From the NCBI RefSeq assembly GCF_032163395.1, contig NZ_CP119968.1:2217501-2281500 (forward strand): a stretch of DNA of 64,000 nt. Reading direction: 5' to 3'. The notes beneath the pieces were generated by a model that was not told where the DNA came from, searched no databases, and was given only the letters and a program-made list of their open reading frames with translations. Both the position numbers and the translations under genes were made by a program. This DNA comes from Gloeocapsopsis dulcis. Its GTDB lineage: Bacteria > Cyanobacteriota > Cyanobacteriia > Cyanobacteriales > Chroococcidiopsidaceae. Shown here piece by piece: positions 1 to 64,000 of this stretch; the stretch's first letter is position 1; each line of letters opens with the position of its first letter.

Positions 1-401
1 TGCACCCGCTCTAAGGCAGCTAGTCCTTCACGCAGTAAATTAGCAGGAAACTGACTCGTTAAACATCGCCAGAGCGGCAGGTCTGGTAAACAACCTCCCA
101 GGCAATTCTCTAGAGCCGTGCGACGCCTCACCAAGTTAAATTGCTGAGCCACCATTGCAATCTGCGTGCGTGCCTGTCGTAGCTCCAAGGCAGAGCAGTG
201 GGTCAAATTCCGTCCTTGAAACCAAATCTTTCCTGTATCAGGTTGAGTAAGTTGTAAAAGGCAGCGCAGTAAAGTGGTTTTCCCAGAGCCACTCGCACCT
301 AGAATTGCAGTGAAGCTATGAGGCACAATTTCAAAGCTAAGATTTTGGAGTGCAAAGTGACCGCGCCGGTAGGATTTGGTTACATTTTCAACGATAATCA
401 T
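1..401 (-). CDS. phnC: Phosphonate/phosphite ABC transporter ATP-binding protein, partial
   Basis: This is the ATPase of the adjoining PhnD/PhnE importer and would energise phosphonate or phosphite uptake at the inner membrane. Reading the minus strand from the ATG at 401 gives an open frame to the window edge, so the C-terminal half (signature motif, Walker B) is not visible. It opens MIIVENVTKSYRRGHFALQN, followed by a Walker A motif (GASGSGKT, residues about 35-42) and a Q-loop (MVAQQFNLV). The phnE stop codon lies one base upstream of this start, so the genes are probably translationally coupled. The family is clear; the substrate is inferred from the neighbours. Confidence 0.88.
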   Translation of the reverse strand, partial: MIIVENVTKSYRRGHFALQNLSFEIVPHSFTAILGASGSGKTTLLRCLLQLTQPDTGKIWFQGRNLTHCSALELRQARTQIAMVAQQFNLVRRRTALENCLGGCLPDLPLWRCLTSQFPANLLREGLAALERV

Positions 402-402
402 G

Positions 403-1257
403 TCAATTCAATCGCTGGCGGAAGTAGGCACTCAATGCGTCAATTAGACTGACCATAGCTAAAATCAGCAGCAAAATGGTACACAGGCGAGGAAAGTCGA
501 GCAGCTTTAAACTAACTAGCAATTCGTAACCGATACCTCCAGCTCCAACGATACCTAAAATTACAGAAGAACGGACATTAAATTCCCATAAGTACAAACT
601 GATGCCAATCAAGCCAGGCAGAGCTTCGGGCAAGACCGCAAAGGCAAAGGTGCGAAGGCGATCGCTCCCAGTGGCTTCAACGGCTTCAATTGGCTCGCTA
701 GGTAATGATTCCAACACTTCAGCATAGAGCTTTGCCATCGATCCAGTTGTGTGAAATGCTACACCTAAAGCTCCAGCAAAGGGTCCTAAACCTACAATTG
801 AAACAAAAAATAAAGCGAAAATAGCAGTATCAATACCGCGTAGTAAATTTAATAGCCCTCGCAAGGGAGTAGCTAACGATTGCACCGGAGTAATATTTCG
901 CGCAACTAACAACGCTAGAGGAACGGCAACCAGAATTGCACAACCTGTACCGACAATGGCGATCGCCAAGGTTTCCCAAATTGCTTCAAAAAAGATGAGT
1001 AGCTCTGAAAAATCAGGCGGAAACAGACGAGACAGCCATTCTCCCACCGTAGGGATGCGCTGCCAAAATTGCAACAAATCGACTTTTGCTGTGCGGGCAC
1101 TAGCAATCAGTAGAGCGATCGCTAGCACTCCCCAAAAGCTACGATGCAAAAGTCGCCAAACACCTCCCTGTCGTCGCTGCTCCGTTGCCAGGATTGCATC
1201 TAAATCAGGGGAATAGTTAGCTCGATCAACCTCATACTTAGTAAATGGAAAGGTCAT
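403..1257 (-). CDS. phnE: Phosphonate ABC transporter permease
   Basis: Inner-membrane permease of the PhnCDE importer, 284 aa, a usual length for PhnE. It has a hydrophilic N-terminus of about 35 residues followed by several hydrophobic segments (around residues 36-52, 90-118, 140-165, 215-235 and 255-275). An EAA-type loop that contacts the ATPase is visible around residues 190-212 (EAVEATGSDRLRTFAFAVLP). Its start overlaps the phnD stop by four bases (ATGA), and phnC follows after one base. This is the order phnD-phnE-phnC on the minus strand. Assignment to the binding-protein-dependent permease family is firm; phosphonate versus phosphite specificity cannot be read from the sequence. Confidence 0.9.
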   Translation of the reverse strand: MTFPFTKYEVDRANYSPDLDAILATEQRRQGGVWRLLHRSFWGVLAIALLIASARTAKVDLLQFWQRIPTVGEWLSRLFPPDFSELLIFFEAIWETLAIAIVGTGCAILVAVPLALLVARNITPVQSLATPLRGLLNLLRGIDTAIFALFFVSIVGLGPFAGALGVAFHTTGSMAKLYAEVLESLPSEPIEAVEATGSDRLRTFAFAVLPEALPGLIGISLYLWEFNVRSSVILGIVGAGGIGYELLVSLKLLDFPRLCTILLLILAMVSLIDALSAYFRQRLN

Positions 1258-2174
1258 TTTAGCTTGCCAACTAATAATCCTGCTTGCTCAATCGGAGCGT
1301 AGTTACTGCCGTCGGATGCGACAAACCCCGTGTAGTTCTTGGGTAATAAAGTTTTGGCTCGTTCTGGAGGTAGATTGACTAGCGCTTCTTGCAACTGAGT
1401 TTTGATTGTCTCTGGGAAACTACCTCGCACCACAATTGGGTCATTAGGTAACGGGTTAGATTGCCAGATAATCTTGAGTTTACTCTTGTCAATCTTGCCT
1501 TCGTCGGTCAAAACATCTAGGTTGCGGTCGTAGTCAGAGGCAATATCTACTTGGTTGCTGAGTACAGCGATCGCTTGCGCAGCGTGACTGGCACCTTCGT
1601 TATAGTCGAATACAGCTTTTGGATCGAGATGGCGTCGCTTAAATTCTGCCTGAGGAATGAGCCAACCCGACGTCGAGCCTACATCTGCTAAACTCAGCCT
1701 GAGTTTAGTACCTTGCTGGCTTTGGGCAATCGCCTCCTCTAAGGTATTGAACGGTGCATCTGCCCGTGCCATTAAAACTGAATAATAGGTAGGCTGGTCT
1801 TTGTACTTGACAGTAGCAATTGCCTGCAGGGAAGGATCGTTGTGCTGTGCCAATATGTAGCCCCAAGGACCCAACCAAGCAACATCCAGAGTGCGCGATC
1901 GCAATGCTTCCGAAATGCCAATCCAGTCATCCGCCACTGTCACCTCAGCTGGAAAATTTACTTGCTCTGCTAGTGCGTTAAACAATGGTTCAAACTGTTT
2001 GCGATTTTGGTTAGGGGTCGGAAAGTAAGGACCTACCCCAAAGGTAAGCCGATTGAGCAAGGTAGCTTCAGGAGAGTTAGTAGGATTTTGCGTCGTAGTA
2101 GGAGTGCAAGCCACCACTACGACCATCGCTATTATTCCTAATACAACTCCTTGTATCCAACGCCTTTTAAACAT
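1254..2174 (-). CDS. phnD: Phosphonate/phosphite-binding lipoprotein
   Basis: Periplasmic substrate-binding component, 306 aa. The N-terminus is a lipoprotein signal: a basic stretch (KRRW), a hydrophobic core and a lipobox ending VVVAC with the acylated cysteine at about residue 23. The rest looks like the PhnD/PtxB fold: GVGPYFPTPN early, then AWLGPWGYILA and LADVGSTSGWLIPQ, which in the family line the ligand pocket. It is the first gene of the transporter operon. A short palindrome rich in TTAA lies about 100 bp upstream (see 2274-2295). The ligand could be phosphonate, phosphite or another oxyanion. Confidence 0.9.
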   Translation of the reverse strand: MFKRRWIQGVVLGIIAMVVVVACTPTTTQNPTNSPEATLLNRLTFGVGPYFPTPNQNRKQFEPLFNALAEQVNFPAEVTVADDWIGISEALRSRTLDVAWLGPWGYILAQHNDPSLQAIATVKYKDQPTYYSVLMARADAPFNTLEEAIAQSQQGTKLRLSLADVGSTSGWLIPQAEFKRRHLDPKAVFDYNEGASHAAQAIAVLSNQVDIASDYDRNLDVLTDEGKIDKSKLKIIWQSNPLPNDPIVVRGSFPETIKTQLQEALVNLPPERAKTLLPKNYTGFVASDGSNYAPIEQAGLLVGKLK

Positions 2175-2273
2175 TTTGAGATTTTGAGAGAAGTAGTTAT
2201 TGTTGTCACTTTTACAAGGATAGCTAGATGAGCACGCTCAAGATGCATAGCAGAGATAGAATTGCTGAGATAT

Positions 2274-2295
2274 CTTTAATTAAGAGTACTTAAAG
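2274..2295 (-). promoter_or_regulatory. Weak Pho-box-like / palindromic site upstream of phnD
   Basis: On the minus strand this site holds CTTTAAGT and then CTTAATTA with an approximately 11-base period, reminiscent of the direct repeats of cyanobacterial Pho boxes. It is also an inverted repeat (CTTTAA ... TTAAAG). It lies about 100 bp upstream of the phnD ATG. The match to the CTTAACCT-type consensus is poor, so phosphate control is only a suggestion. Confidence 0.22.
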
Positions 2296-2323
2296 TAAGA
2301 TGTTGCTGTCAGAAGGGTTCTTT

Positions 2324-2493
2324 TTGACAAGAGACGATTTTTATTCAAATCATGGGGTACTGAACATGCAGTGCCCATTGGGTAGGATTAAGCCAAAGCC
2401 CTTTTAGGTTTGTTGGTAAGCACTGTTAGCTGTACCTGCAACTAATGAATGTACATGATGGTAGGACTAACAAAACACACCTACCATCTTTTT
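2324..2493 (+). ncRNA. Candidate small RNA between phnD and a hypothetical gene
   Basis: This gap has no convincing ORF but carries plus-strand signals of a short transcript. There is a TTGACA at 2324-2329 with a weak -10 (AATCAT, 18-base spacing). Inside, CAGTGC and GCACTG can pair around an inner CCAAA/TTTG pairing. It ends with a strong intrinsic terminator: GATGGTAGG at 2457-2465 pairs with CCTACCATC at 2480-2488, followed by five T. No plus-strand gene lies upstream that would need this terminator. The predicted transcript is about 135 nt. No known RNA family was recognised. Confidence 0.35.
2457..2493 (+). terminator. Rho-independent terminator
   Basis: Perfect 9-bp stem (GATGGTAGG / CCTACCATC) with a 14-base loop, followed directly by TTTTT. 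The T-run is on the plus strand, so it ends a plus-strand transcript; the only candidate upstream is the putative small RNA. Confidence 0.7.
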
Positions 2494-2533
2494 CTCTCCT
2501 AAATTTATATTTCGGACACGTCTATTGTTATGG

Positions 2534-2827
2534 TTAACTAAATGAGTCTTCTGGCATTTCTAATCCAGTTGCCGCAGCCGCATCTTGAGCTATTGAGTCT
2601 GGCTCGTCAGGGAAGTGTTCTTTGAGCCATTGAGGAAATTCCTGCGTAATTATCTCCTTATAGCTTGCTTCATGGCTTTCTAACCAAGCCGCTACTTCCT
2701 CATGACCTGTAGTTTTCAGCTCATCAACTATACAAGAAAACTCTAGCATAGGGCACTTGCCACTATCACGAATTTCTAATAATGTTGGCATTAAACTATG
2801 GGGGCGATCGTTGTTAACTGATGTCAT
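2534..2827 (-). CDS. Conserved-looking hypothetical protein
   Basis: A 97-aa acidic soluble protein with no signal peptide or membrane segment and no family I recognise. It contains one cysteine pair (KCPMLEFSC) and several aromatic/acidic helices (HEEVAAWLESHEASYKEII, FPQWLKEHFPDEPD). It starts with an ATG at 2827, has a second Met at residue 13 as an alternative start, and stands alone with gaps of several hundred bases on each side. It is accepted as real because of its protein-like composition and position in an otherwise empty interval; the function is unknown. Confidence 0.55.
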   Translation of the reverse strand: MTSVNNDRPHSLMPTLLEIRDSGKCPMLEFSCIVDELKTTGHEEVAAWLESHEASYKEIITQEFPQWLKEHFPDEPDSIAQDAAAATGLEMPEDSFS

Positions 2828-3278
2828 TTTATTTTCCCTATGGGCTAGGTTGTATCTTCAATAATGCAGCATAAATTTTCTCAATAAACACCACTAAAAT
2901 GCATAGCGAATATGGCGATGCGATCGCACTATATTATCTAGTCTCTTGGCTAGAGTCAAAACTAACAACAATTATAAAGCCCTAGCATTAGACCAGGGCT
3001 TGGGCTACAAATAGTGCTTTCAGTATATAGAGTAGACAGGCAAGCTAATTGCTATGCCTAAATATCTATCAGTCTGACGGCAGAGAATTATGCAGTTAGC
3101 GATCTATATTCAGAACATTTGTTAGAGAAAATTTACAAATCGCAGACAACGAACCTCAACTTAAAGTTTTGCTGTATGGTGTGTATTTCTAAAGATAGAG
3201 ACTATTTATCTGCAGCGGTTGCTATGACCAATATAGTAATTCTCAAAAATTTCTTCTATAAGCCGTTCTTCACTTCTA
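2828..3278. other. Intergenic region with hairpin
   Basis: No supported gene. An inverted repeat AAGCCCT ... AGGGCTT lies near 2982-3003 without a T-run. One HIP1-containing stretch (GCGATGCGATCGC) is present. A short plus-strand open frame inside (3119-3370) has no protein-like features and is not called. Confidence 0.5.
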
Positions 3279-3977
3279 ATGGTACTACTTTCACAACGCC
3301 TACTTCAATTTACCAATTGGTTCACACCACAAAACGTTATTTTATTGGATACACCGACTGCAGCGAATGAAATTGCCTTCATGTTAGGCGGCGAGTGGGA
3401 CGAATGTAACAGTGTTGTCTTAAATAAATGTGATGAGACAGCTATAAACACTGCGGCTAGCTTAATCCAAGCACAATGGTGCTACGCTGGGGCAGAAGTA
3501 ACTTATCTAACTCGTTTAACTGCTAACGAGTTGCTGCAACGCTATCAAGCTGGTGAAAGAAACTTTACTAATGCGAATTTAAGGGGTGTGACCATCACCT
3601 CTAACAAATTAACTGCAATCAATCTCAGTTGGGCAAAACTGAGTGGTTCTACTCTTTGGGAAACTAACCTAAGCTACGCCGATTTAACTGCAGCAGATTT
3701 CATAGATGCTGATTTAAGTCGGGCAAATTTGAGTAGAACCACTTTGACAATGTGCCACTTGACAAGAGCAAACCTATCGCAAGCAAATCTCAAAGGCGCA
3801 AATTTATATCGTGCTTGCTTGAAAGATGCCGACCTTACACAAGCAGATCTTACAGGTGCAAATTTAACTTTAGCAGATCTTACAGGTGCAAATTTGAGTC
3901 ACGCCAAGCTAACTCTTGCAAATTTAGCAGCTACTAAGGTTGTTGAAACTGAACTAGCAAAAGCTGAATTATTTTGA
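3279..3977 (+). CDS. Pentapeptide-repeat protein
   Basis: A 232-aa protein whose C-terminal half (from about residue 95) is built of A(N/D)LXX repeats: NANLRG, ADLTAADFIDADLSRANLSR, ANLSQANLKGANL, ADLTQADLTGANL and so on. These should form a right-handed quadrilateral beta-helix. The first about 90 residues are not repetitive and include a LLQRYQAGERNF segment, a common lead-in to pentapeptide domains in cyanobacteria. There is no signal peptide, so it is probably cytoplasmic. The ATG at 3279 is the first in frame. It ends just before the IS200/IS605 right end. The molecular function of such proteins is generally unknown. Confidence 0.8.
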   Translation: MVLLSQRLLQFTNWFTPQNVILLDTPTAANEIAFMLGGEWDECNSVVLNKCDETAINTAASLIQAQWCYAGAEVTYLTRLTANELLQRYQAGERNFTNANLRGVTITSNKLTAINLSWAKLSGSTLWETNLSYADLTAADFIDADLSRANLSRTTLTMCHLTRANLSQANLKGANLYRACLKDADLTQADLTGANLTLADLTGANLSHAKLTLANLAATKVVETELAKAELF

Positions 3978-4119
3978 AGTTCCCATCGGTAAACCGAGGG
4001 ATTCCTCTTTCAACCAGTAAACTTATGTTGTAAGCTCTCACTCACAATACAGAGGTTCGTCTGTCCAGAGGCGTACCGGACACTTGCTACAACGGAGGTA
4101 GCCTCCGCAACGCAGTGTC
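3978..4119 (-). repeat. IS200/IS605 right end with omega-RNA-like region
   Basis: This is the flank downstream (minus strand) of the tnpB pseudogene. It contains CGGAGG/CCTCCG pairing near 4095-4110 and ends with GAATCCCTCGG...CCGATGGGAACTTCAA. The terminal hairpin is the same type seen at 52843-52880 and 61045-61080. In TnpB-encoding elements the right end overlaps the omega RNA guide scaffold. The exact element boundary is inferred. Confidence 0.6.
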
Positions 4120-5299
4120 TTAAATTTCCGCACTCCCTGCGGTATTTACTAAATATCCTGTTTCCTTTAAAACTTTGGCTAATATGTTTTTGGCAGCGTT
4201 TTCATCTCTGTCTAACACACACCCACAAGTGCAGACGTGTGTACGAACTGATAGTAATTTTCTAACTCTTGCACCACAACTACTACAATCTTGAGATGTA
4301 TAGTTTGGTGCAACACTCTTCACAACTTTGCCAAACACACTACCAAAGTAACTTAACCAATTAATGAAAATTGACCAACTAGCATCGTGAATTCCTAACG
4401 CTAGTTTTGAATTCTTCACCATGTTTTTAATCTTTAAGTCTATGCGCTTCGCGCACGCTTCGCGAACATACGCCACGAAGTCGTTAGACATCACTACGCA
4501 CCGTGCTAATTTCACAGCATGGTCTTTACGCTGGCGCGAGACTTTGAGATGTTTTCTACCTAACCTTCTACAAGCTTTTTTGCGATTATTAGAACCCTTT
4601 TTCTTTCTACTAACTTTACGTTGCAATCTTTTTAAAGCTTTTTCACTTTTACGCAAATATCTTGGATTTTCTACTTGATTGCCTTGACTGTCTGTATAAA
4701 AGTAATTTAAGCCAACATCAATGCCTATTGTTTTGCCTGTAGGTTCGGTATCAATGTATCGTTTAGCATCAATACAAAACTGAATGTAATAATTATCTGC
4801 ACGTCTGACAATTCTTACTCGCTTGATTTGGTCAAGTTGATAATAATGTAAATCGTAAGTACCTTTAAGCTTGATTTCACCTATACCGCACTTGTCGGTA
4901 AAAGTAATATATTTACGGTTTTCTGATAGCTTCCATCCACAAGCTTTATATTCAACCGACCGATTATTTTTTTTGGAATTGAGGATAACCTTTTTTCCCT
5001 GGTATTTTAGCTTTACAGTTATTGAAGAATCTTTTAATTGCAAAAGCTGTTCGTTCGGCTGCTGCTTGTCTTGCCATTGAGTTTAATGAATTTGCAAAGT
5101 CAAACTCACGAGCTAGTACAGCAGTATGTTTATTGAGGTCATAAGGTTTAATATTCTTGTTATCTATCCAAAACCTTAAGCACTTATTCCGCAAAAACTG
5201 AGTAATGTGTATAGCCTTATCAACGGCTATTGTTTGATGCTTATTGAGTACAGTTTTGAAACAGCAATACCCTAAACCAAGTAAATGTTTGCTCCGCAA
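4120..5299 (-). pseudogene. tnpB: TnpB (IS200/IS605 OrfB) RNA-guided nuclease, frameshifted
   Basis: Two overlapping minus-strand frames together make one nearly full-length TnpB. The first (4964-5299) holds the N-terminal part ending GKKGYPQFQKK. The second (4120-5043) continues NNRSVEYKACGWKLSEN and carries the RuvC-I Asp (GIDVGLNYF), the zinc-ribbon cysteines (CSSCGARVR...CTCGC) and RuvC-III (LDRDENAAKNI). The break sits in a run of eight A (plus-strand T8, 4967-4974); seven would restore the frame. The RuvC-II segment is interrupted by an in-frame repeat (4441-4464) that displaces the expected E-D/N-L catalytic motif. It is almost certainly inactive as a nuclease. No tnpA is nearby. Confidence 0.9.
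4441..4464. repeat. Small dispersed repeat inserted in tnpB
   Basis: A 24-base GC-rich segment with the near-tandem/palindromic pattern GCGCTTCGCG-CACGCTTCGCG lies inside the tnpB RuvC-II region. On the tnpB strand it encodes REACAKRI between AYV and DLKIKNM, eight extra codons that keep the frame. Its composition differs sharply from the surrounding AT-rich gene. Small dispersed repeats of about this size and sequence style are known from Nostoc-type genomes. Confidence 0.7.
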
Positions 5300-5354
5300 T
5301 TTATCCCACCGATAAATCGGGGGTATTCTTGCGGGAATTAGATAAATTCAACTC
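5300..5354. other. Upstream flank of the tnpB element
   Basis: Contains CCACCGATAAATCGGGGG, a short hairpin-forming sequence that may belong to the left end of the IS200/IS605 element. The element boundary cannot be fixed from one copy. Confidence 0.35.
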
Positions 5355-6032
5355 TTAGTGAACACTAGCAAGTACTTTTCCTGTGGCAAAGTCCATACCT
5401 AGCACAGCACACGGAAAATTAGTACCAAGTTGCTGAACGATTGGATGATGTGCTGAGTTACAACCTAAAAACAGCAAAGCTGCATTTTCTGCCTCTACAA
5501 CTGCTTTAAGTTCTGAAGCAACGTTACCAAACCGCAGATGAGTAACCAGAGAACCTCGCCATTCTGCTGCCAAACTCTTGGCTTGCCATAAAATTAAGTC
5601 AGCTTGTTCAAACAAATCTGGTGATGTAATGCGTGGCTGTAAAACTGGCGTTTCTGGATGTTGCGCCGCACTCAACTGAGAGCCTCTCACAGTTGCTACT
5701 TGGGCTAATTCTCGTGAAAAATCTCCATATAACCTGCTCAGCTCAAATGTAGGAGAAATTGGGCAATGACGATACTGACTGTGTTCTTCTAAAACATAGA
5801 CTACGTGAACAGTAACTTGCTTTTGAGTTGCCAGGCGAGTTTGATGAGCAATCCACAAGGTGAGATCCAATGCTGTTTGACTATTTGGAGAACTGTTATA
5901 ACCCACAACTAGGTCAACTGCTTTAGTTGTTTCCTGAGTTTGTGATGCGGCTGGTGCTAACAGCATCATTCTTTCTATGACATTCGTTCCCGTTGCGCTT
6001 TGTAGGCGCGCTAACATTGGCTTGATATTCAT
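5355..6032 (-). CDS. Universal stress protein-like (UspA fold) protein
   Basis: A 225-aa soluble protein. After an N-terminal extension of about 38 residues it shows a Usp-type alternation: DLVVGYNSSPNSQTALDLTLWIA (strand 1 and helix 1), then VTVHVVYVLEE (strand 2), a long variable helical region, and ALLFLGCNSAH...FPCAVLG at the C-terminus. The C-terminal GXXGXXG(S/T) ATP-binding signature of ATP-binding Usps is not obvious, so nucleotide binding is doubtful. Start is the ATG at 6032. It is monocistronic, with a 400-base gap upstream and the tnpB element downstream. Confidence 0.68.
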   Translation of the reverse strand: MNIKPMLARLQSATGTNVIERMMLLAPAASQTQETTKAVDLVVGYNSSPNSQTALDLTLWIAHQTRLATQKQVTVHVVYVLEEHSQYRHCPISPTFELSRLYGDFSRELAQVATVRGSQLSAAQHPETPVLQPRITSPDLFEQADLILWQAKSLAAEWRGSLVTHLRFGNVASELKAVVEAENAALLFLGCNSAHHPIVQQLGTNFPCAVLGMDFATGKVLASVH

Positions 6033-6439
6033 TCGTTTAGATACCTTATGTCGAAAGCAGGTACAAAAAACCGAGCAGTACGAGCCTCAGACACTGAATG
6101 AGATATAAGACATTATAAAAATGCTTACTCTTCAGTCTCCTCTCGATGCCTACGAAGTTAGCTGACGGGCTAGGACTGAGAGATGTCCCTCTGCTTCAAT
6201 CTTTAGTTTTATCAAAATGATTAAAGCTAAATTTTATGATTCGCCCCAGATGTTGGTTCCTCCGCTCTAGCCTTCTCTCAGTTAATTTAAAATACAACTT
6301 TGAGAAAAACCTAGATTAGGCTGACTTACTCAAATTCATTGAATTTTACCATGAATTATTATACCAAGCAATGTCTTAATTTTGAGCTTTTGAATTAAGG
6401 AAAACTTATATATTTAAAAACTCATTTAATATTTATTCT
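6033..6439. other. Intergenic region, nothing recognised
   Basis: AT-rich gap upstream of the Usp-like gene and downstream of the response regulator. It should hold the Usp promoter. A weak hairpin (CTTTA ... TAAAG) occurs near 6200-6230; no gene-like frame is present. Confidence 0.45.
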
Positions 6440-7573
6440 TTAGTTATCAAATCTAATTTGAAGAATTGATAAATCATCATCAAAGCTATCTTGAGAATTT
6501 ATTTGGCTTAATTGACGTAGAATGTTGTCTAAATTACAACTACCTGCGGCATGAGCAGCTCTGAGTAAATCAATAAAATAATCAAGCTGCCAAATCGAGC
6601 CGTCAGCTAAATGCAGTTCATATACTCCATCGCTAAAAATATAAAGCGTACTCGATTCAGGGATCTGAAAAAACTTATCTTTGTAATTGGTATCAGGAAA
6701 CATACCAATGGGAATACTTGGAGTATCGAGTTTTGTCACTTGTAGCGTAGGTGTTTCTGAGAACAAGACAGCAGGTGGATGTCCAGCGTTAGCATAAATG
6801 AGTTGGCGATTTACTCGATTGTAAACTCCATACCAAATCGTAAAGTACTTGGAATTTTGAGTAGTCATTTGAAAAGTATTGTTTAAGGCTCTCAATACAT
6901 CAGTTGGTTGATAATAATTAATGCCATCGAGAGCGCGAGAACGTAACATATTAAGTACTGAAATGGAGGGAAGTGTAGCTCCAAGTCCGTGTCCAGCAGT
7001 GTCAAGTAGGTAAACAGCTAAATAGTCAGGATCTAGCCAGTAGTAATCGAAGCAATCTCCACCAAGTCTTCGTGAAGGAATAAATCGAGAATTAATAGTC
7101 AGTGGTTCTTGGAGTTGTGGGGGAAGAAGCGATCGCACATAATCTGCGGCTTCACCTAATTCTGCTTCTAGTAATTGCTTTTGTTTTTGTAAATCCCGAC
7201 TCATTTGATGCAAGCGCAATCCGGCACGTACCCGCGCGGTAAGTTCATTTTGGTCAATTGGCTTAGTGATAAAATCATCTGCACCAGCATTAAGCGCTTG
7301 AACGCAATCAGCCACAGAACCTAAATTTGTCAGAAAAATAAAAAATACTAGCGATAAACTCGGTTCAGCTTTGATTTGGCGACAAATATCTAGCTCACGG
7401 CTTTGTTGAATCATCCAATCGCAAATAACTAACCCAGGATACAACTGGCGTGCCAACGTCACTCCCTCTTCACCATTATTAGTGATAACAACTTGATGAC
7501 CTTGATTTTCAAGTGCCCTTGAGAGCACGATCTGCACTGTAGGGTCATCATCGATTACTAAGATTAGAGACAT
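6440..7573 (-). CDS. Response regulator with PP2C-type (SpoIIE/RsbU) phosphatase output
   Basis: About 377 aa. The N-terminal receiver domain (residues 1-120) has the acidic pocket (VIDDDPTVQ), the phosphoacceptor Asp (GLVICDWMIQ, about residue 53) and the conserved Lys (ITKPIDQNEL). A short coiled-coil linker (MSRDLQKQKQLLEAELGEA) joins it to a SpoIIE/PP2C domain with metal-binding residues GGDCFDYYWL and DTAGHGLGA and a late SDGVYEL. It probably dephosphorylates an anti-sigma-factor antagonist when phosphorylated. The ATG at 7573 (MSLILVIDDDP) is preferred over the upstream 7600 codon because the receiver domain begins there. It overlaps the upstream DUF1350 gene by 26 bases. Confidence 0.87.
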   Translation of the reverse strand: MSLILVIDDDPTVQIVLSRALENQGHQVVITNNGEEGVTLARQLYPGLVICDWMIQQSRELDICRQIKAEPSLSLVFFIFLTNLGSVADCVQALNAGADDFITKPIDQNELTARVRAGLRLHQMSRDLQKQKQLLEAELGEAADYVRSLLPPQLQEPLTINSRFIPSRRLGGDCFDYYWLDPDYLAVYLLDTAGHGLGATLPSISVLNMLRSRALDGINYYQPTDVLRALNNTFQMTTQNSKYFTIWYGVYNRVNRQLIYANAGHPPAVLFSETPTLQVTKLDTPSIPIGMFPDTNYKDKFFQIPESSTLYIFSDGVYELHLADGSIWQLDYFIDLLRAAHAAGSCNLDNILRQLSQINSQDSFDDDLSILQIRFDN

Positions 7574-8330
7574 GGGAAAAAGGATTGAGCCACAACACAA
7601 TAGTGCGTTTTAGTTGATTTAAATCGCGATAGATTTCCTGCTTAAACCACTGTCCCATCGCATCAAACGGTGTAAAATTTGTTCCGGTTTGCCACTTCAC
7701 ATCTTGACCTAAGGGCGTTGTATGGCTGCCTGGAAGTGTCTGTAAAGTGACCATATCAGGAAAGCGCTGTTGTAACAGTTGGTTTAAAGCAGTTGATTGG
7801 TCAATTGTGTCATTAGTAAACCGAATCAGCAAATTGCGACGAACACAATAGCGATCGCGGACTAAGTTAGTCGTTTCTAGAGGAGAAGGCGTGAATTCTA
7901 CAGCAAAGGTAGGATTGAATTGTTGTACTAAGGGAATTGCATCGCGTGCAGCATAGTTATTAAAAGACATAAAAATGTTTCCGGCACGTTCTACATCAAA
8001 CGAACTACCAATGAGTAAATGTAGCTTACACCCCATGCTGTGCCCTACACCATAAGTTGGAAGATAACGCCGACGTAGCAGGGCGCGATCGTGTAGTTCG
8101 GCGATCGCATTCTCAAAGTTCGTCAAAACAGTTTTGGCGATCGCGACGTGATCTAAAGTATTGACAAACGGAGTTGCAACGATAGCATATTCTTGTCCTA
8201 GTTCTTCCAACAACCAACGATAGGTTAACTGCGGTGCTGTCGCAACAAAAGCTCCTCCCAAAAAATGTATGATTCCCACAGGATGACGGGGAACTAAAAC
8301 CCAGTTACCAGCGATTTCCTTCCATTCCAT
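7548..8330 (-). CDS. DUF1350 family alpha/beta-hydrolase-like protein
   Basis: About 260 aa, resembling the DUF1350 family found in cyanobacteria and plastids. It has a typical opening (MEWKEIAGNWVLVP...IIHFLGGAFVATAPQLTYRWLL) and a nucleophile-elbow-like motif GHSMGCKLHLL around residue 115; a His near the C-terminus (GSHTTPLG) could complete a triad. The ATG at 8330 is chosen; an in-frame TTG at 8348 would add six residues. The 3' end overlaps the response regulator start, suggesting co-transcription. The enzymatic activity of the family is not established. Confidence 0.78.
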   Translation of the reverse strand: MEWKEIAGNWVLVPRHPVGIIHFLGGAFVATAPQLTYRWLLEELGQEYAIVATPFVNTLDHVAIAKTVLTNFENAIAELHDRALLRRRYLPTYGVGHSMGCKLHLLIGSSFDVERAGNIFMSFNNYAARDAIPLVQQFNPTFAVEFTPSPLETTNLVRDRYCVRRNLLIRFTNDTIDQSTALNQLLQQRFPDMVTLQTLPGSHTTPLGQDVKWQTGTNFTPFDAMGQWFKQEIYRDLNQLKRTIVLWLNPFSHVSNLSNR

Positions 8331-8584
8331 GCAATCAATTATGCTCAATTAGCTGTGTATCATCAAAATACAGGTAAGCTCCTCAAGCTTCCTTAAATTA
8401 ATGACTCTCTACTATTGTGGCAATTTACCTCAAAGTGTGAGCTATAAAATTATCTTCCACTTCATCCCGATCAAGGCTATCTAAGAACTCAAGCAGCAAC
8501 TCCTTCAACTTCCCCCCAACGATAATCTGTTAAGATGACCAGATACGTAGAGAAAAAGTAGTCGAAAAAATTACTCAGATAGTT

Positions 8585-8970
8585 ATGATTTTGAAACTAC
8601 AAGGAAACACAGTTGCAAGTGCGATCGCTCTACTATCTTCAGGCATAATTATCGGATGCGCTAGACCAGGACCACCTCAAGCAACTACTCCTCCTCCAAC
8701 TAGCTCTCAGCAGACAGCGACTCAACCAGTTGCTCAAAATACAAGTAGTAATGATGCAGTTAATCAGTTACTTTCAACCCGCAATGTCCAGGTTGCGACC
8801 TTCAAGGTGTGAACTTGGAAAGGGCTGATTTAAGCGGTGTTAATCTAAGCAATGCTAATTTAGTGAGTGCTGATTTAGAGGAAGCTAACTTAAGCAACGC
8901 TAATTTAAGTGGAGCCAACTTGACCAATGCTGATTTAGAGGAAGCTAACCTAACTGGAGCGAATCTAAGA
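8585..8970 (+). pseudogene. Pentapeptide-repeat lipoprotein, frameshifted and 3'-truncated
   Basis: The first frame (8585-8812) encodes a lipoprotein signal (hydrophobic segment ending IIIGC, Cys near residue 25) and a low-complexity PT/Q linker, ending NQLLSTRN. A second frame (from about 8789) continues [26 protein letters not shown] with regular A(N/D)LXX repeats. The family normally reads LLxTxxCPxCDLSGANL, so one base is missing near 8788-8792. Homology stops at about 8970 (GANLR), where the sequence becomes antisense to the antiporter gene. Both defects indicate a decayed gene, unless the frameshift is a sequencing error. Confidence 0.8.
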
Positions 8971-9709
8971 GAGTGGCTCCTTGACGAGCGGCTGACCAAC
9001 ACAAAATCACCAATTCAAATGAGGTGGCAAAGCCGACAACACTCAGCGCTAGTGTCGTTTGAGTTTCCTCAACATGGGTAATTTGGCGCACAGCTTCTAC
9101 TAACATGACTGAGCCGATTACTATTGCAGCCAGTCCCGCCACAACAAACAGCAGTTCTCGCCCAACAAGACCTTTCTGTTTTCCTGGTTCCTCATGCGCC
9201 AATTCCTCGGCTGCTTCTTCCAAGACTCCTGTTTCACCCAGTGCGGGTGGTTGTCGCTCTAAAATCCAGATGATAGCAATATACAGGACATAGAGTGCCA
9301 CTAACACCGCACCCTCTAACCGCTCCACCTGTCCATCCCAAATAAAGCCAACTTCCCCTACCCCAATCGGTAGACCAAACAAGGCATAGCGCATCACCCT
9401 TTTCCCAAAAGGAAGAGGAGCAACAATCGCACCTACTCCTAATGCCACCAAACAGATGGCAATGTTTGACCCAATTACATCACCAAAAGCGATCGCTGGA
9501 GCGCCTCTTAAGGTAGCAGCGATCGTGGTTGCTAGTTCTTCTGGTTCTGCTCCTGCTAAGAGCAATGCCAATGCAAAGCTACTCACCTGTAACCGCATCG
9601 CTGCTTCTCCTAAATGCTTGGCAAAGGTTTCGGCTCCCCAAACGATGGCAGCCACTCCAGCAATGATTGCTAATATCCACAAGACAATCACAGATTTTCC
9701 TCCTCGCAA
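8945..9709 (-). pseudogene. Truncated Na+/Ca2+-type cation antiporter (CaCA, YrbG-like)
   Basis: A 254-aa membrane protein with the two alpha-repeat motifs of the CaCA family: AGAEPEELATTIAATLRGAPAIAFGDVIGSNI in the first half and [21 protein letters not shown] in the second. Family members run to about 320-350 aa and continue with several helices after the second motif. Here homology ends at about 8980, and the last residues ([10 protein letters not shown]) are read antisense through the pentapeptide gene. The first half is intact and starts with ATG at 9709. The loss of the last helices probably abolishes transport. Confidence 0.8.
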
Positions 9710-9741
9710 TCATCCATCAATGAAATCAGTCGAGAGAACCA

Positions 9742-9954
9742 ATAGACATATATCGCGTACCGGCTCAACCCTCAACAAAACGAGTGTATATATGGCGTAA
9801 GCTCAAAGGGTGGGGAGGACTTTACCTGCAACAGTCAGTTTGTGTTCTGCCTCAGAGGGAAGATTTACAACACCAAATAAACGATTTAATTCAACAAAAA
9901 AATTTGCCGATACCAGAAACAAAACAGGGGTGGAATTTTTTGACTTCTTGGTAA
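9742..9954 (+). pseudogene. ChrB N-terminal-domain remnant
   Basis: A plus-strand frame reads IYRVPAQPSTKRVYIWRKL, then KGWGGLYLQQSVCVLPQRED, and ends at a stop at 9952. This pattern (YxxPxxPSxxRVxxWRxLKxxGAxxLQxxVxxLP) is that of the N-terminal domain of ChrB-like chromate-resistance proteins. Only about 65 codons remain, the expected start is missing and no ATG precedes it. It is a gene fragment beside the truncated antiporter. Confidence 0.6.
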
Positions 9955-9999
9955 ATGTAAATTTATGTACTACTAACCACTAACATTCGCCCCCACTAC

Positions 10000-11067
10000 T
10001 CATTTCCGCTCTGGATGCGCTTCTACGGGTGAAGGAGTACCCATCTGGTTGATAGTTGCAATCATTTGATACAGACGTCCTAAATCCCGTTGATTGAAAT
10101 ACAACACAAGGCGCGGTAAATCAACCGTTTCATCTTGAGCTTCTTGAGGCAAAGCCTGGCTTTTTTCAATTTTCCCCTTAACGAGGATATCGTTAAAGTT
10201 ATCATTCAATAGCTCAACATCTGCATCAGCAATGTCTGTTTTCAGCCGAATGACAAGTTTGTCACCTACGTAGCGGCTAGAGTGATAAACTCGGTAAAAA
10301 CGAGTAATCGCATCGCAGGCTACTTCGAGGTTATCTGTGATTGTATAAAGGCTATCGTCTTCTGGACTGATTAATCCTTGTTGCCGTAGATGCTGATCGA
10401 TATATTCACTCCAAGCCCGCCAGTAATCTCCTCCAGGACGATCTATGAGAACAACTGGTACAGGACCAAACTTGCCCGTTTGACTGAGTGTCATGCACTC
10501 AAAAGCTTCATCTTGCGTACCAAAACCACCAGGGAACAAAGCGATCGCATCACTTTCTCGCAGCAGAAACAGTTTGCGCGTGAAAAAATATTTGAAATGA
10601 ATAAGTTTCGGATCGCCTTCAATGACGGGATTTGCCTCTTGCTCAAATGGCAACTGAATGTTTAACCCAAATGAGTTTTCCTGTCCAGCACCTTCATTAC
10701 CCGCTTGCATAATTCCTCCACCGCCTCCAGTCATCACCATAAAGCCAAGCTGAGCCACACATCGCGCAAATTCAGCCGCCATGCGGTACTCTGGAGTTTC
10801 TGGGGCTGTGCGTGCTGAGCCAAAAATAGTCACTTTGCGCACGTGCCGATACGGATAAAATATCTTAAAGCCTCGTTCCATATCAGCGAGTGATGCTGAC
10901 AAGATCTTCCAATCTAGGCGATCAATGTCGCTGTTTGCTAGATTGATTATGGTTGCTAGGGCATACTGAATAAGTTGCCGATGTTTTAAATCTGGCAGTT
11001 TTTCAATTAAATCAGCTAGGTCTGATTGGAGAGAATCTAATGATGGAAAATGAGAAGATGAGGTCAT
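10000..11067 (-). CDS. LOG-family (TIGR00730-type) Rossmann-fold protein
   Basis: A 355-aa cytoplasmic protein of the LOG / lysine-decarboxylase-like superfamily. The domain is at residues about 80-280, with VTIFGSART, MTGGGGGIMQAGNEGA and the signature PGGFGTQDE around residue 185. LOG enzymes cleave the N-glycosidic bond of nucleoside 5'-monophosphates (cytokinin-activating or PpnN-type). Flanking N- and C-terminal extensions (FHYSS... RDLGRLYQMIATINQMG) make this a long cyanobacterial variant. The start is the ATG at 11067. The precise substrate is unknown. Confidence 0.83.
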   Translation of the reverse strand: MTSSSHFPSLDSLQSDLADLIEKLPDLKHRQLIQYALATIINLANSDIDRLDWKILSASLADMERGFKIFYPYRHVRKVTIFGSARTAPETPEYRMAAEFARCVAQLGFMVMTGGGGGIMQAGNEGAGQENSFGLNIQLPFEQEANPVIEGDPKLIHFKYFFTRKLFLLRESDAIALFPGGFGTQDEAFECMTLSQTGKFGPVPVVLIDRPGGDYWRAWSEYIDQHLRQQGLISPEDDSLYTITDNLEVACDAITRFYRVYHSSRYVGDKLVIRLKTDIADADVELLNDNFNDILVKGKIEKSQALPQEAQDETVDLPRLVLYFNQRDLGRLYQMIATINQMGTPSPVEAHPERK

Positions 11068-11417
11068 GAGTGCTTCCGCACAAGTGGCACTCTATTTTAT
11101 CGATATTTTAGGGGTAGTTTGTCAAGCTATATATTAATAATTTTTTAATATTACTATTTGCTGCCCAACACTTAGTGCTTTTCACTGTGTTGGAGTTAAA
11201 ATTGCGAAAGAGTTGGTTATTTTTGGCTCGTTTCTGTCCAGCGCCAAGCTAACTTGCGATCGCCTGACTCTGACTTCATATATAAGTTCGCTCAAATAAG
11301 GCTCAACACTGCTTCTCAGCATGGTATTTGAGCGAAATATTTTAACTAAACCTTGATTGAATTGTTTGCCTCTGACGAGGCACAACTACATGGCAAAGCT
11401 GTTCAGTTTAGGACAAT
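11068..11417. other. Intergenic region, nothing strong
   Basis: Gap between the LOG gene and trxA. It contains an AT-rich imperfect palindrome (ATATTAATA ... TTAATAT near 11130-11152) in the LOG promoter region. A small hairpin GCCTC-TGAC-GAGGC lies near 11369-11382 downstream of trxA without a T-run. Open frames here lack protein-like character. Confidence 0.45.
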
Positions 11418-11741
11418 CTACAAATACTTCTCCAAGGTATTAGATAAAGTACTCTTAGGAACAGCACCAACGACCATATCAACTCGTTGCCCGCCCTTGA
11501 AAATCATCAATGTTGGAATACTACGAATACCGTACTGACTAGCAACGTTGGGGTTTTCGTCTGTGTTAAGTTTTACAACTTTCACCTGACCATCATATTG
11601 CTGCGCAATTTCGTCCACAACAGGAGCTACCATCCGGCACGGACCACACCAAGGTGCCCAGAAGTCCACTAGAACAGGAACTTCGCTTTCGAGTACTTCT
11701 TGTTTAAACGTTGAGTCTGTAACTTGTGCGGCTACTGACAT
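11418..11741 (-). CDS. trxA: Thioredoxin
   Basis: A 107-aa thioredoxin of standard length with the redox motif [11 protein letters not shown] (WCGPC, residues about 30-34), the buried Asp (VLVDFWA) and the cis-proline loop ([14 protein letters not shown]). It reduces disulfides of cytoplasmic target proteins, using electrons from ferredoxin- or NADPH-thioredoxin reductase. It starts with ATG at 11741 and is monocistronic. Which cyanobacterial thioredoxin type (m or other) cannot be assigned with certainty; the sequence is close to the m type. Confidence 0.95.
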
Positions 11742-11910
11742 GCCTAGACATCCTTCAGCTATATCTCTTACTTTGCTGAAATTCTACCATAGTCGAAAGC
11801 AGCGTTCTGTTCTACCAAGTGTCTATATTTAGACAGATCTTGAGTTGTTATACCCAGAGGAATAGGCCGTAAGCCCTAACCACTAGCTCCTAGTCCCTAA
11901 TAATAAGGAA

Positions 11911-11933
11911 CCGCCCGAACATAGTCCGGGCGG
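11911..11933. other. GC-rich hairpin downstream of guaB3
   Basis: Perfect 7-bp stem CCGCCCG / CGGGCGG with a 9-base loop, between trxA and the guaB3 stop. No clear T-run on either side; it could be a weak terminator for the minus-strand guaB3 or part of the trxA leader-side structure. Confidence 0.4.
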
Positions 11934-12060
11934 AGTGTGGTGTGAGGAGTGAACGGAAACATGCGTCTCCGCTTTTTCTATTGTAGGCGACACCTTGACT
12001 TTTTTCCGAATTTACTAGAGTATTCCTTAAAATTTTGCCAGGAAAACTACCCAAGTATAA

Positions 12061-13224
12061 TTACTTACCCATGCCTAATTGCTGTGCTTTTTGATAAACC
12101 TTACCTTCAGTTAGCAAAGAAGGAGCAATCACAACTTCTACCTGCTGCATTTCTTTAAGATCCTTAGCTCCCAGTGTACCCATACTGGTTTTCAAAGCTC
12201 CCAAGAAGTTATGAGTACCATCATCAAGTTGTGCTGGTCCGCGTAAAATTTGTTCTAATGAACCAGTCGTACCAACTCGAATGCGAGTGCCACGGGGTAA
12301 TACAGGGCTAGGTGTTGCCATACCCCAATGAAAGCCACGTCCAGGAGCTTCTGCACAGCGAGCAAAAGGAGAACCAATCATCACACCATCAGCACCGCAG
12401 GCGATACACTTACAAATGTCACCCCCCGTAATTAGACCGCCATCTGCAATAACTGGAACATAGTTACCAGTTTCTTGATAATAGTCATCGCGGGCAGCAG
12501 CACAGTCAGCGATCGCAGTTGCTTGTGGTATTCCCACACCCAATACACCCCGCGATGTACAGGCAGCTCCAGGTCCAATACCAATCAAAACTCCTGCAGC
12601 ACCAGCCTTCATGAGATTTAGGGTAACTTCATAGGTCACGCAATTTCCTAAAACTACTGGCATGGGCATCTGACGGCAAAATTCAGCTAAGTCTAAATTA
12701 GCCATTGATTCAGGTGATAAATGAGCCGTAGAAACTACCGTTGCTTGGACAAAAAATAAATCAGCGCCTGCTTTAGCGACAGTTTCACCATACTTACTAG
12801 CACCTACTGGAGTAGCACTGACAGCAGCAATACCCCCTTGCTGTTTGATTTCCTGAATGCGTTGCTCAATGAGTTCAGGCTTAACAGGCTCAGCATAGAG
12901 TTCTTGCATCAGTGGCACAAATTCATGCGAACCTACTGCAGCAATTTTGTCTAAAATAGGATTTGGGTCAGCATAACGAGTTTGAATGCCTTCCAAATTC
13001 AAAACACCCAATGCGCCTAATTGTGATAACAGTACTGCCATACGGACATCGACAACTCCGTCCATAGCGCTGGCAATAATCGGAATTTCGCGCTTGATAC
13101 TGCCAATTTGCCAGTGTGTATCTGCTAAACTTGGGTCTAGCGTGCGCTGTCCAGGAACGAGCGCAATTTCATCAATCCCATAGGCTCGGCGAGCCATTTT
13201 CCCACGCCCAATCTGAATATCCAC
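12061..13224 (-). CDS. guaB3: GuaB3-family IMP dehydrogenase-related protein
   Basis: A 387-aa TIM-barrel protein of the IMPDH/GMPR family without a CBS insert, typical of the GuaB3 subgroup of cyanobacteria and actinobacteria. The start [20 protein letters not shown] is characteristic. Barrel motifs include [26 protein letters not shown] (catalytic Cys in the loop), VIADGGL and [13 protein letters not shown] at 13224 is used as start because the family begins at M-D-I-x-I-G. It may act in purine nucleotide interconversion, but GuaB3 is not proven here to be a true IMP dehydrogenase. It diverges from mutS2. Confidence 0.9.
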
Positions 13225-13423
13225 GCCTGTTACTTCTTAAGTCCCAATACTGTTTTTGTTAGCGTACCAAATTGCAAGGAAATTTATTTTACTTCTAGCT
13301 ATGTCAAGTCATTATTGCTGCAAAAGAATTTATGCAAGTTCGCTAGAATAGAAATAAGCTGTCTAGCTAAATCATAACAAGCTACTCACTTACTCATAGC
13401 ACCTGCATTTTGATGGTTAAGCT

Positions 13424-15898
13424 TTGATTCAATCAGAGACTCTAGAACTACTCGAATGGTCGCGCCTGTGTCAACACTTGTCCACCTTTGCGGCAACGAA
13501 ATTAGGGGCAACAGCAGCGCGTAATTTGCAAATTCCTCAATTCCAAAAACAAAGTGAAGAACTTCTAGCCCAAACTCAAGAAGCATACCAGCTAGAAACT
13601 AGCCTGAGTGGAGGTTTATCTTTTGAAGGGGTTCAAGATATTGGTGATGCTTTAGAGCGCGTTCAACATCAAGGAGTTTTAACCGGAGAAGAACTATTAG
13701 CGATCGCCACAACTCTCGCAGGAACTCGACAACTCCGCCGTGCTATTGATAATCAACCAGATGTACCCGTTCTGAGAGCATTAGTAGCTGATATCCGCAC
13801 TTATCCAGAAATTGAGCAAGAAATTCATCGTTGCATTGATGAACGCGGACAAGTCAGCGATCGCGCCAGTACAAAGCTTTCTGATATTCGTAATTCACTG
13901 CGGCAAATTCGCAGTCAAATTACGCAAAAACTCCAAAATATTTTGCAACGGCAAGCAAATGCAGTCCAAGAACTACTGATCACCAAACGCGGCGATCGCT
14001 TTGTGATTCCGGTAAAAGCACCGCAAAAAGACGCGATTCCAGGAATCGTGCATGATACTTCTACAAGTGGTGCGACACTCTACATTGAACCGAATTCTGT
14101 TATTCCTCTAGGAAATCAACTCCGGCAATTAACTGTAAAAGAGCAAGCCGAAGAAACAGCAATTCGTCGGGCTTTGTCCGAGCAAATCGCTGCAGTAACA
14201 TCTGATTTGGAGCATTTACTAAGTGTTGCAACAATCATTGATCTTGCTTGCGCCCGTGCACGTTATAGCTATTGGTTAAAGGCAAATCCACCACGATTTA
14301 TTGAACGTGGTGAAGGCGAGACAATTACTTTAAGACAACTACATCATCCATTACTCGTGTGGCAGTTTGCTCATGAGCAAGATACAGCAGTTATTCCCGT
14401 CGATTTAGTCATTAAGCCACAAATTCGGGTAGTCACAATTACAGGACCCAATACTGGGGGCAAAACTGTCACATTGAAAACCCTCGGCTTAGCAGCTTTA
14501 ATGGCAAAAGTAGGACTATTTGTGCCTGCACGCGAACCTGTAGAAATTCCTTGGTTTGACCAAGTATTAGCCGATATTGGCGATGAACAATCACTTCAAC
14601 AGAGTTTATCCACTTTTTCCGGTCATATCCGCCGCATTAGTCGAATTATCGATGCATTATCAAATAATGCTCAGAATCTAAACTCACCATCAGATCCTCA
14701 CCCCTCATCCCGGACTTCGTCCCGCTTCGCTAACACTCCTCACCCTTCTCTAGTTTTACTCGACGAAGTCGGTGCAGGAACTGATCCGGTAGAAGGTAGT
14801 GCCTTAGCGATAGCGCTTTTGCAATACTTAGCAGATCATGCCCAACTAAGTATCGCTACGACACACTTTGGCGAACTGAAAGCGTTGAAATACCAAGATG
14901 AACGGTTTGAAAATGCTTCAGTCGAGTTTGATGAGGAAACGCTCTCACCAACTTATCGCTTGTTGTGGGGAATTCCTGGACGATCTAATGCTTTAACAAT
15001 TGCCCGCCGCTTGGGATTAAATGCAGAAGTGGTTGAGCAAGCCAAAACTAAACTAGGCGGTGCAACTGAAGACGTAAACCAAGTAATTGCGGGGTTAGAA
15101 GCACAACGGCGACTTCAAGAAACCAAAGCAGGCGAGGCAGAAAAGTTACTGCAACAAGTACAACGACTATATACCGAGGTATCGCAAAAAGCCGCACAAT
15201 TACAAGAGCGTGAAGCTCAACTGCGACAGCAACAAGAGCAATCAATTCAACAAGCACTTGTACAAGCTAAGGGGGAAATTGCGCAAGTTATTCGTCGTCT
15301 TCAGCAAGGTTCGACAACAGCCCAAGATGCTCAACAAGCAACAAATGCGCTTGCTCAAATTGCCAAGCAGCACATTATTCCACCGCCACCCAAGCCTAAA
15401 CCAGGATTTAAACCACAAGTAGGCGATCGCGTCCGCATACCGCGTCTAGGTCAAACAGCTGAAGTCTTAAGCGCACCTGACGAAGACGGCGACTTAAGTG
15501 TTCGCTTCGGGTTAATGAAAATGAGTGTCAAGCTCGAAGATATTGAATCCCTAGATGGACAAAAAGCTGAAGCAGTGACAAGCAAGAAGCAGGTTAAAGA
15601 AGCACCGCGCAGCAGTACTAAGCAAGACTCACCTGTTGCACCACCATCCTCACTTACAATTCGCACATCACAAAATACAATTGATTTGCGAGGTAGCCGA
15701 GTTGCAGATGCAGAAATTATCTTAGAACGAGCGATCGCGCCAGCTCAAGGACCACTTTGGATCATTCACGGACACGGAACTGGCAAACTCAGACAAGGAG
15801 TTCACACGTTTTTGCAGCAGCATCCCCGCGTTAGTCATTTTGAGCCAGCAGCCCCAGAAGATGGAGGTACAGGCGTTACAGTTGCTTACGTTGAATAG
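13424..15898 (+). CDS. mutS2: MutS2 endonuclease / ribosome-rescue ATPase
   Basis: An 824-aa MutS2. It contains the MutS-like core and clamp (residues 1-320), an ATPase with Walker A GPNTGGKT (about 342-349) and Walker B LVLLDEVGAGTDP (about 442-454), a long coiled coil (about 540-640), a KOW-like segment (GDRVRIPRLGQTAEVL) and a C-terminal Smr domain (IDLRGSRVADAE ... IIHGHGTGKLR). MutS2 suppresses recombination and/or splits collided ribosomes. The start is TTG at 13424, supported by the conserved opening IQSETLELLEW; no ATG is available. A low-complexity insert of about 25 residues (PSDPHPSSRTSSRFANTPHPS) lies between Walker A and B. Confidence 0.95.
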   Translation: MIQSETLELLEWSRLCQHLSTFAATKLGATAARNLQIPQFQKQSEELLAQTQEAYQLETSLSGGLSFEGVQDIGDALERVQHQGVLTGEELLAIATTLAGTRQLRRAIDNQPDVPVLRALVADIRTYPEIEQEIHRCIDERGQVSDRASTKLSDIRNSLRQIRSQITQKLQNILQRQANAVQELLITKRGDRFVIPVKAPQKDAIPGIVHDTSTSGATLYIEPNSVIPLGNQLRQLTVKEQAEETAIRRALSEQIAAVTSDLEHLLSVATIIDLACARARYSYWLKANPPRFIERGEGETITLRQLHHPLLVWQFAHEQDTAVIPVDLVIKPQIRVVTITGPNTGGKTVTLKTLGLAALMAKVGLFVPAREPVEIPWFDQVLADIGDEQSLQQSLSTFSGHIRRISRIIDALSNNAQNLNSPSDPHPSSRTSSRFANTPHPSLVLLDEVGAGTDPVEGSALAIALLQYLADHAQLSIATTHFGELKALKYQDERFENASVEFDEETLSPTYRLLWGIPGRSNALTIARRLGLNAEVVEQAKTKLGGATEDVNQVIAGLEAQRRLQETKAGEAEKLLQQVQRLYTEVSQKAAQLQEREAQLRQQQEQSIQQALVQAKGEIAQVIRRLQQGSTTAQDAQQATNALAQIAKQHIIPPPPKPKPGFKPQVGDRVRIPRLGQTAEVLSAPDEDGDLSVRFGLMKMSVKLEDIESLDGQKAEAVTSKKQVKEAPRSSTKQDSPVAPPSSLTIRTSQNTIDLRGSRVADAEIILERAIAPAQGPLWIIHGHGTGKLRQGVHTFLQQHPRVSHFEPAAPEDGGTGVTVAYVE
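14686..14752. repeat. In-frame low-complexity insert in mutS2
   Basis: A stretch rich in CCTCACCCCTCAT and CTCCTCACCCTTC units around GGACTTCGTCCCGCTTCG. It encodes a Pro/Ser-rich segment not expected in MutS2 between the ATPase motifs. The CTC-rich units resemble short repeats in rsgA (36480-36516), near 31790 and at 63928-63953. Confidence 0.6.
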
Positions 15899-15926
15899 GG
15901 GTGAGTGGTTAGTTATGAATTTTGAA

Positions 15927-15958
15927 TTTTGAGTTTTGAATTGAAGAAAATAACTCAA
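15927..15958 (+). repeat. Dispersed repeat, copy 1
   Basis: A 32-base sequence just after mutS2 that recurs exactly, in inverted orientation, at 31737-31768. The surrounding 80-100 bases are also related (AACTCATAACTC-type units) and can form an internal hairpin (GAGTTTTG ... CTCAAAACTC). It is noncoding and MITE- or REP-like. Confidence 0.75.
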
Positions 15959-16148
15959 AACTCATAACTCTCTTCAGCTCAACACTCATAACTCATAACT
16001 TTCGTCTCTTCTGCTTTTTTTCATATTGGGTATTTTTACTTTTGAACCAAACAGGATAAGCTGGTAGCTAATTAGAAACCAACTTCAATTTAGACAAGTT
16101 TGGTTTCAAAATGGGTAACAACAAACTCCCATTCTAGTATTACCTCCT

Positions 16149-16745
16149 ATGCTTAAGGTTATGCACTCTAGCGCACAGTTGCCAACTCCAACTTCAAGAT
16201 GGGAAGAGCTTACTAAGATCCAGCCCAACCCAGCCCAATTAGACAACATCAAAGCTCAACTGGACTTGGTATTATTGGCGCTTGAAGCTTTGGCAGGGAT
16301 TGGTTCAGAAGCAATGCTCCAAGCTGCAGCCCAACTTAATCTAGAGTCCAAAATCCCAGACCGCGTGGCATTATGGCGACTGCGCCAATCAAACCCACTA
16401 CGTAAAGGTGAAGGAGGACGGAAAAAGCTCGATGTTGAAGAAGCGCGATCGCTTGTTTTGATTAGCTGCTACCTCGCAAAACAACACCAAGAGGTCATTC
16501 GCCGCGCTGTTGCTTTGCTTGAACAAGTCACATACAACAACGAACCTCCTCACAAAGCCGCTCTTTTAGGAGATTACATTGATGCTTTCAGTAATACCTA
16601 CCAAGAACGCATGGAGGAAGATGAAAACGTTTCCACCGATGTCTTAACTCAATTGGCTCTTAAACTCTTAATTGATTTGTTATTCTATAGTTCTGCTGGT
16701 GGTCATCGCCGCCTCTGGTTAGCACTTCTAGACCGCTCAAAATAA
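16149..16745 (+). CDS. DUF3038 domain protein
   Basis: A 198-aa soluble, largely helical protein recognised as the cyanobacterial DUF3038 family (QLDNIKAQLDLVLLALEALAGIGSEAML ... IPDRVALWRLRQSNPLRK ... LVLISCYLAKQHQEVIRRAV). The function is unknown. It is followed after about 150 bases by a DUF4335 gene, and the pair is regularly adjacent in cyanobacteria, implying a joint role. The start could be the ATG at 16149 or Met5. The gap to the DUF4335 gene contains a heptamer repeat array. Confidence 0.82.
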   Translation: MLKVMHSSAQLPTPTSRWEELTKIQPNPAQLDNIKAQLDLVLLALEALAGIGSEAMLQAAAQLNLESKIPDRVALWRLRQSNPLRKGEGGRKKLDVEEARSLVLISCYLAKQHQEVIRRAVALLEQVTYNNEPPHKAALLGDYIDAFSNTYQERMEEDENVSTDVLTQLALKLLIDLLFYSSAGGHRRLWLALLDRSK

Positions 16746-16842
16746 TAGCTGAGGGGCGAATTTCTTTGAGGGGCGTAGGGCTTGCCCTTCAAGGAAGAGT
16801 GGAGCGAGTGATTAGTCAATAGAGTATCACCTTAGTTGTCTC

Positions 16843-16877
16843 CCCCTGACCCCTGACCCCTGACCTCTGACCTCTGC
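16843..16877 (+). repeat. Heptamer tandem repeat (STRR type)
   Basis: Five tandem 7-base units: CCCCTGA three times, then CCTCTGA and CCTCTGC. Short tandemly repeated repetitive heptamers of this kind are characteristic of filamentous and related cyanobacteria. It lies between the DUF3038 and DUF4335 genes. Confidence 0.85.
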
Positions 16878-16891
16878 TTAAATTCTCACCT

Positions 16892-18316
16892 ATGTCTTTG
16901 TCAAATTCCCAGGTTCTCCGTAGGTATACTCCGCCCACTTGTACACTAGAAATTGTGGCTCCTCACTCGCCATTATCACGCTGGGCTGGGCGTACAGTAG
17001 CGACACAGTTACAATTTCATCTACATCTTGACGATCCACGGCTACCAGAACAACGAATTCATCTCACCGGCGATCGCGAACAACTTGAAGCTTTACAGCA
17101 AGCCGTGACAACTTATGTCCAAGAGCTACTCAACCAATCTCCAGCACAATTTAATGCTCAGCTAGCTCAGACAACTGCTACTGAGTCTACGACTGGGGCT
17201 GATTCTGTTGTAATTGCGCCAGCAAATTCTATTGATTCATCGCCTTTTAGCTTACAACAAATTTTTCTCAAATCCAGTAGAGGATTGTCTCACGCGCTGT
17301 GTTTAGGTTCTCTAGCAACTCCTGTCACAGGACCTGTAGTGCAGTTGAGCGTATTGCAGCTGTTTGATTTAGCAACTGCTTTAGATGAATACGAAGCTGA
17401 TATCGTTGCCCTACCAAGTCTCAACCGCCGTTCTAGAGTCAGTGCCACTCCGCCTGCATGGGCTACGATTGCCGCAGGATTGACACTTGCTGTAGGTGTA
17501 TTTGCTGTACTACAGCAGCTCAATCGTCCTGCTCAACAGCAAATCACCAGTAATCAAATCACTGAAGATCCGCAGCAGGTTGCAGCTCAGCCTTCACCGC
17601 TACCACCCTTGTCATCATTAGATACATTACCACCTCCCCCACCTGAAGGTTCTCCTGTACCCGTGCCTGCCACTCCACTACCTGCAATTCCTGTACCAAA
17701 CGCCGTTCCACCCACTCCTGCCGTAACAGCACCACAACCAGGTTCGCAGCAAGCATCACCGCCAACAGGTGCCTCAGATGCTCCAGCGATCGCAGTACCG
17801 AGTCCTTTAGCGCAACTCAATACTCCTAATCCTCGTTCTCAAGCAACAATTCAAGCCCAACCCACAGCAGCACCACAGTCAGCTAGTCCAGCACCCGCAG
17901 CACCACAGCAACAAGCTGCGAACAACACGACTACTGCCGCAGTGCGATCGCCTAGTGCTCCTCCAGCGCCCAGTGAACCTACATCACTAGACAATATTAG
18001 CCAGGTAGGAGAAGCTAGACAATTTTTTCAGCGTCGCTGGGAACCTACAGCCGCTGTCAGACAACCCTTAGAATATAGTTTGGTTTTGGACGTTGATGGA
18101 ACAATTCAACGTATAGAACCTTTAAATCAAGCTGCGAGAGACCAAATTGACCGCACTGGAATGCCTTTGATTGGCGAACCTTTTGTATCTCCTATCAGTG
18201 ATGGCAAGGTTGCTAGAATTCGAGTTGTTTTGACGCCTGACGGCAAAGTTCAAACTTTTTTGGAAGATCGTGAAGCCCCGCAAGTTTCGCGAGATCCTCG
18301 TGAGAACGCACCATAG
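16892..18316 (+). CDS. DUF4335 domain protein with Pro/Ala-rich linker
   Basis: 474 aa. The N-terminal domain (residues 1-165; RRYTPPTCTLEIVAPHSPLSRW ... LTGDREQLEALQQAVTTYVQELL) matches the cyanobacterial DUF4335 family. A single hydrophobic segment (ATIAAGLTLAVGVFAVLQQL, about 192-211) is a likely membrane anchor. A long Pro/Ala/Gln-rich linker (about 225-370) follows, then a compact C-terminal domain (QFFQRRWEPTAAVRQPLEYSLVLDVDGTIQRIEPL). The architecture suggests an anchored protein with its C-terminal part across the membrane. Partner of the preceding DUF3038 gene; role unknown. Confidence 0.82.
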   Translation: MSLSNSQVLRRYTPPTCTLEIVAPHSPLSRWAGRTVATQLQFHLHLDDPRLPEQRIHLTGDREQLEALQQAVTTYVQELLNQSPAQFNAQLAQTTATESTTGADSVVIAPANSIDSSPFSLQQIFLKSSRGLSHALCLGSLATPVTGPVVQLSVLQLFDLATALDEYEADIVALPSLNRRSRVSATPPAWATIAAGLTLAVGVFAVLQQLNRPAQQQITSNQITEDPQQVAAQPSPLPPLSSLDTLPPPPPEGSPVPVPATPLPAIPVPNAVPPTPAVTAPQPGSQQASPPTGASDAPAIAVPSPLAQLNTPNPRSQATIQAQPTAAPQSASPAPAAPQQQAANNTTTAAVRSPSAPPAPSEPTSLDNISQVGEARQFFQRRWEPTAAVRQPLEYSLVLDVDGTIQRIEPLNQAARDQIDRTGMPLIGEPFVSPISDGKVARIRVVLTPDGKVQTFLEDREAPQVSRDPRENAP

Positions 18317-18491
18317 CATCCAAGGTAATCCTGAATGAGTAAGGTAGGCGATCGCCCTGGGAGGTAAAATTCAAGCTGATTAAGTACTGATTGATTAAAG
18401 TCGTGGTTAGCTAGTGGCACAGGTAAGTTAAACCTTTGATAAACAGAAATTTCGGTAATTTTGAGTGTTAACTGCCGCGATCACTTACACA

Positions 18492-19140
18492 CTATAAGCA
18501 TTGATAAACGCTACTTTCATCATTATTAATGCTTGAAGCCTTCCTCAGTTGCGATGTTTGAGCATCTAAGCAACGTCGCATGATCGCATCCATACCCAAA
18601 CCAGCGATGCCCTCCTCTTGTAACAATGGGTTGCTAAAGCTATCAAAGGTAACTACAGATTTTCCAGCTGCAATCAGGCGTTGGGCAAAGGCTAGGGTTT
18701 TGCTGTTAGGGGCAGCGTAGGCAATAAAGATGGTGTGAGCGATCGCCCCAATCATTTCATTGCGTTTTTCCGCCAGTTCCGCCGTTACGCGGAGATAGCT
18801 GGCGTTAAAGGGCGAAATTAGGAGTAAGCGATTTTCGCCTATTGCTTGCTTTTGTTCTGGTGAGAGGCGGATTTTGTGGAGACTGCGGGCAGGACAGTGG
18901 ATGATGGGTTGGGTGCCACGCAGTAGAATTTTAAGGCAATCTTGCTCGATCGGGGTGTGAAAACCGCTGATGACAGGAATTTCTGTATCTCGCAGGGCTT
19001 GAGCGAGGTCGTAGGTTTTGAGGATGAGGTCGCCGGGGCATTTGATGGAGCAGAAGAGGGCAATTGCAGGTTTTTGAAGCAGGTTGAGATTGCCGATCGC
19101 AGCCAGGGTTGGTGCAGTTTTGAAGGCAGCACAGGCTTTA
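18492..19140 (-). pseudogene. DprA-like Rossmann protein, 5'-truncated by an IS
   Basis: The minus-strand frame is open from the IS end at about 19140 to a stop at 18492, well beyond the ATG-initiated part. It reads NLLQKPAIALFCSIKCPGDL, then ILKTYDLAQALRDTEIPVISG, and continues through RSLHKIRLSP and FIAYAAPNSKTLAFAQRLI. This resembles the short DNA-processing (DprA/Smf-like) family. The N-terminal third is missing, replaced by the transposase remnant. The retained C-terminal half has no stops. The product, if any, would start internally (ATG at 18755) and lack half the fold. Confidence 0.7.
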
Positions 19141-19694
19141 ACAGGACTTACGCAAGAGTCATTTGAATGGACGGATGCTGGAGTTGTGCAATCAAATAAT
19201 CTCAGAGCATCCCGTGCTTGATCTGGTAGATAGTCTTACTGCTGTGGTAGGCAATCGAATTGAGCCGAATCCAAACGAGTAAGGCACAAGCAAGATGATT
19301 GCGTTGAATGCGAGGTTTACGACATTGGCAAGCTGCGAGTGCGGTTAAGTGCTTCAACTCACGGTGAAACTCCTCAATCTGAAGAGCGGATGCCACAGGC
19401 ATCTTGCACAGCATCAGTGTCAGCTTGGGCTAAGTCGTTGGTGGCGACAAATTCCGTCGTGTTGGTAGCAACAGTGACTCGCAACAGTTTCACCTTTTTA
19501 ACTTTCGGGAAGCCTGGGATGTTGAGCAACTTGCCTTGCTGCACATCGCTATCACTCCAGACCAGTTCATCCCCGCGCACGTACGGCGCACTGCCGCCAC
19601 TATCATCGACGCGACGGTTGGTTTTGAGTGGGCAGTAATACACGCGGAATTGGTCGATTTGCCCCATCAACTTCGGCGTTGCGTACCAACGGAT
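19141..19694 (-). mobile_element. DDE transposase IS remnant (IS4/IS701-like), frameshifted and truncated
   Basis: The minus strand carries the C-terminal half of a transposase in two frames. The first (19374-19694) reads YATPKLMGQIDQFRVYYCPL, TNRRVDDSGG and TVATNTTEFVATNDLAQ; the second (19202-19390) reads QIEEFHRELKHLTALAACQC and RNHLACALLVWIRL. An extra base near 19388 (CGC-TCTT-CAG instead of CGC-TGG-CAG) breaks the frame just before the catalytic-Glu helix (EEFHRELK). One terminus is AGGACTTACGCA at about 19143, a common cyanobacterial IS end. The 5' half, with two catalytic Asp, is missing; that side abuts a DUF433 fragment. Confidence 0.8.
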
Positions 19695-19839
19695 ACTGCT
19701 CTCCTATTTCCTCTGATGTGCATCCTTCTAGGAAAGCAGTCACGACAGTGTCCAGGGTAACGCGAGTTTTAGCAACTCGTACAACACCGTGAGCATCGGT
19801 CTCTATAGGTGCGGGTTCAAGGACAATTGCTAGAGCCAT
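19695..19839 (-). pseudogene. DUF433 antitoxin-like gene, 3'-truncated
   Basis: Starting at the ATG at 19839, 47 codons read as a DUF433 protein (VRVAKTRVTLDTVVTAFLEG, CTSEEIGEQYP). DUF433 proteins are usually about 75 aa and often pair with PIN-type toxins (DUF5615). After QYP the frame runs out of phase into the IS remnant and stops at 19603. No toxin gene follows. It is a truncated gene. Confidence 0.7.
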
Positions 19840-20014
19840 AGACTTTATAAGGTTTCTACATCATATAGTAGCAAACGCCCCATCAGTCTGAAGCTTCTAA
19901 AGCCTACAGAGTTAGCTTGCTAATTGCCGTTACTCTCATGCTCTCCTTTTTTCCAAACAGAGCGCAAAACTCCACGTAACCGTAGAGCTTCAACAAATAA
20001 AGGTAGTGGTCTCT

Positions 20015-20548
20015 TTATGTTTCCTTCATCTGGGCAGACTGGACAAAGCAACAATCTCCTACATCATATGAATGAAGTTTCGGGCGCTGATTCGAGTCCA
20101 CTTCCTTGTACCCAAGACGTTTCAAGAGCTGAATGCTCCTCTGATTCATTGGATGCACAGTGGCCCACCATTCGGTTCCTGGTGCAACAGCAGTAAGGTA
20201 ATTGTGCCACCAGATCATCGCCTCGAATGCCAATCCCTTTCCCCACCAAGCTTCACCTAATAAATAGGCTACCTCGCCCCATTCTCCATATGCTGTCGCC
20301 TCAAGCCGACCAATCACTGGATAGGGAGAAATTTTTAACCGTATTGCCATGTTGAACCATTGCTCGGTAGGCGTTGCCAAAACTACAGAACCGTGACGGG
20401 CAGCGTACTCTGCCCTCAACTCCTCTATAGTCGGTGGGTTTCCATTTGGATCGATAAAGGCAAGGACGGAGGGTGTGGTCAGGATAGAAAAGAGATCGTC
20501 AGCATGAGTGTCAGTGAGTGGCTCGTAATATAGGTTCTTACTTTGCAT
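20015..20548 (-). CDS. GNAT-family N-acetyltransferase
   Basis: About 177 aa, RimJ/RimL-like GNAT (acetyl-CoA-dependent transferase). Landmarks: YEPLTDTHADDLFSILTTPSV at the start, WFNMAIRLK, PYPVIGRLEATAYGEWGEVAYLLGEAWWGKGLAFEA (acetyl-CoA pyrophosphate loop region) and NQRSIQLLKRLGYKEV at the C-terminus. The ATG at 20548 is chosen; an AAGGA lies eight bases upstream, while the 20575 codon is TTG. An attC-like core site GTTAGGC (minus strand) ends about 30 bases before the start, the layout of an integron cassette gene. The substrate is unknown; it may be a protein N-terminus or a small molecule. Confidence 0.85.
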   Translation of the reverse strand: MQSKNLYYEPLTDTHADDLFSILTTPSVLAFIDPNGNPPTIEELRAEYAARHGSVVLATPTEQWFNMAIRLKISPYPVIGRLEATAYGEWGEVAYLLGEAWWGKGLAFEAMIWWHNYLTAVAPGTEWWATVHPMNQRSIQLLKRLGYKEVDSNQRPKLHSYDVGDCCFVQSAQMKET

Positions 20549-20578
20549 TAGCGCTATCCTTCTGTCCTTGTGCAAGCC

Positions 20579-20668
20579 GCCTAACGGTGCGCTTGGGCGG
20601 CTACTAGTATCTCCCGCAATGTACCAGGATCTTTCGCCAGTCCGCTCAAAGTGAATTGTTCAACGGCA
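20579..20668 (-). other. Candidate attC-like recombination site
   Basis: On the minus strand, the end reads GCCGCCCAAGCGCACCGTTAGGC, the form of an attC L' plus R' box with a perfect GTTRRRY core (GTTAGGC at 20585-20579). About 55 bases upstream, TTTGAGCGGAC (20640-20650) is complementary to CCGCCCAAG with one mismatch, like an L'' box. GTTGAACAATTC (20653-20664) occupies the R'' position but departs from RYYYAAC. It sits between the beta-lactamase stop and the GNAT start. Confidence 0.4.
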
Positions 20669-20711
20669 ACTGCATCGCTACTCTTCACTAACCACAGTAG
20701 ATATTTTGTAC

Positions 20712-21689
20712 CTATTTGCTCCATTCATCCCATGCCGCTCGCGCCACCTTTGCTATCACTTCTTCACGGATCGCATCGTCAGCCGTCGAATCTGAAACAA
20801 AAACTGCGATCGCTAAATGTTGCTTATTCGGTAGCGACACGATTCCCACATCATTTGTTGCAGCCGTCACTTCATCGATAGTACGCGATGTACCAGTTTT
20901 GTGCGCTACTGCTGTCCCATCAGGCAATAATCCTTTAATGCGTTTTAGACCTGTAGGTGTCTCTGTCATCAATCGTAGCAATAACGCTTGACTAGATTCT
21001 GAAAGCCCTCGCCCTTCGTACAATGCACGCAATAATACGGCTGTTGCATCAGGCGTAGCATAGTTGCGATATTGCACTGTCTTGTCTTGCCCAATTTCCT
21101 TTTCCGTATTGGCTACAACAATGCCATCTACACCGAGGTCGCGCAAATACTGAGTGACAGCTTCCGGTCCACCGACTAACTTCAATAGCACATCACAAGC
21201 TGTCCCATCACTTTCAGATACCATGTACTTCAGTAGTTCAGCCAGATTCAATTCTACCCCTTGTGGATTTTCATCGCGAATCGGACTGTGCTGAAGGTCT
21301 GAGACAAAATCGCTTATCTCAACACGAACCCGCTGATCTAGTTTCAATTTTCCTTGATCAACTTGAGCTAGCACAGCCATTCCAATGGGAAACTTGTAAA
21401 CGCTTTGCATTGGAAATCGTTGATCTCCATTCAGAGCTACTGACTCTCCAGTTTCTAGCACTGTGGCTGTAACCCCAACGCGCCCTTGAGCAGCATGAGA
21501 TATTTGTTCGATTTGATCTTGTAATTCGTTGTCGTTATTAGTGTTAGACGCTACAACTTCTTGGGGTGCATTTGTTTGGCTATCTTGATTATCCGCTCTG
21601 CTGCTGGAGTTATTGCCTGTGCAACCAACAGTTAATAAAGATAAGCAAAATATGCAGAGCCACACTTTTTTAGTTGTTGCTTGAATCAT
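20712..21689 (-). CDS. Class A beta-lactamase (lipoprotein)
   Basis: 325 aa. The signal peptide ends in a lipobox (LLTVGC, Cys at about residue 23), so the enzyme is probably an outer- or inner-membrane-anchored periplasmic lipoprotein. Serine-hydrolase motifs in order: SVYK (SxxK, catalytic Ser), SDG in VSESDGTACD (SDN position), an omega-loop TEKEIGQD with the probable general-base Glu, and KTG in AHKTGTS. The TEKE ... QYRNYATP layout resembles subclass A2 (PER/CfxA-like) enzymes. It hydrolyses beta-lactam rings. The spectrum cannot be inferred. It is convergent with nothing, and followed by the attC-like site and GNAT. Confidence 0.9.
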   Translation of the reverse strand: MIQATTKKVWLCIFCLSLLTVGCTGNNSSSRADNQDSQTNAPQEVVASNTNNDNELQDQIEQISHAAQGRVGVTATVLETGESVALNGDQRFPMQSVYKFPIGMAVLAQVDQGKLKLDQRVRVEISDFVSDLQHSPIRDENPQGVELNLAELLKYMVSESDGTACDVLLKLVGGPEAVTQYLRDLGVDGIVVANTEKEIGQDKTVQYRNYATPDATAVLLRALYEGRGLSESSQALLLRLMTETPTGLKRIKGLLPDGTAVAHKTGTSRTIDEVTAATNDVGIVSLPNKQHLAIAVFVSDSTADDAIREEVIAKVARAAWDEWSK

Positions 21690-22060
21690 AGAACCTGAAT
21701 TGGAGTCGTGAACAGCCTAGAGCTACACTTGTTGATTGTGAGATTTCGGACTTCAAGAGTTTTATTAGATTTTGTGTTCAAGCTGACAGAGAACCTCCAA
21801 AACGTGCCCCTAGCGAACAACGTAAAGCCGTCGAACAATTTATTGTACAGAGTTTATCTGTAGATCTTCCAGTTTGGGAGGAATGAACAAATCACTTGCT
21901 GTAGAGCCATCTTAGCATGGGTGGATCTACAGCAATGCGCTGTGTATCTCTCTCGTTCTGGGTAGATCTACAGCAAAACTCCGTATATCTAACCAGGAAA
22001 GCATAAGTAGAATACCTACAGCATTTAGTTCTATTTTATACATACTTTCAAGACTACCTT
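21690..22060. other. Intergenic region between beta-lactamase and integrase remnant
   Basis: Contains the beta-lactamase promoter side, a short plus-strand frame (about 21785-21887) reading RAPSEQRKAVEQFIVQSLSV with no start and no recognised family, and the repeats described separately. No intact gene. Confidence 0.5.
21896..21990. repeat. Direct and inverted repeats near the integrase remnant
   Basis: Two 31-base direct repeats (21919-21949 and 21960-21990) share GGGT(A/G)GATCTACAGCAA, a 7-base variable spacer and T(A/G)TATCT, with a 41-base period. TTGCTGTAGA at 21896-21905 is the exact reverse complement of TCTACAGCAA at 21926-21935 and 21967-21976. The position next to the integrase start is where an attI or recombinase-binding site could lie, but no known consensus was recognised. 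Confidence 0.6.
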
Positions 22061-22324
22061 ATGGAGCCTCGTCCCCGAAAGCTGCTCGACCAAGTACCTG
22101 ATGCAATTCGAGTCAAGCATTACTCCTATAGCACTGAGAAGACCTATGTTTACATGGGTACCGCAGAGGTAACGCAGTTTTTGACTCACTTGGCAGTCAG
22201 CGAACACGTTGCGGCAACCAATCAGAACCAAGCACTCAATGCTATTGTTTTCCTTTACCGAATTGACTTGCAACAAGAGTTAGTGGGTATCGATGGAGTC
22301 CGCGCGAAGCAATCGGCGCCCTGA
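22061..22324 (+). pseudogene. Integron-type integrase (IntI-like) remnant
   Basis: Opens PRKLLDQVPDAIRVKHYSYS and TEKTYVY, the N-terminal SAM-like domain of integron integrases (compare [26 protein letters not shown] in IntI1). It then jumps directly to AEVTQFLTHLAVSEHVAATN and QNQALNAIVFLYRIDL. About 16 residues (the W-x-R-x-F-I-x-F-H segment) are missing, and the frame ends at residue 87, before the catalytic domain with its R-H-R-Y residues. It is therefore inactive. It points away from the beta-lactamase and GNAT genes, as intI does relative to cassettes. Confidence 0.75.
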
Positions 22325-22461
22325 ATCTTGAATCACTCGCAACAGTACCCCCACCTCTGCCAAAATGCTGAAGGAGATCAAGTAGATATCTCTATCGAAG
22401 ATACTGCCAGCGCTGAACTCGAACCATATGGCAATTATTACCTGTCCTCTACAAAGCCTAA

Positions 22462-22485
22462 AAAAGGCTGTCGTAACAGCCTTTT
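22462..22485 (-). terminator. Intrinsic terminator of the ferredoxin operon
   Basis: Perfect 10-bp stem AAAAGGCTGT / ACAGCCTTTT with a 4-base loop, flanked by A on one side and T on the other. It lies 28 bases past the stop of the minus-strand ferredoxin gene and can act in both directions. Confidence 0.8.
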
Positions 22486-22513
22486 GTAAGATAAAATTAC
22501 CACTTCTTCCCAA

Positions 22514-22984
22514 TTAATAGCGAGCCTTCTTCTGAGCTTGGCGCTTTTTACGCCGCCGATGCGCCGCAACAACAGCTTCTTCGACTGGGTATCCTACAAT
22601 AGGAATCACCTGATACTGTCGCTCTTCTTCAAGTTTTTTCAGTTCTGTGTAATCAACCCAGTGAATACAATCAACCGGACAAGTATCAATTGCTTCCTGA
22701 ATTAACTCATCTGAATCTCCGTCTTGACGGACGACACGCGAACGACCATAATCTGGTTCAATGTAGAACGTGTTGCGGGCAACGTGGGCACAATGCTTGC
22801 AACCAATACAAGTGACTTCATCAACGTAGACACCTTTCTGCCGCACTACACCACCTAACTCAGGCTCTAAACCAGAGCGTTCGGGGGCGTCTCGAAAAAC
22901 TCCACCTAGTTCGGGTTCGAGGTGCGATCGCCCTGAATTTTCAGATTGTGCCGTCTGCTCGCTCGGCGGCATAAAATCAGACAT
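22514..22984 (-). CDS. 4Fe-4S ferredoxin of the Ycf35 operon
   Basis: 156 aa. A central ferredoxin domain contains CIGCKHCAHV and, further on, TCPVDCIHWV, enough for one [4Fe-4S] cluster. The N-terminal 50 residues contain a duplicated LEPELGGV(F/V)R motif; the C-terminus is basic (RRRKKRQAQKKARY). Its ATG overlaps the ycf35 stop by one base, so it is the last gene of a DUF2997-ycf35-ferredoxin operon. It presumably transfers electrons in a pathway shared with Ycf35. The acceptor is unknown. Confidence 0.88.
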   Translation of the reverse strand: MSDFMPPSEQTAQSENSGRSHLEPELGGVFRDAPERSGLEPELGGVVRQKGVYVDEVTCIGCKHCAHVARNTFYIEPDYGRSRVVRQDGDSDELIQEAIDTCPVDCIHWVDYTELKKLEEERQYQVIPIVGYPVEEAVVAAHRRRKKRQAQKKARY

Positions 22985-23370
22985 TACGCACTCCAGCGCT
23001 GTACTAGTAGTCGAATTGATCCATCTTCGTTTTGTTGTTGTTCTGCTACTTGAAATCCTAGCCGTGAGGTTTCACTTAAAACTGTATGGTAAGCATAACG
23101 CTGAGTAATTTTCTTGAGGAAACCTTCAACTGACAAATTTTGCTGCCAATATTGCAAATCAGCAACGAGTTCGTACTCTTTGCCATTCCAGCTAAAGCCG
23201 ACATCGTAACCATTTTCCTGCTCGATGGTAATTTCGGCATTACGAGTTTGACCGCGATATCCTCGAACTGCTCTAGAGCCAGACTTCCAACTGATACCTA
23301 AATCAGTGAGAGCAGCTTGTAAAGATGAAAGATTACGGATTTGTGTTTTGATTTGGCTAAAGTGTGACAT
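22984..23370 (-). CDS. ycf35: Ycf35 / DUF1257 protein
   Basis: About 128 aa, a DUF1257 (Ycf35) protein conserved in cyanobacteria and red-algal plastids. The typical opening MSHFSQIKTQIRNLSSLQAA is at Met9 of the longest frame, so the start is set at 23370. Other conserved features are VRGYRGQTRNAEITI, GFSWNGKEYELVADLQYW and a C-terminal RLLVQRWSA. It is soluble with no signal. It lies between a DUF2997 gene and a ferredoxin with tight spacing. The biochemical role is not established. Confidence 0.9.
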   Translation of the reverse strand: MSHFSQIKTQIRNLSSLQAALTDLGISWKSGSRAVRGYRGQTRNAEITIEQENGYDVGFSWNGKEYELVADLQYWQQNLSVEGFLKKITQRYAYHTVLSETSRLGFQVAEQQQNEDGSIRLLVQRWSA

Positions 23371-23413
23371 TGTAGTAGTTGTGGATTGAATCAAGCTGGA
23401 CTAGTTAGTAAAA

Positions 23414-23623
23414 TTACCACTCGCTAAAACTAGCTTGTGTCGTTGCAACTGTAGACTGGTGCTGCACTGCATTATAAAATTCTGAGCTTGGCTGGTGACT
23501 GACGACTTGCCCCAGTTCTGCTTCAATTGCCGCTGTAACCTCGGTACAGTTTGCCCCTACTATACCGGAGACTTTTTCTTGAACGCGACCATCGGGATAA
23601 ATCACAAACTCTAGCGTTTCCAT
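23414..23623 (-). CDS. DUF2997 small protein
   Basis: A 69-aa protein of the DUF2997 family (METLEFVIYPDGRVQEKVSG, then NCTEVTAAIEAELG). In cyanobacteria it usually precedes ycf35; here it is 43 bases upstream. It is the first gene of the three-gene operon, with its promoter in the 23624-23950 gap shared divergently with bioA. The function is unknown; a link to an iron-sulfur or redox step is inferred from the neighbouring ferredoxin. Confidence 0.85.
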   Translation of the reverse strand: METLEFVIYPDGRVQEKVSGIVGANCTEVTAAIEAELGQVVSHQPSSEFYNAVQHQSTVATTQASFSEW

Positions 23624-23975
23624 ACTTCTAGCTAATCACCATAGCTTTATTTATAATTTTGCAGCTACACTGTATATCGGCTGCTCGTTGCTGTTTGTAA
23701 GCGTTTATGCTTACTATGTACTCTCCTCACTATCACTATTGCTAAATAATGTTTCATCTATCGAATTATAGAGAATAAAAAATTAACAAAATTTAGCAAT
23801 AGATGAAGCATTACATCAATTATTGTCAGTTTCGCTTAACTAACCTCAGCAAGTCAAGTCAGAATTGAGTGGCTAGTGGCTAGACAAAAGTGGCTAAAAA
23901 GAATTAATTAAGTCGTATTGTCTTATTTTTCTTGATTATTCACTGCTTTTCTTGTTCAAGAACTTGATTTTTTTT

Positions 23976-25280
23976 ATGAGCAGCATCGAAGAAATTTATC
24001 ATTCCTCTCCAATTTGGCAACCATTTACTCAAATGAAAACCGCGCCAACGCCTTTAAAGGTAGTTAAGGGAAAAGGAGTGATGCTTGAATTGGCAGATGA
24101 GCGCAAAATCATGGATTGTATTTCTAGTTGGTGGGTAACGATTCATGGGCATGGACATCCTGTACTTGCTGAAGCGCTTTACAAACAAGCCCAAGCATTG
24201 GAACACGTCATTTTTACAGGTTTCACGCACGAACCAGCCGAACAGTTAGCCAGAAAATTACTTCAACATCTACCAAAATCGCTCACGCGAGTATTTTTTT
24301 CAGATAATGGCTCAACAGCGATGGAAGTAGCGCTGAAAATGGCTTACCAATATTGGTTCAACCAAGGAGAAACCGAACGTGCTACGTTTATTAGCTTTGA
24401 AGGTGGGTATCACGGTGATACTGTAGGAGCAATGTCGATCGCAGGTAATTCCCCGTGGGAGCAGCCTTTTCGACGCTTGATGTTCTCGACTGAACTTGTT
24501 CCTTTCCCTGCTACGTTTGATGATGATGTCAATGTAGAAGTCCGTGAAGCACATACTCTAGAAATACTTACGCACCTTCTCAAGCAAAATCCAACACGAT
24601 ACGCAGGTATTTTTATCGAGCCACTTGTACAGGGTGCAGGGGGAATGCGAGTATGTCGCCCACAATTTTTACAGGCATTGGGAAAACTGGCACAGTCCTT
24701 TGGCGTGCTTGTGATTTATGACGAGGTGATGACGGGGTTTGGGCGTACCGGAGAATTATTTGCTTGCTTAAAAGCAGAAACTGCACCAGATATTATTTGT
24801 TTATCAAAGGGCTTATCCGGCGGCTGCTTACCTTTGGCTGTAACCGTTGCTACAGAGGATGTTTACAGAGCTTTTTACAGCGATGATATCAGTAAAACTT
24901 TTTTCCATGGTCATTCATACACTGGAAACCCTTTAGCGTGTGCTACTGGTGTTGCGTCTTTGGAGTTACTAGAACAAAATCCCAATTTTCGCCACATCGA
25001 AGCGCAGCATCGCCATTATCTTGAAAAATGGTTGAAAGATCATCCTAGAGTCGAGAAAGTACGAACCTGTGGGACGATCGCTGCGATGGATATTGTCACC
25101 GATAGTCAAAGTGGATATTTCAATGCGATCGCGCCAATATTAAAACAACGGTTTTTGGACGAAGGGTTTCTCTTGCGCCCTCTGGGTAATACGCTTTATG
25201 TAATGCCACCTTACTGCATTAGTGCAAATCAACTCGAATCAATTTATCAAGCAATCCGCCGCGTACTTGATACGATATAG
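23976..25280 (+). CDS. bioA: Adenosylmethionine-8-amino-7-oxononanoate aminotransferase
   Basis: About 434 aa, a class III PLP aminotransferase converting 7-keto-8-aminopelargonate to 7,8-diaminopelargonate using SAM as amino donor (biotin synthesis). Motifs: HSSPIWQPFTQMKTAPTPL and CISSWWVTIHGHGHP near the N-terminus, FSDNGSTAMEVALKM, SFEGGYHGDTVGAMS, VIYDEVMTGFGRTG and the PLP lysine in ICLSKGLSGG (about residue 275). The ATG at 23976 (MSSIEEIYH) is preferred over the TTG at 23952. It is followed 30 bases later by bioB, so the two form a biotin operon. Confidence 0.95.
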   Translation: MSSIEEIYHSSPIWQPFTQMKTAPTPLKVVKGKGVMLELADERKIMDCISSWWVTIHGHGHPVLAEALYKQAQALEHVIFTGFTHEPAEQLARKLLQHLPKSLTRVFFSDNGSTAMEVALKMAYQYWFNQGETERATFISFEGGYHGDTVGAMSIAGNSPWEQPFRRLMFSTELVPFPATFDDDVNVEVREAHTLEILTHLLKQNPTRYAGIFIEPLVQGAGGMRVCRPQFLQALGKLAQSFGVLVIYDEVMTGFGRTGELFACLKAETAPDIICLSKGLSGGCLPLAVTVATEDVYRAFYSDDISKTFFHGHSYTGNPLACATGVASLELLEQNPNFRHIEAQHRHYLEKWLKDHPRVEKVRTCGTIAAMDIVTDSQSGYFNAIAPILKQRFLDEGFLLRPLGNTLYVMPPYCISANQLESIYQAIRRVLDTI

Positions 25281-25309
25281 GCTTGCGTCTTGTCTAGAAT
25301 TGCCCCAAT

Positions 25310-26359
25310 ATGCTGAAATCTTCTGCACTTAACTGGAACAAACTTGCTGATCTTGCTTTGGCTGGAGAACTGCTAACTCGTGAAGCAGCCCGTGCAGTAC
25401 TCAATGCTCCTGACAGTGTATTACTTGAGCAGTTAACTGCTGCTTATCGCGTACGTTATCACTACTGGGAAAATCGCGTACGGTTGCATTTTCTCCTCAA
25501 TGCTCAAAGTGGACTTTGTCCAGAAGATTGTCACTATTGTTCGCAGTCGAAGATTTCTAGTGCAGAAATTGAGAAGTACCCACTCCTGGCTAAGGAAAAA
25601 ATTTTAGATGCTGCTGCACAGGCAAAGAAATTACAAGCGGGAACTTTCTGTATGGTGATTTCAGGACGTTCTCCCAGCGAAAAAGTATTTACGCAAGTTC
25701 TAGATGCAGTACAAACGGTTAAAGCAAAATACGATTTAAAAATTTGTACGTGTCTTGGGCTATTAAGTCAAGAACAAACACAACGTTTGGCAGAAGTTGG
25801 AGTAGATCGTGTTAATCATAATTTGAATACTTCGGATGATTACCACTCGCAAATTTGCACGACACATAAGTTTGACGATCGCATCGCTACAGTAGAGAAT
25901 GTCAAAGCCGCAGGAATTACGACCTGTTCTGGGGGAATTATTGGCATGGGAGAGTCGGATGATGATGTCATCGACTTAGCATTCTCGCTGCGGGAATTGA
26001 ATGTTACAAGTGTTCCGATTAATTTTTTGATTCCGATTTCAGGAACGCCATTTGAGAAGATGAAAGACTTGAACCCGCGTCATTGTCTACGAGTTTTGTG
26101 TTTATTTCGCTTTGTACTTCCTTCACAAGAAATTAGAATCGCTGGCGGTAGGGAAGTTCATTTACGATCGCTCCAGCCATTAGGATTATATCCAGCAAAC
26201 TCAATCTTTATTGGGGATTATTTAACAACTCCTGGACAAGCTACTCACAGTGATTTAGAAATGATTCGTGATGCTGGATTTGTGATTGAAGCACCAAATG
26301 GTTCTCCAATAGAGATTGACTCACTTAAAACAGTGTTTTCTTCTATTCTGGAGGCATAG
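25310..26359 (+). CDS. bioB: Biotin synthase
   Basis: 349 aa. A radical SAM enzyme inserting sulfur into dethiobiotin. The SAM [4Fe-4S] motif [11 protein letters not shown] (CxxxCxxC) is near residue 66, after FLLNAQSGL. Further conserved parts are [24 protein letters not shown] and IRIAGGRE (Arg ligand region of the [2Fe-2S] cluster), and the [14 protein letters not shown] loop. It is the second gene of bioA-bioB. Its last 17 bases overlap the 3' end of the convergent hypothetical gene. Confidence 0.96.
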
Positions 26360-26918
26360 AGGATAATAAGCTTTCTGGTACTTCCTCTATTTTTACAGGC
26401 AGTATTTCAGTCACAAATGGTAGATTTGCTCCTTGTAATCCTCGTTTGATACGTTCTGAAGTTTTATCAAAAACAACAAATAGAGGATAAATATTAGCTC
26501 CCTCATTCAAAATGTGTTGGTAGGAAGAAGGTAGAATCCATTCGTAATCTTTGTCAAGAAAAACTTGAGTTTGCCGCCAGCGCTTAAGTAAATCAGAAAA
26601 ATCTTCGTGAGGACGATGAATAAATACCATAATTTCGACCCCTGTTTTAATTTTCCACTCAGGATCGCACATTAAAATTGCGAGATCACAAGGAAGTTGT
26701 GTCGCCGTAGCTGTTATCTCTTTGCGTTCAGCTATAACAACTGTACTCTGACGTAATCGTATAATCGGTAAAGGAATCGCGATTAAACTTTCGTTCGCCC
26801 GTCGCAAGCTAGGCAGCATTTCTAAATAAAGGCGATATTGCTTCAGTAGTGCGATCGCACCAGCAGTATTGGCATACTCTGCCAAGCAAATTTCGTATTG
26901 AACTTGTTTTACACTCAT
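26343..26918 (-). CDS. Hypothetical protein, convergent with bioB
   Basis: A 191-aa soluble protein with no family I recognise. Visible features: [28 protein letters not shown] at the N-terminus, [31 protein letters not shown] in the centre, [20 protein letters not shown], and [17 protein letters not shown] at the end. There is no signal peptide. It lies between bioB and pilC in the same orientation as pilC (49 bases upstream of the pilC stop). Its composition and strand-specific codon use look real. Function unknown. Confidence 0.65.
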
Positions 26919-26966
26919 GATTAATACAAAAAGTTGGGTGGCTAATTCTTTTGATTGCCTTTAGTT

Positions 26967-28190
26967 CTAACCCATAGTTTCAAATACCTTAAACATGGGT
27001 AAATACATAGAAAGCAAAATTAAGCCTACCATACCACCAAGAACAACAATCATTATAGGTTCTAGAATACTTGTTAGTGCCTTGACTGCTTGCTCAACTT
27101 CATCTTCATAAAAGTCAGCAACTTTCATCAGCATTTGGTCAAGTTCTCCTGTTTCCTCACCAATACTAATCATTTGAATTGCCATTGGTGGAAATACTCG
27201 CTCTTTTTGCAAAGCAATACTAATCATTCCTCCTTGTTGAATATCTTGCCGAGAGGCATCTACTGCATTTGCAATGACTTGATTTCCAGCTGTATCTCTC
27301 ACAATTTCTAAAGCAGTTAAGATAGGAACACCAGAACGAGTTAAAGCGCCAAAAGTCCGACTAAAACGTGCTACCGCTGACTTTTGAATCAGATCGCCAA
27401 ATAAAGGCATTTTCAAAGAAAAACGGTCTATCGTTTCTCTGCCAACCCGAGTTTTGTAGTAATTGCGATAAGCAAAACTAAGACCAACAATTATGATGGG
27501 AATCATCCACCAAAACCCTTGGATGAAGCCACTAATGTTTAGCATAAATTGTGTCAATGCTGGTAGTTCTGTTCCTAAGTCTTGAAAGATATTAGCAAAA
27601 ATTGGAATTAAGAAAACTGTCATTCCAATGAAGATAGCCAGGGCTAATAAACCTACAACAACAGGATAAGCTAAGGCTGATTTGATTTGATTTTGTAATC
27701 GAGCTATATCCTCAAGTAACTTAGATAAGCGGTTGAGTACTTCATCTAAAACGCCTCCAACTTCACCAGCCTGAACCATACTGACATACAAGTTATCAAA
27801 GCAATCAGGATGCTTACGCATTGCTTCTGCAAGGTTGACACCTTGTTGCACATCTGAGCTAATTTCTAATAAGGCTTTTTTAAGTTTGGGATTAGAACAC
27901 TGCTCTGCCAGTACACCTAAACTTCTAACAATTGCTACTCCTGAATTTACCAAAGCAGAAAATTGTCGAGAAAACACAGCTTTATCTTTAACAGAAACTT
28001 TTGATAAAAATAATGTAATCTGTTGAAAATCAATTTTACTTAAGTCAAAATCAGAGGATTGTTTTATTTCTTGAATAAAGAATCCTTGATTTCTTAAACT
28101 AGAACGAGCTTCACTTGGAGAATTTGCAGTGACCTTTTCTTTTCTAATTTGTCCTTTAGAGTCTCTAACACTGGCAAGATAAGTAGGCAT
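26967..28190 (-). CDS. pilC: Type IV pilus inner-membrane platform protein
   Basis: A 407-aa member of the GspF/PilC family. Two T2SSF domains (residues about 70-195 and 275-400) each end in hydrophobic helices (PVVVGLLALAIFIGMTVFLI, WMIPIIIVGLSFAY, PIMIVVLGGMVGLILLSMYLP). Typical motifs are FSRQFSALVNSGV and FSRTFGALTRSGVPIL. It anchors the pilus base and couples PilB and PilT to pilin assembly and retraction. It is the last gene of the minus-strand order pilB-pilT-pilC, 230 bases after pilT. Confidence 0.94.
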   Translation of the reverse strand: MPTYLASVRDSKGQIRKEKVTANSPSEARSSLRNQGFFIQEIKQSSDFDLSKIDFQQITLFLSKVSVKDKAVFSRQFSALVNSGVAIVRSLGVLAEQCSNPKLKKALLEISSDVQQGVNLAEAMRKHPDCFDNLYVSMVQAGEVGGVLDEVLNRLSKLLEDIARLQNQIKSALAYPVVVGLLALAIFIGMTVFLIPIFANIFQDLGTELPALTQFMLNISGFIQGFWWMIPIIIVGLSFAYRNYYKTRVGRETIDRFSLKMPLFGDLIQKSAVARFSRTFGALTRSGVPILTALEIVRDTAGNQVIANAVDASRQDIQQGGMISIALQKERVFPPMAIQMISIGEETGELDQMLMKVADFYEDEVEQAVKALTSILEPIMIVVLGGMVGLILLSMYLPMFKVFETMG

Positions 28191-28420
28191 AACTTATAAT
28201 TTGAATTGTTCAAAACTAATAAGATGTTGTTTATATAGGTTTATAAAAAAACGTGAGAAACAATTAATATTATCGATGAACTCAGTAAGTCAACTTAACT
28301 TAAGTATAAGATAGCCTTCTGGGTTATACTAATGGGCAGGCAAGACGCCTACCCTACATCTAATATGTAAAATTTAATGGGATTAAATATGCAGAACATG
28401 AGCTACTTGCAAGCAAAGAA

Positions 28421-29557
28421 TTAATTTACAAGTAGCGATCTCCCCGAATTTGGTTTAGCTGATGTTGCCTGAGCTGTGGGCATGCTACCACCAATGAGGC
28501 GCTGTAGCTCGTCAGGCTTTGAAGTTTTGGACATTGCAGCTTCGAGTGAGATAGTTCCTGCTTTGTATAAGTCGGAGAGAACCTTTTCTAAAGTTTGCAT
28601 TCCTAATTTTGCGCCTGTTTGAATTGCCGAGTAGATTTGAGAAGTTTTGCCCTCGCGAATCAAGTTAGCGATCGCCGGAGTCACAATCATGATTTCCTGT
28701 GCCATGACTCTGCCAAATTCACCTGGTTTAGGATTCTTGCGCGGTACCAGCGTTTGGCTAAATACTGCGACAAGTGAGTTTGATAACTGGACGCGGATTT
28801 GCTGTTGTTGTTCTGGCGAAAATACATCCACCATCCGGTCAACTGTCTGTGCTGCCGAACTAGTATGCACTGTACCAAATACCAAGTGTCCTGTTTCTGC
28901 CGCCGAAATTGCCAGCGAAATCGTTTCTAAGTCGCGCATTTCACCAACAAGGACAACATCAGGATCTTCCCGTAATGCCGCGCGTAGTGCATTAGCAAAG
29001 CTTTTTGTATCTTCTCCAATTTGACGCTGGTGAATTAAACTTTGAATTGGTTCGTAAACAAATTCAATCGGGTCTTCAATCGTTAAGATATGTTCTGAGC
29101 GCGTCATGTTAATGTTGTTAATCATTGACGCCAAAGTTGTTGACTTACCAGAACCCGTAGGACCTGTAACAAGGACTAATCCTCTTGGTTTTTCGGAAAT
29201 TTCCCTGACAATATCTGGTAGTTTCAAAGCTTCCATGGTTGGAATTTGGGAAGATAAAGCTCGCAAGCAAGCTGCATAAGTTCCGCGATCTTTATAGACA
29301 TTGACACGAAAGCGAGCTAATCCTCGCACTCCGTAAGAGCAATCAAGTTCCCAGTTTTGTTCTAGATGCTTGCGCTGCGTGTTATTTAACATCGTAAAAA
29401 TTAAGCGCTGGCATTGCTCTGCTGTCAGTGGTTCATAATCAGTCGGAGTAAGCTTGCCACTGATTCTGATGTAAGGTGGTAAGCCAGTTGAAATATGTAA
29501 GTCAGAACCGCCACAAGTAACAACTTGTTCCATAAGGTCTTCAATCATGTATTCCAT
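28421..29557 (-). CDS. pilT: Type IV pilus retraction ATPase
   Basis: A 378-aa PilT-type AAA+ ATPase. N-terminal PAS-like domain (MEQVVTCGGSDLHISTGLPP), Walker A GPTGSGKST (about 130-138), Asp box TIEDPIEFV, Walker B ALREDPDVVLVGEMRD, His box GTVHTSSAAQTVDR and a C-terminal AIRAG-like region (AIANLIREGKTSQI). It depolymerises pili for twitching and DNA uptake. Its start is 41 bases downstream of the pilB stop, so the genes are co-transcribed. Met4 is an alternative start. Confidence 0.95.
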   Translation of the reverse strand: MEYMIEDLMEQVVTCGGSDLHISTGLPPYIRISGKLTPTDYEPLTAEQCQRLIFTMLNNTQRKHLEQNWELDCSYGVRGLARFRVNVYKDRGTYAACLRALSSQIPTMEALKLPDIVREISEKPRGLVLVTGPTGSGKSTTLASMINNINMTRSEHILTIEDPIEFVYEPIQSLIHQRQIGEDTKSFANALRAALREDPDVVLVGEMRDLETISLAISAAETGHLVFGTVHTSSAAQTVDRMVDVFSPEQQQQIRVQLSNSLVAVFSQTLVPRKNPKPGEFGRVMAQEIMIVTPAIANLIREGKTSQIYSAIQTGAKLGMQTLEKVLSDLYKAGTISLEAAMSKTSKPDELQRLIGGSMPTAQATSAKPNSGRSLLVN

Positions 29558-29598
29558 AGAACTATCTCCTGATGTTTAAGTAGGTAACTAATGGCTGT

Positions 29599-31599
29599 TT
29601 AATCTTGAAAACGCGGTGTCATACAGTAGGGACATTCTAACCACTCTGGTTGTAACTCAGCGCTACAAGTTTGACACTCCAAAGAACTCTTCCGTTTTGC
29701 TTTAAGTTCTGCTTCTAAGCCAGAATCAGTAAATGTGACGCGTTCAACTTCTTCGAGTGTGGTGTAGCCTCGACGAACCAAGTCAAGGCTGTAAGATAGT
29801 AGGGTTTTCATGCCATCTTCTACTGCGGCTTCTTTAATGCGTTCGGTTGGGGCACCTTCCGTAATTAAATTTTGCAGCCGTTGATTAACGCGCATGACTT
29901 CATATACCCCACAACGTCCTTTGTATCCAACACCGTTACACTCTGGACAAAGCTCGCCTTGACTGCGCGCCGTGGTAATTTCTTCAGGCTGTAAAGTCTT
30001 AGCTTTGTAAAAAGACACACCAGCGTCTTGCGAACTTGTTAAACCAAAGCGCGCCAATTCTGTAGACGAAGGTGAATAGGAAATGCGACACGCTGAACAG
30101 ACACGTCTAACCAAACGCTGAGCAACAACACCAAGTAAAGCACCTGATACCATAAAAGGTTCAACACCCATTTCATCCAAACGGGCGATCGCACCAGCAG
30201 CATCATTCGTGTGGAGTGTTGTTAAGACTAAGTGTCCGGTTAACGCTGCTTCAATTGCCGTTTTAGCAGTTTCTCTGTCTCGGGTCTCACCGACAAGAAT
30301 CACGTCAGGATCTTGCCGCAGAAATGACCGCAAAATCGAAGCAAAATCCATACCTTTGTCACGAATCACCTGGACTTGAGTAATTCCTGGTAAAGAATAC
30401 TCAATCGGATCTTCGGCTGTACTGATATTAACTCCTGGCTCATTACGTTCTGCCAAGATAGAGTATAAGGTTGTTGATTTTCCCGAACCTGTTGGTCCCG
30501 TCACTAACAGTAATCCAAAAGGACGACTTGCCATTTCGCGGACAATTGCTAAACTCTCTTCATCGCTAATCAGTTTATCTAAACCAAGTTGAGTAGCTGC
30601 ATTATCTAAAATTCGCAGGACAACTTTCTCACCGTAGCGACTTGGTAGAGTACTCACACGAAAGTCTACTTTGCGCCCTTCAAACACTCGTCGAATACGT
30701 CCGTCTTGAGGCATCCGCCGCTCAGCAATGTCCAGTTCCGAGATAATTTTGAATCGAGCAACAACAGCCGGCACAATTTTTTTCGGTAGTGGCTCAAATG
30801 CTTGACGCAGAACTCCATCTTTGCGAAAGCGAACCCGTAAATGTTCTTCTTGCGGTTCAATGTGAATATCTGAAACTTTTTCTTGCAAAGCTTTAACAAG
30901 AATTTTATTAACTAGAGCAATGACAGGTGCAGCCTCAGCGTTTTGAATAGCAGCGCCTAAATCTGCTTCAATTTCATCACTGGCATTTTGTAAATCAAAA
31001 CCCTCTAAGCCTTCTATTTCAGATTGAACATCAACTGATTTTTGAATGTCTCGCTGTTTTTGCTGCTCAACTTGTGCGTCGAGGTATTTGGAAAGCAACT
31101 GCTGGAAGTCTTCTGGAGTCATTACCATGCGTTGCAATCCCAATCCTTTGGGACGGAGAATTCGACTCAAATAATCTTGAGCCTCAAGATGATCGGGATC
31201 GACCATCGCTATTAATACCGAAGGAGGGTCAGTATTTTGATATAATGGAACTAATTGAAAACGGCGGCAAATTTCAACCGGAATGAGCGTGTCGATCAAA
31301 TTTGCAACTTGATTAGGGGCAATTTGATTGATTTGGGGATCGATAAATTCAACACCATAAACAATTTTGAGTTCAAAGAGTTGCTGCTTTTTATAAAACC
31401 TCAATAAGTCAGGTGGTAGTTGACGCCCAGTTAGCGACTCTAATACTTCTGTTATCGGTCTTTTAGATTTACGACTTTCACTCAGAGCTTGTTGCATCTG
31501 TTCATTGCTGACATACCCCGACTCAATCACCTTATTGCCGAAAGGAGAAAAGTCATTTTTGACAATCAGGGCACGTCGCTGTGAGGGGGAGTAAGTCAT
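29599..31599 (-). CDS. pilB: Type IV pilus extension ATPase
   Basis: 666 aa, GspE/PilB family. It has an N-terminal MshEN-type domain (IESGYVSNEQMQQALSESR), nucleotide-binding core with Walker A GPTGSGKST (about 375), STAEDPIEYSLP, RQDPDVILVGETRD and TTLHTNDAAGAI, and the family zinc site (CSACRIS ... CPECNGVG). A second C-terminal zinc ribbon (CQTCSAELQPEWLECPYC) ends the protein. It powers pilus polymerisation. It is the first gene of the pilB-pilT-pilC set and diverges from grpE across a repeat-containing gap. Confidence 0.94.
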   Translation of the reverse strand: MTYSPSQRRALIVKNDFSPFGNKVIESGYVSNEQMQQALSESRKSKRPITEVLESLTGRQLPPDLLRFYKKQQLFELKIVYGVEFIDPQINQIAPNQVANLIDTLIPVEICRRFQLVPLYQNTDPPSVLIAMVDPDHLEAQDYLSRILRPKGLGLQRMVMTPEDFQQLLSKYLDAQVEQQKQRDIQKSVDVQSEIEGLEGFDLQNASDEIEADLGAAIQNAEAAPVIALVNKILVKALQEKVSDIHIEPQEEHLRVRFRKDGVLRQAFEPLPKKIVPAVVARFKIISELDIAERRMPQDGRIRRVFEGRKVDFRVSTLPSRYGEKVVLRILDNAATQLGLDKLISDEESLAIVREMASRPFGLLLVTGPTGSGKSTTLYSILAERNEPGVNISTAEDPIEYSLPGITQVQVIRDKGMDFASILRSFLRQDPDVILVGETRDRETAKTAIEAALTGHLVLTTLHTNDAAGAIARLDEMGVEPFMVSGALLGVVAQRLVRRVCSACRISYSPSSTELARFGLTSSQDAGVSFYKAKTLQPEEITTARSQGELCPECNGVGYKGRCGVYEVMRVNQRLQNLITEGAPTERIKEAAVEDGMKTLLSYSLDLVRRGYTTLEEVERVTFTDSGLEAELKAKRKSSLECQTCSAELQPEWLECPYCMTPRFQD

Positions 31600-31917
31600 A
31601 CATGAGTCGTGAGAGCTTCCAGATCAAGTATTCCCAGCAAATCTGGCAAAGTTACTATGTAGCTTAAGGAATTAGAGCAGAGGAACTGGGGGAGACTAGG
31701 AGTTATGAGTTCAAGAGAGTGGTGAAGTGTTGAGTGTTGAGTTATTTTCTTCAATTCAAAACTCAAAACTTATAACTCAAAACTCTTTCTCGCCCCTCGC
31801 TCCTAAAAAATTGTGCTAGGTTTTGCGACTTAGAGTGTAATTAGTGCATCCTAGAAAAGGTACGGTGAAACAAGTAACTATATAAACGCAGTTTCGAGTA
31901 TCTAAGATTGGTGCATA
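31600..31917. other. Divergent pilB/grpE intergenic region with repeat
   Basis: Holds both divergent promoters and an approximately 100-base dispersed repeat (31686-31803) made of AACTCAAAACTC-type units followed by CTCGCCCCTCGCTCC. No gene-like frame is present. Confidence 0.6.
31737..31768 (-). repeat. Dispersed repeat, copy 2
   Basis: The reverse complement of this 32-base segment is identical to 15927-15958. The flanks remain recognisably related over about 80 bases, so the two are copies of one noncoding element in opposite orientations, 15.8 kb apart. Confidence 0.75.
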
Positions 31918-32610
31918 ATGGTTGACGAGGACAAACAAACAGAAATCGCAGAACAAGAGAGTAACACCTCAGCTGAAACAATGAATTTGAATGATAACTC
32001 CGAGGTAAATGCTCAAGTAGCAGACTCAGCAAGCTCACCAGATGAAATAGCGGGTGAGGAAAATGCTGTTGCGGCTGCTTCAGAACAAGGGCATCAAGAA
32101 TTAGCTGAATTAACAGCACAGGTAGAATCGCTCAAATCGCAGTTGGAGGATCGCACCTCTCAATACATAAGGATTGGAGCAGATTTCGAGAATTTCCGTA
32201 AGCGGACGCAGAAAGAAAAAGAAGAAATTGAGCAGAAAATCAAGCGGGACACAATTACAGAGCTATTGCCTGTAGTTGATAACTTTGAACGGGCGCGATC
32301 GCAGATCAAGCCACAAACCGATGCGGAAATGACCATTCATAAAAGCTACCAAAGCGTTTATAAGCAAATGGTAGAAACTTTAAAACGTCTGGGTGTTTCC
32401 GCAATGCGTTCAGAAGGAAGTCCGTTTGATCCCAACTTTCATGAAGCGGTAATGCGTGAACCTACGGATGAACATCCTGAAGGAACAGTGTTAGAAGAGT
32501 TAGTTCGGGGATATTTCTTAGGCGATCGCGTTTTACGCCATGCTTTGGTGAAAGTTGCTGCGGCTCCCGAACCAGAAGAAGCGTCAAATTCACCAGACTT
32601 AGCTGAGTAA
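31918..32610 (+). CDS. grpE: Nucleotide exchange factor GrpE
   Basis: 230 aa. An acidic, disordered N-terminus (about 60 residues) is followed by the long coiled coil ([43 protein letters not shown]) and the beta-domain with [22 protein letters not shown] and [24 protein letters not shown]. It exchanges ADP for ATP on DnaK. It is followed directly by dnaK and dnaJ. The start ATG at 31918 is the only sensible one. Confidence 0.96.
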
Positions 32611-32627
32611 GCCAATATCATATTGGC
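32611..32627. other. Perfect palindrome after grpE
   Basis: GCCAATAT-C-ATATTGGC lies directly after the grpE stop codon. It can form an 8-bp hairpin but has no T-run; it may be an attenuator, an mRNA 3' stabiliser, or a protein-binding site in the dnaK leader. Confidence 0.5.
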
Positions 32628-32637
32628 AATAACCTAT

Positions 32638-32751
32638 AAGTAGGTGGGCAAATTAGAAAATATCCACTTCCTTTGTCGGGTAATGGGTAATGGGTAATAG
32701 ATATTCTTTCCAATTACCAGTAACCAGTTACCAATTTTCACCCACTTACTT
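32638..32751. repeat. Imperfect 114-base inverted repeat (MITE-like) between grpE and dnaK
   Basis: AAGTAGGTGGG at the left end pairs with CCCACTTACTT at the right end with one mismatch. Inside, three GGGTAAT units face ATTACC/AGTAACC/AGTTACC units. The whole segment can fold into one long hairpin. It is noncoding and resembles the small palindromic elements common between cyanobacterial genes. Confidence 0.6.
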
Positions 32752-32828
32752 ATCTCGGTGCCTCAGATGCTATAAATATCCCAGAAATGGCACAAACTAT
32801 GTTCTAATTGCATTTACAACCAGAAAGC

Positions 32829-34805
32829 ATGGGAAAAGTCATTGGCATCGACTTAGGCACCACGAATAGTTGTGTTGCCATCTTAGAGGGTGGTCAACCA
32901 ATGGTTATTGCCAATTCTGAAGGAGGAAGAACAACCCCTAGTGTTGTAGGTTTTGGTAAAGGTAGCGATCACCTGATTGGGCAACTCGCCAAGCGACAAC
33001 TCGTCACTAATGCGGAAAATACAATCTACAGCATCAAGCGATTTATCGGGCGGCGCTGGGATGATACTACTGCAGAACGTCAGCGAGTTTCTTACAAGTG
33101 CGTCAAAGGTCGAGACAATACAGTTGATGTCCAAATTCACGATCGCACCTACACTCCTCAGGAAATTTCGGCAATGATTTTGCGGAAGCTCAAACAGGAT
33201 GCTGAAAGTTTCCTTGGTGAAGCGATCGCCCAGGCAGTCATTACGGTGCCAGCTTACTTTACAGACGCCCAACGTCAAGCTACCAAAGATGCTGGCACGA
33301 TTGCTGGAATGGAAGTGTTACGCATTATTAACGAACCCACAGCAGCAGCTTTAGCTTACGGTTTGGATAAGCTTGAACAAGAGCAAAAAATTCTAGTATT
33401 CGATCTTGGCGGCGGAACTTTTGATGTTTCTGTCCTCCAACTGGGAGATGGTGTATTTGAAGTCAAAGCGACTGCTGGTAACAACCAACTTGGTGGCGAT
33501 GACTTTGATAACTGTATTGTTAACTGGATGATTACCCGTTTTCAAGAACAAGAAAACATTGATTTAGCTGTAGACAAAATGGCACTGCAGCGGCTGCGGG
33601 AAGCAGCGGAGAAAGCCAAAATAGAATTGTCTAGTCTAGGTACTACAACAATTAATCTACCCTTCATCACAGCTGATGCAACTGGACCAAAGCATTTAGA
33701 AATGGAACTCACCCGCGCTAAATTTGAAGACTTGGTGAACCATCTCGTTGCTGCGACGATCAAACCCATGAGTCAGGCTTTAAAAGACAGCAGTTTGCAA
33801 CCAGCAGACATTAACCGCATCATTCTCGTTGGTGGCTCAACGCGCATTCCGGCAGTAACAGATGCTGTCCAAAAATTTTTTAACGGCAAAGTCCCAGAAC
33901 GTTCAGTCAATCCAGATGAAGCAGTCGCTTTGGGTGCTGCGATTCAAGGCGGAGTACTAGGAGGCGAAGTCGAAGACGTTCTGCTGTTAGATGTCACTCC
34001 CCTGTCGCTAGGGATTGAGACGCTAGGAGAAGTCTTTACAAAAGTTATCGAGCGTAATACAACAATCCCAACCAGTAAATCACAGGTGTTTTCTACTGCA
34101 ACTGATGGTCAATCATCCGTAGAAATTCACGTGCTTCAAGGAGAACGCCCATTAGCGAAAGATAATAAAAGCCTTGGTAAGTTTCTCTTAACCGGAATTC
34201 CTCCAGCGCCTCGGGGGATACCTCAAATTGAAGTGTTGTTTGAGATTGATGTCGATGGCATTCTCAAAGTTTTGGCTCAAGACAAAGGTACAGGGCGCGA
34301 ACAAAGCATTAGGATCACAAATACTGGTGGCTTAAGTGCTGTAGAAATAGAACATATGCGTCAAGAAGCAGAAATCTACGCTGAACAAGACAAAAAGCGT
34401 GTAGAAATGATTGCTTTGCGCAACCAAGCAGAAGATTTGTTATACACTTACGAATCAACTTTAAAAGATAACGAGCATTTAATCAGCGATCGCCTGAAAC
34501 TCGAAATCAATCAAAAAGCTGAAGAGCTGCGTTCTGCTTTTGGGGAACAAACTACCACAGTAGAAGGAGTCAAGCAAATTTTAAACAACTTCCAACAGAC
34601 ACTGTTGGCAATTGGTACAGATGTTTACAACAAAGTTGATGTAGAGCAACAACCAGTCCATGCAGAAGAAAATGTTGTTATCCCAACCGAAAGCAATCTG
34701 GAATCGGGATCAGGCACAGTAGAGAATGCTACCGTTGCAGAAGAATACAATTTTGATTTTGATGAAGATTACACAGCCACAGCCGATTACGAGGCAATTG
34801 AGTAA
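32829..34805 (+). CDS. dnaK: Chaperone DnaK (Hsp70)
   Basis: About 658 aa. ATPase domain with [14 protein letters not shown], the phosphate-2 motif [13 protein letters not shown] and the adenosine motif [12 protein letters not shown]; substrate-binding domain from about residue 390 ([17 protein letters not shown]). The C-terminal tail is acidic ([18 protein letters not shown]) rather than EEVD-like, as usual for bacterial DnaK. The ATG at 32829 ([10 protein letters not shown]) is the start; the longer frame begins at a TTG. It lies between grpE and dnaJ, forming the complete Hsp70 system. Cyanobacteria have several dnaK; which paralogue this is cannot be fixed. Confidence 0.95.
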
Positions 34806-34909
34806 AAACTATCAGTTCCTACTAAAGTTGTAGTATAGGAATAATGACTTAATTGTCAATTTAAAATTAAGAATTGTATAACTACTAACCTCGAGCAAAG
34901 CAGCGCTTT

Positions 34910-36040
34910 ATGGCCCGCGACTACTACGAAATTTTAGGTGTTTCTCGTGACGCCGACAAAGAAGAAATCAAGCGCGCCTACCGGCGATTGGCCCGGAAGT
35001 ATCACCCTGATGTGAACAAAGAATCCGGAGCAGAGGAGCGCTTTAAAGAAATTAATCGGGCTTACGAAGTGCTTTCTGAACCCGAGACACGCGCTCGCTA
35101 CGATCGCTTTGGTGAAGCTGGGGTCGCCGGTGGAGTTGGAGTCGGAGGATTCCAAGATATGGGCGATATGGGCGGTTTTGCCGACTTGTTTGAAAGCTTC
35201 TTTAGCGGTTTTTCTGGGGCAGGACAACAAGCGCGATCGCGACGCAGCGGTCCTGTGCGCGGTGACGATCTGCGATTAGATCTCAAACTAGAGTTTCGCG
35301 AAGCCGTTTTCGGTGGGGAAAAAGAAATCCGCATTTCACACTTAGAAACCTGTGAAGTTTGTAGCGGTTCAGGTGCGAAACCTGGAACTCGACCGCGAAC
35401 CTGTTCGACGTGTAGTGGTTCCGGTCAAGTGCGGCGCGTGACACGTACGCCTTTTGGTAGTTTTACCCAAGTCTCAACTTGTCCTACGTGTAATGGCACA
35501 GGACAAATGATTGAAGAAAAGTGCGAAGCTTGCGAAGGTAACGGCGTACGACAAGTTACAAAGAAGCTGAAAATTACAATTCCTGCTGGAGTCGATAACG
35601 GAACGCGGTTGCGGATCTCTGGAGAAGGCGATGCTGGTCAGCGTAACGGTCCTGCAGGAGATTTGTACGTTTATTTGTTCGTCAATGAAGATGCAGAATT
35701 TCAACGCGAAGGCATCAATGTCCTGTCAGAGATTAAAATTAGCTATCTCCAAGCGATCTTAGGATGTCGGATACAAGTAAACACTGTAGATGGACCACAA
35801 GAGTTGTTAGTACCAGCAGGAACGCAACCCAATACGGTCATTACGCTAGAAAATCATGGTGTCCCGCGCCTAGGTAATCCGGTGAGTCGCGGAGATCATC
35901 TCATGACAATTTTGATCGACATTCCGACGAAGATTACTACTGAGGAGAGGGAATTACTAGAAAAATTAGCTAAAATTAAGGGCGATCGCACTGGTAAAGG
36001 CGGCTTAGAAGGATTTTTGGGAAATCTGTTCCAACGATGA
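34910..36040 (+). CDS. dnaJ: Co-chaperone DnaJ (Hsp40)
   Basis: 376 aa, a full type I DnaJ. J domain at residues 1-70 with the HPD motif ([12 protein letters not shown]), Gly-rich linker (about 75-110), and a zinc domain with four CxxCxGxG repeats ([32 protein letters not shown]; about 145-215), then the C-terminal substrate-binding beta-domains. It stimulates DnaK ATPase and delivers substrates. It follows dnaK by about 100 bases; its stop overlaps the start of the next gene by four bases. Confidence 0.97.
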
Positions 36041-36297
36041 ATCAAACGGCACTATCTCAACCTCACGCACAACTCGATTTGCGTGGTACTCCCTGTCCGC
36101 TAAATTTTGTGCGGACAAAACTTCGCTTGGAAAAAATGCCTATAGGGTCGCGCCTAGAAGTTTGGTTAGACCCTGGCGAACCAATTGAGCAGGTTCCTGA
36201 TAGTTTAACAATGGCAGGTTATCCCGTTGAACAAATTACGGAATGTAATGGCTACTTTTCCCTAATAGTACAGCGCCCAGGTGATGCAAATGCATGA
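36037..36297 (+). CDS. TusA-like sulfurtransferase-family protein
   Basis: An 86-aa SirA/TusA fold protein with the signature [22 protein letters not shown] including the conserved CP motif (Cys about residue 21). TusA family proteins carry or relay sulfur through that cysteine. Its ATG overlaps the dnaJ stop (ATGA), so it is translated from the dnaJ mRNA, and rsgA follows after about 95 bases. Whether it takes part in tRNA thiolation or another redox/sulfur step is not known. Confidence 0.87.
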
Positions 36298-36391
36298 GAG
36301 CTTAGAGGTTGGAGATTAGGAATGAAGATTCTCTTCATACAACACCATTTTGCTTTTACAGCAAGATCTTCTGGTGGTACTTGATGATTGC

Positions 36392-37468
36392 ATGAGTAAG
36401 GAAGCTACTAGCAAAGCAGATGTAACATTAACGGGTACAGTACTAGCAGTCCAAGCTAACTACTATCAAGTCCGCCTAAACCCCTCACCTCTCGCCCCTC
36501 ATCCCTCATCCCTCCTTTTATGTACGCGGCGAGCACGACTCAAAAAGCTAGGACAGCAAGTTATGGTAGGCGATCGCGTGGAAATTGCCGAACCAGATTG
36601 GGCGGGCGGTAGAGGAGCGATCGCAGGTGTTTTACCGCGTAAATCTCAATTGGATCGTCCGCCAGTCGCAAATGCTGAACAAATTCTTTTGGTTTTTGCT
36701 TTAGAAGAACCACCATTAGATCCTTACCAACTTAGTCACTTTTTGGTTAAAGCTGAGTCTACAGGACTAGATGTCCGTTTGTGTTTGAACAAAAGCGATC
36801 TACTGACGATTGAACAACAGCAACAATGGCGCGATCGCCTAGAAAAATGGGGCTATCAGCCTGTGTTTGTCAGTATACGTCAGGGAAGTAGTATTTCTGA
36901 AGTACGAGATCTACTCAAACGGCGAATTTCTGCAGTGGCTGGACCTTCGGGTGTAGGAAAATCAAGTTTAATTAATGCTTTGATTCCAACAGTTAACCTG
37001 CGTATTGGTGAAGTTTCTGGTAAGCTTAGTCGCGGGCGTCATACGACTCGTCATGTAGAACTTTTCACATTACCTGATGGTGGATTACTCGCAGATACTC
37101 CTGGTTTCAATCAGCCAGATTTGAGTTGTCACCCACAAGAACTAGTCAATTATTTTCCCGAAGCACGACAGCGGCTAGCCCAACAAACTTGTCAATTTAG
37201 TGATTGTTTACATCGCGATGAGCCAAATTGTGCGGTGCGAGGTGATTGGGAACGATACGAGCATTATTTAGCTTTTCTCGAAGATGCGATCGCACGTCAA
37301 GAACAGATCAATCAGCAAGCCGATCCTGAATCAAGCTTGAAGCTGAAAACGAAGCGCGGTAAAAGTCAATACGAGCCAAAGCTAGAAACGAAATACCGAC
37401 GGCATTCGCGACGAACTGAACACCAAGCACTACAAAAATTGTATCAAGAAGCCGATGAGTCGCAGTAG
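36392..37468 (+). CDS. rsgA: Ribosome small-subunit GTPase RsgA
   Basis: About 358 aa, the circularly permuted GTPase that checks 30S maturation. N-terminal OB-fold (TGTVLAVQANYYQVRL ... LLCTRRARLKK ... VMVGDRVEI), G domain with permuted order: CLNKSDLL (G4), AVAGPSGVGKSSLINAL (G1), DTPGFNQPDL (G3), and a C-terminal zinc knuckle (CQFSDCLHRDEPNC). The ATG at 36392 is chosen over an upstream in-frame codon at 36350. A low-complexity insert (PSPLAPHPSSLL) interrupts the OB-fold. The C-terminal tail is basic. Confidence 0.94.
   Translation: MSKEATSKADVTLTGTVLAVQANYYQVRLNPSPLAPHPSSLLLCTRRARLKKLGQQVMVGDRVEIAEPDWAGGRGAIAGVLPRKSQLDRPPVANAEQILLVFALEEPPLDPYQLSHFLVKAESTGLDVRLCLNKSDLLTIEQQQQWRDRLEKWGYQPVFVSIRQGSSISEVRDLLKRRISAVAGPSGVGKSSLINALIPTVNLRIGEVSGKLSRGRHTTRHVELFTLPDGGLLADTPGFNQPDLSCHPQELVNYFPEARQRLAQQTCQFSDCLHRDEPNCAVRGDWERYEHYLAFLEDAIARQEQINQQADPESSLKLKTKRGKSQYEPKLETKYRRHSRRTEHQALQKLYQEADESQ
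36480..36516. repeat. In-frame CTC-rich insert in rsgA
   Basis: The segment ACCCCTCACC-TCTCGCCCCTC-ATCCCTCATCCCTCC resembles intergenic cyanobacterial short repeats and encodes PSPLAPHPSS inside the RsgA OB-fold. Similar CTC-rich units occur inside mutS2 and in intergenic sites in this window. Confidence 0.55.
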
Positions 37469-37594
37469 TTTAAAAGAGGTCAGGGGACAGGGAGTTGAAA
37501 AGACGGCGAGACTGAGGAGTCACAGTTTAGAATAAAGTTTAAGAATTATTGCTCAGCAGTTTTTTTGTTCCTAGTTTCATCATCTTGATAACTT

Positions 37595-37855
37595 ATGAGT
37601 CCTAACATTGAAATTTATACTTGGAGTAGATGCCCCTTTTGTATTCGTGCCAAGGCTTTACTCAAAGAAAAAGGTGTTGAGTTTACAGAATATGTGATTG
37701 ATGGCGATGAGGCAGCGCGATCGCTCATGGCAAAACGTGCTCATGGTAGACGTTCTGTTCCCCAGATTTTCATTAATGACAATCACATCGGTGGTTGTGA
37801 CGATTTGTACGAATTGGAATTTCAAGGCAAGCTCGATCAATTGCTAGCAGCGTAA
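37595..37855 (+). CDS. grxC: Glutaredoxin (GrxC type)
   Basis: An 86-aa dithiol glutaredoxin with the active site SRCPFCIRAK (CPFC), the TVP-like cis-Pro loop (RRSVPQIFINDNHIGG) and the GG motif for glutathione binding (GGCDDLYEL). It reduces protein disulfides and mixed disulfides with glutathione. It is followed seven bases later by gshB, so the glutathione user and the final glutathione biosynthetic gene form one operon. Confidence 0.94.
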   Translation: MSPNIEIYTWSRCPFCIRAKALLKEKGVEFTEYVIDGDEAARSLMAKRAHGRRSVPQIFINDNHIGGCDDLYELEFQGKLDQLLAA

Positions 37856-37862
37856 AACAGTT

Positions 37863-38825
37863 ATGAAACTTGCCTTTATCATCGATCCTATTACACGTCT
37901 CGATCCAGGACACGATACTAGCGTAGCCTTGATGGAAGCCGCACAAGTACTAGGTCATTCTGTTTGGGTCACTCAAGCAAACTGTTTAAGTGTTGTCGCC
38001 GGTAAAGCTTGGGCTATTTTAGAGCAAGTGCAGCTAAAACCTGTACAACACATCCAAGGGCGATGGGTAGCAGAAAATCCCTGGTTTGAATTGAGCAATC
38101 GCACCTTTGCGCCGTTAGAAAGTATGGATGCGGTCTTTATGCGTACCGATCCTCCTGTAACAGTTTCCTATCTTTATGCTACATACATTTTAGACTATAT
38201 CGATCCTGCCAAAACCTTAGTTATCAACGATCCTCAAGGAATTAGGGCAGCGAATGAAAAAATGTATGCTCTGCAATTCACTAACTGGATTCCAGAAACA
38301 ATTGTCAGTTCTGATAAACAATCAATTCGCAAGTTTGTTGAGAAACAAGGTGCTGCAATTCTCAAACCTTTGGGAAATAAAGCCGGAGAAGGAATTCTTT
38401 ATTTAGAGGCAGGCGATCGCAATTTTAACTCAATCGTTGAGTTGAGCACTTTGCAAGGAAGTGTCCCCGTGATGGTACAAACCTACTTAGCAGCTGCCAA
38501 AGAAGGAGATAAAAGAATTATTCTGCTGGATGGTAAACCTATTGGTGCACTCAATCGACTTTCTTCGGGTAATGAATTTCGCAACAACATGGCAGCAGGC
38601 GGTACTGTTGCTCAAATCGATATTACCGAGCAAGAGCGGCAAATGTGTGCTGATATTGCTAAAAAACTACACCAAGACGGTTTGTATTTTGTGGGAATTG
38701 ATGTCATTGGTGGTTATCTTACTGAAGTTAATGTGACAAGCCCAACAGGTATTCGAGAAATTGATCGCTTAGAAAGCGTTCGCTTAGGCGAACAAGTTAT
38801 CCAGTGGATAGAATTAAGAAATTAG
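37863..38825 (+). CDS. gshB: Glutathione synthetase
   Basis: 320 aa, an ATP-grasp enzyme joining glycine to gamma-glutamylcysteine. It has the N-terminal fold (MKLAFIIDPI), MRTDPPV, NDPQGIRAANEKMYALQF, the ATP-binding ILKPLGNKAGEGI and the C-terminal VTSPTGIREIDRL metal-binding region, all standard for bacterial GshB. Length matches the family. It is co-transcribed with grxC and ends at a strong terminator before the convergent ftsZ. Confidence 0.96.
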   Translation: MKLAFIIDPITRLDPGHDTSVALMEAAQVLGHSVWVTQANCLSVVAGKAWAILEQVQLKPVQHIQGRWVAENPWFELSNRTFAPLESMDAVFMRTDPPVTVSYLYATYILDYIDPAKTLVINDPQGIRAANEKMYALQFTNWIPETIVSSDKQSIRKFVEKQGAAILKPLGNKAGEGILYLEAGDRNFNSIVELSTLQGSVPVMVQTYLAAAKEGDKRIILLDGKPIGALNRLSSGNEFRNNMAAGGTVAQIDITEQERQMCADIAKKLHQDGLYFVGIDVIGGYLTEVNVTSPTGIREIDRLESVRLGEQVIQWIELRN

Positions 38826-38827
38826 AG

Positions 38828-38859
38828 GCGTAGACGATTTATCTGCGTCTACGCTTTTT
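38828..38859 (+). terminator. Rho-independent terminator of grxC-gshB
   Basis: Perfect 9-bp stem GCGTAGACG / CGTCTACGC with a 9-base loop followed by TTTTT. It lies three bases past the gshB stop and just before the ftsZ stop on the other strand; it may serve both convergent units. Confidence 0.88.
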
Positions 38860-38860
38860 G

Positions 38861-40129
38861 CTAAGAGCGAGGATTTCGTCTTCTTTGGAGAAACTCAGGA
38901 ATATCTAGCCCTGGTTTTTCTACAGTTTCTATCTCGATAGCAGGAGGAGGATTTGTTGGCGCTGCTTCTTTTTGCGGCTTTGAGATAACTTTTACACTAG
39001 ACTGCGGCTCTGCAGCAGCTTCTGTATTAAATCCTGTAGCAATTACTGTAATTCGTATTTCACCTTGTAGTCTTTCGTCAATAACTGCACCAAAAATAAT
39101 ATTAGCATTAGGGTCTACTACTTCATATATTGTCTCAGCAGCAGCATTGACTTCATGTAAGGTCAGATCGTAACCGCCAGTAATATTGAAAACGACACCC
39201 TTCGCTCCCTCAATTGAGGATTCGAGAAGAGGAGAAGAAATCGCCGCATTTGCTGCTTCTCTGGCACGAGATTTGCCAGAACCAATACCAATACCCATCA
39301 ATGCTGAACCTGCATCTGCCATAATTGCTCGGACATCCGCAAAGTCAACATTAACTAATCCTGGAATAGTAATAATGTCAGAAATGCCTTGCACCCCTTG
39401 ACGCAGAATATCATCAGCTATCCGGAAAGCTTCTTGTACAGGTGTTTGCTCAGAGATCACAGATAGCAGTTTGTCATTGGGGATCACAATAAGCGTATCC
39501 ACTCGACTTTGAAGTGCTTCAATACCTTGTTCAGCTTGAGATGTGCGTCGCCGTCCCTCAAACATAAACGGACGAGTAATAACCCCTACTGTCAGTGCGC
39601 CTAATTCTTTGGCAATTTCTGCAACAATCGGTGCTGCACCAGTACCTGTACCACCGCCCATGCCCGCCGTGATAAAAACAAGATCTGCATTTTCTAGAGC
39701 CGCAGCAATTTCCTCACGCGATTCTTCAGCTGCTTTTTGACCGATCGCCGGATTACCACCAGCACCAAGTCCACGCGTTAGCTTCTGTCCAAGTTGCAAC
39801 CGACGAGTTGCTGAGGTGTTTGTTAAAGCTTGAGCATCTGTGTTGATTGACCAGAATTCAATACCACTTACTTCACTGGCAATCATTCTATTAACAGCAT
39901 TACCACCGCCACCACCAACTCCAATAACTTTGATATTAGCTACTCGACCTGGCACAATATCATCTATTTGGTCGTCATGCTCAGGTATTCCTTTGGAGTC
40001 ATAATTTTGCCCGAAGTGAATCCCAGAGGAGTTAAAGGGATTATTAGAGTTGACACTCAGCGAGTACCCTGGTTGTCCTGGAGATTGTGAGCTTTTTTCA
40101 GTAGGCTCTCTTTTATTATTAAGCACCAT
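38861..40129 (-). CDS. ftsZ: Cell division protein FtsZ
   Basis: About 422 aa, the tubulin-like GTPase of the division ring. GTPase domain residues about 60-240: [38 protein letters not shown] (tubulin signature), T7 loop [15 protein letters not shown]. The N-terminus is extended (about 50 residues) as in other cyanobacteria, with [10 protein letters not shown]. The C-terminal peptide is [13 protein letters not shown]. The ATG at 40129 (MVLNNKR) is preferred over the TTG at 40141. ftsQ lies upstream on the same strand but separated by about 1 kb. Confidence 0.96.
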
Positions 40130-41142
40130 TGGCGTGAACAAGGTTATATAAACAACTTTTTATGTGATTTGGTTTAGAGTCTACTATAGGTTGACCTTCC
40201 TGGACTCTATAATTTCTCTTCGGTATGACTGCAAGCTTCGTAACGTCAGAAAATTACCATTGTCATTGGCTTAAATAGAGTGAATAAGGTAGTAGATTAA
40301 TGTAGTTTTTCTTAAAGTTAAAGGATTTAATTGGTACTCGTACACGGTTTGAGATGTTAATGTAGGCGTAGTGCTGATTTTGTTGGTAATTTTCCTAACA
40401 AACTTTATAATATGAGGTCTGCTAGCAAATAGCAAACTGAATTGCCAAAGAGCCTGAGCCAGTAGATTAAGTTTAGGTAATTGGTTTTGTTGAACGTAAT
40501 TAATAGAATTAATAATATTCACTCTCGACTATTTACTCCTCACAAAGTGTAGCTTCTATAGTTTAGGTACTGCGATCGCCTTAATATGTACTCTTAGACC
40601 CTATTTATTAAGTTTGGGTTAAGCTGGCGAGGTTTTGATTAGGCTTCTAGCAATACTTGTCATACAATCAACCCAGGTTTGAGGCACATCTTGCTTGTAT
40701 TGCTATGTATTTAGCCACATTGCTTTAGCTTTGTGTTTGCCACTCCTATAAATTTGCACACCTGAATTTTGCTACTAACTAATTAGGAAACCTTTTCTCT
40801 AAGAGATAGCCTACACTATACTCCTTGTCACTAAACCTGAAAAATATATAAGTGCATCTGAGCTACCTTAACTATTGGTATACCACGACTTCATTTTGTT
40901 TTGAACAGATTTTAATTGTACTGATAATTTTGACAACTGCAAAACTCTTTTGGCAATTTACTGTGGGCTATTTCCAAGAGATTTAGCAATACAAACTTGA
41001 GAGTTGTACTAAGTAATAAATCACATGGATGTTTTATTTGTAGCAAACAAAAACTTATTGTTTTTTCTGTGAAAGTTTAAGGGGATGTGTTGACAATATG
41101 ACACCAAAGTTAGTCCTATAGCGTATCAGGATTAACCGTTTT
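40130..41142. other. Long ftsQ-ftsZ intergenic region
   Basis: About 1 kb of AT-rich sequence without a convincing gene. Features: an inverted repeat TAGAGTC (40175-40181) / GACTCTA (40203-40209) about 50 bases upstream of ftsZ on the minus strand, and AGCAATAC (40649-40656) / GTATTGCT (40697-40704). Adjacent placement suggests a separate ftsZ promoter region with regulatory sites. A frame at 40271-40522 was judged not protein-like. Confidence 0.5.
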
Positions 41143-41952
41143 TTACTGGTTCATTTGTACTGCTGGAGCGTCAGGATTAGAGAGATCGATGTAAGCAATT
41201 TGACTAAGATTTAATTGCTGGGGAAATTGCCGCATTTGATCGAGGACGTGTAGTTGTTGAGTTAATCTTGTACTATACGCACCAAGATGTACAATACCTA
41301 ATTCGGTTTTGAGAATAATATTGGTTGGATCTTGGCAGTCAATTTCAGATATCTTAACTGGGCTACGACTAACACTTCGATATATTGAAGACCAATAAGA
41401 ATGATAGCGTTCCCACGGACCAACAACTTTTAATTGAGGTAGTTCTAAATTTGAAGATTGAGTAGCATAGGTTTGAAAAGGAATCCATACCCCATCTGCA
41501 TCTACAAAACCCATATTGGCTTGCACATCCGTTGTGACAGCTTGGGGTGGTCTAATGTAGGCGATCGCAACAGGAATTCTTTCTTTAATAACCACTCGTA
41601 GCCCTGGGGGAAATAATGCGCGGGTGACAGTCGCAGCAGCGATCGTTGGTTGAGACTCCAAAGAGTGTGCGATCGCCTCAGGTTGAATTCGCAGCAATGA
41701 CTGTGGATAAGAGACTGGTAGTAATGACTTAATTGCGGGTGTCGCCAGAAGTTGGTTTCCTTCAATTGTGACTTGGCTAGGCTCTTGTAGTACCCAAATA
41801 GGTTGAGTCGTCGCCCAAACTAAACCGCCCAACATTCCACCTACTGCTAAGGTTTGCCATGCAGCCTGTAACATTTTGAGGCGTCTGTGAGTACGCAACA
41901 TTTTTCGTCTTTGCTCTAAATCTGAGCGCGAAACTGATTCGATGCTGGTCAT
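41143..41952 (-). CDS. ftsQ: Cell division protein FtsQ
   Basis: About 269 aa. A short cytoplasmic N-terminus (RSDLEQRRKMLRTHRRLKML), one transmembrane helix (AWQTLAVGGMLGGLVWAT, about residues 33-50), a POTRA domain (VTIEGNQLLATPAIKSLLP ... LLRIQPEAIAHSLES) and the FtsQ/DivIB beta-domain (FVDADGVWIPF). It bridges early and late divisome proteins. The ATG at 41952 (MTSIESVSRSD) is chosen; the 41979 codon would add nine residues. murB/murC, often upstream, are not here; aroC is divergent. Confidence 0.9.
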   Translation of the reverse strand: MTSIESVSRSDLEQRRKMLRTHRRLKMLQAAWQTLAVGGMLGGLVWATTQPIWVLQEPSQVTIEGNQLLATPAIKSLLPVSYPQSLLRIQPEAIAHSLESQPTIAAATVTRALFPPGLRVVIKERIPVAIAYIRPPQAVTTDVQANMGFVDADGVWIPFQTYATQSSNLELPQLKVVGPWERYHSYWSSIYRSVSRSPVKISEIDCQDPTNIILKTELGIVHLGAYSTRLTQQLHVLDQMRQFPQQLNLSQIAYIDLSNPDAPAVQMNQ

Positions 41953-42384
41953 CCTAACTAATAACAGATGTTTTACCAAAAAATAACTTAATTTGTCTCA
42001 ATTTGCTCATTCCATGCTTGGATATTTTAGAGCTTGGCTGAAGCTGTACAAAGTTAACAGTAAGAGTGAGGCACTGTACAAAAACACAGTATTTATCACA
42101 ACTAACGATGTGATTGACGTGATTATTGTGCCTTGAGTACCACTCTTATGGCAGGTAAGTGTAACGTAGCTACAGTAGAACTACCGAATTTCATTTACTA
42201 CCACCGTAGATTATTCAGTAATTTTGCTGAATTTAGCTATATCCTAGTCTGGCAAACACCCCAGGATAGTGCAGAAGCCCAGACAAATGTCCTAATGTCA
42301 TAACACCTGTTAGTAGGAATCTAAAGCAAGCAGTAGAATCTTGATATCTTTAAGTTTGATAAAAACATCATTAACCCCAATACT
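41953..42384. other. Divergent ftsQ/aroC intergenic region
   Basis: About 430 bases holding both promoters. No gene, repeat array or strong hairpin was seen. Confidence 0.45.
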
Positions 42385-43473
42385 ATGGGTAATACTTTTG
42401 GGCACTTATTTCGGGTAACGACTTTTGGCGAATCTCACGGTGGTGGCGTTGGGGTGGTTATTGATGGTTGTCCACCACGCTTAGAAATTTCTCCTGCAGA
42501 AATTCAACAAGAACTAGATCGCAGGCGTCCAGGTCAAAGTAAAATTACGACGCCACGCAAAGAAGCTGATATATGCGAGATCCTATCAGGGGTATTTGAA
42601 GGGAAAACCTTGGGAACTCCAATTGCAATTGTGGTTCGCAACAAAGACACTCGCCCGCAAGACTATGATGAAATGGCACAAAAATACCGTCCATCACACG
42701 CAGATGCGACTTATGATGCCAAATATGGCGTTCGGAACTGGCAAGGTGGCGGAAGATCCTCTGCACGCGAAACAATTGGGAGAGTAGCAGCAGGGGCGAT
42801 CGCCAAAAAAATTCTGTTCGCGGTGGCTGGTGTCGAAATTATTGGTTATGTCAAACGAATTAAAGATTTAGAAGGCGTTATCGATCCCAACACTGTCACC
42901 AGCGCGCAAGTTGAAAGTAATATTGTCCGCTGTCCTGACGCTGAATGTGCTGAACGCATGATTGAACATATTGAACAAATCGGACGTCAGGGGGATTCGA
43001 TTGGTGGTGTCGTTGAATGCGTAGCGCGGAATGTACCCAAAGGCTTAGGAGAACCTGTTTTTGACAAATTGGAAGCCGATATTGCTAAAGGTGTGATGTC
43101 TCTACCAGCGTCTAAAGGTTTTGAAATTGGTTCTGGCTTTGCAGGTACGTTACTGACTGGTAGCGAACACAATGATGAATTCTACACGAATGAAAGTGGA
43201 GAAATTCGTACAGTAACTAATCGTTCGGGTGGCATTCAGGGAGGAATTTCTAACGGAGAAAATATTGTTTTGCGCGTGGCATTTAAACCAACGGCAACAA
43301 TTCGCAAGGAACAACGTACAGTTACTCGTGAAGGGGAAGAAACATTACTAGCCGCCAAAGGAAGACACGATCCATGTGTGTTACCCCGTGCTGTACCTAT
43401 GGTAGAAGCAATGGTAGCTTTAGTACTGTGCGATCACCTACTGCGGCATCAAGGACAGTGCGGAGTGTTATAG
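42385..43473 (+). CDS. aroC: Chorismate synthase
   Basis: A 362-aa enzyme that converts EPSP to chorismate with reduced FMN, the last common step to aromatic amino acids, quinones and folate. Signature regions: [64 protein letters not shown] and [18 protein letters not shown]. Length is standard. The stop codon overlaps a palindrome (ATAGCGATCGCTAT) built on a HIP1 octamer. Confidence 0.97.
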
Positions 43474-43608
43474 CGATCGCTATTCAAAAATAACCCAAAT
43501 TGGAATCGAACTTATCATGCAATAAACATCAAACACGAACATCTGAAACCGGGCAAGCGTCTGAAAGATAGTTAATATAGCACTGGGCAAAGTGTGAGTT
43601 CAGGCAGA

Positions 43609-44517
43609 ATGGTCATTGATAAACTAGATTTTATTCTCTATGCACAGCACGGTTGGGCTGATACAGGTAAGGCGATCGCATCATTAGCACATCGCTTGGC
43701 AACTCCGAAAACACTTATCGTTGCCCCAAACTTGGGCTTTGTTAATACTTGGTTGCAAATTAATCCTTTAATTCAAGCAGTAGAACAAATTGCCATCGAA
43801 ACAAATGCGCGATATCCAGACACACCTATCCGCATTGTTGGTCATTCGATGGGAGGATTAATCTGGCTAGAAGTCCTCAATCGTCATCCCGAATGGTGGT
43901 CAAGAGTTGAATCATTAGTCCTCGTTGCCTCGCCTGTGGGAGGTGCAGACTTAGCAAGAGTGCTTGATCCCCTAAGTTTAGGAGTTGGTATTGCCCGCGA
44001 CTTAGGCAAAAATCGCCGAGGAATTGCGGAAGCGATCGCCAAAGAGATCCCCACGTTGATCATTGCCGGAGATTTTGATAACGGTAGCGATGGCACAATT
44101 CCAATAGGTTCGACAAAATTTCGCAATGCCCAGTTTGTTTTACTTCCTGGCTTATCTCACGCAATTATGCGTCACCACTCTGACGTAGCAACTGTTATTA
44201 AAGATTTTTGGACTAGCGAAAAAACACTAACTGATATTCCCGATCCTGATTTAACTGATATACTCATTCAGCGGTTGCAACTCGTTTCCGGTATCACAGA
44301 CGCGCATCATCGAGACTTTACTAAAGCCCAAGTTTGCTTCACTTTAGAAAATGGTATTTCTATATGCACATGGAAAAATCCATTAGGCATAGATCACGTC
44401 TTTGTCAGTTGTCCCGAAGGTAAATGTCTTTACAGTGGCTTTGTTGGTTGGCTGCACTCAGAAAATTTACGTCAAACTCTTCAAGAAATAGAACGAAAAT
44501 TCACTAAAAACTCTTAG
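43609..44517 (+). CDS. Alpha/beta-fold hydrolase
   Basis: About 302 aa. The nucleophile elbow GHSMGGLIWLEVL (about residue 84) with upstream VAPNLGFVNTWLQI and later DGTIPIGS and LPGLSHAIM gives Ser-Asp-His candidates, as in lipase/esterase-like hydrolases. A C-terminal extension of about 80 residues (DPDLTDILIQRLQLVSGI ... YSGFVGWLHSENLRQTL) has no domain I recognise. The ATG at 43609, with AGG eight bases upstream, is chosen over the GTG at 43594. No signal peptide. The substrate is unknown. Confidence 0.8.
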   Translation: MVIDKLDFILYAQHGWADTGKAIASLAHRLATPKTLIVAPNLGFVNTWLQINPLIQAVEQIAIETNARYPDTPIRIVGHSMGGLIWLEVLNRHPEWWSRVESLVLVASPVGGADLARVLDPLSLGVGIARDLGKNRRGIAEAIAKEIPTLIIAGDFDNGSDGTIPIGSTKFRNAQFVLLPGLSHAIMRHHSDVATVIKDFWTSEKTLTDIPDPDLTDILIQRLQLVSGITDAHHRDFTKAQVCFTLENGISICTWKNPLGIDHVFVSCPEGKCLYSGFVGWLHSENLRQTLQEIERKFTKNS

Positions 44518-44573
44518 CTAACCTCCCTCTAATCTCCGCACCTCTGTAGTTCGTTTATTATTTACTAGAATAA

Positions 44574-44828
44574 ATGGATTCTGTGACAATCTTAGGACTA
44601 ATAGCCGGAACATTAACAACAATTGCCTTCTTACCACAATTATTTAAAACATGGCAATCAAAATCAGCCAAAGATGTTTCTTTGGGGATGTTAATGATAT
44701 TTTCCACAGGCGTATTTTTGTGGTTAATTTATGGTATTTATCTTCAAGCTTTACCTATTATTCTTGCTAACTTAATTACACTGATTTTCAACTTAATAAT
44801 TTTAGGTCTTAAAATAAGATATAGATGA
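44574..44828 (+). CDS. SemiSWEET-type sugar transporter
   Basis: 84 aa with three predicted transmembrane helices (VTILGLIAGTLTTIAFLPQL, LGMLMIFSTGVFLWLIYGIY, ILANLITLIFNLIILGLKI). The PQ-loop motif FLPQLFKTWQSKSAKDVS is in the first helix and the length is right for one triple-helix bundle. SemiSWEETs dimerise to move sugars across the inner membrane without an energy input. It stands between the hydrolase and the radical SAM gene in the same orientation. The sugar is unknown. Confidence 0.9.
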   Translation: MDSVTILGLIAGTLTTIAFLPQLFKTWQSKSAKDVSLGMLMIFSTGVFLWLIYGIYLQALPIILANLITLIFNLIILGLKIRYR

Positions 44829-44859
44829 CTCAATAGTTAACTTAAGCTAATTAAAGCCT

Positions 44860-46500
44860 GTGACTGCCTCAGTTTTTGCCGCTGAACGCCTTTTATTTAA
44901 CCCAGCAACTCCAGACAACAACGCAATCCGGACAATTTTTGCCTTTCCTAATGAATACAGCGTGGGGATTACTAGCTTGGGCTATCAAGTAGTTTGGGCA
45001 ACTTTAGCGATGCGGTCAGATGTGCAAGTTAGCCGCTTGTTTACGGATATTTGCGAACAACTACCACGCAATCCTGAGTTGATTGGCTTTTCAATGTCGT
45101 GGGAACTTGATTATGTTAATATTCTCAATTTACTTGAATCTTTAGACATCCCAATTCGCGCAAATGCACGTAGTGACAGCGATCCCCTAGTTTTTGGTGG
45201 GGGTCCGGTATTAACTGCAAACCCAGAACCTTTTGCAGATTTTTTTGACGTTATCTTGCTAGGCGATGGTGAAAACCTGCTAGGAAATTTTGTTGAGGCT
45301 TACAAAGAAGTTCGCAATGCCGATCGCGCCATGCAATTGCAGCATTTAGCACAAGTTCCAGGTGTCTATATCCCTAGTTTGTATGAAGTCTCTTATCAAG
45401 ATCCTAGAGGTGAGATTCAGTCGATTAGACCACTAGCAGCAATTCCCAACTCTATAGAAAAGCAAACTTATCGCGGTAATACTTTATCTGCGTCTACGGT
45501 AGTGACTGAAAAAGCTGCGTGGGAAAATATCTACATGGTGGAAGTAGTACGCAGTTGTCCCGAAATGTGTCGCTTTTGCTTAGCAAGTTACTTAACACTT
45601 CCGTTCCGGACAGCGAGTTTTGAGGGTTCATTAATTCCAGCAATTGAACGGGGGTTAGCTGTAACTGATCGCATTGGTTTATTAGGCGCGTCGGTGACTC
45701 AGCATCCTGAGTTTGACGCTTTGCTGGAATACTTAAGTAAGCCAGAGTACGATTGCATTCGTTTAAGCATTGCTTCGGTACGCACAAACACCGTCACAGT
45801 CAAACTTGCGCAAACCTTAGCAAAACGCGACACGCGATCGCTGACAATTGCAGTAGAAAGTGGCTCAGAACGCTTGCGACGAATTATTAATAAAAAACTC
45901 GATAATGATGAGATTATTCAAGCAGCAATCAATGCCAAAGCTGGGGGATTAAGCAGTTTAAAACTCTATGGAATGGTAGGAGTTCCTGGAGAAGAAATGG
46001 CAGATCTCGAACAAACTGTGACAATGATGCGATCGCTAAAAAAAGCTGCCCCAGGATTGCGGTTAACATTTGGATGCAGTACGTTTGTCCCGAAAGCGCA
46101 TACACCGTTTCAATGGTACGGAGTAAACCACCAAGCTGAGAAGCGTTTGCAGTTTTTACAGAAACAGTTAAAACCTCAAGGAATTGATTTTCGTCCAGAA
46201 AGTTACAACTGGTCAGTTATTCAAGCTTTGCTGTCGCGGGGCGATCGCCGCTTATCACAATTACTAGAGCTAACGCGGCATTATGGCGACTCGTTAGGAA
46301 GTTACCGACGGGCATTTAAAGCCTTACGCGGGCAGATTCCTGAGCTAGATTTTTATGTATACAGTAATTGGTCTAAAGATCAGGTTCTACCTTGGAATCA
46401 TATTCAAGGACCACTTGCGCAGGTGACTTTATTAAAACATTTAGCTACTGCTGAAGCTGAAATAAATAGGGTGGAGGAGTCGCAGTTAGTCGAGTGTTAA
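44860..46500 (+). CDS. B12-binding-type radical SAM protein (TIGR03960-like)
   Basis: 546 aa. N-terminal cobalamin-binding-like Rossmann region (FAFPNEYSVGITSLGYQVVWATL ... IGFSMSWELDYVNIL ... VFGGGPVLTANPEPFADFFDVILLGDGE), then a radical SAM domain with RSCPEMCRFC (CxxxCxxC, about residue 232) and SVRTNTVTVKLAQTLA. The C-terminus (LLSRGDRRLSQLLELTRHYGDSLGSYRRAF) matches the TIGR03960-like family. It starts with GTG at 44860. The family is often fused or next to a TIGR03936 domain, absent here. The reaction is unknown. Confidence 0.85.
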   Translation: MTASVFAAERLLFNPATPDNNAIRTIFAFPNEYSVGITSLGYQVVWATLAMRSDVQVSRLFTDICEQLPRNPELIGFSMSWELDYVNILNLLESLDIPIRANARSDSDPLVFGGGPVLTANPEPFADFFDVILLGDGENLLGNFVEAYKEVRNADRAMQLQHLAQVPGVYIPSLYEVSYQDPRGEIQSIRPLAAIPNSIEKQTYRGNTLSASTVVTEKAAWENIYMVEVVRSCPEMCRFCLASYLTLPFRTASFEGSLIPAIERGLAVTDRIGLLGASVTQHPEFDALLEYLSKPEYDCIRLSIASVRTNTVTVKLAQTLAKRDTRSLTIAVESGSERLRRIINKKLDNDEIIQAAINAKAGGLSSLKLYGMVGVPGEEMADLEQTVTMMRSLKKAAPGLRLTFGCSTFVPKAHTPFQWYGVNHQAEKRLQFLQKQLKPQGIDFRPESYNWSVIQALLSRGDRRLSQLLELTRHYGDSLGSYRRAFKALRGQIPELDFYVYSNWSKDQVLPWNHIQGPLAQVTLLKHLATAEAEINRVEESQLVEC

Positions 46501-46514
46501 AGCTTGATTAACAA

Positions 46515-46546
46515 ACGCTTCTTCAAATAACTGAAGAAGCGTTTTA
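46515..46546 (+). terminator. Bidirectional terminator
   Basis: Perfect 11-bp stem ACGCTTCTTCA / TGAAGAAGCGT with a 6-base loop followed by TTTAT. It lies 15 bases past the radical SAM stop and before the convergent dps stop. Confidence 0.85.
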
Positions 46547-46587
46547 TCTTACTTAACTAGGAAGTTTTACTTATCTTCCTGTACAGA

Positions 46588-47133
46588 CTATTTAACTTGA
46601 GCAGGAACTTTCTGCATTTCGGGATTAGGCTTAGAACCGTCTGCTCTAAGGGATTCGCCTTCGATAAAGGAGCGCAACATCCATGCCATTTCTTCATGCT
46701 GCTCCATTAAACCAGTGAGGAAGTCCGCTGTACCTTCATCATGAAATTCTTCAGAACACTGATCGATGTGTTCGCGGAGATTGCGGATAATTTGCTCGTG
46801 GTCATCTACTAACTGAGCAACCATTTCTGTTGCTAGAGGAATATGGTCCTCTTGCTCTTTGATCGTAGAGTTTTCTAAAAAGCCTTGTGCTGTGCCGATA
46901 GGAAAACCACCTAATGCCCGAACTCGTTCAGCAATCGCGTCAATATTTTCGGTTAAGGCTGTATAGTGTTCTTCCCAAATTTCATGTAGGGAACGAAACT
47001 GTGGTCCTACAACGTCCCAATGAAACTTCTTAGTTTTGATTAAAACTAAATATGCATCAGATAAGTCACTGTTGAGGAGTTTGACTACACCTGTGCGTTG
47101 TTCTTCAGACAGACCAATATTGATCTTACGCAT
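46588..47133 (-). CDS. Dps-family ferritin-like protein (first copy)
   Basis: A 181-aa member of the Dps family. Ferroxidase-type residues are present in KKFHWDVVGPQFRSLHEIWEEHYTALTENIDAIAERVRALGG. A C-terminal extension (RADGSKPNPEMQKVPAQVK) could bind DNA. Dps dodecamers oxidise and store iron and protect DNA from hydroperoxide damage. A second Dps is encoded 0.9 kb upstream (48056-48547), and the intervening gene is an HTH/GrpE-like protein. It starts at the ATG at 47133. Confidence 0.92.
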   Translation of the reverse strand: MRKINIGLSEEQRTGVVKLLNSDLSDAYLVLIKTKKFHWDVVGPQFRSLHEIWEEHYTALTENIDAIAERVRALGGFPIGTAQGFLENSTIKEQEDHIPLATEMVAQLVDDHEQIIRNLREHIDQCSEEFHDEGTADFLTGLMEQHEEMAWMLRSFIEGESLRADGSKPNPEMQKVPAQVK

Positions 47134-47197
47134 AATTTCTCAGTTTTACTCGCTTGTTCTTCCATACTCAGTGGAACAAATCTCACAAAAGAGGACA

Positions 47198-47887
47198 TCA
47201 GCCAAAGGGGAGATTGTTATTAGGGCTTACTTTAGCGCGGTTGAATAGCTTATCTCTGTGGCGGTAGCCAGTGTAACGAACCTTCACGAGATCGCCAGGT
47301 TGTGCCGTACCTTCTAAAAGTTGATGCAGTTGCGGATCGTAAGGTATCTCAGTTCCTACAGTCGCGATCGCTTCAACTCCCCATTGCTGCAATAACTGTT
47401 CTAGAGGGCGCATCAAAGGTAGTAATCTGACAGCAGGTAATAGAGGATTCTCCTGCGCTTTTTGGGCTGCTGTAGGCCATTGTATGAGCCATGATTCCAG
47501 CAGTTGTAAACTTGAATATTGGAACTCTTGCCACAAGTTTTCTCGCTGCTGTTCGAGGAGATGCTGCAATCGTTGGTACTCTTGTTCTAAATCAGCATAC
47601 GCTTGCTGCTGAGTTGTCTTGGTGTTCTTTCCAGAAAATGTTACTACTAGCTCCTCTAATGGCACTTGTAGTACTTGAGAAAGCTTGAGTAAAGTATCGG
47701 TTCGCATTTGCCCTACTTCGCCACGACGTAGCTTGAGAATTTGCCTCTGGGATATGCCAGCAGCCTGAGCTAATGCTTTGAAACTAGACAAGCCGACTTG
47801 CTGCATTCGTTCTTGTAAAGCAGAGGTCAGCTGGTCTAGGGTTGGTTTTAGGTTTTTTTTAATTTGAGACTGTTCCTGTGCGTCCAT
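47198..47887 (-). CDS. HTH (XRE-like) protein with GrpE-like domain
   Basis: 229 aa. Residues about 15-75 form an XRE-type helix-turn-helix (SFKALAQAAGISQRQILKLRRGEVGQMRTDTLLKLSQVL). Residues about 95-130 are a coiled coil (QQAYADLEQEYQRLQHLLEQQRENLWQEF) and the C-terminal half ends in a compact beta-rich domain (PYDPQLHQLLEGTAQPGDLVKVRYTGYRHRDKLFNRAKVS) resembling the GrpE head. A DNA-binding regulator fused to a co-chaperone-like module is a known cyanobacterial architecture, but its role is not established. A 22-base palindrome touches its start codon. Confidence 0.78.
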   Translation of the reverse strand: MDAQEQSQIKKNLKPTLDQLTSALQERMQQVGLSSFKALAQAAGISQRQILKLRRGEVGQMRTDTLLKLSQVLQVPLEELVVTFSGKNTKTTQQQAYADLEQEYQRLQHLLEQQRENLWQEFQYSSLQLLESWLIQWPTAAQKAQENPLLPAVRLLPLMRPLEQLLQQWGVEAIATVGTEIPYDPQLHQLLEGTAQPGDLVKVRYTGYRHRDKLFNRAKVSPNNNLPFG

Positions 47888-47889
47888 AG

Positions 47890-47911
47890 CTTAATTGTCG
47901 CAACAATTAAG
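47890..47911. promoter_or_regulatory. Palindromic candidate operator of the HTH/GrpE-like gene
   Basis: CTTAATTGT and ACAATTAAG are exact reverse complements separated by four bases (CGCA), and the site ends three bases before the ATG at 47887 of the minus-strand gene. Position in the leader is suited to autoregulation. A second inverted repeat (GGAACTAGAA 47931-47940 / TTCTAGTTCC 47954-47963) lies just upstream. Confidence 0.5.
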
Positions 47912-48055
47912 AGGAATTGGGGATCAGACGGGAACTAGAAACTAAATTCTCACTTCTAGTTCCTGGTCTTCGTCAAAACAAATTTTCTGTCTTCTAGATG
48001 GCGTAGGTCTTAGGAAGTTCAGAATTGTTGAGTTCTGATTTTCCTCTGACCCTTC

Positions 48056-48547
48056 TTATTGTTCTAGCAAGCTGCGTAACATCCATGCATTCTTTTCGTG
48101 AACTTGCATCCGTTGAGTTAAAAGATCGGCTGTTGGTTCGTCGTTAACTCGCTCGACAACTGGAAAAATGGAACGCGCGGTGCGGACTACTGATTCTTGA
48201 CCTTCGACTAATAGCCGAATCATGTCTTCCGCTTTGGGAACACCCTTAGTTTCTGGGATCGAGCTGAGTTCAGCAAATTCGCTATATGTTCCAGGTGCTG
48301 GATAGCCTAGTGCTCTAATTCGTTCAGCAATTTCATCAACTGCTGTTGCTAACTCGGTGTATTCTTCTTCAAATAACACATGTAACGTCTGGAACATTGG
48401 TCCTGTTACGTTCCAATGAAAGTTGTGCGTTTTGAGATACAGTGAGTAACTGTCTGCAAGTAAACGTGAAAGCCCTTGAGCAATCTCTTTGCGGTCTTCT
48501 TCATTAATGCCAATGTTGACTGGCATAACTTTGCTTTGAATTTGCAT
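48056..48547 (-). CDS. Dps-family ferritin-like protein (second copy)
   Basis: A 163-aa Dps protein. THNFHWNVTGPMFQTLHVLFEEEYTELATAVDEIAERIRALGYPAPG contains the conserved His/Glu/Asp iron ligands. It lacks the basic tail of the first copy. Met8 (MPVNIGIN) is an alternative start. It lies 24 bases downstream of the sulfiredoxin gene on the same strand, suggesting co-expression under oxidative stress. The two Dps proteins are diverged from each other and not recent duplicates. Confidence 0.92.
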   Translation of the reverse strand: MQIQSKVMPVNIGINEEDRKEIAQGLSRLLADSYSLYLKTHNFHWNVTGPMFQTLHVLFEEEYTELATAVDEIAERIRALGYPAPGTYSEFAELSSIPETKGVPKAEDMIRLLVEGQESVVRTARSIFPVVERVNDEPTADLLTQRMQVHEKNAWMLRSLLEQ

Positions 48548-48571
48548 ACAATTCTCCTGAAGTAAAATTTT

Positions 48572-48835
48572 TTAGGCTAAGTGCATTTTTAATACAGCAC
48601 GAGGAGCTTTACGGACTCTAGCTAAAATTGTCTCTTTTCCCAACCGCTGACACGCTTCGTAGCGGTGACAGCCAGAAAAACCATAGTACTGTCCGTCAAC
48701 TTCAAGTACATCGATTGGTTCTTTTTGACCAATTTCTTGAATCGACTCCATTAAAGCTGCTACTTTGTTGGAATCGTTTTCTCGGGGCAGTGGACGTTTA
48801 ATCTGGTTGAGTGGGATTTCTTGTACTTTAATCAT
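48572..48835 (-). CDS. srx: Sulfiredoxin
   Basis: An 87-aa ParB/sulfiredoxin-fold protein with the Srx active site motif YYGFSGCHRYEACQRLG (catalytic Cys in SGCHR, about residue 52) and the N-terminal VQEIPLNQIKRP. Sulfiredoxin reduces the overoxidised sulfinic form of 2-Cys peroxiredoxins using ATP. It precedes a dps gene by 24 bases, consistent with a peroxide-stress transcription unit. Confidence 0.9.
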   Translation of the reverse strand: MIKVQEIPLNQIKRPLPRENDSNKVAALMESIQEIGQKEPIDVLEVDGQYYGFSGCHRYEACQRLGKETILARVRKAPRAVLKMHLA

Positions 48836-48999
48836 TTAGCCTTGCTACCTCCTCGCTGTCGCCTATATAAATCATAGTCGTTATGACTTCGATTTGCAAG
48901 CTTTTATCAGAAAATGCTTGAAAAGGAACTAAAATAAACCTCCACAGTCCTCGGAAATAAAGCTATTCTGAGAAAAATTAGGTAGCAAGAGACTGATTT

Positions 49000-50775
49000 A
49001 TGACGGTGAGGGAACTAGCAGTGATCAAGACGCAAAGAAATCGCAACGCCAAGCAAATCGTTGAAGATACTTACTGTGTAACATTAACTCGTCAGCTTTC
49101 ATACCGTCGTTTTTACAGTTCTCATCTATCTTTGGTGTCGTTGCCCAGCAAAACACAAATCCAAGGAAAAACTCATAGCTGGCGATCGCACTTCTCCTTC
49201 TGTATAACAACTATTTTGATCTTGTGTGGCACAGCAACTGGTGCAATGGCAACCCAGAGTGAGCCAGAAATCAAAGTTGGGATTGTACAAAGGTTTGGTG
49301 TTAAACCAACAGATGTTTTAAGTTTACAAGCAACTACAGGCGATCGCCTGACAATTCAAACGAAAACTGAAAACAAACCGCTACAAGCAAGCAGCATTAA
49401 GCTAGAAACGGTGATGCAACCGTTGCCAAAAGCAACTTTAGTTGAGCGAGTGGTGCTGAGTACACATCGCAGCTTTGAAACAGCTGAAGATACTGCTAAG
49501 CAGTGGCGCAAAATAGGTATTGAAGTTGAGATCGCGCAACCTGAACGGTGGCAAGTGTGGGCAAAGCGAGATGTCTACAAATCTCCTCTTTTACGACGCT
49601 TATTGTTATTAAGTTTAAAGGTAAAAGGTAACAACGATGCTTACCTCGATACCCAGGTGGTACAAGAAATGCCTACAGTCAATTTGGTAGTAGATGGCAA
49701 GCGTTACAACTATCAAGAAGTAGACATTACGACAAATAAAAACTTAATCCAACTAAGCGAGGGCAATCAGCGCGATCTCCGTCTCTATGCAGGTAAGATG
49801 CGGCTACAGCCGAATGCTTATGGTACATATACATTGGTTAATGAAGTTCCTTTAGAAACTTATTTGCGGGGTGTCGTACCGCACGAAATTGGAGCAAATG
49901 TTCCTTATTCTGCTGTAGAAGCTCAAGCAATTATTGCACGGACGTATGCACTGCGAAACTTACGTCGCTTCACGATCGACAACTACGAACTGTGTGCAGA
50001 TACTCAGTGCCAAGTTTACAAAGGTTTGAGCGGTGCTGTTCCATTAGCAGATCGCGCGATCGCTGCTACTAGTAGACAGGTACTAACATATAATAATCAA
50101 CTAGTCGATGCTTTGTATTCTTCCACTACAGGCGGCGTGACTGCGGCATTTAGCGATGTTTGGCAAGGGACAGATCGCCCCTACTTGCAACCAGTTGTCG
50201 ATGCTGCAGGTAGTGTTTGGAACTTATCTAGTCAAAGTTTAGCTGAAGAAACAAATTTTCAACGCTTTATTGGTTTGCAGCAAGGGTTTAACGAAGCTGG
50301 CTGGAATATGTTCCGTTGGCGTAAAGAAAGTAGTTTAGTACAAATTACAGAAGATTTGCAGCGCTTTTTTAAGGCAAACAATAGCCCGTGGGCAAACTTG
50401 AAACAAATCAATCAAATGCAGGTTGTTGAGCGATCGCCTAGCGGACGTATTCTGAAACTTGCAGTAGAAACTGATCTTGGTACTGTTGTTTTAGAAAAAG
50501 ATGAAGTGCGCAGTGCTTTTTCTGCACCTCGCAGTACTTTGTTTTATCTACAACCACTAAACAAAGGAGCAAACTCGTTATGGGGTTATGCGTTTGTTGG
50601 TGGTGGTTTTGGACACGGCGTTGGTTTAAGCCAAACAGGTTCGCAGCGATTAGCAAAATTAGGTTGGTCGAGTGAGCGAATTTTGAATTTCTACTATCCT
50701 GGTACGCAAATTCAACCATTGACCGATCAGATTACTTTTTATAACGAAGAGCCGCTGGCAATGACTAGAAAATGA
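49000..50775 (+). CDS. SpoIID/LytB-domain protein
   Basis: 591 aa. A hydrophobic signal segment (HFSFCITTILILCGTATGAMA) is at about residues 65-85, unusually far from the ATG at 49000, so a start downstream (for example the GTG at about 49132) is possible. A SpoIID domain (about 270-400) has YGTYTLVNEVPLETYLRGVV, ARTYALRN and YSSTTGGVTA, and the end has GGGFGHGVGLSQTGSQRLA. SpoIID-type proteins are peptidoglycan lytic transglycosylases. It is probably secreted to the periplasm for cell-wall remodelling. Confidence 0.85.
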   Translation: MTVRELAVIKTQRNRNAKQIVEDTYCVTLTRQLSYRRFYSSHLSLVSLPSKTQIQGKTHSWRSHFSFCITTILILCGTATGAMATQSEPEIKVGIVQRFGVKPTDVLSLQATTGDRLTIQTKTENKPLQASSIKLETVMQPLPKATLVERVVLSTHRSFETAEDTAKQWRKIGIEVEIAQPERWQVWAKRDVYKSPLLRRLLLLSLKVKGNNDAYLDTQVVQEMPTVNLVVDGKRYNYQEVDITTNKNLIQLSEGNQRDLRLYAGKMRLQPNAYGTYTLVNEVPLETYLRGVVPHEIGANVPYSAVEAQAIIARTYALRNLRRFTIDNYELCADTQCQVYKGLSGAVPLADRAIAATSRQVLTYNNQLVDALYSSTTGGVTAAFSDVWQGTDRPYLQPVVDAAGSVWNLSSQSLAEETNFQRFIGLQQGFNEAGWNMFRWRKESSLVQITEDLQRFFKANNSPWANLKQINQMQVVERSPSGRILKLAVETDLGTVVLEKDEVRSAFSAPRSTLFYLQPLNKGANSLWGYAFVGGGFGHGVGLSQTGSQRLAKLGWSSERILNFYYPGTQIQPLTDQITFYNEEPLAMTRK

Positions 50776-50815
50776 TTACGTGAAGTTCAAGCTAAACGCT
50801 ATTTTAATTAAATAA

Positions 50816-50848
50816 AGCAGGAACTTTTGCCATTGCAGTTCCTGCTTT
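50816..50848. terminator. Bidirectional terminator between SpoIID-like and petF
   Basis: Perfect 10-bp stem AGCAGGAACT / AGTTCCTGCT with an 11-base loop; T follows on the plus strand and A-rich sequence precedes it, so both convergent genes can use it. Confidence 0.82.
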
Positions 50849-50879
50849 CGACTTTGTGACTCCTAATCGAGAGAGTTGA

Positions 50880-51179
<300 letters not shown>

Positions 51180-51454
51180 TCAGCGCTCCTCTCAATTTGC
51201 TACGGCAGTATAAGATAAACTAAAGTAAACTTTGGGCTTTGCTTCTCAGCAAAGTCCGCAATACTTAAGTTCACTTCATTTCTGATACTACGAGAAAAAC
51301 CATAGCTTGTAACCCCCTATTGCCCCTGATTTTGCAGGCGATTAGTAATGAAATTTAGTTATTTAATCCTAATTAGTTATTCTTATAGGAGAAGAGCGTG
51401 TAGCGCAGGCATTTTGTCTGCGGTGAGAGAAGGGTAAGGGGCTAGGATCTAAAT

Positions 51455-52447
51455 ATGGACAATTTTGGCTATTCTGAAAAACGCTTAGTGCGGGTGGGAA
51501 TCATTGGTACTGGTTATGCAGCGAAGTTGAGGGCGGAAACGTTTCAGAAACATGAACAAGCGCAAGTCATTGCAATTGTTGGTCATACACCAGAAAAAAC
51601 TCAGGAATTTGCCCAAACCTATCAAACCGAAGCGTTACCATCTTGGGATGAATTAGTAGCGCAACCTGATATAGATTTAGTTGTCATATCAAATATCAAT
51701 AAAGAGCATGGCGCGATCGCAACTGCAGCATTGCAAAACAACAAACACGTCATTGTAGAATATCCCCTGGCACTTGATGTTAATGAAGCAGAAAATCTCA
51801 TCACTTTAGCTCAAAAACAGGGCAAAATGTTGCACGTTGAGCATATCGAACTACTCGGCGGTTTACATCAAGCACTTAAACAAAACTTACCAGCTATTGG
51901 AAATGTATTTTACGCCCGCTACGCTACCGTAACTCCCCAACGTCCCGCGCCTCACAAATGGACATATCACAAAGAATTGTTTGGCTTTCCCCTAATTGCA
52001 GCACTTTCACGCTTACACCGTCTTACTGATTTATTTGGTGAAGTCGCCTCGGTGAGTTGTCAAAACCGTTATTGGGGTGAGGGTGAGTTTTACCAAAGCT
52101 GTTTGTGTACTGCTCAACTCAAGTTTACTCGTGGAGCGATCGCCGAAGTTACCTATGGTAAAGGTGAGACGCTATGGCAAGATGAACGCAAGTTTGAAGT
52201 TCATGGCGAAAAAGGCGGATTAATTTTTGAAGGTGACGCAGGTAAATTGATCCAAGCCGCAGAAACAACGCCAATTGAAATAGGTTCGCGCCGTGGTTTG
52301 TTTGCTAAAGATACCGAAATGGTGTTAGACCACTTGTTTACAGGTGCTGATATATACATTACCCCAACGGCGAGTTTATACACGCTGAAAGTCGCAGATG
52401 CTGCAAGGCGATCGGCGGAAATAGGCGAGACTATATTTATGAATTAG
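51455..52447 (+). CDS. bvdR: Gfo/Idh/MocA-family oxidoreductase, biliverdin-reductase-like
   Basis: 330 aa. Rossmann N-terminus (RVGIIGTGYAAKLRAETF) and Gfo/Idh/MocA substrate domain. The stretches KHVIVEYPLALDVNEAEN, KMLHVEHIELLGGLHQAL, NVFYARYATV and WTYHKELFGFPLIAALSR closely resemble the cyanobacterial biliverdin reductase BvdR as I recall it from Synechocystis. That enzyme reduces biliverdin IX-alpha to bilirubin with NADPH and affects phycobiliprotein content. Start is the ATG at 51455. The specific assignment rests on memory of the family; the general oxidoreductase family is certain. Confidence 0.75.
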   Translation: MDNFGYSEKRLVRVGIIGTGYAAKLRAETFQKHEQAQVIAIVGHTPEKTQEFAQTYQTEALPSWDELVAQPDIDLVVISNINKEHGAIATAALQNNKHVIVEYPLALDVNEAENLITLAQKQGKMLHVEHIELLGGLHQALKQNLPAIGNVFYARYATVTPQRPAPHKWTYHKELFGFPLIAALSRLHRLTDLFGEVASVSCQNRYWGEGEFYQSCLCTAQLKFTRGAIAEVTYGKGETLWQDERKFEVHGEKGGLIFEGDAGKLIQAAETTPIEIGSRRGLFAKDTEMVLDHLFTGADIYITPTASLYTLKVADAARRSAEIGETIFMN

Positions 52448-53113
52448 AGTGATAAAGCTAGTACGATCGCAATCGATTTAACTTGTTAGACGCTTGATTG
52501 CGAGATGCAAGCTTTACAGAAGATTTGAGGAAAGCCCACCACTTTTAAGGGTGGAATGTAGTGGAATGCACTAATAACAGCGCCGTCAAATAATACTTGA
52601 CTGCACAGCAGAGGTGTGGGATTATACTTATGGCACTGCGGTAATACGCCTAGATAGCCAAGATTGGGTTCTCCCCAACTACAATGCTCAGCTACGTGCG
52701 ACATAGTGTAGGAAAGAGGTGTAAGTAATTGAATAAATCGTTTCAAACGCGGTCGGGCAGTCCGTGTGTGCTTGTGGACGTATCCAAACGGGGAGACTTG
52801 AATGCTTGCATTTAGGTTTCTAGGGAGGACGGTTGAAGCAAGAATCCCATCGGCTTTCAACCGTGGGAGTGTCAATTCTGGGTAGTCAGGGGAAGCACCT
52901 TTGAGTAAAGGCTCATCTTGATTTTTTAGGTATTGGTTGAAGAAAGCCAACGTGTACTCATTGATAACTTTCGCACCTCGACAAGGTTCGATGGAGCCAA
53001 GTGTTTGCTTGATTGGGGGTGCTTTGAGTTACCAACTTGATTTTTTCCATCTAGAGCTTTATCTCTAATTCTTATAAGTTGAGAACGTAAAAACATAATT
53101 TTTTGTTCCAAAA
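52448..53113. other. Decayed region with tnpB remnant
   Basis: No intact gene. A minus-strand open frame (52486-52950) reads antisense through the tnpB tail and right end and is therefore judged spurious. A plus-strand frame at about 52585-52700 (AEVWDYTYGTAVIRLDSQDW, VLPNYNAQLRAT) looks protein-like but has no start and no family I recognise. Confidence 0.5.
52730..52880 (+). mobile_element. IS200/IS605 tnpB C-terminal tail and right end, remnant
   Basis: The plus strand reads SNAVGQSVCACGRIQTGRL and, after a stop, GGRLKQESH, the C-terminal tail typical of many cyanobacterial TnpB proteins. It is followed by the terminal hairpin GAATCCCATCGG ... CCGTGGGAGTGTCAA (52843-52880), the right end of the element. 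The catalytic part of TnpB is gone. Confidence 0.65.
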
Positions 53114-54313
53114 CTAAGATTTTTGATCGAGACGCAGGGCTTGTTCTAAAGCTAATTTCTCTTTTGCTCTATGTGCATAAGGTTGTAATTTAGTTAAACT
53201 CCATCCTGTTAAAATACTCAAATCCTCAATACTTATTCCCTTTACTAACATCTCAATACACCAAGTTTGTTGCGCTTGCTCAATTGCTGGAACTTTGTCT
53301 TCTGGTGTTAATAATCCTTCCGTCAATACTCGCCAACGCTCTTTGATTTCTTGCTCTGTTATCGGCATTCCGCTATCATTAAGAAATAAGGCAGAACAAT
53401 CATCTTTACGGCTTTTGAGCCACTGTGTTAAAGGATTACGAGTATAGGAACCATAGCGTTTACCCATAATCCATTGATTAACAGGAACTTGTCTCACTGA
53501 ACCTTGCGTAATTTGTAATAAGTGTTCATGCGAATTGCTAATTTGATGACTTCGCTTTAAGTAAGTAACATCTACTGGCGATAAACCTGCAGCAAATAAA
53601 ACGTAAACAAGTGCATAATCTTGCAATCCTGAGTTTTTAGCTTGTTGCAGAATTGTCTGAACTAAATTTGCTGGTAAATCTGCTATCTCTTTTCTTTCAG
53701 TAGTGTGCTCTAATCTTGTAGAATCTATATTTTCACCTAAAAATAGTTTAACCAAGTCATTTAAAAACTCTTCTCTGTCACTCGATTCATTAGCTTCAGT
53801 CGCTAATTCAATAATTGCGTAGCCTAACAAAATATAATTAAGTAAGCTTGCAAGCTTTTCGACGGGTAATTGACTGTGTAACTGTTCGCGCTGCATTACT
53901 GCTGCAAGATATTCGGCAACATCATGACTAATTTGATGGATGTATTTGCCGATAATACGGCGATTTTCTACGGGATATTGCCTTGCTTCTCCTAAAATAG
54001 ACAGCACTAATTCGGGAAATTGGGCGATCGCCGCTAAGCGATCGCTTGCATACCATTGAATCGCTTGCGCCACACTATGCTTTTGTTTGGCTTGCTGGCG
54101 CAACGTTTCACCCAACTCTTGAAACACCGCCGACTCGGAAATTACTGCAAGCAGTAAACCGTGCTTATTTCCAAAATGCCGAAATAGTGTCACTTCATTA
54201 ACTTGGGCTAACTCAGCAACTGCTTTTGTTGTCGTTTCGGTAACTCCCTGAGTCGCAAATAATTCAATTGCTGCATTAATTAATCGTTGTCGAGTCGAAG
54301 TTTGAGTGGACAT
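53114..54313 (-). CDS. TetR-family regulator with tyrosine-recombinase-like C-terminal domain
   Basis: About 399 aa, roughly twice a usual TetR. Residues 1-60 are the TetR helix-turn-helix (RQRLINAAIELFATQGVTETTTKAVAELAQVNEVTLFRHFGNKHGLL), about 60-200 the ligand-binding helices. From about residue 230, LQDYALVYVLFAAGLSPVDVTYLKR, PLTQWLKSRKDD and MLVKGISIEDLSILTGWSLT-KLQPYAHRAKEKL follow the core order of tyrosine recombinases, but the catalytic Arg/His residues are absent (only a Tyr in PYAHR remains). The ATG at 54313 is preferred; 54346 is possible. It diverges from an acyl desaturase. Confidence 0.8.
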   Translation of the reverse strand: MSTQTSTRQRLINAAIELFATQGVTETTTKAVAELAQVNEVTLFRHFGNKHGLLLAVISESAVFQELGETLRQQAKQKHSVAQAIQWYASDRLAAIAQFPELVLSILGEARQYPVENRRIIGKYIHQISHDVAEYLAAVMQREQLHSQLPVEKLASLLNYILLGYAIIELATEANESSDREEFLNDLVKLFLGENIDSTRLEHTTERKEIADLPANLVQTILQQAKNSGLQDYALVYVLFAAGLSPVDVTYLKRSHQISNSHEHLLQITQGSVRQVPVNQWIMGKRYGSYTRNPLTQWLKSRKDDCSALFLNDSGMPITEQEIKERWRVLTEGLLTPEDKVPAIEQAQQTWCIEMLVKGISIEDLSILTGWSLTKLQPYAHRAKEKLALEQALRLDQKS

Positions 54314-54358
54314 ACCGGCTGGTTTCAATAAGCGGGAGTACTGCATTAGTTATAACTT

Positions 54359-54375
54359 TGCAAGTAGCACTTGCA
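54359..54375. promoter_or_regulatory. Candidate TetR operator, site 1
   Basis: TGCAAGTAGCACTTGCA is a 17-base palindrome (7-bp arms, 3-base centre) 46 bases upstream of the regulator ATG at 54313. It is nearly identical to site 2. Both lie between the divergent regulator and desaturase genes, as expected for an operator. Confidence 0.7.
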
Positions 54376-54404
54376 TTTTTAGAGCATTGTTGTTAGGGTA
54401 GGAA

Positions 54405-54421
54405 TGTAAGTAACACTTGCA
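54405..54421. promoter_or_regulatory. Candidate TetR operator, site 2
   Basis: TGTAAGTAACACTTGCA matches site 1 at 15 of 17 positions and is 46 bases away centre to centre. Two copies in one divergent intergenic region argue against chance. Confidence 0.7.
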
Positions 54422-54433
54422 TCTCCTTCTAGA

Positions 54434-54489
54434 GTAAAGAGCGATCGCTCTTTACAGAAGGTGTACTTGACCAGTGTTGTCTGCACTGG
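54434..54489. promoter_or_regulatory. Desaturase promoter region with two further palindromes
   Basis: A perfect 22-base palindrome (54434-54455) has arms GTAAAGAGCGA and its exact complement and is centred on a HIP1 octamer. Downstream, TTGACC at 54467 is a possible -35, followed by CCAGTG (54471-54476) / CACTGG (54484-54489), a 19-base inverted repeat in the presumed spacer. The desaturase ATG is at 54518. Confidence 0.5.
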
Positions 54490-54517
54490 ATTAACAGAAA
54501 TATAAAAGGTAACATTC

Positions 54518-55363
54518 ATGACGACACACTCAGCCATCAACACTGAGGGTAAGCAGCCGCTTGCTCTAAGTTGGCTCAACGTGGCATTCTTCGGTACAGT
54601 TCATGCGGTAGCGATCGCAGCTTTTTGGAATTTTTCTTGGTCTGCATTGGGAGTGACGCTATTTCTCCACTGGTTGTTTGGCAGTATTGGTATCTGTTTA
54701 GGCTACCACAGGCTTTTAAGTCACCGCAGCTTGCAGTTGTCTCCCAAATGGCTGGAATATGCGATCGCAACTCTAGGCGCATTAGCGATTCAAGGCGGAC
54801 CTATATTTTGGGTAGCAAGTCATCGACTGCATCATGCCCATACCGAAGATAAAGATAAAGATCCTTACTCGTCACAACGCGGTTTTTGGTGGAGTCACAT
54901 GCTGTGGATTTTCTATCCACGTCCAGAGTTTTTTGACCACGAAAATTATAAAAGATTTGCTCCCGACTTAGCCCGTGACGCTTACTATCGTTGGTTAAAT
55001 CGTAATTTTTTGCTTCTCCAACTTCCTCTAGGCATTTTATTGTACGTTTTGGGGGGATGGTCTTTTGTTATCTATGGTATTTTTGTGAGATCAGTATTAC
55101 TTTGGCACACGACTTGGTTAATTAATTCTGCAACTCACCTGCGCGGTTATCGGAACTTTCAAGTGAGTGACAATTCTCGAAATCTTTGGTGGGCAGCGAT
55201 TTTAACGTATGGCGAAGGCTGGCATAATAACCACCATGCTTACCCCAATGTGGCAAAAGCAGGACAGCGTTGGTGGGAAATTGATATGACTTGGTGGGCA
55301 ATTAAACTCTTGCAAACTGCTGGTTTAGCTAAAAAAGTTGTCATGCCTACAACCAAAGCTTGA
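54518..55363 (+). CDS. Acyl-lipid/acyl-CoA desaturase (delta-9 type)
   Basis: 281 aa, a membrane fatty-acid desaturase with the three His boxes HRLLSHR (about 72), HRLHHAHTE (about 107) and HNNHHAYP (about 243), and four hydrophobic segments. This pattern is of the DesC-like delta-9 desaturases that introduce the first double bond in membrane acyl chains, using ferredoxin electrons. It diverges from the TetR-like regulator with paired palindromes between them, which suggests repression of desaturation in response to an acyl or other ligand (inference). Confidence 0.9.
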   Translation: MTTHSAINTEGKQPLALSWLNVAFFGTVHAVAIAAFWNFSWSALGVTLFLHWLFGSIGICLGYHRLLSHRSLQLSPKWLEYAIATLGALAIQGGPIFWVASHRLHHAHTEDKDKDPYSSQRGFWWSHMLWIFYPRPEFFDHENYKRFAPDLARDAYYRWLNRNFLLLQLPLGILLYVLGGWSFVIYGIFVRSVLLWHTTWLINSATHLRGYRNFQVSDNSRNLWWAAILTYGEGWHNNHHAYPNVAKAGQRWWEIDMTWWAIKLLQTAGLAKKVVMPTTKA

Positions 55364-55653
55364 AACCTAAAATCCCTAGCTTGATCGCAAAAAATTTGAG
55401 TTAGGGTTGTTTCTTTTACCAAAATATTGTCTATAATAGACATATTAATAATAGAAATATAACCCCAAATAAAAAATACGATCATATTTCCATTATTAAA
55501 TAATATACTCTAAATCCTCAGCAAAATAAAGTGGGTATTCTCAATAGCTATTATCCAACTTTACCAAACAAAACCTCATGCTTCTTGCTGGTACGTTCCT
55601 GATGATGTTTTCCCAGAAGCTATGCAGAGTTTTAGATCTTGGTGCCAAAGTCA
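55364..55653. other. Intergenic region with possible gene remnant
   Basis: A plus-strand frame open from about 55514 to a stop at 55730 reads LYQTKPHASCWYVPDDVFPEAMQ, then [18 protein letters not shown]. It looks protein-like but has no start codon and overlaps the 3' end of the glycosyltransferase gene. Family not recognised. Confidence 0.4.
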
Positions 55654-56688
55654 CTATAAATCTTTAGATGTTCTTCTTTCTTCTGATGCCAAGTTTGAAA
55701 TTTTAGTCGTGCGTGATTGGGGTTGTGTGTGATTGTAGGAAGTTACGATTTCTTTGTTGTTTAATCCACCAATTTCTGCCAAAGTGTAAAGCGGTCTTCC
55801 TTTAACTTCTTCGTAAATACGTCCGACGTACTCACCTAAAATCCCGATACTGACAAGTTGGACAGCACCGATAAAGAAAATTGCAACTAAAATGATGGCA
55901 AAGCCTTCTAAACGCGAACTTGGCACAAAAATTCGCCAATATAGCACTAACAGCGCCATCAAAATTGCGACGATCGCAGCAAGTAATCCGACATAGGTAG
56001 ACAATCGCAGCGGTACTTTAGAAAAAGAAACTAAGCCGTTGACAGCCAACGCCAAAGACTTTGCGAATGTATATTTAACTTCTCCAGAAAAACGGGGATC
56101 GCGTTCAAATCGAATTGCAGTTTGGGGAAAACCTACCCATGATCGCAGTCCGCGAATGTAACGATTGCGTTCAGGCATTGCATTGAGTACATTCACTACT
56201 TGGCGATCCATCAAACAAAAATCACCTGTATCCGTGGGAATATCCACATCGGCTAAGCGCTTCAGGAGACGATAGAAGCAATAAGCCGTAAACCGCTTAA
56301 CCCAACCCTCTTGACGGCGTTGCGTGCGCTGGGCATAAACTACTTGATATCCCTGTCGCCACTTCTCAATCATGTCGGGAATCAGTTCTGGCGGATCTTG
56401 CAAATCGCCATCTAGCACGATCGCAACTTGACCCCGAACAAAGTTTAAACCTGCTGTTACAGCAATTTGATGACCAAAGTTACGGGCTAGACTAAGATAA
56501 CAAACGCGGGGATCTTTGTCGTGTAGTTCACGCAGGAGTTGTAACGAGCGATCGCGACTACCATCATTGACTAAGATTAATTCTACTTCCCCATCTAGCC
56601 GTTCCATCACAATACACAGACGTTGATACAGCGCCGGAATTGTTTTTTCTTCGTTGAAAATGGGAACGACTAATGAATACTTAGGCAA
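55654..56688 (-). CDS. Family 2 glycosyltransferase (DPM1/GtrB-like)
   Basis: 344 aa. GT-A domain with [37 protein letters not shown] and the metal-binding [12 protein letters not shown] (about 97), then two C-terminal transmembrane helices ([41 protein letters not shown]). The family (dolichol-/undecaprenyl-phosphate sugar transferases) loads a sugar on a polyprenyl phosphate at the inner membrane for cell-envelope glycan modification. The last about 35 residues are non-conserved in appearance and overlap an antisense frame. Monocistronic. Confidence 0.9.
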
Positions 56689-56856
56689 CTTTCTACATTC
56701 TTGCGCGTTGAATATTGAAAGTTTCTCACGAAAATCACTACATTTTTATGATATTATTTATTTCATAATGAGAATCTGTGCGTTTTTATTTTATTTCTTA
56801 TAATCAATTATAGAAATTACTATAAATAATACCATTAGTGAAAGTCTTAAACATGA

Positions 56857-58191
56857 CTATCTCCCTAACTTATTAGGAATTCCACTACAACCGCCAGGAA
56901 TTGTTGCTCTTGTTTTTTCCCCACCCCAAGCACAGCAGTAGTAGCGTGTTGATTCCGACATTCGCTGCACGTTTGTAAAGTCAGCATTTTCAATCACAGC
57001 ACCAGTATATTCTCCTGTTCTATAGTTTGGGGGTTCAGTGCGGCTACGAGGGCTAGCAGTTTCAACTGAACCGTAAAATAAGAGCGTTCCCTTTAAATCT
57101 GCACTAACGAACTTGGCTTCCGCTAAAATCGTACGGGCGAAATTGGCTCGGACTAAATCACAACCGCTAAGATTGACGCGAATGAGATTTGCCTCACTCA
57201 AGTCTGTCCAACGTAAATCAGTACCCGATAGATCCGCTCCTGCAAGCATGACTCCTAAATCAATAACGCGCACTCCAAAAACACGGTCTTCGGCATAACC
57301 ACCGTCGCCATTCAGAATCGCTCTTCCCAAGCGAGAGTCGCGCTTTAGTGGTGTTAGTAACTTAGAACTAGAGAGAAACCGCAAAATTTTCGCTTTACCA
57401 TCGCGATCGACACTACTCAAAATTGCCGCTGTCCGCCCTTCTGCTAATGCTCGTTCTTGGGGCCAATCTTCTAGCAATCCTTCATCATCTAAGACAAGAT
57501 CAGAAATTCCCTGAAAGTAGCTATCAATTGTTTGCTGCTGGGTAATCAGGTTTTGCTGCACAGTCAGCAAGTTTTGTTGAATCGTCAGATCTTTAGAAAT
57601 AACGTATTGTCGCCAAGCAACAAAAACCGCAAGCACTGCAATTAAGATTTGTCCCAAAGCACCAACCCATTCAGCAAGCGTACCAAAAGCTTCCCAGTTG
57701 ATCTGGCTGCCCCAAAACAGCAGACGGCGATTGAGACCTGTAAGTTCTACTATGCCGATTAAGGCGGCAACAACTCCCACTATGGCAACAAATAGCGATC
57801 GCTCTTGGGCAGAAAACAGTTCTCGAATTGCAGCTTGTAACCACGGTAGTAGCATTGCTAGCGATAGGAGAAGCGTTAGCACAACTCCAAACCAAGCTAG
57901 TAACTCATTACCCAACGCTAAGCCAAAAACAATAACGGCGATCGCAACGAGAGTAATTCCAGTCGCCCGCAAATCGGGAATCTGGTTTCCCTGCTGTGCT
58001 GTTGCTAAACGGTCAATAGTAGCTTGGTGCTGCGATGATTGCATCGAGGCGAGGGCGGCTAAAGCCTGTTGAGATAGCGATCCTTTCGGAGCAAGTTCCG
58101 TGTTTTGAGTGCGATCGGGCAACACCTCTGGTTGTGACTCAACATCTGAAGTAGGAGAATTGGGCGGGGGAGAATCGGGTTCAAGCGACAT
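56857..58191 (-). CDS. Pentapeptide-repeat membrane protein
   Basis: 444 aa. N-terminal Pro/Gln-rich region (about 75 residues), four or so transmembrane segments between about 75 and 200 (GITLVAIAVIVFGLALGNELLAWFGVVLTLLLSLAMLLPWL, FVAIVGVVAALIGIVEL, GALGQILIAVLAVFVAWRQYVI), a coiled coil (LTIQQNLLTVQQNLITQQQ), then a C-terminal pentapeptide beta-helix (ADLSGTDLRWTDLSEANLIRVNLSGCDLVRANF). It is similar to other cyanobacterial membrane-anchored pentapeptide proteins; the role is unknown. The end (TRYYCCAWGGEKTR) has a Cys pair. Adjacent to the devA remnant. Confidence 0.8.
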   Translation of the reverse strand: MSLEPDSPPPNSPTSDVESQPEVLPDRTQNTELAPKGSLSQQALAALASMQSSQHQATIDRLATAQQGNQIPDLRATGITLVAIAVIVFGLALGNELLAWFGVVLTLLLSLAMLLPWLQAAIRELFSAQERSLFVAIVGVVAALIGIVELTGLNRRLLFWGSQINWEAFGTLAEWVGALGQILIAVLAVFVAWRQYVISKDLTIQQNLLTVQQNLITQQQTIDSYFQGISDLVLDDEGLLEDWPQERALAEGRTAAILSSVDRDGKAKILRFLSSSKLLTPLKRDSRLGRAILNGDGGYAEDRVFGVRVIDLGVMLAGADLSGTDLRWTDLSEANLIRVNLSGCDLVRANFARTILAEAKFVSADLKGTLLFYGSVETASPRSRTEPPNYRTGEYTGAVIENADFTNVQRMSESTRYYCCAWGGEKTRATIPGGCSGIPNKLGR

Positions 58192-58293
58192 GATCTGACG
58201 TCACCAAGCTAAGCATAATAGCTGTTTTATCCTAACTGTTATGCATAAGTGTAACGATACCAAGTTTTGCCCCACAACACCGAAATAACAACA

Positions 58294-58584
58294 TGCCTAC
58301 ACTACTATCCTGATAACCTTTCTGGTGGGCAGAAACAACGGGTAGCAATTGCTTGTGCTTTGGTTAGTCACCCTAAACTTGTTCTCGCTGATGAACCTAC
58401 AGCAGCTTTTGACAGTAAATCGCGGCGAAATGTAGTTAATCTAATGCAGCAGTTAGCCCAAGAACAAGGTTGCACTATCCTGATGGTGACTCACGACAAT
58501 CGGATCTTGGATATTGCAGATCGAATTGTCCATATGGAAGATGGTATGTTATCTAGTGACACGCCATCAATCGATGCTGCATAA
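58294..58584 (+). pseudogene. devA: DevA-like ABC ATPase, C-terminal remnant
   Basis: The frame reads LHYYPDNLSGGQKQRVAIAC (signature), LVLADEPTAAFDSKS (Walker B) and ILMVTHDNRILDIADRIVHMEDG. This is the C-terminal 95 residues of a DevA/MacB-type ATPase, close to the DevA that exports heterocyst glycolipids with DevB, DevC and TolC. The Walker A half is missing; the 12 residues before LHYYP (from a TTG at 58267) are not homologous. A tolC gene follows about 620 bases downstream. It is a truncated gene. Confidence 0.82.
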
Positions 58585-59202
58585 TAAGTAGGTTTTCATA
58601 TATCTTCCCACCCGCAATGAATTAATATAAAGACAGGACAGCTACGCAACGTCAGTAGGATTATAGAGGAACCAGGGGAGCATCTACACTTGTACTCTAT
58701 ATAACTCAGATCTTATGAAGCGCAAGATTAAGTATGTTTTATTGACAAGATTCCTAGTACAAAAAATTTTAGTATTTGTTCTGCGGTAGTACTGCTATGA
58801 ATAATTAAGCTGATAAACTTTTTACACCAATAGACTGTAACTAATTTGCTATGGATTGCCAGAAAGCGTCGAGCTTGCTACTTTAACTCTATGTAGACAC
58901 TAGCTCTACAATGCTTGTTTATACACATAATTATATACTCATGAGTGTCTTATTGTATGTGTTGGTTATAACAATCTTAACTAATCTAAAATCTAGTGTG
59001 AGTAAGCTGTAAAACAGAATTTACCAATATCATATCTTTTGCGTAGACTACAGTAAGTCATTCATTTAATCAGGAATAAAAAGCAACATTTTTCAGCATG
59101 GTAAGCAGTGTAGCTTACAGTATTAATGGTTTAAGAAGCATCTCAATATGTAGATATCTAGTCACTCCTGCTGCAGTCAAATTGATTTTTGTGTGAGGAA
59201 TC
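58585..59202. other. Intergenic region upstream of tolC
   Basis: About 620 bases, AT-rich, no gene-like frame. A perfect inverted repeat GTAAGC-agtgta-GCTTAC at 59101-59118 lies about 85 bases before the tolC start and could be an operator. A possible -35 (TTGACA at 58742) has no good -10. Confidence 0.5.
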
Positions 59203-60858
59203 GTGGTGAAACAATTACGTAACAGCTTGTGGTTGAGCCTTACTATGATAGTGGCAGTATCTCAGTCTGCTGAAGCTGATACTTTGCCAGGCAGTCTAAT
59301 CGATAAGAATACATTTTTAAGACTGCACAATAGCAGTCACGATAGTTCATTGCTGAGCGCAATACCTGCTAACAATGCTGCAGGTAAAAGTGTCATACCT
59401 AGCCTTTCTCAAAAAGGTAGCTCGACAGCTGGAGTTTTGTCTCAAAATAACACTCCGACAGACAATCGAAATATTGTTGTGCCCACGGTTCCTACTCCAG
59501 CGACGCCAGGAACTGCTATACCTCCTGCGCCTGACGTGCGTCCTCCAGCGGAAACACCAAGTTATCTCAATCCCAGCCCTAATCCACTGCAATTTCCTAC
59601 TCGACCAGAAGAAGTCCGCATTCAAGGAACTCAGCCAATTACACTCCAGCAAGCGCTGGAACTTGCACAACGGAACAATCGCCAACTTCAGGTAGCCAGG
59701 CTCAATGTAGACCGGAGTCGCGATATTTTACGCGAAGCCCAAGCTGCTTTGCTTCCTAATGCTGGTCTGAATGCAGGGCTAACTCGTTCTCGATCTGCAC
59801 AACCCAACCAAGGCTTTCCTCAGCAAGAAGTTGGGGCTAATACAGCTTTCACTGGTACAGCACAATTGAGTTACGATGTTTTCACATCTGGAGAAAGAAG
59901 CTCTCGCATTCGTGCAGCAGAGGAGCAATTACGTTTGAATGAATTACAACTAGAGCAAACAGCAGAACAACTCCGATTAGATGTTTCTAACGACTACTAC
60001 AATTTGCAAGCATCAGATGAGTTGGTTCGGATTAGCCAATCGGCTGTGACAAATGCCCAAGCAAGTTTACGTGACGCCCAAGCATTAGAACAGGCTGGTG
60101 TAGGAACGCGATTTGACGTGCTGCAATCTGAAGTGCAACTTGCCAATGCAACACAAGAATTAACAAATGCCTTGAGTCAACAGCAAATTAGTCGCCGTCA
60201 ATTAGCTGCACGGCTGAGTTTAGCACAAGCGGTGAGTCTTGCTGCAGCCGAGCCAGTTCAAATTGCAGGGTTGTGGAACTTACCGCTAGAAAATAGTATC
60301 GTACTCGCATTTCGCAACCGTTCAGAACTTCAGCAGCAATTAGCTCAACGTAATATTAGTGAAGCACAGCGACGTATAGCATTATCACAACTTGGACCAC
60401 GCGTGAGTGTTGCAACAAATTACAATGTGCTTGACATTTTTGATGATGGTTCGGGACTTGCTGATGGTTATTCTTTAGGGGCTAACGTGTCACTTAATTT
60501 ATATGATGGCGGAGCCGCACGCGCCCGCGCCCGACAAGAAGAAGCAAATATTGCGATCGCGGAGACTAATTTCGCGGATACTCGCAACCAAGTGCGCTTT
60601 GAGGTTGAAGAAGCCTACAATACTTTGCAGGCAAACTTAGCTAATATTCAAACCGCTTCTGTTGCCTTAGAGCAAGCCAGAGAAGCACTACGCTTAGCGC
60701 GGCTACGCTTTCAAGCCGGAGTAGGCACACAAACTGAAGTCATTGATGCTGAAAATGCCTTAACTAATGCTGAAGGCAATCGAGTCACTGCAATTTTGGA
60801 CTATAACCGTGCTTTGGCAAGGCTACAACGTGCAATTAGCTCTAATCAACCAGGTTAG
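59203..60858 (+). CDS. tolC: TolC-family outer-membrane efflux protein
   Basis: 551 aa. N-terminal signal peptide (NSLWLSLTMIVAVSQSAEA), a Pro/Thr-rich linker (about 85-125), then two OEP repeats (ITLQQALELAQRNNRQLQVARLNV ... AEQLRLDVSNDYYNLQASDELVRI and NSIVLAFRNRSELQQQL ... EVEEAYNTLQANLANIQTA). These helices build the trimeric channel for type I and tripartite exporters. It starts with GTG at 59203; a second GTG follows directly. A DevA remnant upstream suggests it once served a DevBCA-type exporter, but TolC also serves others. Confidence 0.9.
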   Translation: MVKQLRNSLWLSLTMIVAVSQSAEADTLPGSLIDKNTFLRLHNSSHDSSLLSAIPANNAAGKSVIPSLSQKGSSTAGVLSQNNTPTDNRNIVVPTVPTPATPGTAIPPAPDVRPPAETPSYLNPSPNPLQFPTRPEEVRIQGTQPITLQQALELAQRNNRQLQVARLNVDRSRDILREAQAALLPNAGLNAGLTRSRSAQPNQGFPQQEVGANTAFTGTAQLSYDVFTSGERSSRIRAAEEQLRLNELQLEQTAEQLRLDVSNDYYNLQASDELVRISQSAVTNAQASLRDAQALEQAGVGTRFDVLQSEVQLANATQELTNALSQQQISRRQLAARLSLAQAVSLAAAEPVQIAGLWNLPLENSIVLAFRNRSELQQQLAQRNISEAQRRIALSQLGPRVSVATNYNVLDIFDDGSGLADGYSLGANVSLNLYDGGAARARARQEEANIAIAETNFADTRNQVRFEVEEAYNTLQANLANIQTASVALEQAREALRLARLRFQAGVGTQTEVIDAENALTNAEGNRVTAILDYNRALARLQRAISSNQPG

Positions 60859-60944
60859 AAAAACCTTAGTGGCTAGTAGCTATTGCTGTTCCTCCTCACG
60901 ACACCAGCATCAACTGTTCATCTTGCGACAATACAGTTAAGAAA

Positions 60945-60983
60945 AGCCCCAGTCCTAGAACGCATAAATGTTCCTGTGGGGCT
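60945..60983 (+). other. Hairpin downstream of tolC
   Basis: AGCCCCA (60945-60951) pairs with TGGGGCT (60977-60983), with an inner GAAC/GTTC pairing. It could end tolC transcription but the T-run is weak; alternatively it is the 5' part of the omega-RNA-like region that continues to 61080. Confidence 0.5.
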
Positions 60984-61001
60984 GAACTTTGTCGCGACGT
61001 A

Positions 61002-61080
61002 TCTAGATTTGGTAACAAGTCTAGACAAGGTGGCTCGTTGAACCAAGAATCCCCCGAATTCTATGCGTGGGGAGTGTCAA
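61002..61080 (+). mobile_element. Solo IS200/IS605 right end with omega-RNA-like hairpins
   Basis: TCTAGATTTG (61002-61011) pairs with CAAGTCTAGA (61016-61025) around GTAA (one G-T pair). Twenty-five bases later comes the terminal hairpin GAATCCCCCG ... GGGGAGTGTCAA ending at 61080, the same right-end form as at 52843-52880 and in the tnpB element at 3978-4119. No tnpA or tnpB is adjacent. The end abuts the clpB stop codon (61082). Confidence 0.6.
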
Positions 61081-61081
61081 A

Positions 61082-63700
61082 TTACATGGTGAGTAATTCA
61101 ACAGGCAAACGCTTAAATGCTAGACGTTCATTTTCGACATCAACATAAATCGTGTCACCGTCGTTGAATTCACCGCGCAAGATCGATTTGGCAATTTGAG
61201 TTTCTAACTCGCGTTGAATCGCCCGTTTTAGTGGTCTTGCACCAAATACCGGGTCATATCCTACTTCGGCTAAAAAGTCAAGGGCTGCATCTGAGAGTTT
61301 CAGCGACATCTTACGCTCTGCAAGCCGCTTTTCGAGTCTTTGTACTTGCAGTTGTACAATGTGGCGTAGTTCTGCTTTTTGCAAGGTATGGAAGATGATA
61401 ATCTCATCAATGCGGTTGAGAAACTCTGGACGGAAGCTATTACGCATTGCATCCATAACTCGACTGCGCATCTCTTCATAACGCGAGTCATCGCCAGCAA
61501 TATCTAGGATGTACTGCGAACCGATGTTACTCGTCATGATAATAATTGTGTTCTTAAAGTCCACCGTATGACCTTGCGCATCGGTAACACGTCCATCATC
61601 GAGAATTTGCAGCATGACATTGAACACGTCTGGGTGAGCTTTTTCGATTTCATCGAATAGTACCACTGCATAAGGACGACGGCGAATTGCTTCGGTTAAT
61701 TGACCGCCTTCGTCATAACCTACGTATCCTGGAGGTGCACCAATTAAGCGCGAAACCGCGTGTTTCTCCATGTATTCCGACATATCGATTCGCACCATTG
61801 CTTCTTCGGTATCGAATAGATACGCCGCCAGCGCTTTGGCAAGTTCGGTTTTACCAACGCCTGTGGGACCTAGGAAGATAAAACTTGCAGTCGGACGATT
61901 AGGATCAGCTAAACCTGCACGCGATCGCTGAATTGCATCTGCAACGGCTGTTACCGCTTCATTTTGTCCAACAACGCGACGATGGAGTTCATCTTCTAAG
62001 TGTAGAAGCTTCTCTTTTTCTGATTCCACCAACTTGCTAATTGGAATTCCTGTCCACTTTGAGATAATTTCCGCAATATCTGCTTCGGTCACTTCTTCGC
62101 GCAAAAGTGATTGACCAGTAGTTTGAGTTTGGGCTAATTTTGCCTCGGCTTCTTCTAACTGACGATGTAAGTCAGTTAACTTGCCGTATTTCAACTCCGC
62201 AGCTTTGTTGAGGTCGTAGTCGCGTTCGGCTTGCTGAATCTCAACATTAACGCGGTCAATTTCTTCTTTAATTGCCTGAATTTGATTGATGATATCTTTT
62301 TCCGATTGCCATTGTGCATTTAAGGCGTGTTGTTCTTCTTTAAGATCCGCAAGTTCTTTTTCTAATCGTTCTAAGCGTTCTCTCGAAGCAGGATCGCTTT
62401 CTTTTTGAAGTGATAGTTTCTCCATTTCGAGTTGGAGAATCTTACGATCAATTTCATCGAGTTCTTCTGGTTTGGAAGTGATCTCCATTTTCAACCGTGC
62501 GGCGGCTTCGTCTACCAAGTCAATCGCTTTATCGGGTAAGAAGCGATCGCTAATATACCGACTCGACAGTGTTGCTGCTGCAACTACCGCGCTATCAGAA
62601 ATTTTTACCCCGTGGTGGACTTCATAGCGCTCTTTGAGTCCGCGTAGAATCGAAATGGTATCTTCCACCGAAGGTTGATCGACATACACTTGCTGGAAAC
62701 GACGTTCTAATGCTGCGTCTTTTTCAATGTACTTGCGGTATTCATCTAAAGTGGTTGCACCGATACACCGCAACTCACCTCGTGCAAGCATTGGTTTAAG
62801 CAAATTTCCTGCGTCCATTGCGCCTTGGGTTGCACCCGCACCGACAACGGTGTGAATCTCATCGATGAAGAGAATGATTTTACCTTGCGACTCGGTAACT
62901 TCTTTCAGAACAGCTTTAAGACGTTCCTCAAATTCACCGCGAAACTTTGCACCTGCAATTAATGCACCCATATCTAAGGCAATGAGTTTACGGTCTTTAA
63001 GCGATTGCGGGACGTCACCTGCAACAATTCGTTGGGCGAGTCCTTCAGCGATCGCGGTTTTACCGACGCCAGGTTCGCCAATTAATACAGGGTTATTTTT
63101 AGTACGACGGGAAAGAATTTGAATTGTGCGGCGGATTTCATCATCACGCCCAATCACTGGGTCAAGTTTACCTTGACGGGCGGCTTCAGTGAGATCGCGC
63201 CCGTATTTTTCTAGTGATTCGTATTTGCCTTCTGGATTTTGGTCAGTCACTCTCTGACTTCCTCGAACTTGTTTAATGATACCCCTGAGTTTTGCTTCGT
63301 CTAAACCGAATTCTTGAAACAGGCTTTTACCAAAGCGATCGTCGTTAGCATAGGCTAATAATAAATGTTCGATTGAAATATATTCATCTGCTAATTCTTT
63401 ACGATAGCCTTCAGCGCGATCGAGCAGTGTGTCTAAACTCCGTCCTAAAAATACGGAACTACCACTACCGGAAACTTTTGGTTGACGTTGAATAAATTGT
63501 TCAGCGCGTTCGCGGACTTTCTGAACGTTAACTCCTGCTTTAGTTAGGATACTACTCGCTAAGCCCTCTTGTTCAAGCAGCGCTTTCATCAAGTGTTCGC
63601 TTTCGATCTGCTGTTGCTGTGCGGCTTTAACGATATCTGGCGTGTGGGCGATCGCTTCCCACGCTTTTTCTGTAAACTGATTTGGATTTGTTGGTTGCAT
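61082..63700 (-). CDS. clpB: ATP-dependent disaggregase ClpB
   Basis: About 872 aa, a complete Hsp100. N domain ([38 protein letters not shown]), first AAA+ with Walker [15 protein letters not shown] and Walker [14 protein letters not shown], the long coiled-coil M domain (about 410-540), second AAA+ with [14 protein letters not shown] and [15 protein letters not shown], and C-terminal [14 protein letters not shown]. It extracts aggregated proteins together with DnaK/DnaJ, also encoded in this window. The ATG at 63700 (MQPTNPNQF) is chosen; the longer frame to 63751 lacks homology in its first 17 residues. Confidence 0.96.
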
Positions 63701-63955
63701 ATCTGAATTCCCTCTGAGTACTAGTGTGAGTTCTAAACCACAGAGACGCAAAGAGCACAGAGTGGTAGATATAGAAAAGGCTAACTGCTATCCCTACAGG
63801 TCATTGTAGAAAGAAGCTAAGCATTGCTTGGATCGGTGTTTACGTATTTCTGCGTGGGTATTTCCGTTCTATAGGGTATCCTAGAATTTCTGGTTGCAAT
63901 TATCTAGTTTATAGTGAAAGGTTTCGACCACTCCTCACTCCTCATCCCTCCTCTA

Positions 63956-64000
63956 ATGGCTAAAAAGAAGCAGAAGTTTCCTTATTTAGTTGGCTCTAAG
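63956..64000 (+). CDS. Start of a plus-strand gene, partial (TIGR02450-like)
   Basis: Fifteen codons from ATG at 63956 read MAKKKQKFPYLVGSK and run off the window. This opening resembles the small Trp-rich TIGR02450 family of cyanobacteria (KFPYLVGSKWT...). The upstream bases are CTC-rich repeat sequence (63928-63953). Too short to be sure. Confidence 0.45.
   Translation, partial: MAKKKQKFPYLVGSK

Follow-up and report, generated by a model that had tools for sequence, protein, structure and literature searches.

We report that a gene in the window (the whole stretch of 64,000 nucleotides analysed here) encodes a TetR regulator fused to a tyrosine-recombinase catalytic fold from which most catalytic residues have been lost. 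The fusion is widespread in Cyanobacteria, across many families, and stands head-to-head with a fatty-acid desaturase gene, with a conserved pair of palindromes between the two. With modest confidence, we regard it as a desaturase regulator of the DesT/FadR kind in which the dead recombinase domain serves as a non-catalytic accessory module. The genome carrying the locus measures 5.6 Mb and its relatives are cyanobacteria. The features of the locus are collected in Table 1.

Table 1. Features of the fusion locus and of the divergent desaturase gene, in window coordinates
Feature	Position	Strand	Remarks
TetR / dead tyrosine-recombinase fusion gene	53114..54313	-	399 aa from the ATG common to relatives
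Tyrosine-recombinase catalytic fold without catalytic Arg/His/Lys	53117..53680	-	residues 212-399
Tyr379 codon, nucleophile position of tyrosine recombinases	53177..53179	-	alignment to XerA
Linker	53681..53737	-	residues 193-211, low model confidence
TetR ligand-binding/dimerisation helices	53738..54142	-	residues 58-192, AlphaFold helices and FadR PDB matches
TetR_N helix-turn-helix	54143..54283	-	residues 11-57, Pfam PF00440, E 2.6e-13
Operator 2 (presumed), TGCAAGTAGCACTTGCA	54359..54375		perfect palindrome, upstream of regulator gene
Candidate -10 element TACCCT, regulator gene	54395..54400	-	read from alignment
Operator 1 (presumed), TGTAAGTAACACTTGCA	54405..54421		one mismatch, 46 bp from operator 2
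Candidate -10 element TAGAGT, desaturase gene	54430..54435	+	read from sequence
Fatty-acid desaturase, head-to-head with fusion gene	54518..55363	+	Pfam FA_desaturase, E 1.4e-21

Architecture of the fusion and fate of the catalytic residues

The minus-strand frame is open, and its longest ATG start, at 54346, gives a protein of 410 aa. Relatives start at the second ATG, 54313, which gives 399 aa; because they begin there, we consider the 399-aa form the better protein, and residue numbers count from this codon. The coordinates proposed in the preliminary description, 53114-54313, therefore hold: the frame is real, lies on the minus strand and has its start at the relatives' ATG.

Conservation was followed in an alignment of 65 members, composed of the window protein and 64 of 76 full-length named fusions, and TetR_N (PF00440) was matched in every one of them. 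Behind this helix-turn-helix (HTH) we recognize, with moderate confidence, the all-helical ligand and dimerisation domain of TetR proteins: the model has helices over residues 62-192 and TetR structures are among the top PDB matches. For the TetR half of the full model, the best matches include the FadR regulators 3whb and 3whc (with stearoyl-CoA). The linker that follows measures 17-81 residues in the 65 members, and AlphaFold gives it a pLDDT below 50 at residues 194-208. The mean pLDDT of the full protein is 81.8; blocks of the C-terminal half mostly score 85-96, with a dip to 64 at residues 281-290, and the pTM of 0.50 leaves the relative placing of the two halves uncertain.

The C-terminal half carries a recombinase fold. 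Residues 214-385 match Phage_integrase (PF00589), covering profile positions 4-171 of 172; the 28.3 bits of the window protein lie just above the curated cut-off of 27.1, and 58 of the 65 aligned members are matched independently at E ≤0.001 (best E 2.7e-12). When 27 of 55 distinct fused proteins were made into a domain profile, its search of PDB sequences picked out archaeal XerA (E 3.2e-9, profile positions 4-183 of 190). Modelled alone, the C-terminal domain reaches a mean pLDDT of 95.0 and a pTM of 0.90, and its best solved match is again XerA (Foldseek E 1.8e-8; Z 20.8, rmsd 3.5, 174 aligned), with XerH, the Tn1549 integrase and, lower down, Cre also present. The matches across 58 of 65 members, the XerA profile match and the agreement of AlphaFold and Foldseek on the fold together show that the integrase match is not due to chance. 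Structures of MrpR, YopR and SroF match the domain model at Z 11.8-13.0, compared with 20.8 for XerA; the list re-scores Foldseek matches, and values below about 13 may mean a mere common arrangement for helical models, so these rows support a common superfamily less than the Xer rows do.

Pfam and AlphaFold agree that the N-terminal core-binding domain of tyrosine recombinases is absent and that the TetR protein occupies its place. The fusion of a TetR regulator with a tyrosine-recombinase-like domain, as first proposed from the letters of the DNA, is thus what Pfam, the sequence profile and the structure all recover. The profile search of the C-terminal half returned the integrase/XerA match with catalytic residues missing, and structure prediction returned helices and three strands in recombinase order; the unrelated all-helical fold that would have spoken against the proposal did not appear.

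Aligned to XerA, the window protein has Ser245 at Arg-I and E345-Q-A-Q348 at the HxxR motif, and the hairpin Lys is absent; the final His/Trp position is Trp371. The absence of catalytic Arg and His had been noted before, and Ser245, E345 and Q348 bear it out. The nucleophile position, which had gone unmentioned, is kept as Tyr379. Across the 65 members, the Arg-I column holds S 56 times, L 5, T 2, R 1 and F 1; His is absent from the HxxR His column; Arg-II is Q in 51 and R in 14; the nucleophile is Y in 60 and F in 5; and no beta-hairpin Lys is conserved in the family. A second set, of 55 distinct fused proteins, partly overlaps the first (some genomes are common to both) and has Arg-I in 1, Arg-II in 7, His in none and Tyr in all 55. 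Because both catalytic arginines, the first histidine and the lysine are replaced in the window protein, its recombinase domain is presumably inactive and unable to cut DNA. In some distant rows an Arg and the following His survive (QARHTW, compared with LRHSFA in XerA), and these look like remnants of an active ancestor.

Could the domain still act on DNA through its conserved Tyr, for example by single-strand nicking or topoisomerase-like relaxation? The retention of Tyr (60/65 and 55/55) and of the second Arg position in a minority of rows (14/65 and 7/55) would fit such an activity, but Phe takes the place of Tyr in 5/65, Arg-I is lost in 64/65 and the HxxR His occurs in no row, which makes it very improbable. 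MrpR, moreover, kept its Tyr without recombining: it is described as a DNA-binding repressor with a tyrosine-recombinase fold that has lost recombination and has kept Tyr and Lys, with Arg-I and the catalytic His gone (PMC10516654).

The nearest stand-alone relatives seen are XerC-like recombinases (L164, L165, L166 and L171) with catalytic residues present, from genomes of the same class. Two short stand-alone frames correspond to no more than the final third of the dead domain: L168 (G551:C2:729494-729697; 90 aa) and L169 (G530:C3:2527460-2527642; 132 aa). Both genomes also carry the full fusion, which in the case of L168 lies about 15 kb away.

Conservation, spread and the divergent desaturase

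The dead domain is under purifying selection. Its dN/dS is 0.08-0.16 (15 non-independent pairs among six close relatives), and in the same six relatives the values are 0.07-0.16 for the TetR ligand domain and 0-0.12 for the helix-turn-helix. Mean pairwise identity over the 65 members is 0.81 for the HTH (residues 7-57), 0.65 for the ligand domain, 0.27 for the linker and 0.67 for the dead domain. Of 19 genomes from the host's family, 17 have the domain. Together with the TetR half it occurs in at least 41 of the 386 genomes of a sample of the phylum, all of them in the host's class. In a sample of that class, the domain profile matches 194 of 388 genomes, a figure that includes five weak matches in one family (f27), three of which were inspected and are XerC-like enzymes.

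In a quick tree, regulators without the domain are nested among fused ones with moderate support (two g61 rows, and L192 inside family f28), and family f27 sits on a long, uncertain branch. Because the domain-less rows fall among the fused rows, the recombinase domain was probably lost in at least two lineages. Such losses would fit a mere passenger, an accidental and tolerated fusion without function, but this explanation is hardly credible in view of a dN/dS of about 0.1, a conservation that equals that of the ligand domain while the linker varies freely, and the retention of the domain across many families. In three draft genomes (L179, L182 and L184) the fusion is present as two adjacent frames, through either sequencing error or real splitting. 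An origin of the fusion in phages was also considered and set aside: 18 pattern matches in viral contigs included no confirmed relative, and none was found in phage records.

Desaturases set membrane fluidity in cyanobacteria. The divergent gene matches acyl-CoA desaturase 1 (4ymk; E 2.2e-27) and has the histidine boxes HRLLSH, HRLHH and HNNHH, which fit the pattern HR-X3-H, HR-X-HH, HN-X-HH described for delta-9 desaturases (PMC2593844). It accompanies the fusion in 127 of 129 distinct fused loci; in one of the two exceptions the contig ends, and in the other the gene is truncated at its start. The same neighbour stands beside all three split genes, counted separately from fused and domain-less ones, and beside 12 of the 13 genes scored as domain-less, one of which (L183) is a fusion cut off by a contig end. 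We therefore presume that the desaturase gene is the target of the regulator. Four other window neighbours were also looked for, the oxidoreductase being present in 5 of 58 loci (most loci with 1.5 kb per side). Downstream of the regulator gene, a 154-aa frame with a TTG start (52486-52950) has no Pfam match and may not be a gene.

The fusion also occurs on plasmid pP742403 of Gloeothece citriformis PCC 7424, where it is annotated just as a TetR/AcrR regulator and the palindrome pair is spaced 47 bp. On this 29-kb plasmid the regulator-desaturase cassette (L195; 15903-23135) lies near a gene for an orange-carotenoid-protein N-terminal domain and an ssl1498-family light-harvesting-like gene. 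As the plasmid is typed mobilizable, the regulator-desaturase pair can travel as a unit, and on pP742403 the pair may belong to a photoprotection set.

The presumed operator pair and the possible role of the dead domain

Two copies of a palindrome with the consensus TGCAAGT-NNN-ACTTGCA lie in the intergenic region between the fusion and desaturase genes. Both had been pointed out in the preliminary description and both are real, one perfect and the other with one mismatch, and conserved. Allowing up to three mismatches, the window holds 7 matches to the palindrome against 5.2 expected, so that none but the two intergenic copies is conspicuous; besides the perfect copy, the genome contains no exact match. 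The pair is present in 124 of 128 distinct fused loci, in a count anchored on the TetR profile, which avoids start codons set too far upstream. The spacing is 46-48 bp in 109 of these loci (47 bp in 59, 46 in 42 and 48 in 8) and 43-53, 85 or 98 bp in the other 15. As for the four rows without a pair, one is at a contig end (L131), one has an N-terminally short frame and a late profile anchor (L136), and in two (L162 and L163) the second operator is weak or absent. Before deduplication, the pair was counted in 129 of 134 regions, some of the single operators being due to start codons too far upstream.

A TAnnnT-like element adjoins operator 1, followed by TARCA, and is conserved between the operators. 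This element and the similar one on the desaturase side suggest a layout with operator 1 inside the promoter region that the two genes share and operator 2 in the leader of the regulator gene; a sigma-70 scan of the intergenic region gave no full match. On the plus strand, operator 2 followed by TTTTT (54359-54385) scores as a terminator-like hairpin (one found, 0.2 expected), and in many relatives operator 2 is likewise followed by a run of T, there in the direction of the regulator gene.

Five one-mismatch sites occur elsewhere in the genome. They were considered as a wider regulon and rejected: of the four inspected, three are inside long frames and the fourth is about 500 bp upstream of the next frame. 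At up to two mismatches, the genome holds 55 sites, compared with 13 for the reversed pattern, and given this excess the regulator may conceivably have a wider set of targets.

The preliminary description had gone further and proposed that a second DNA-binding module on a TetR protein could bridge two sites such as these palindromes. In its specific form, the domain would be a second sequence-specific DNA-binding module and each half of the protein would hold one element, with the DNA looped between them. The presence of the operator pair in 124/128 fused loci at a near-fixed spacing agrees with this, as do, weakly, the single operator of 7/11 domain-less relatives and the precedent of MrpR, a solved dead recombinase-fold protein that is a DNA-binding repressor. 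The two palindromes have the same sequence, however, so that one kind of domain should read both. Besides, 4 of the 11 domain-less relatives beside a desaturase keep two operators, 47-49 bp apart, and six of the seven single-operator rows come from one genus. These 11 relatives exclude the contig-cut fusion L183 and also L193, which has neither desaturase nor in-register operator and is probably not an orthologue; they include, among the four that keep the pair, one with a broken TetR frame of 131 aa (L194). As domain-less relatives keep both the desaturase (12/13) and the pair (4/11), the domain is not required for the gene pair or the operator pair.

Operator spacing is also unrelated to linker length (Spearman 0.01, n=108; linkers of 3-75 residues by profile ends). 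We looked between the operators for a site of the recombinase fold, the candidate being a third palindrome, TTGTTA-NNN-TAACAA. It was rejected: its outer arms were complementary in 132 of 276 cases against a shuffled mean of 136.6, counted over the 69 of 115 distinct fused spacers that had a TAnnnTA core and enough flank. This core is present in 82 of 123 spacers and would more simply be a -10-like element. The covariation count thus yielded no conserved DNA element at fused loci that could be assigned to the recombinase domain. Of the earlier reading, the TetR half, the recombinase fold, the lost Arg and His and the palindromes have stood; bridging we consider improbable, since 4/11 relatives keep the pair without the domain and the inter-operator motif lacks covariation.

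The role of the recombinase fold is the least certain part of our account of the fusion regulator. Two features of the dead domain are strongly conserved: a basic stretch, GKRYGSY..NPL..WLKSRKD, and the helix that carries and follows the Tyr (consensus YARRAREKAALEQA). At +2.1 on average over the 65 members, the domain's net charge is low, which makes any argument for DNA binding from charge a weak one. Recombinase protomers pack through their C-terminal helix, and the domain could be a protein-protein module alone, turning the TetR dimer into a tetramer or recruiting a partner with no contact to DNA. The conserved Tyr helix, the barely positive charge and the DNA site that the covariation count between the operators did not find would all suit this possibility. 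We nevertheless judge it rather unlikely, since the basic stretch is strongly conserved and the inactive relatives of the fold include MrpR, whose DNA binding as a repressor was shown experimentally. Because of this precedent of a dead recombinase fold binding DNA as a repressor, an accessory role in DNA contact and/or oligomerisation is favoured over specific bridging.

A proposed mechanism and its relation to known regulators

Under the accessory-module explanation, the fusion would control the divergent desaturase gene as a one-component regulator and would also regulate its own gene. A dimer of the TetR half would bind the palindrome TGCAAGTNNNACTTGCA, as DesT and FadR-type TetR proteins do, and two dimers would sit on the two operators, mostly 46-48 bp apart. 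The dimer on operator 1 would cover the promoter region of both genes, the one on operator 2 the site where the regulator's transcript begins. With a fatty-acyl ligand in its pocket, either acyl-CoA or, as the hosts are cyanobacteria, perhaps acyl-ACP, the dimer would release the palindrome or hold it more tightly. The C-terminal half would be a former Xer-type catalytic domain on a flexible linker, probably unable to cut DNA. Most likely it touches DNA near the operators, adjacent protomers, or both, and thereby helps to keep the operator pair occupied. The loss of residues needed for cutting points to an enzyme recycled as a component of a regulator.

The dimer binding of palindromes and the sensing of acyl ligands are established for DesT and FadR. 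DesT of Pseudomonas and FabR are, like the fusion, TetR proteins tied to desaturase or unsaturated fatty-acid genes, with acyl sensing presumed in the present case. They belong to a different organism group, and the window protein reaches 32.9 bits with the FabR model, below its curated cut-off of 151; neither DesT nor FabR is known to have a second domain. The FadR proteins of Bacillus and Thermus, which regulate fatty-acid degradation, are acyl-CoA-binding members of the TetR family and are among the best solved matches of the fusion's TetR half; they lack a second domain, and with the NCBIfam FadR model the window protein scores 31.4 against a cut-off of 200. For DesT, control of a desaturase and discrimination between saturated and unsaturated acyl-CoA have been described (PMC8872791).

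For the C-terminal half, the best match in both fold and sequence is XerA/XerC. These enzymes have a core-binding domain, replaced in the fusion by the TetR protein, and the catalytic residues that the fusion has lost; in the alignment, XerA lacks the GKRYGSY..NPL stretch, which is specific to the fusion family. MrpR/YopR of SPbeta and SroF of phi3T are recombinase-fold phage regulators that have the catalytic fold in common with the fusion. MrpR, described as a DNA-binding repressor, resembles the fusion family in that Arg-I and His are missing and Tyr is kept (PMC10516654). The three are phage proteins without a TetR part, in contrast to the fusion with its TetR HTH, and MrpR keeps the core-binding domain and the Lys, both missing in the window fusion.

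Each half of the fusion therefore has known relatives, and the novelty lies in the combination of the halves, in how broadly it is conserved and in its link with a desaturase and a pair of operators. Among the matches listed in the open-access literature, no description of a TetR-tyrosine recombinase fusion was found. A dedicated regulator beside a desaturase, with conserved operators, is a directly testable switch, and the regulator, which stands beside the same gene in forms that have the recombinase fold and forms that lack it, offers a natural experiment on the contribution of the dead domain. The MrpR study suggests that the recruitment of recombinases as transcription factors has been commoner than was expected, and the fusion adds a cellular case to that suggestion (PMC10516654). 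More tentatively, at somewhat less than an even chance, we propose that an ancient cellular regulator of membrane-lipid desaturation, chromosomal and not of phage, captured a whole recombinase catalytic domain and put it to use in coupling two operators by clamping or bridging the DNA. If true, this capture would mean that a recombinase has been domesticated for transcription control and kept across much of the cyanobacterial class.
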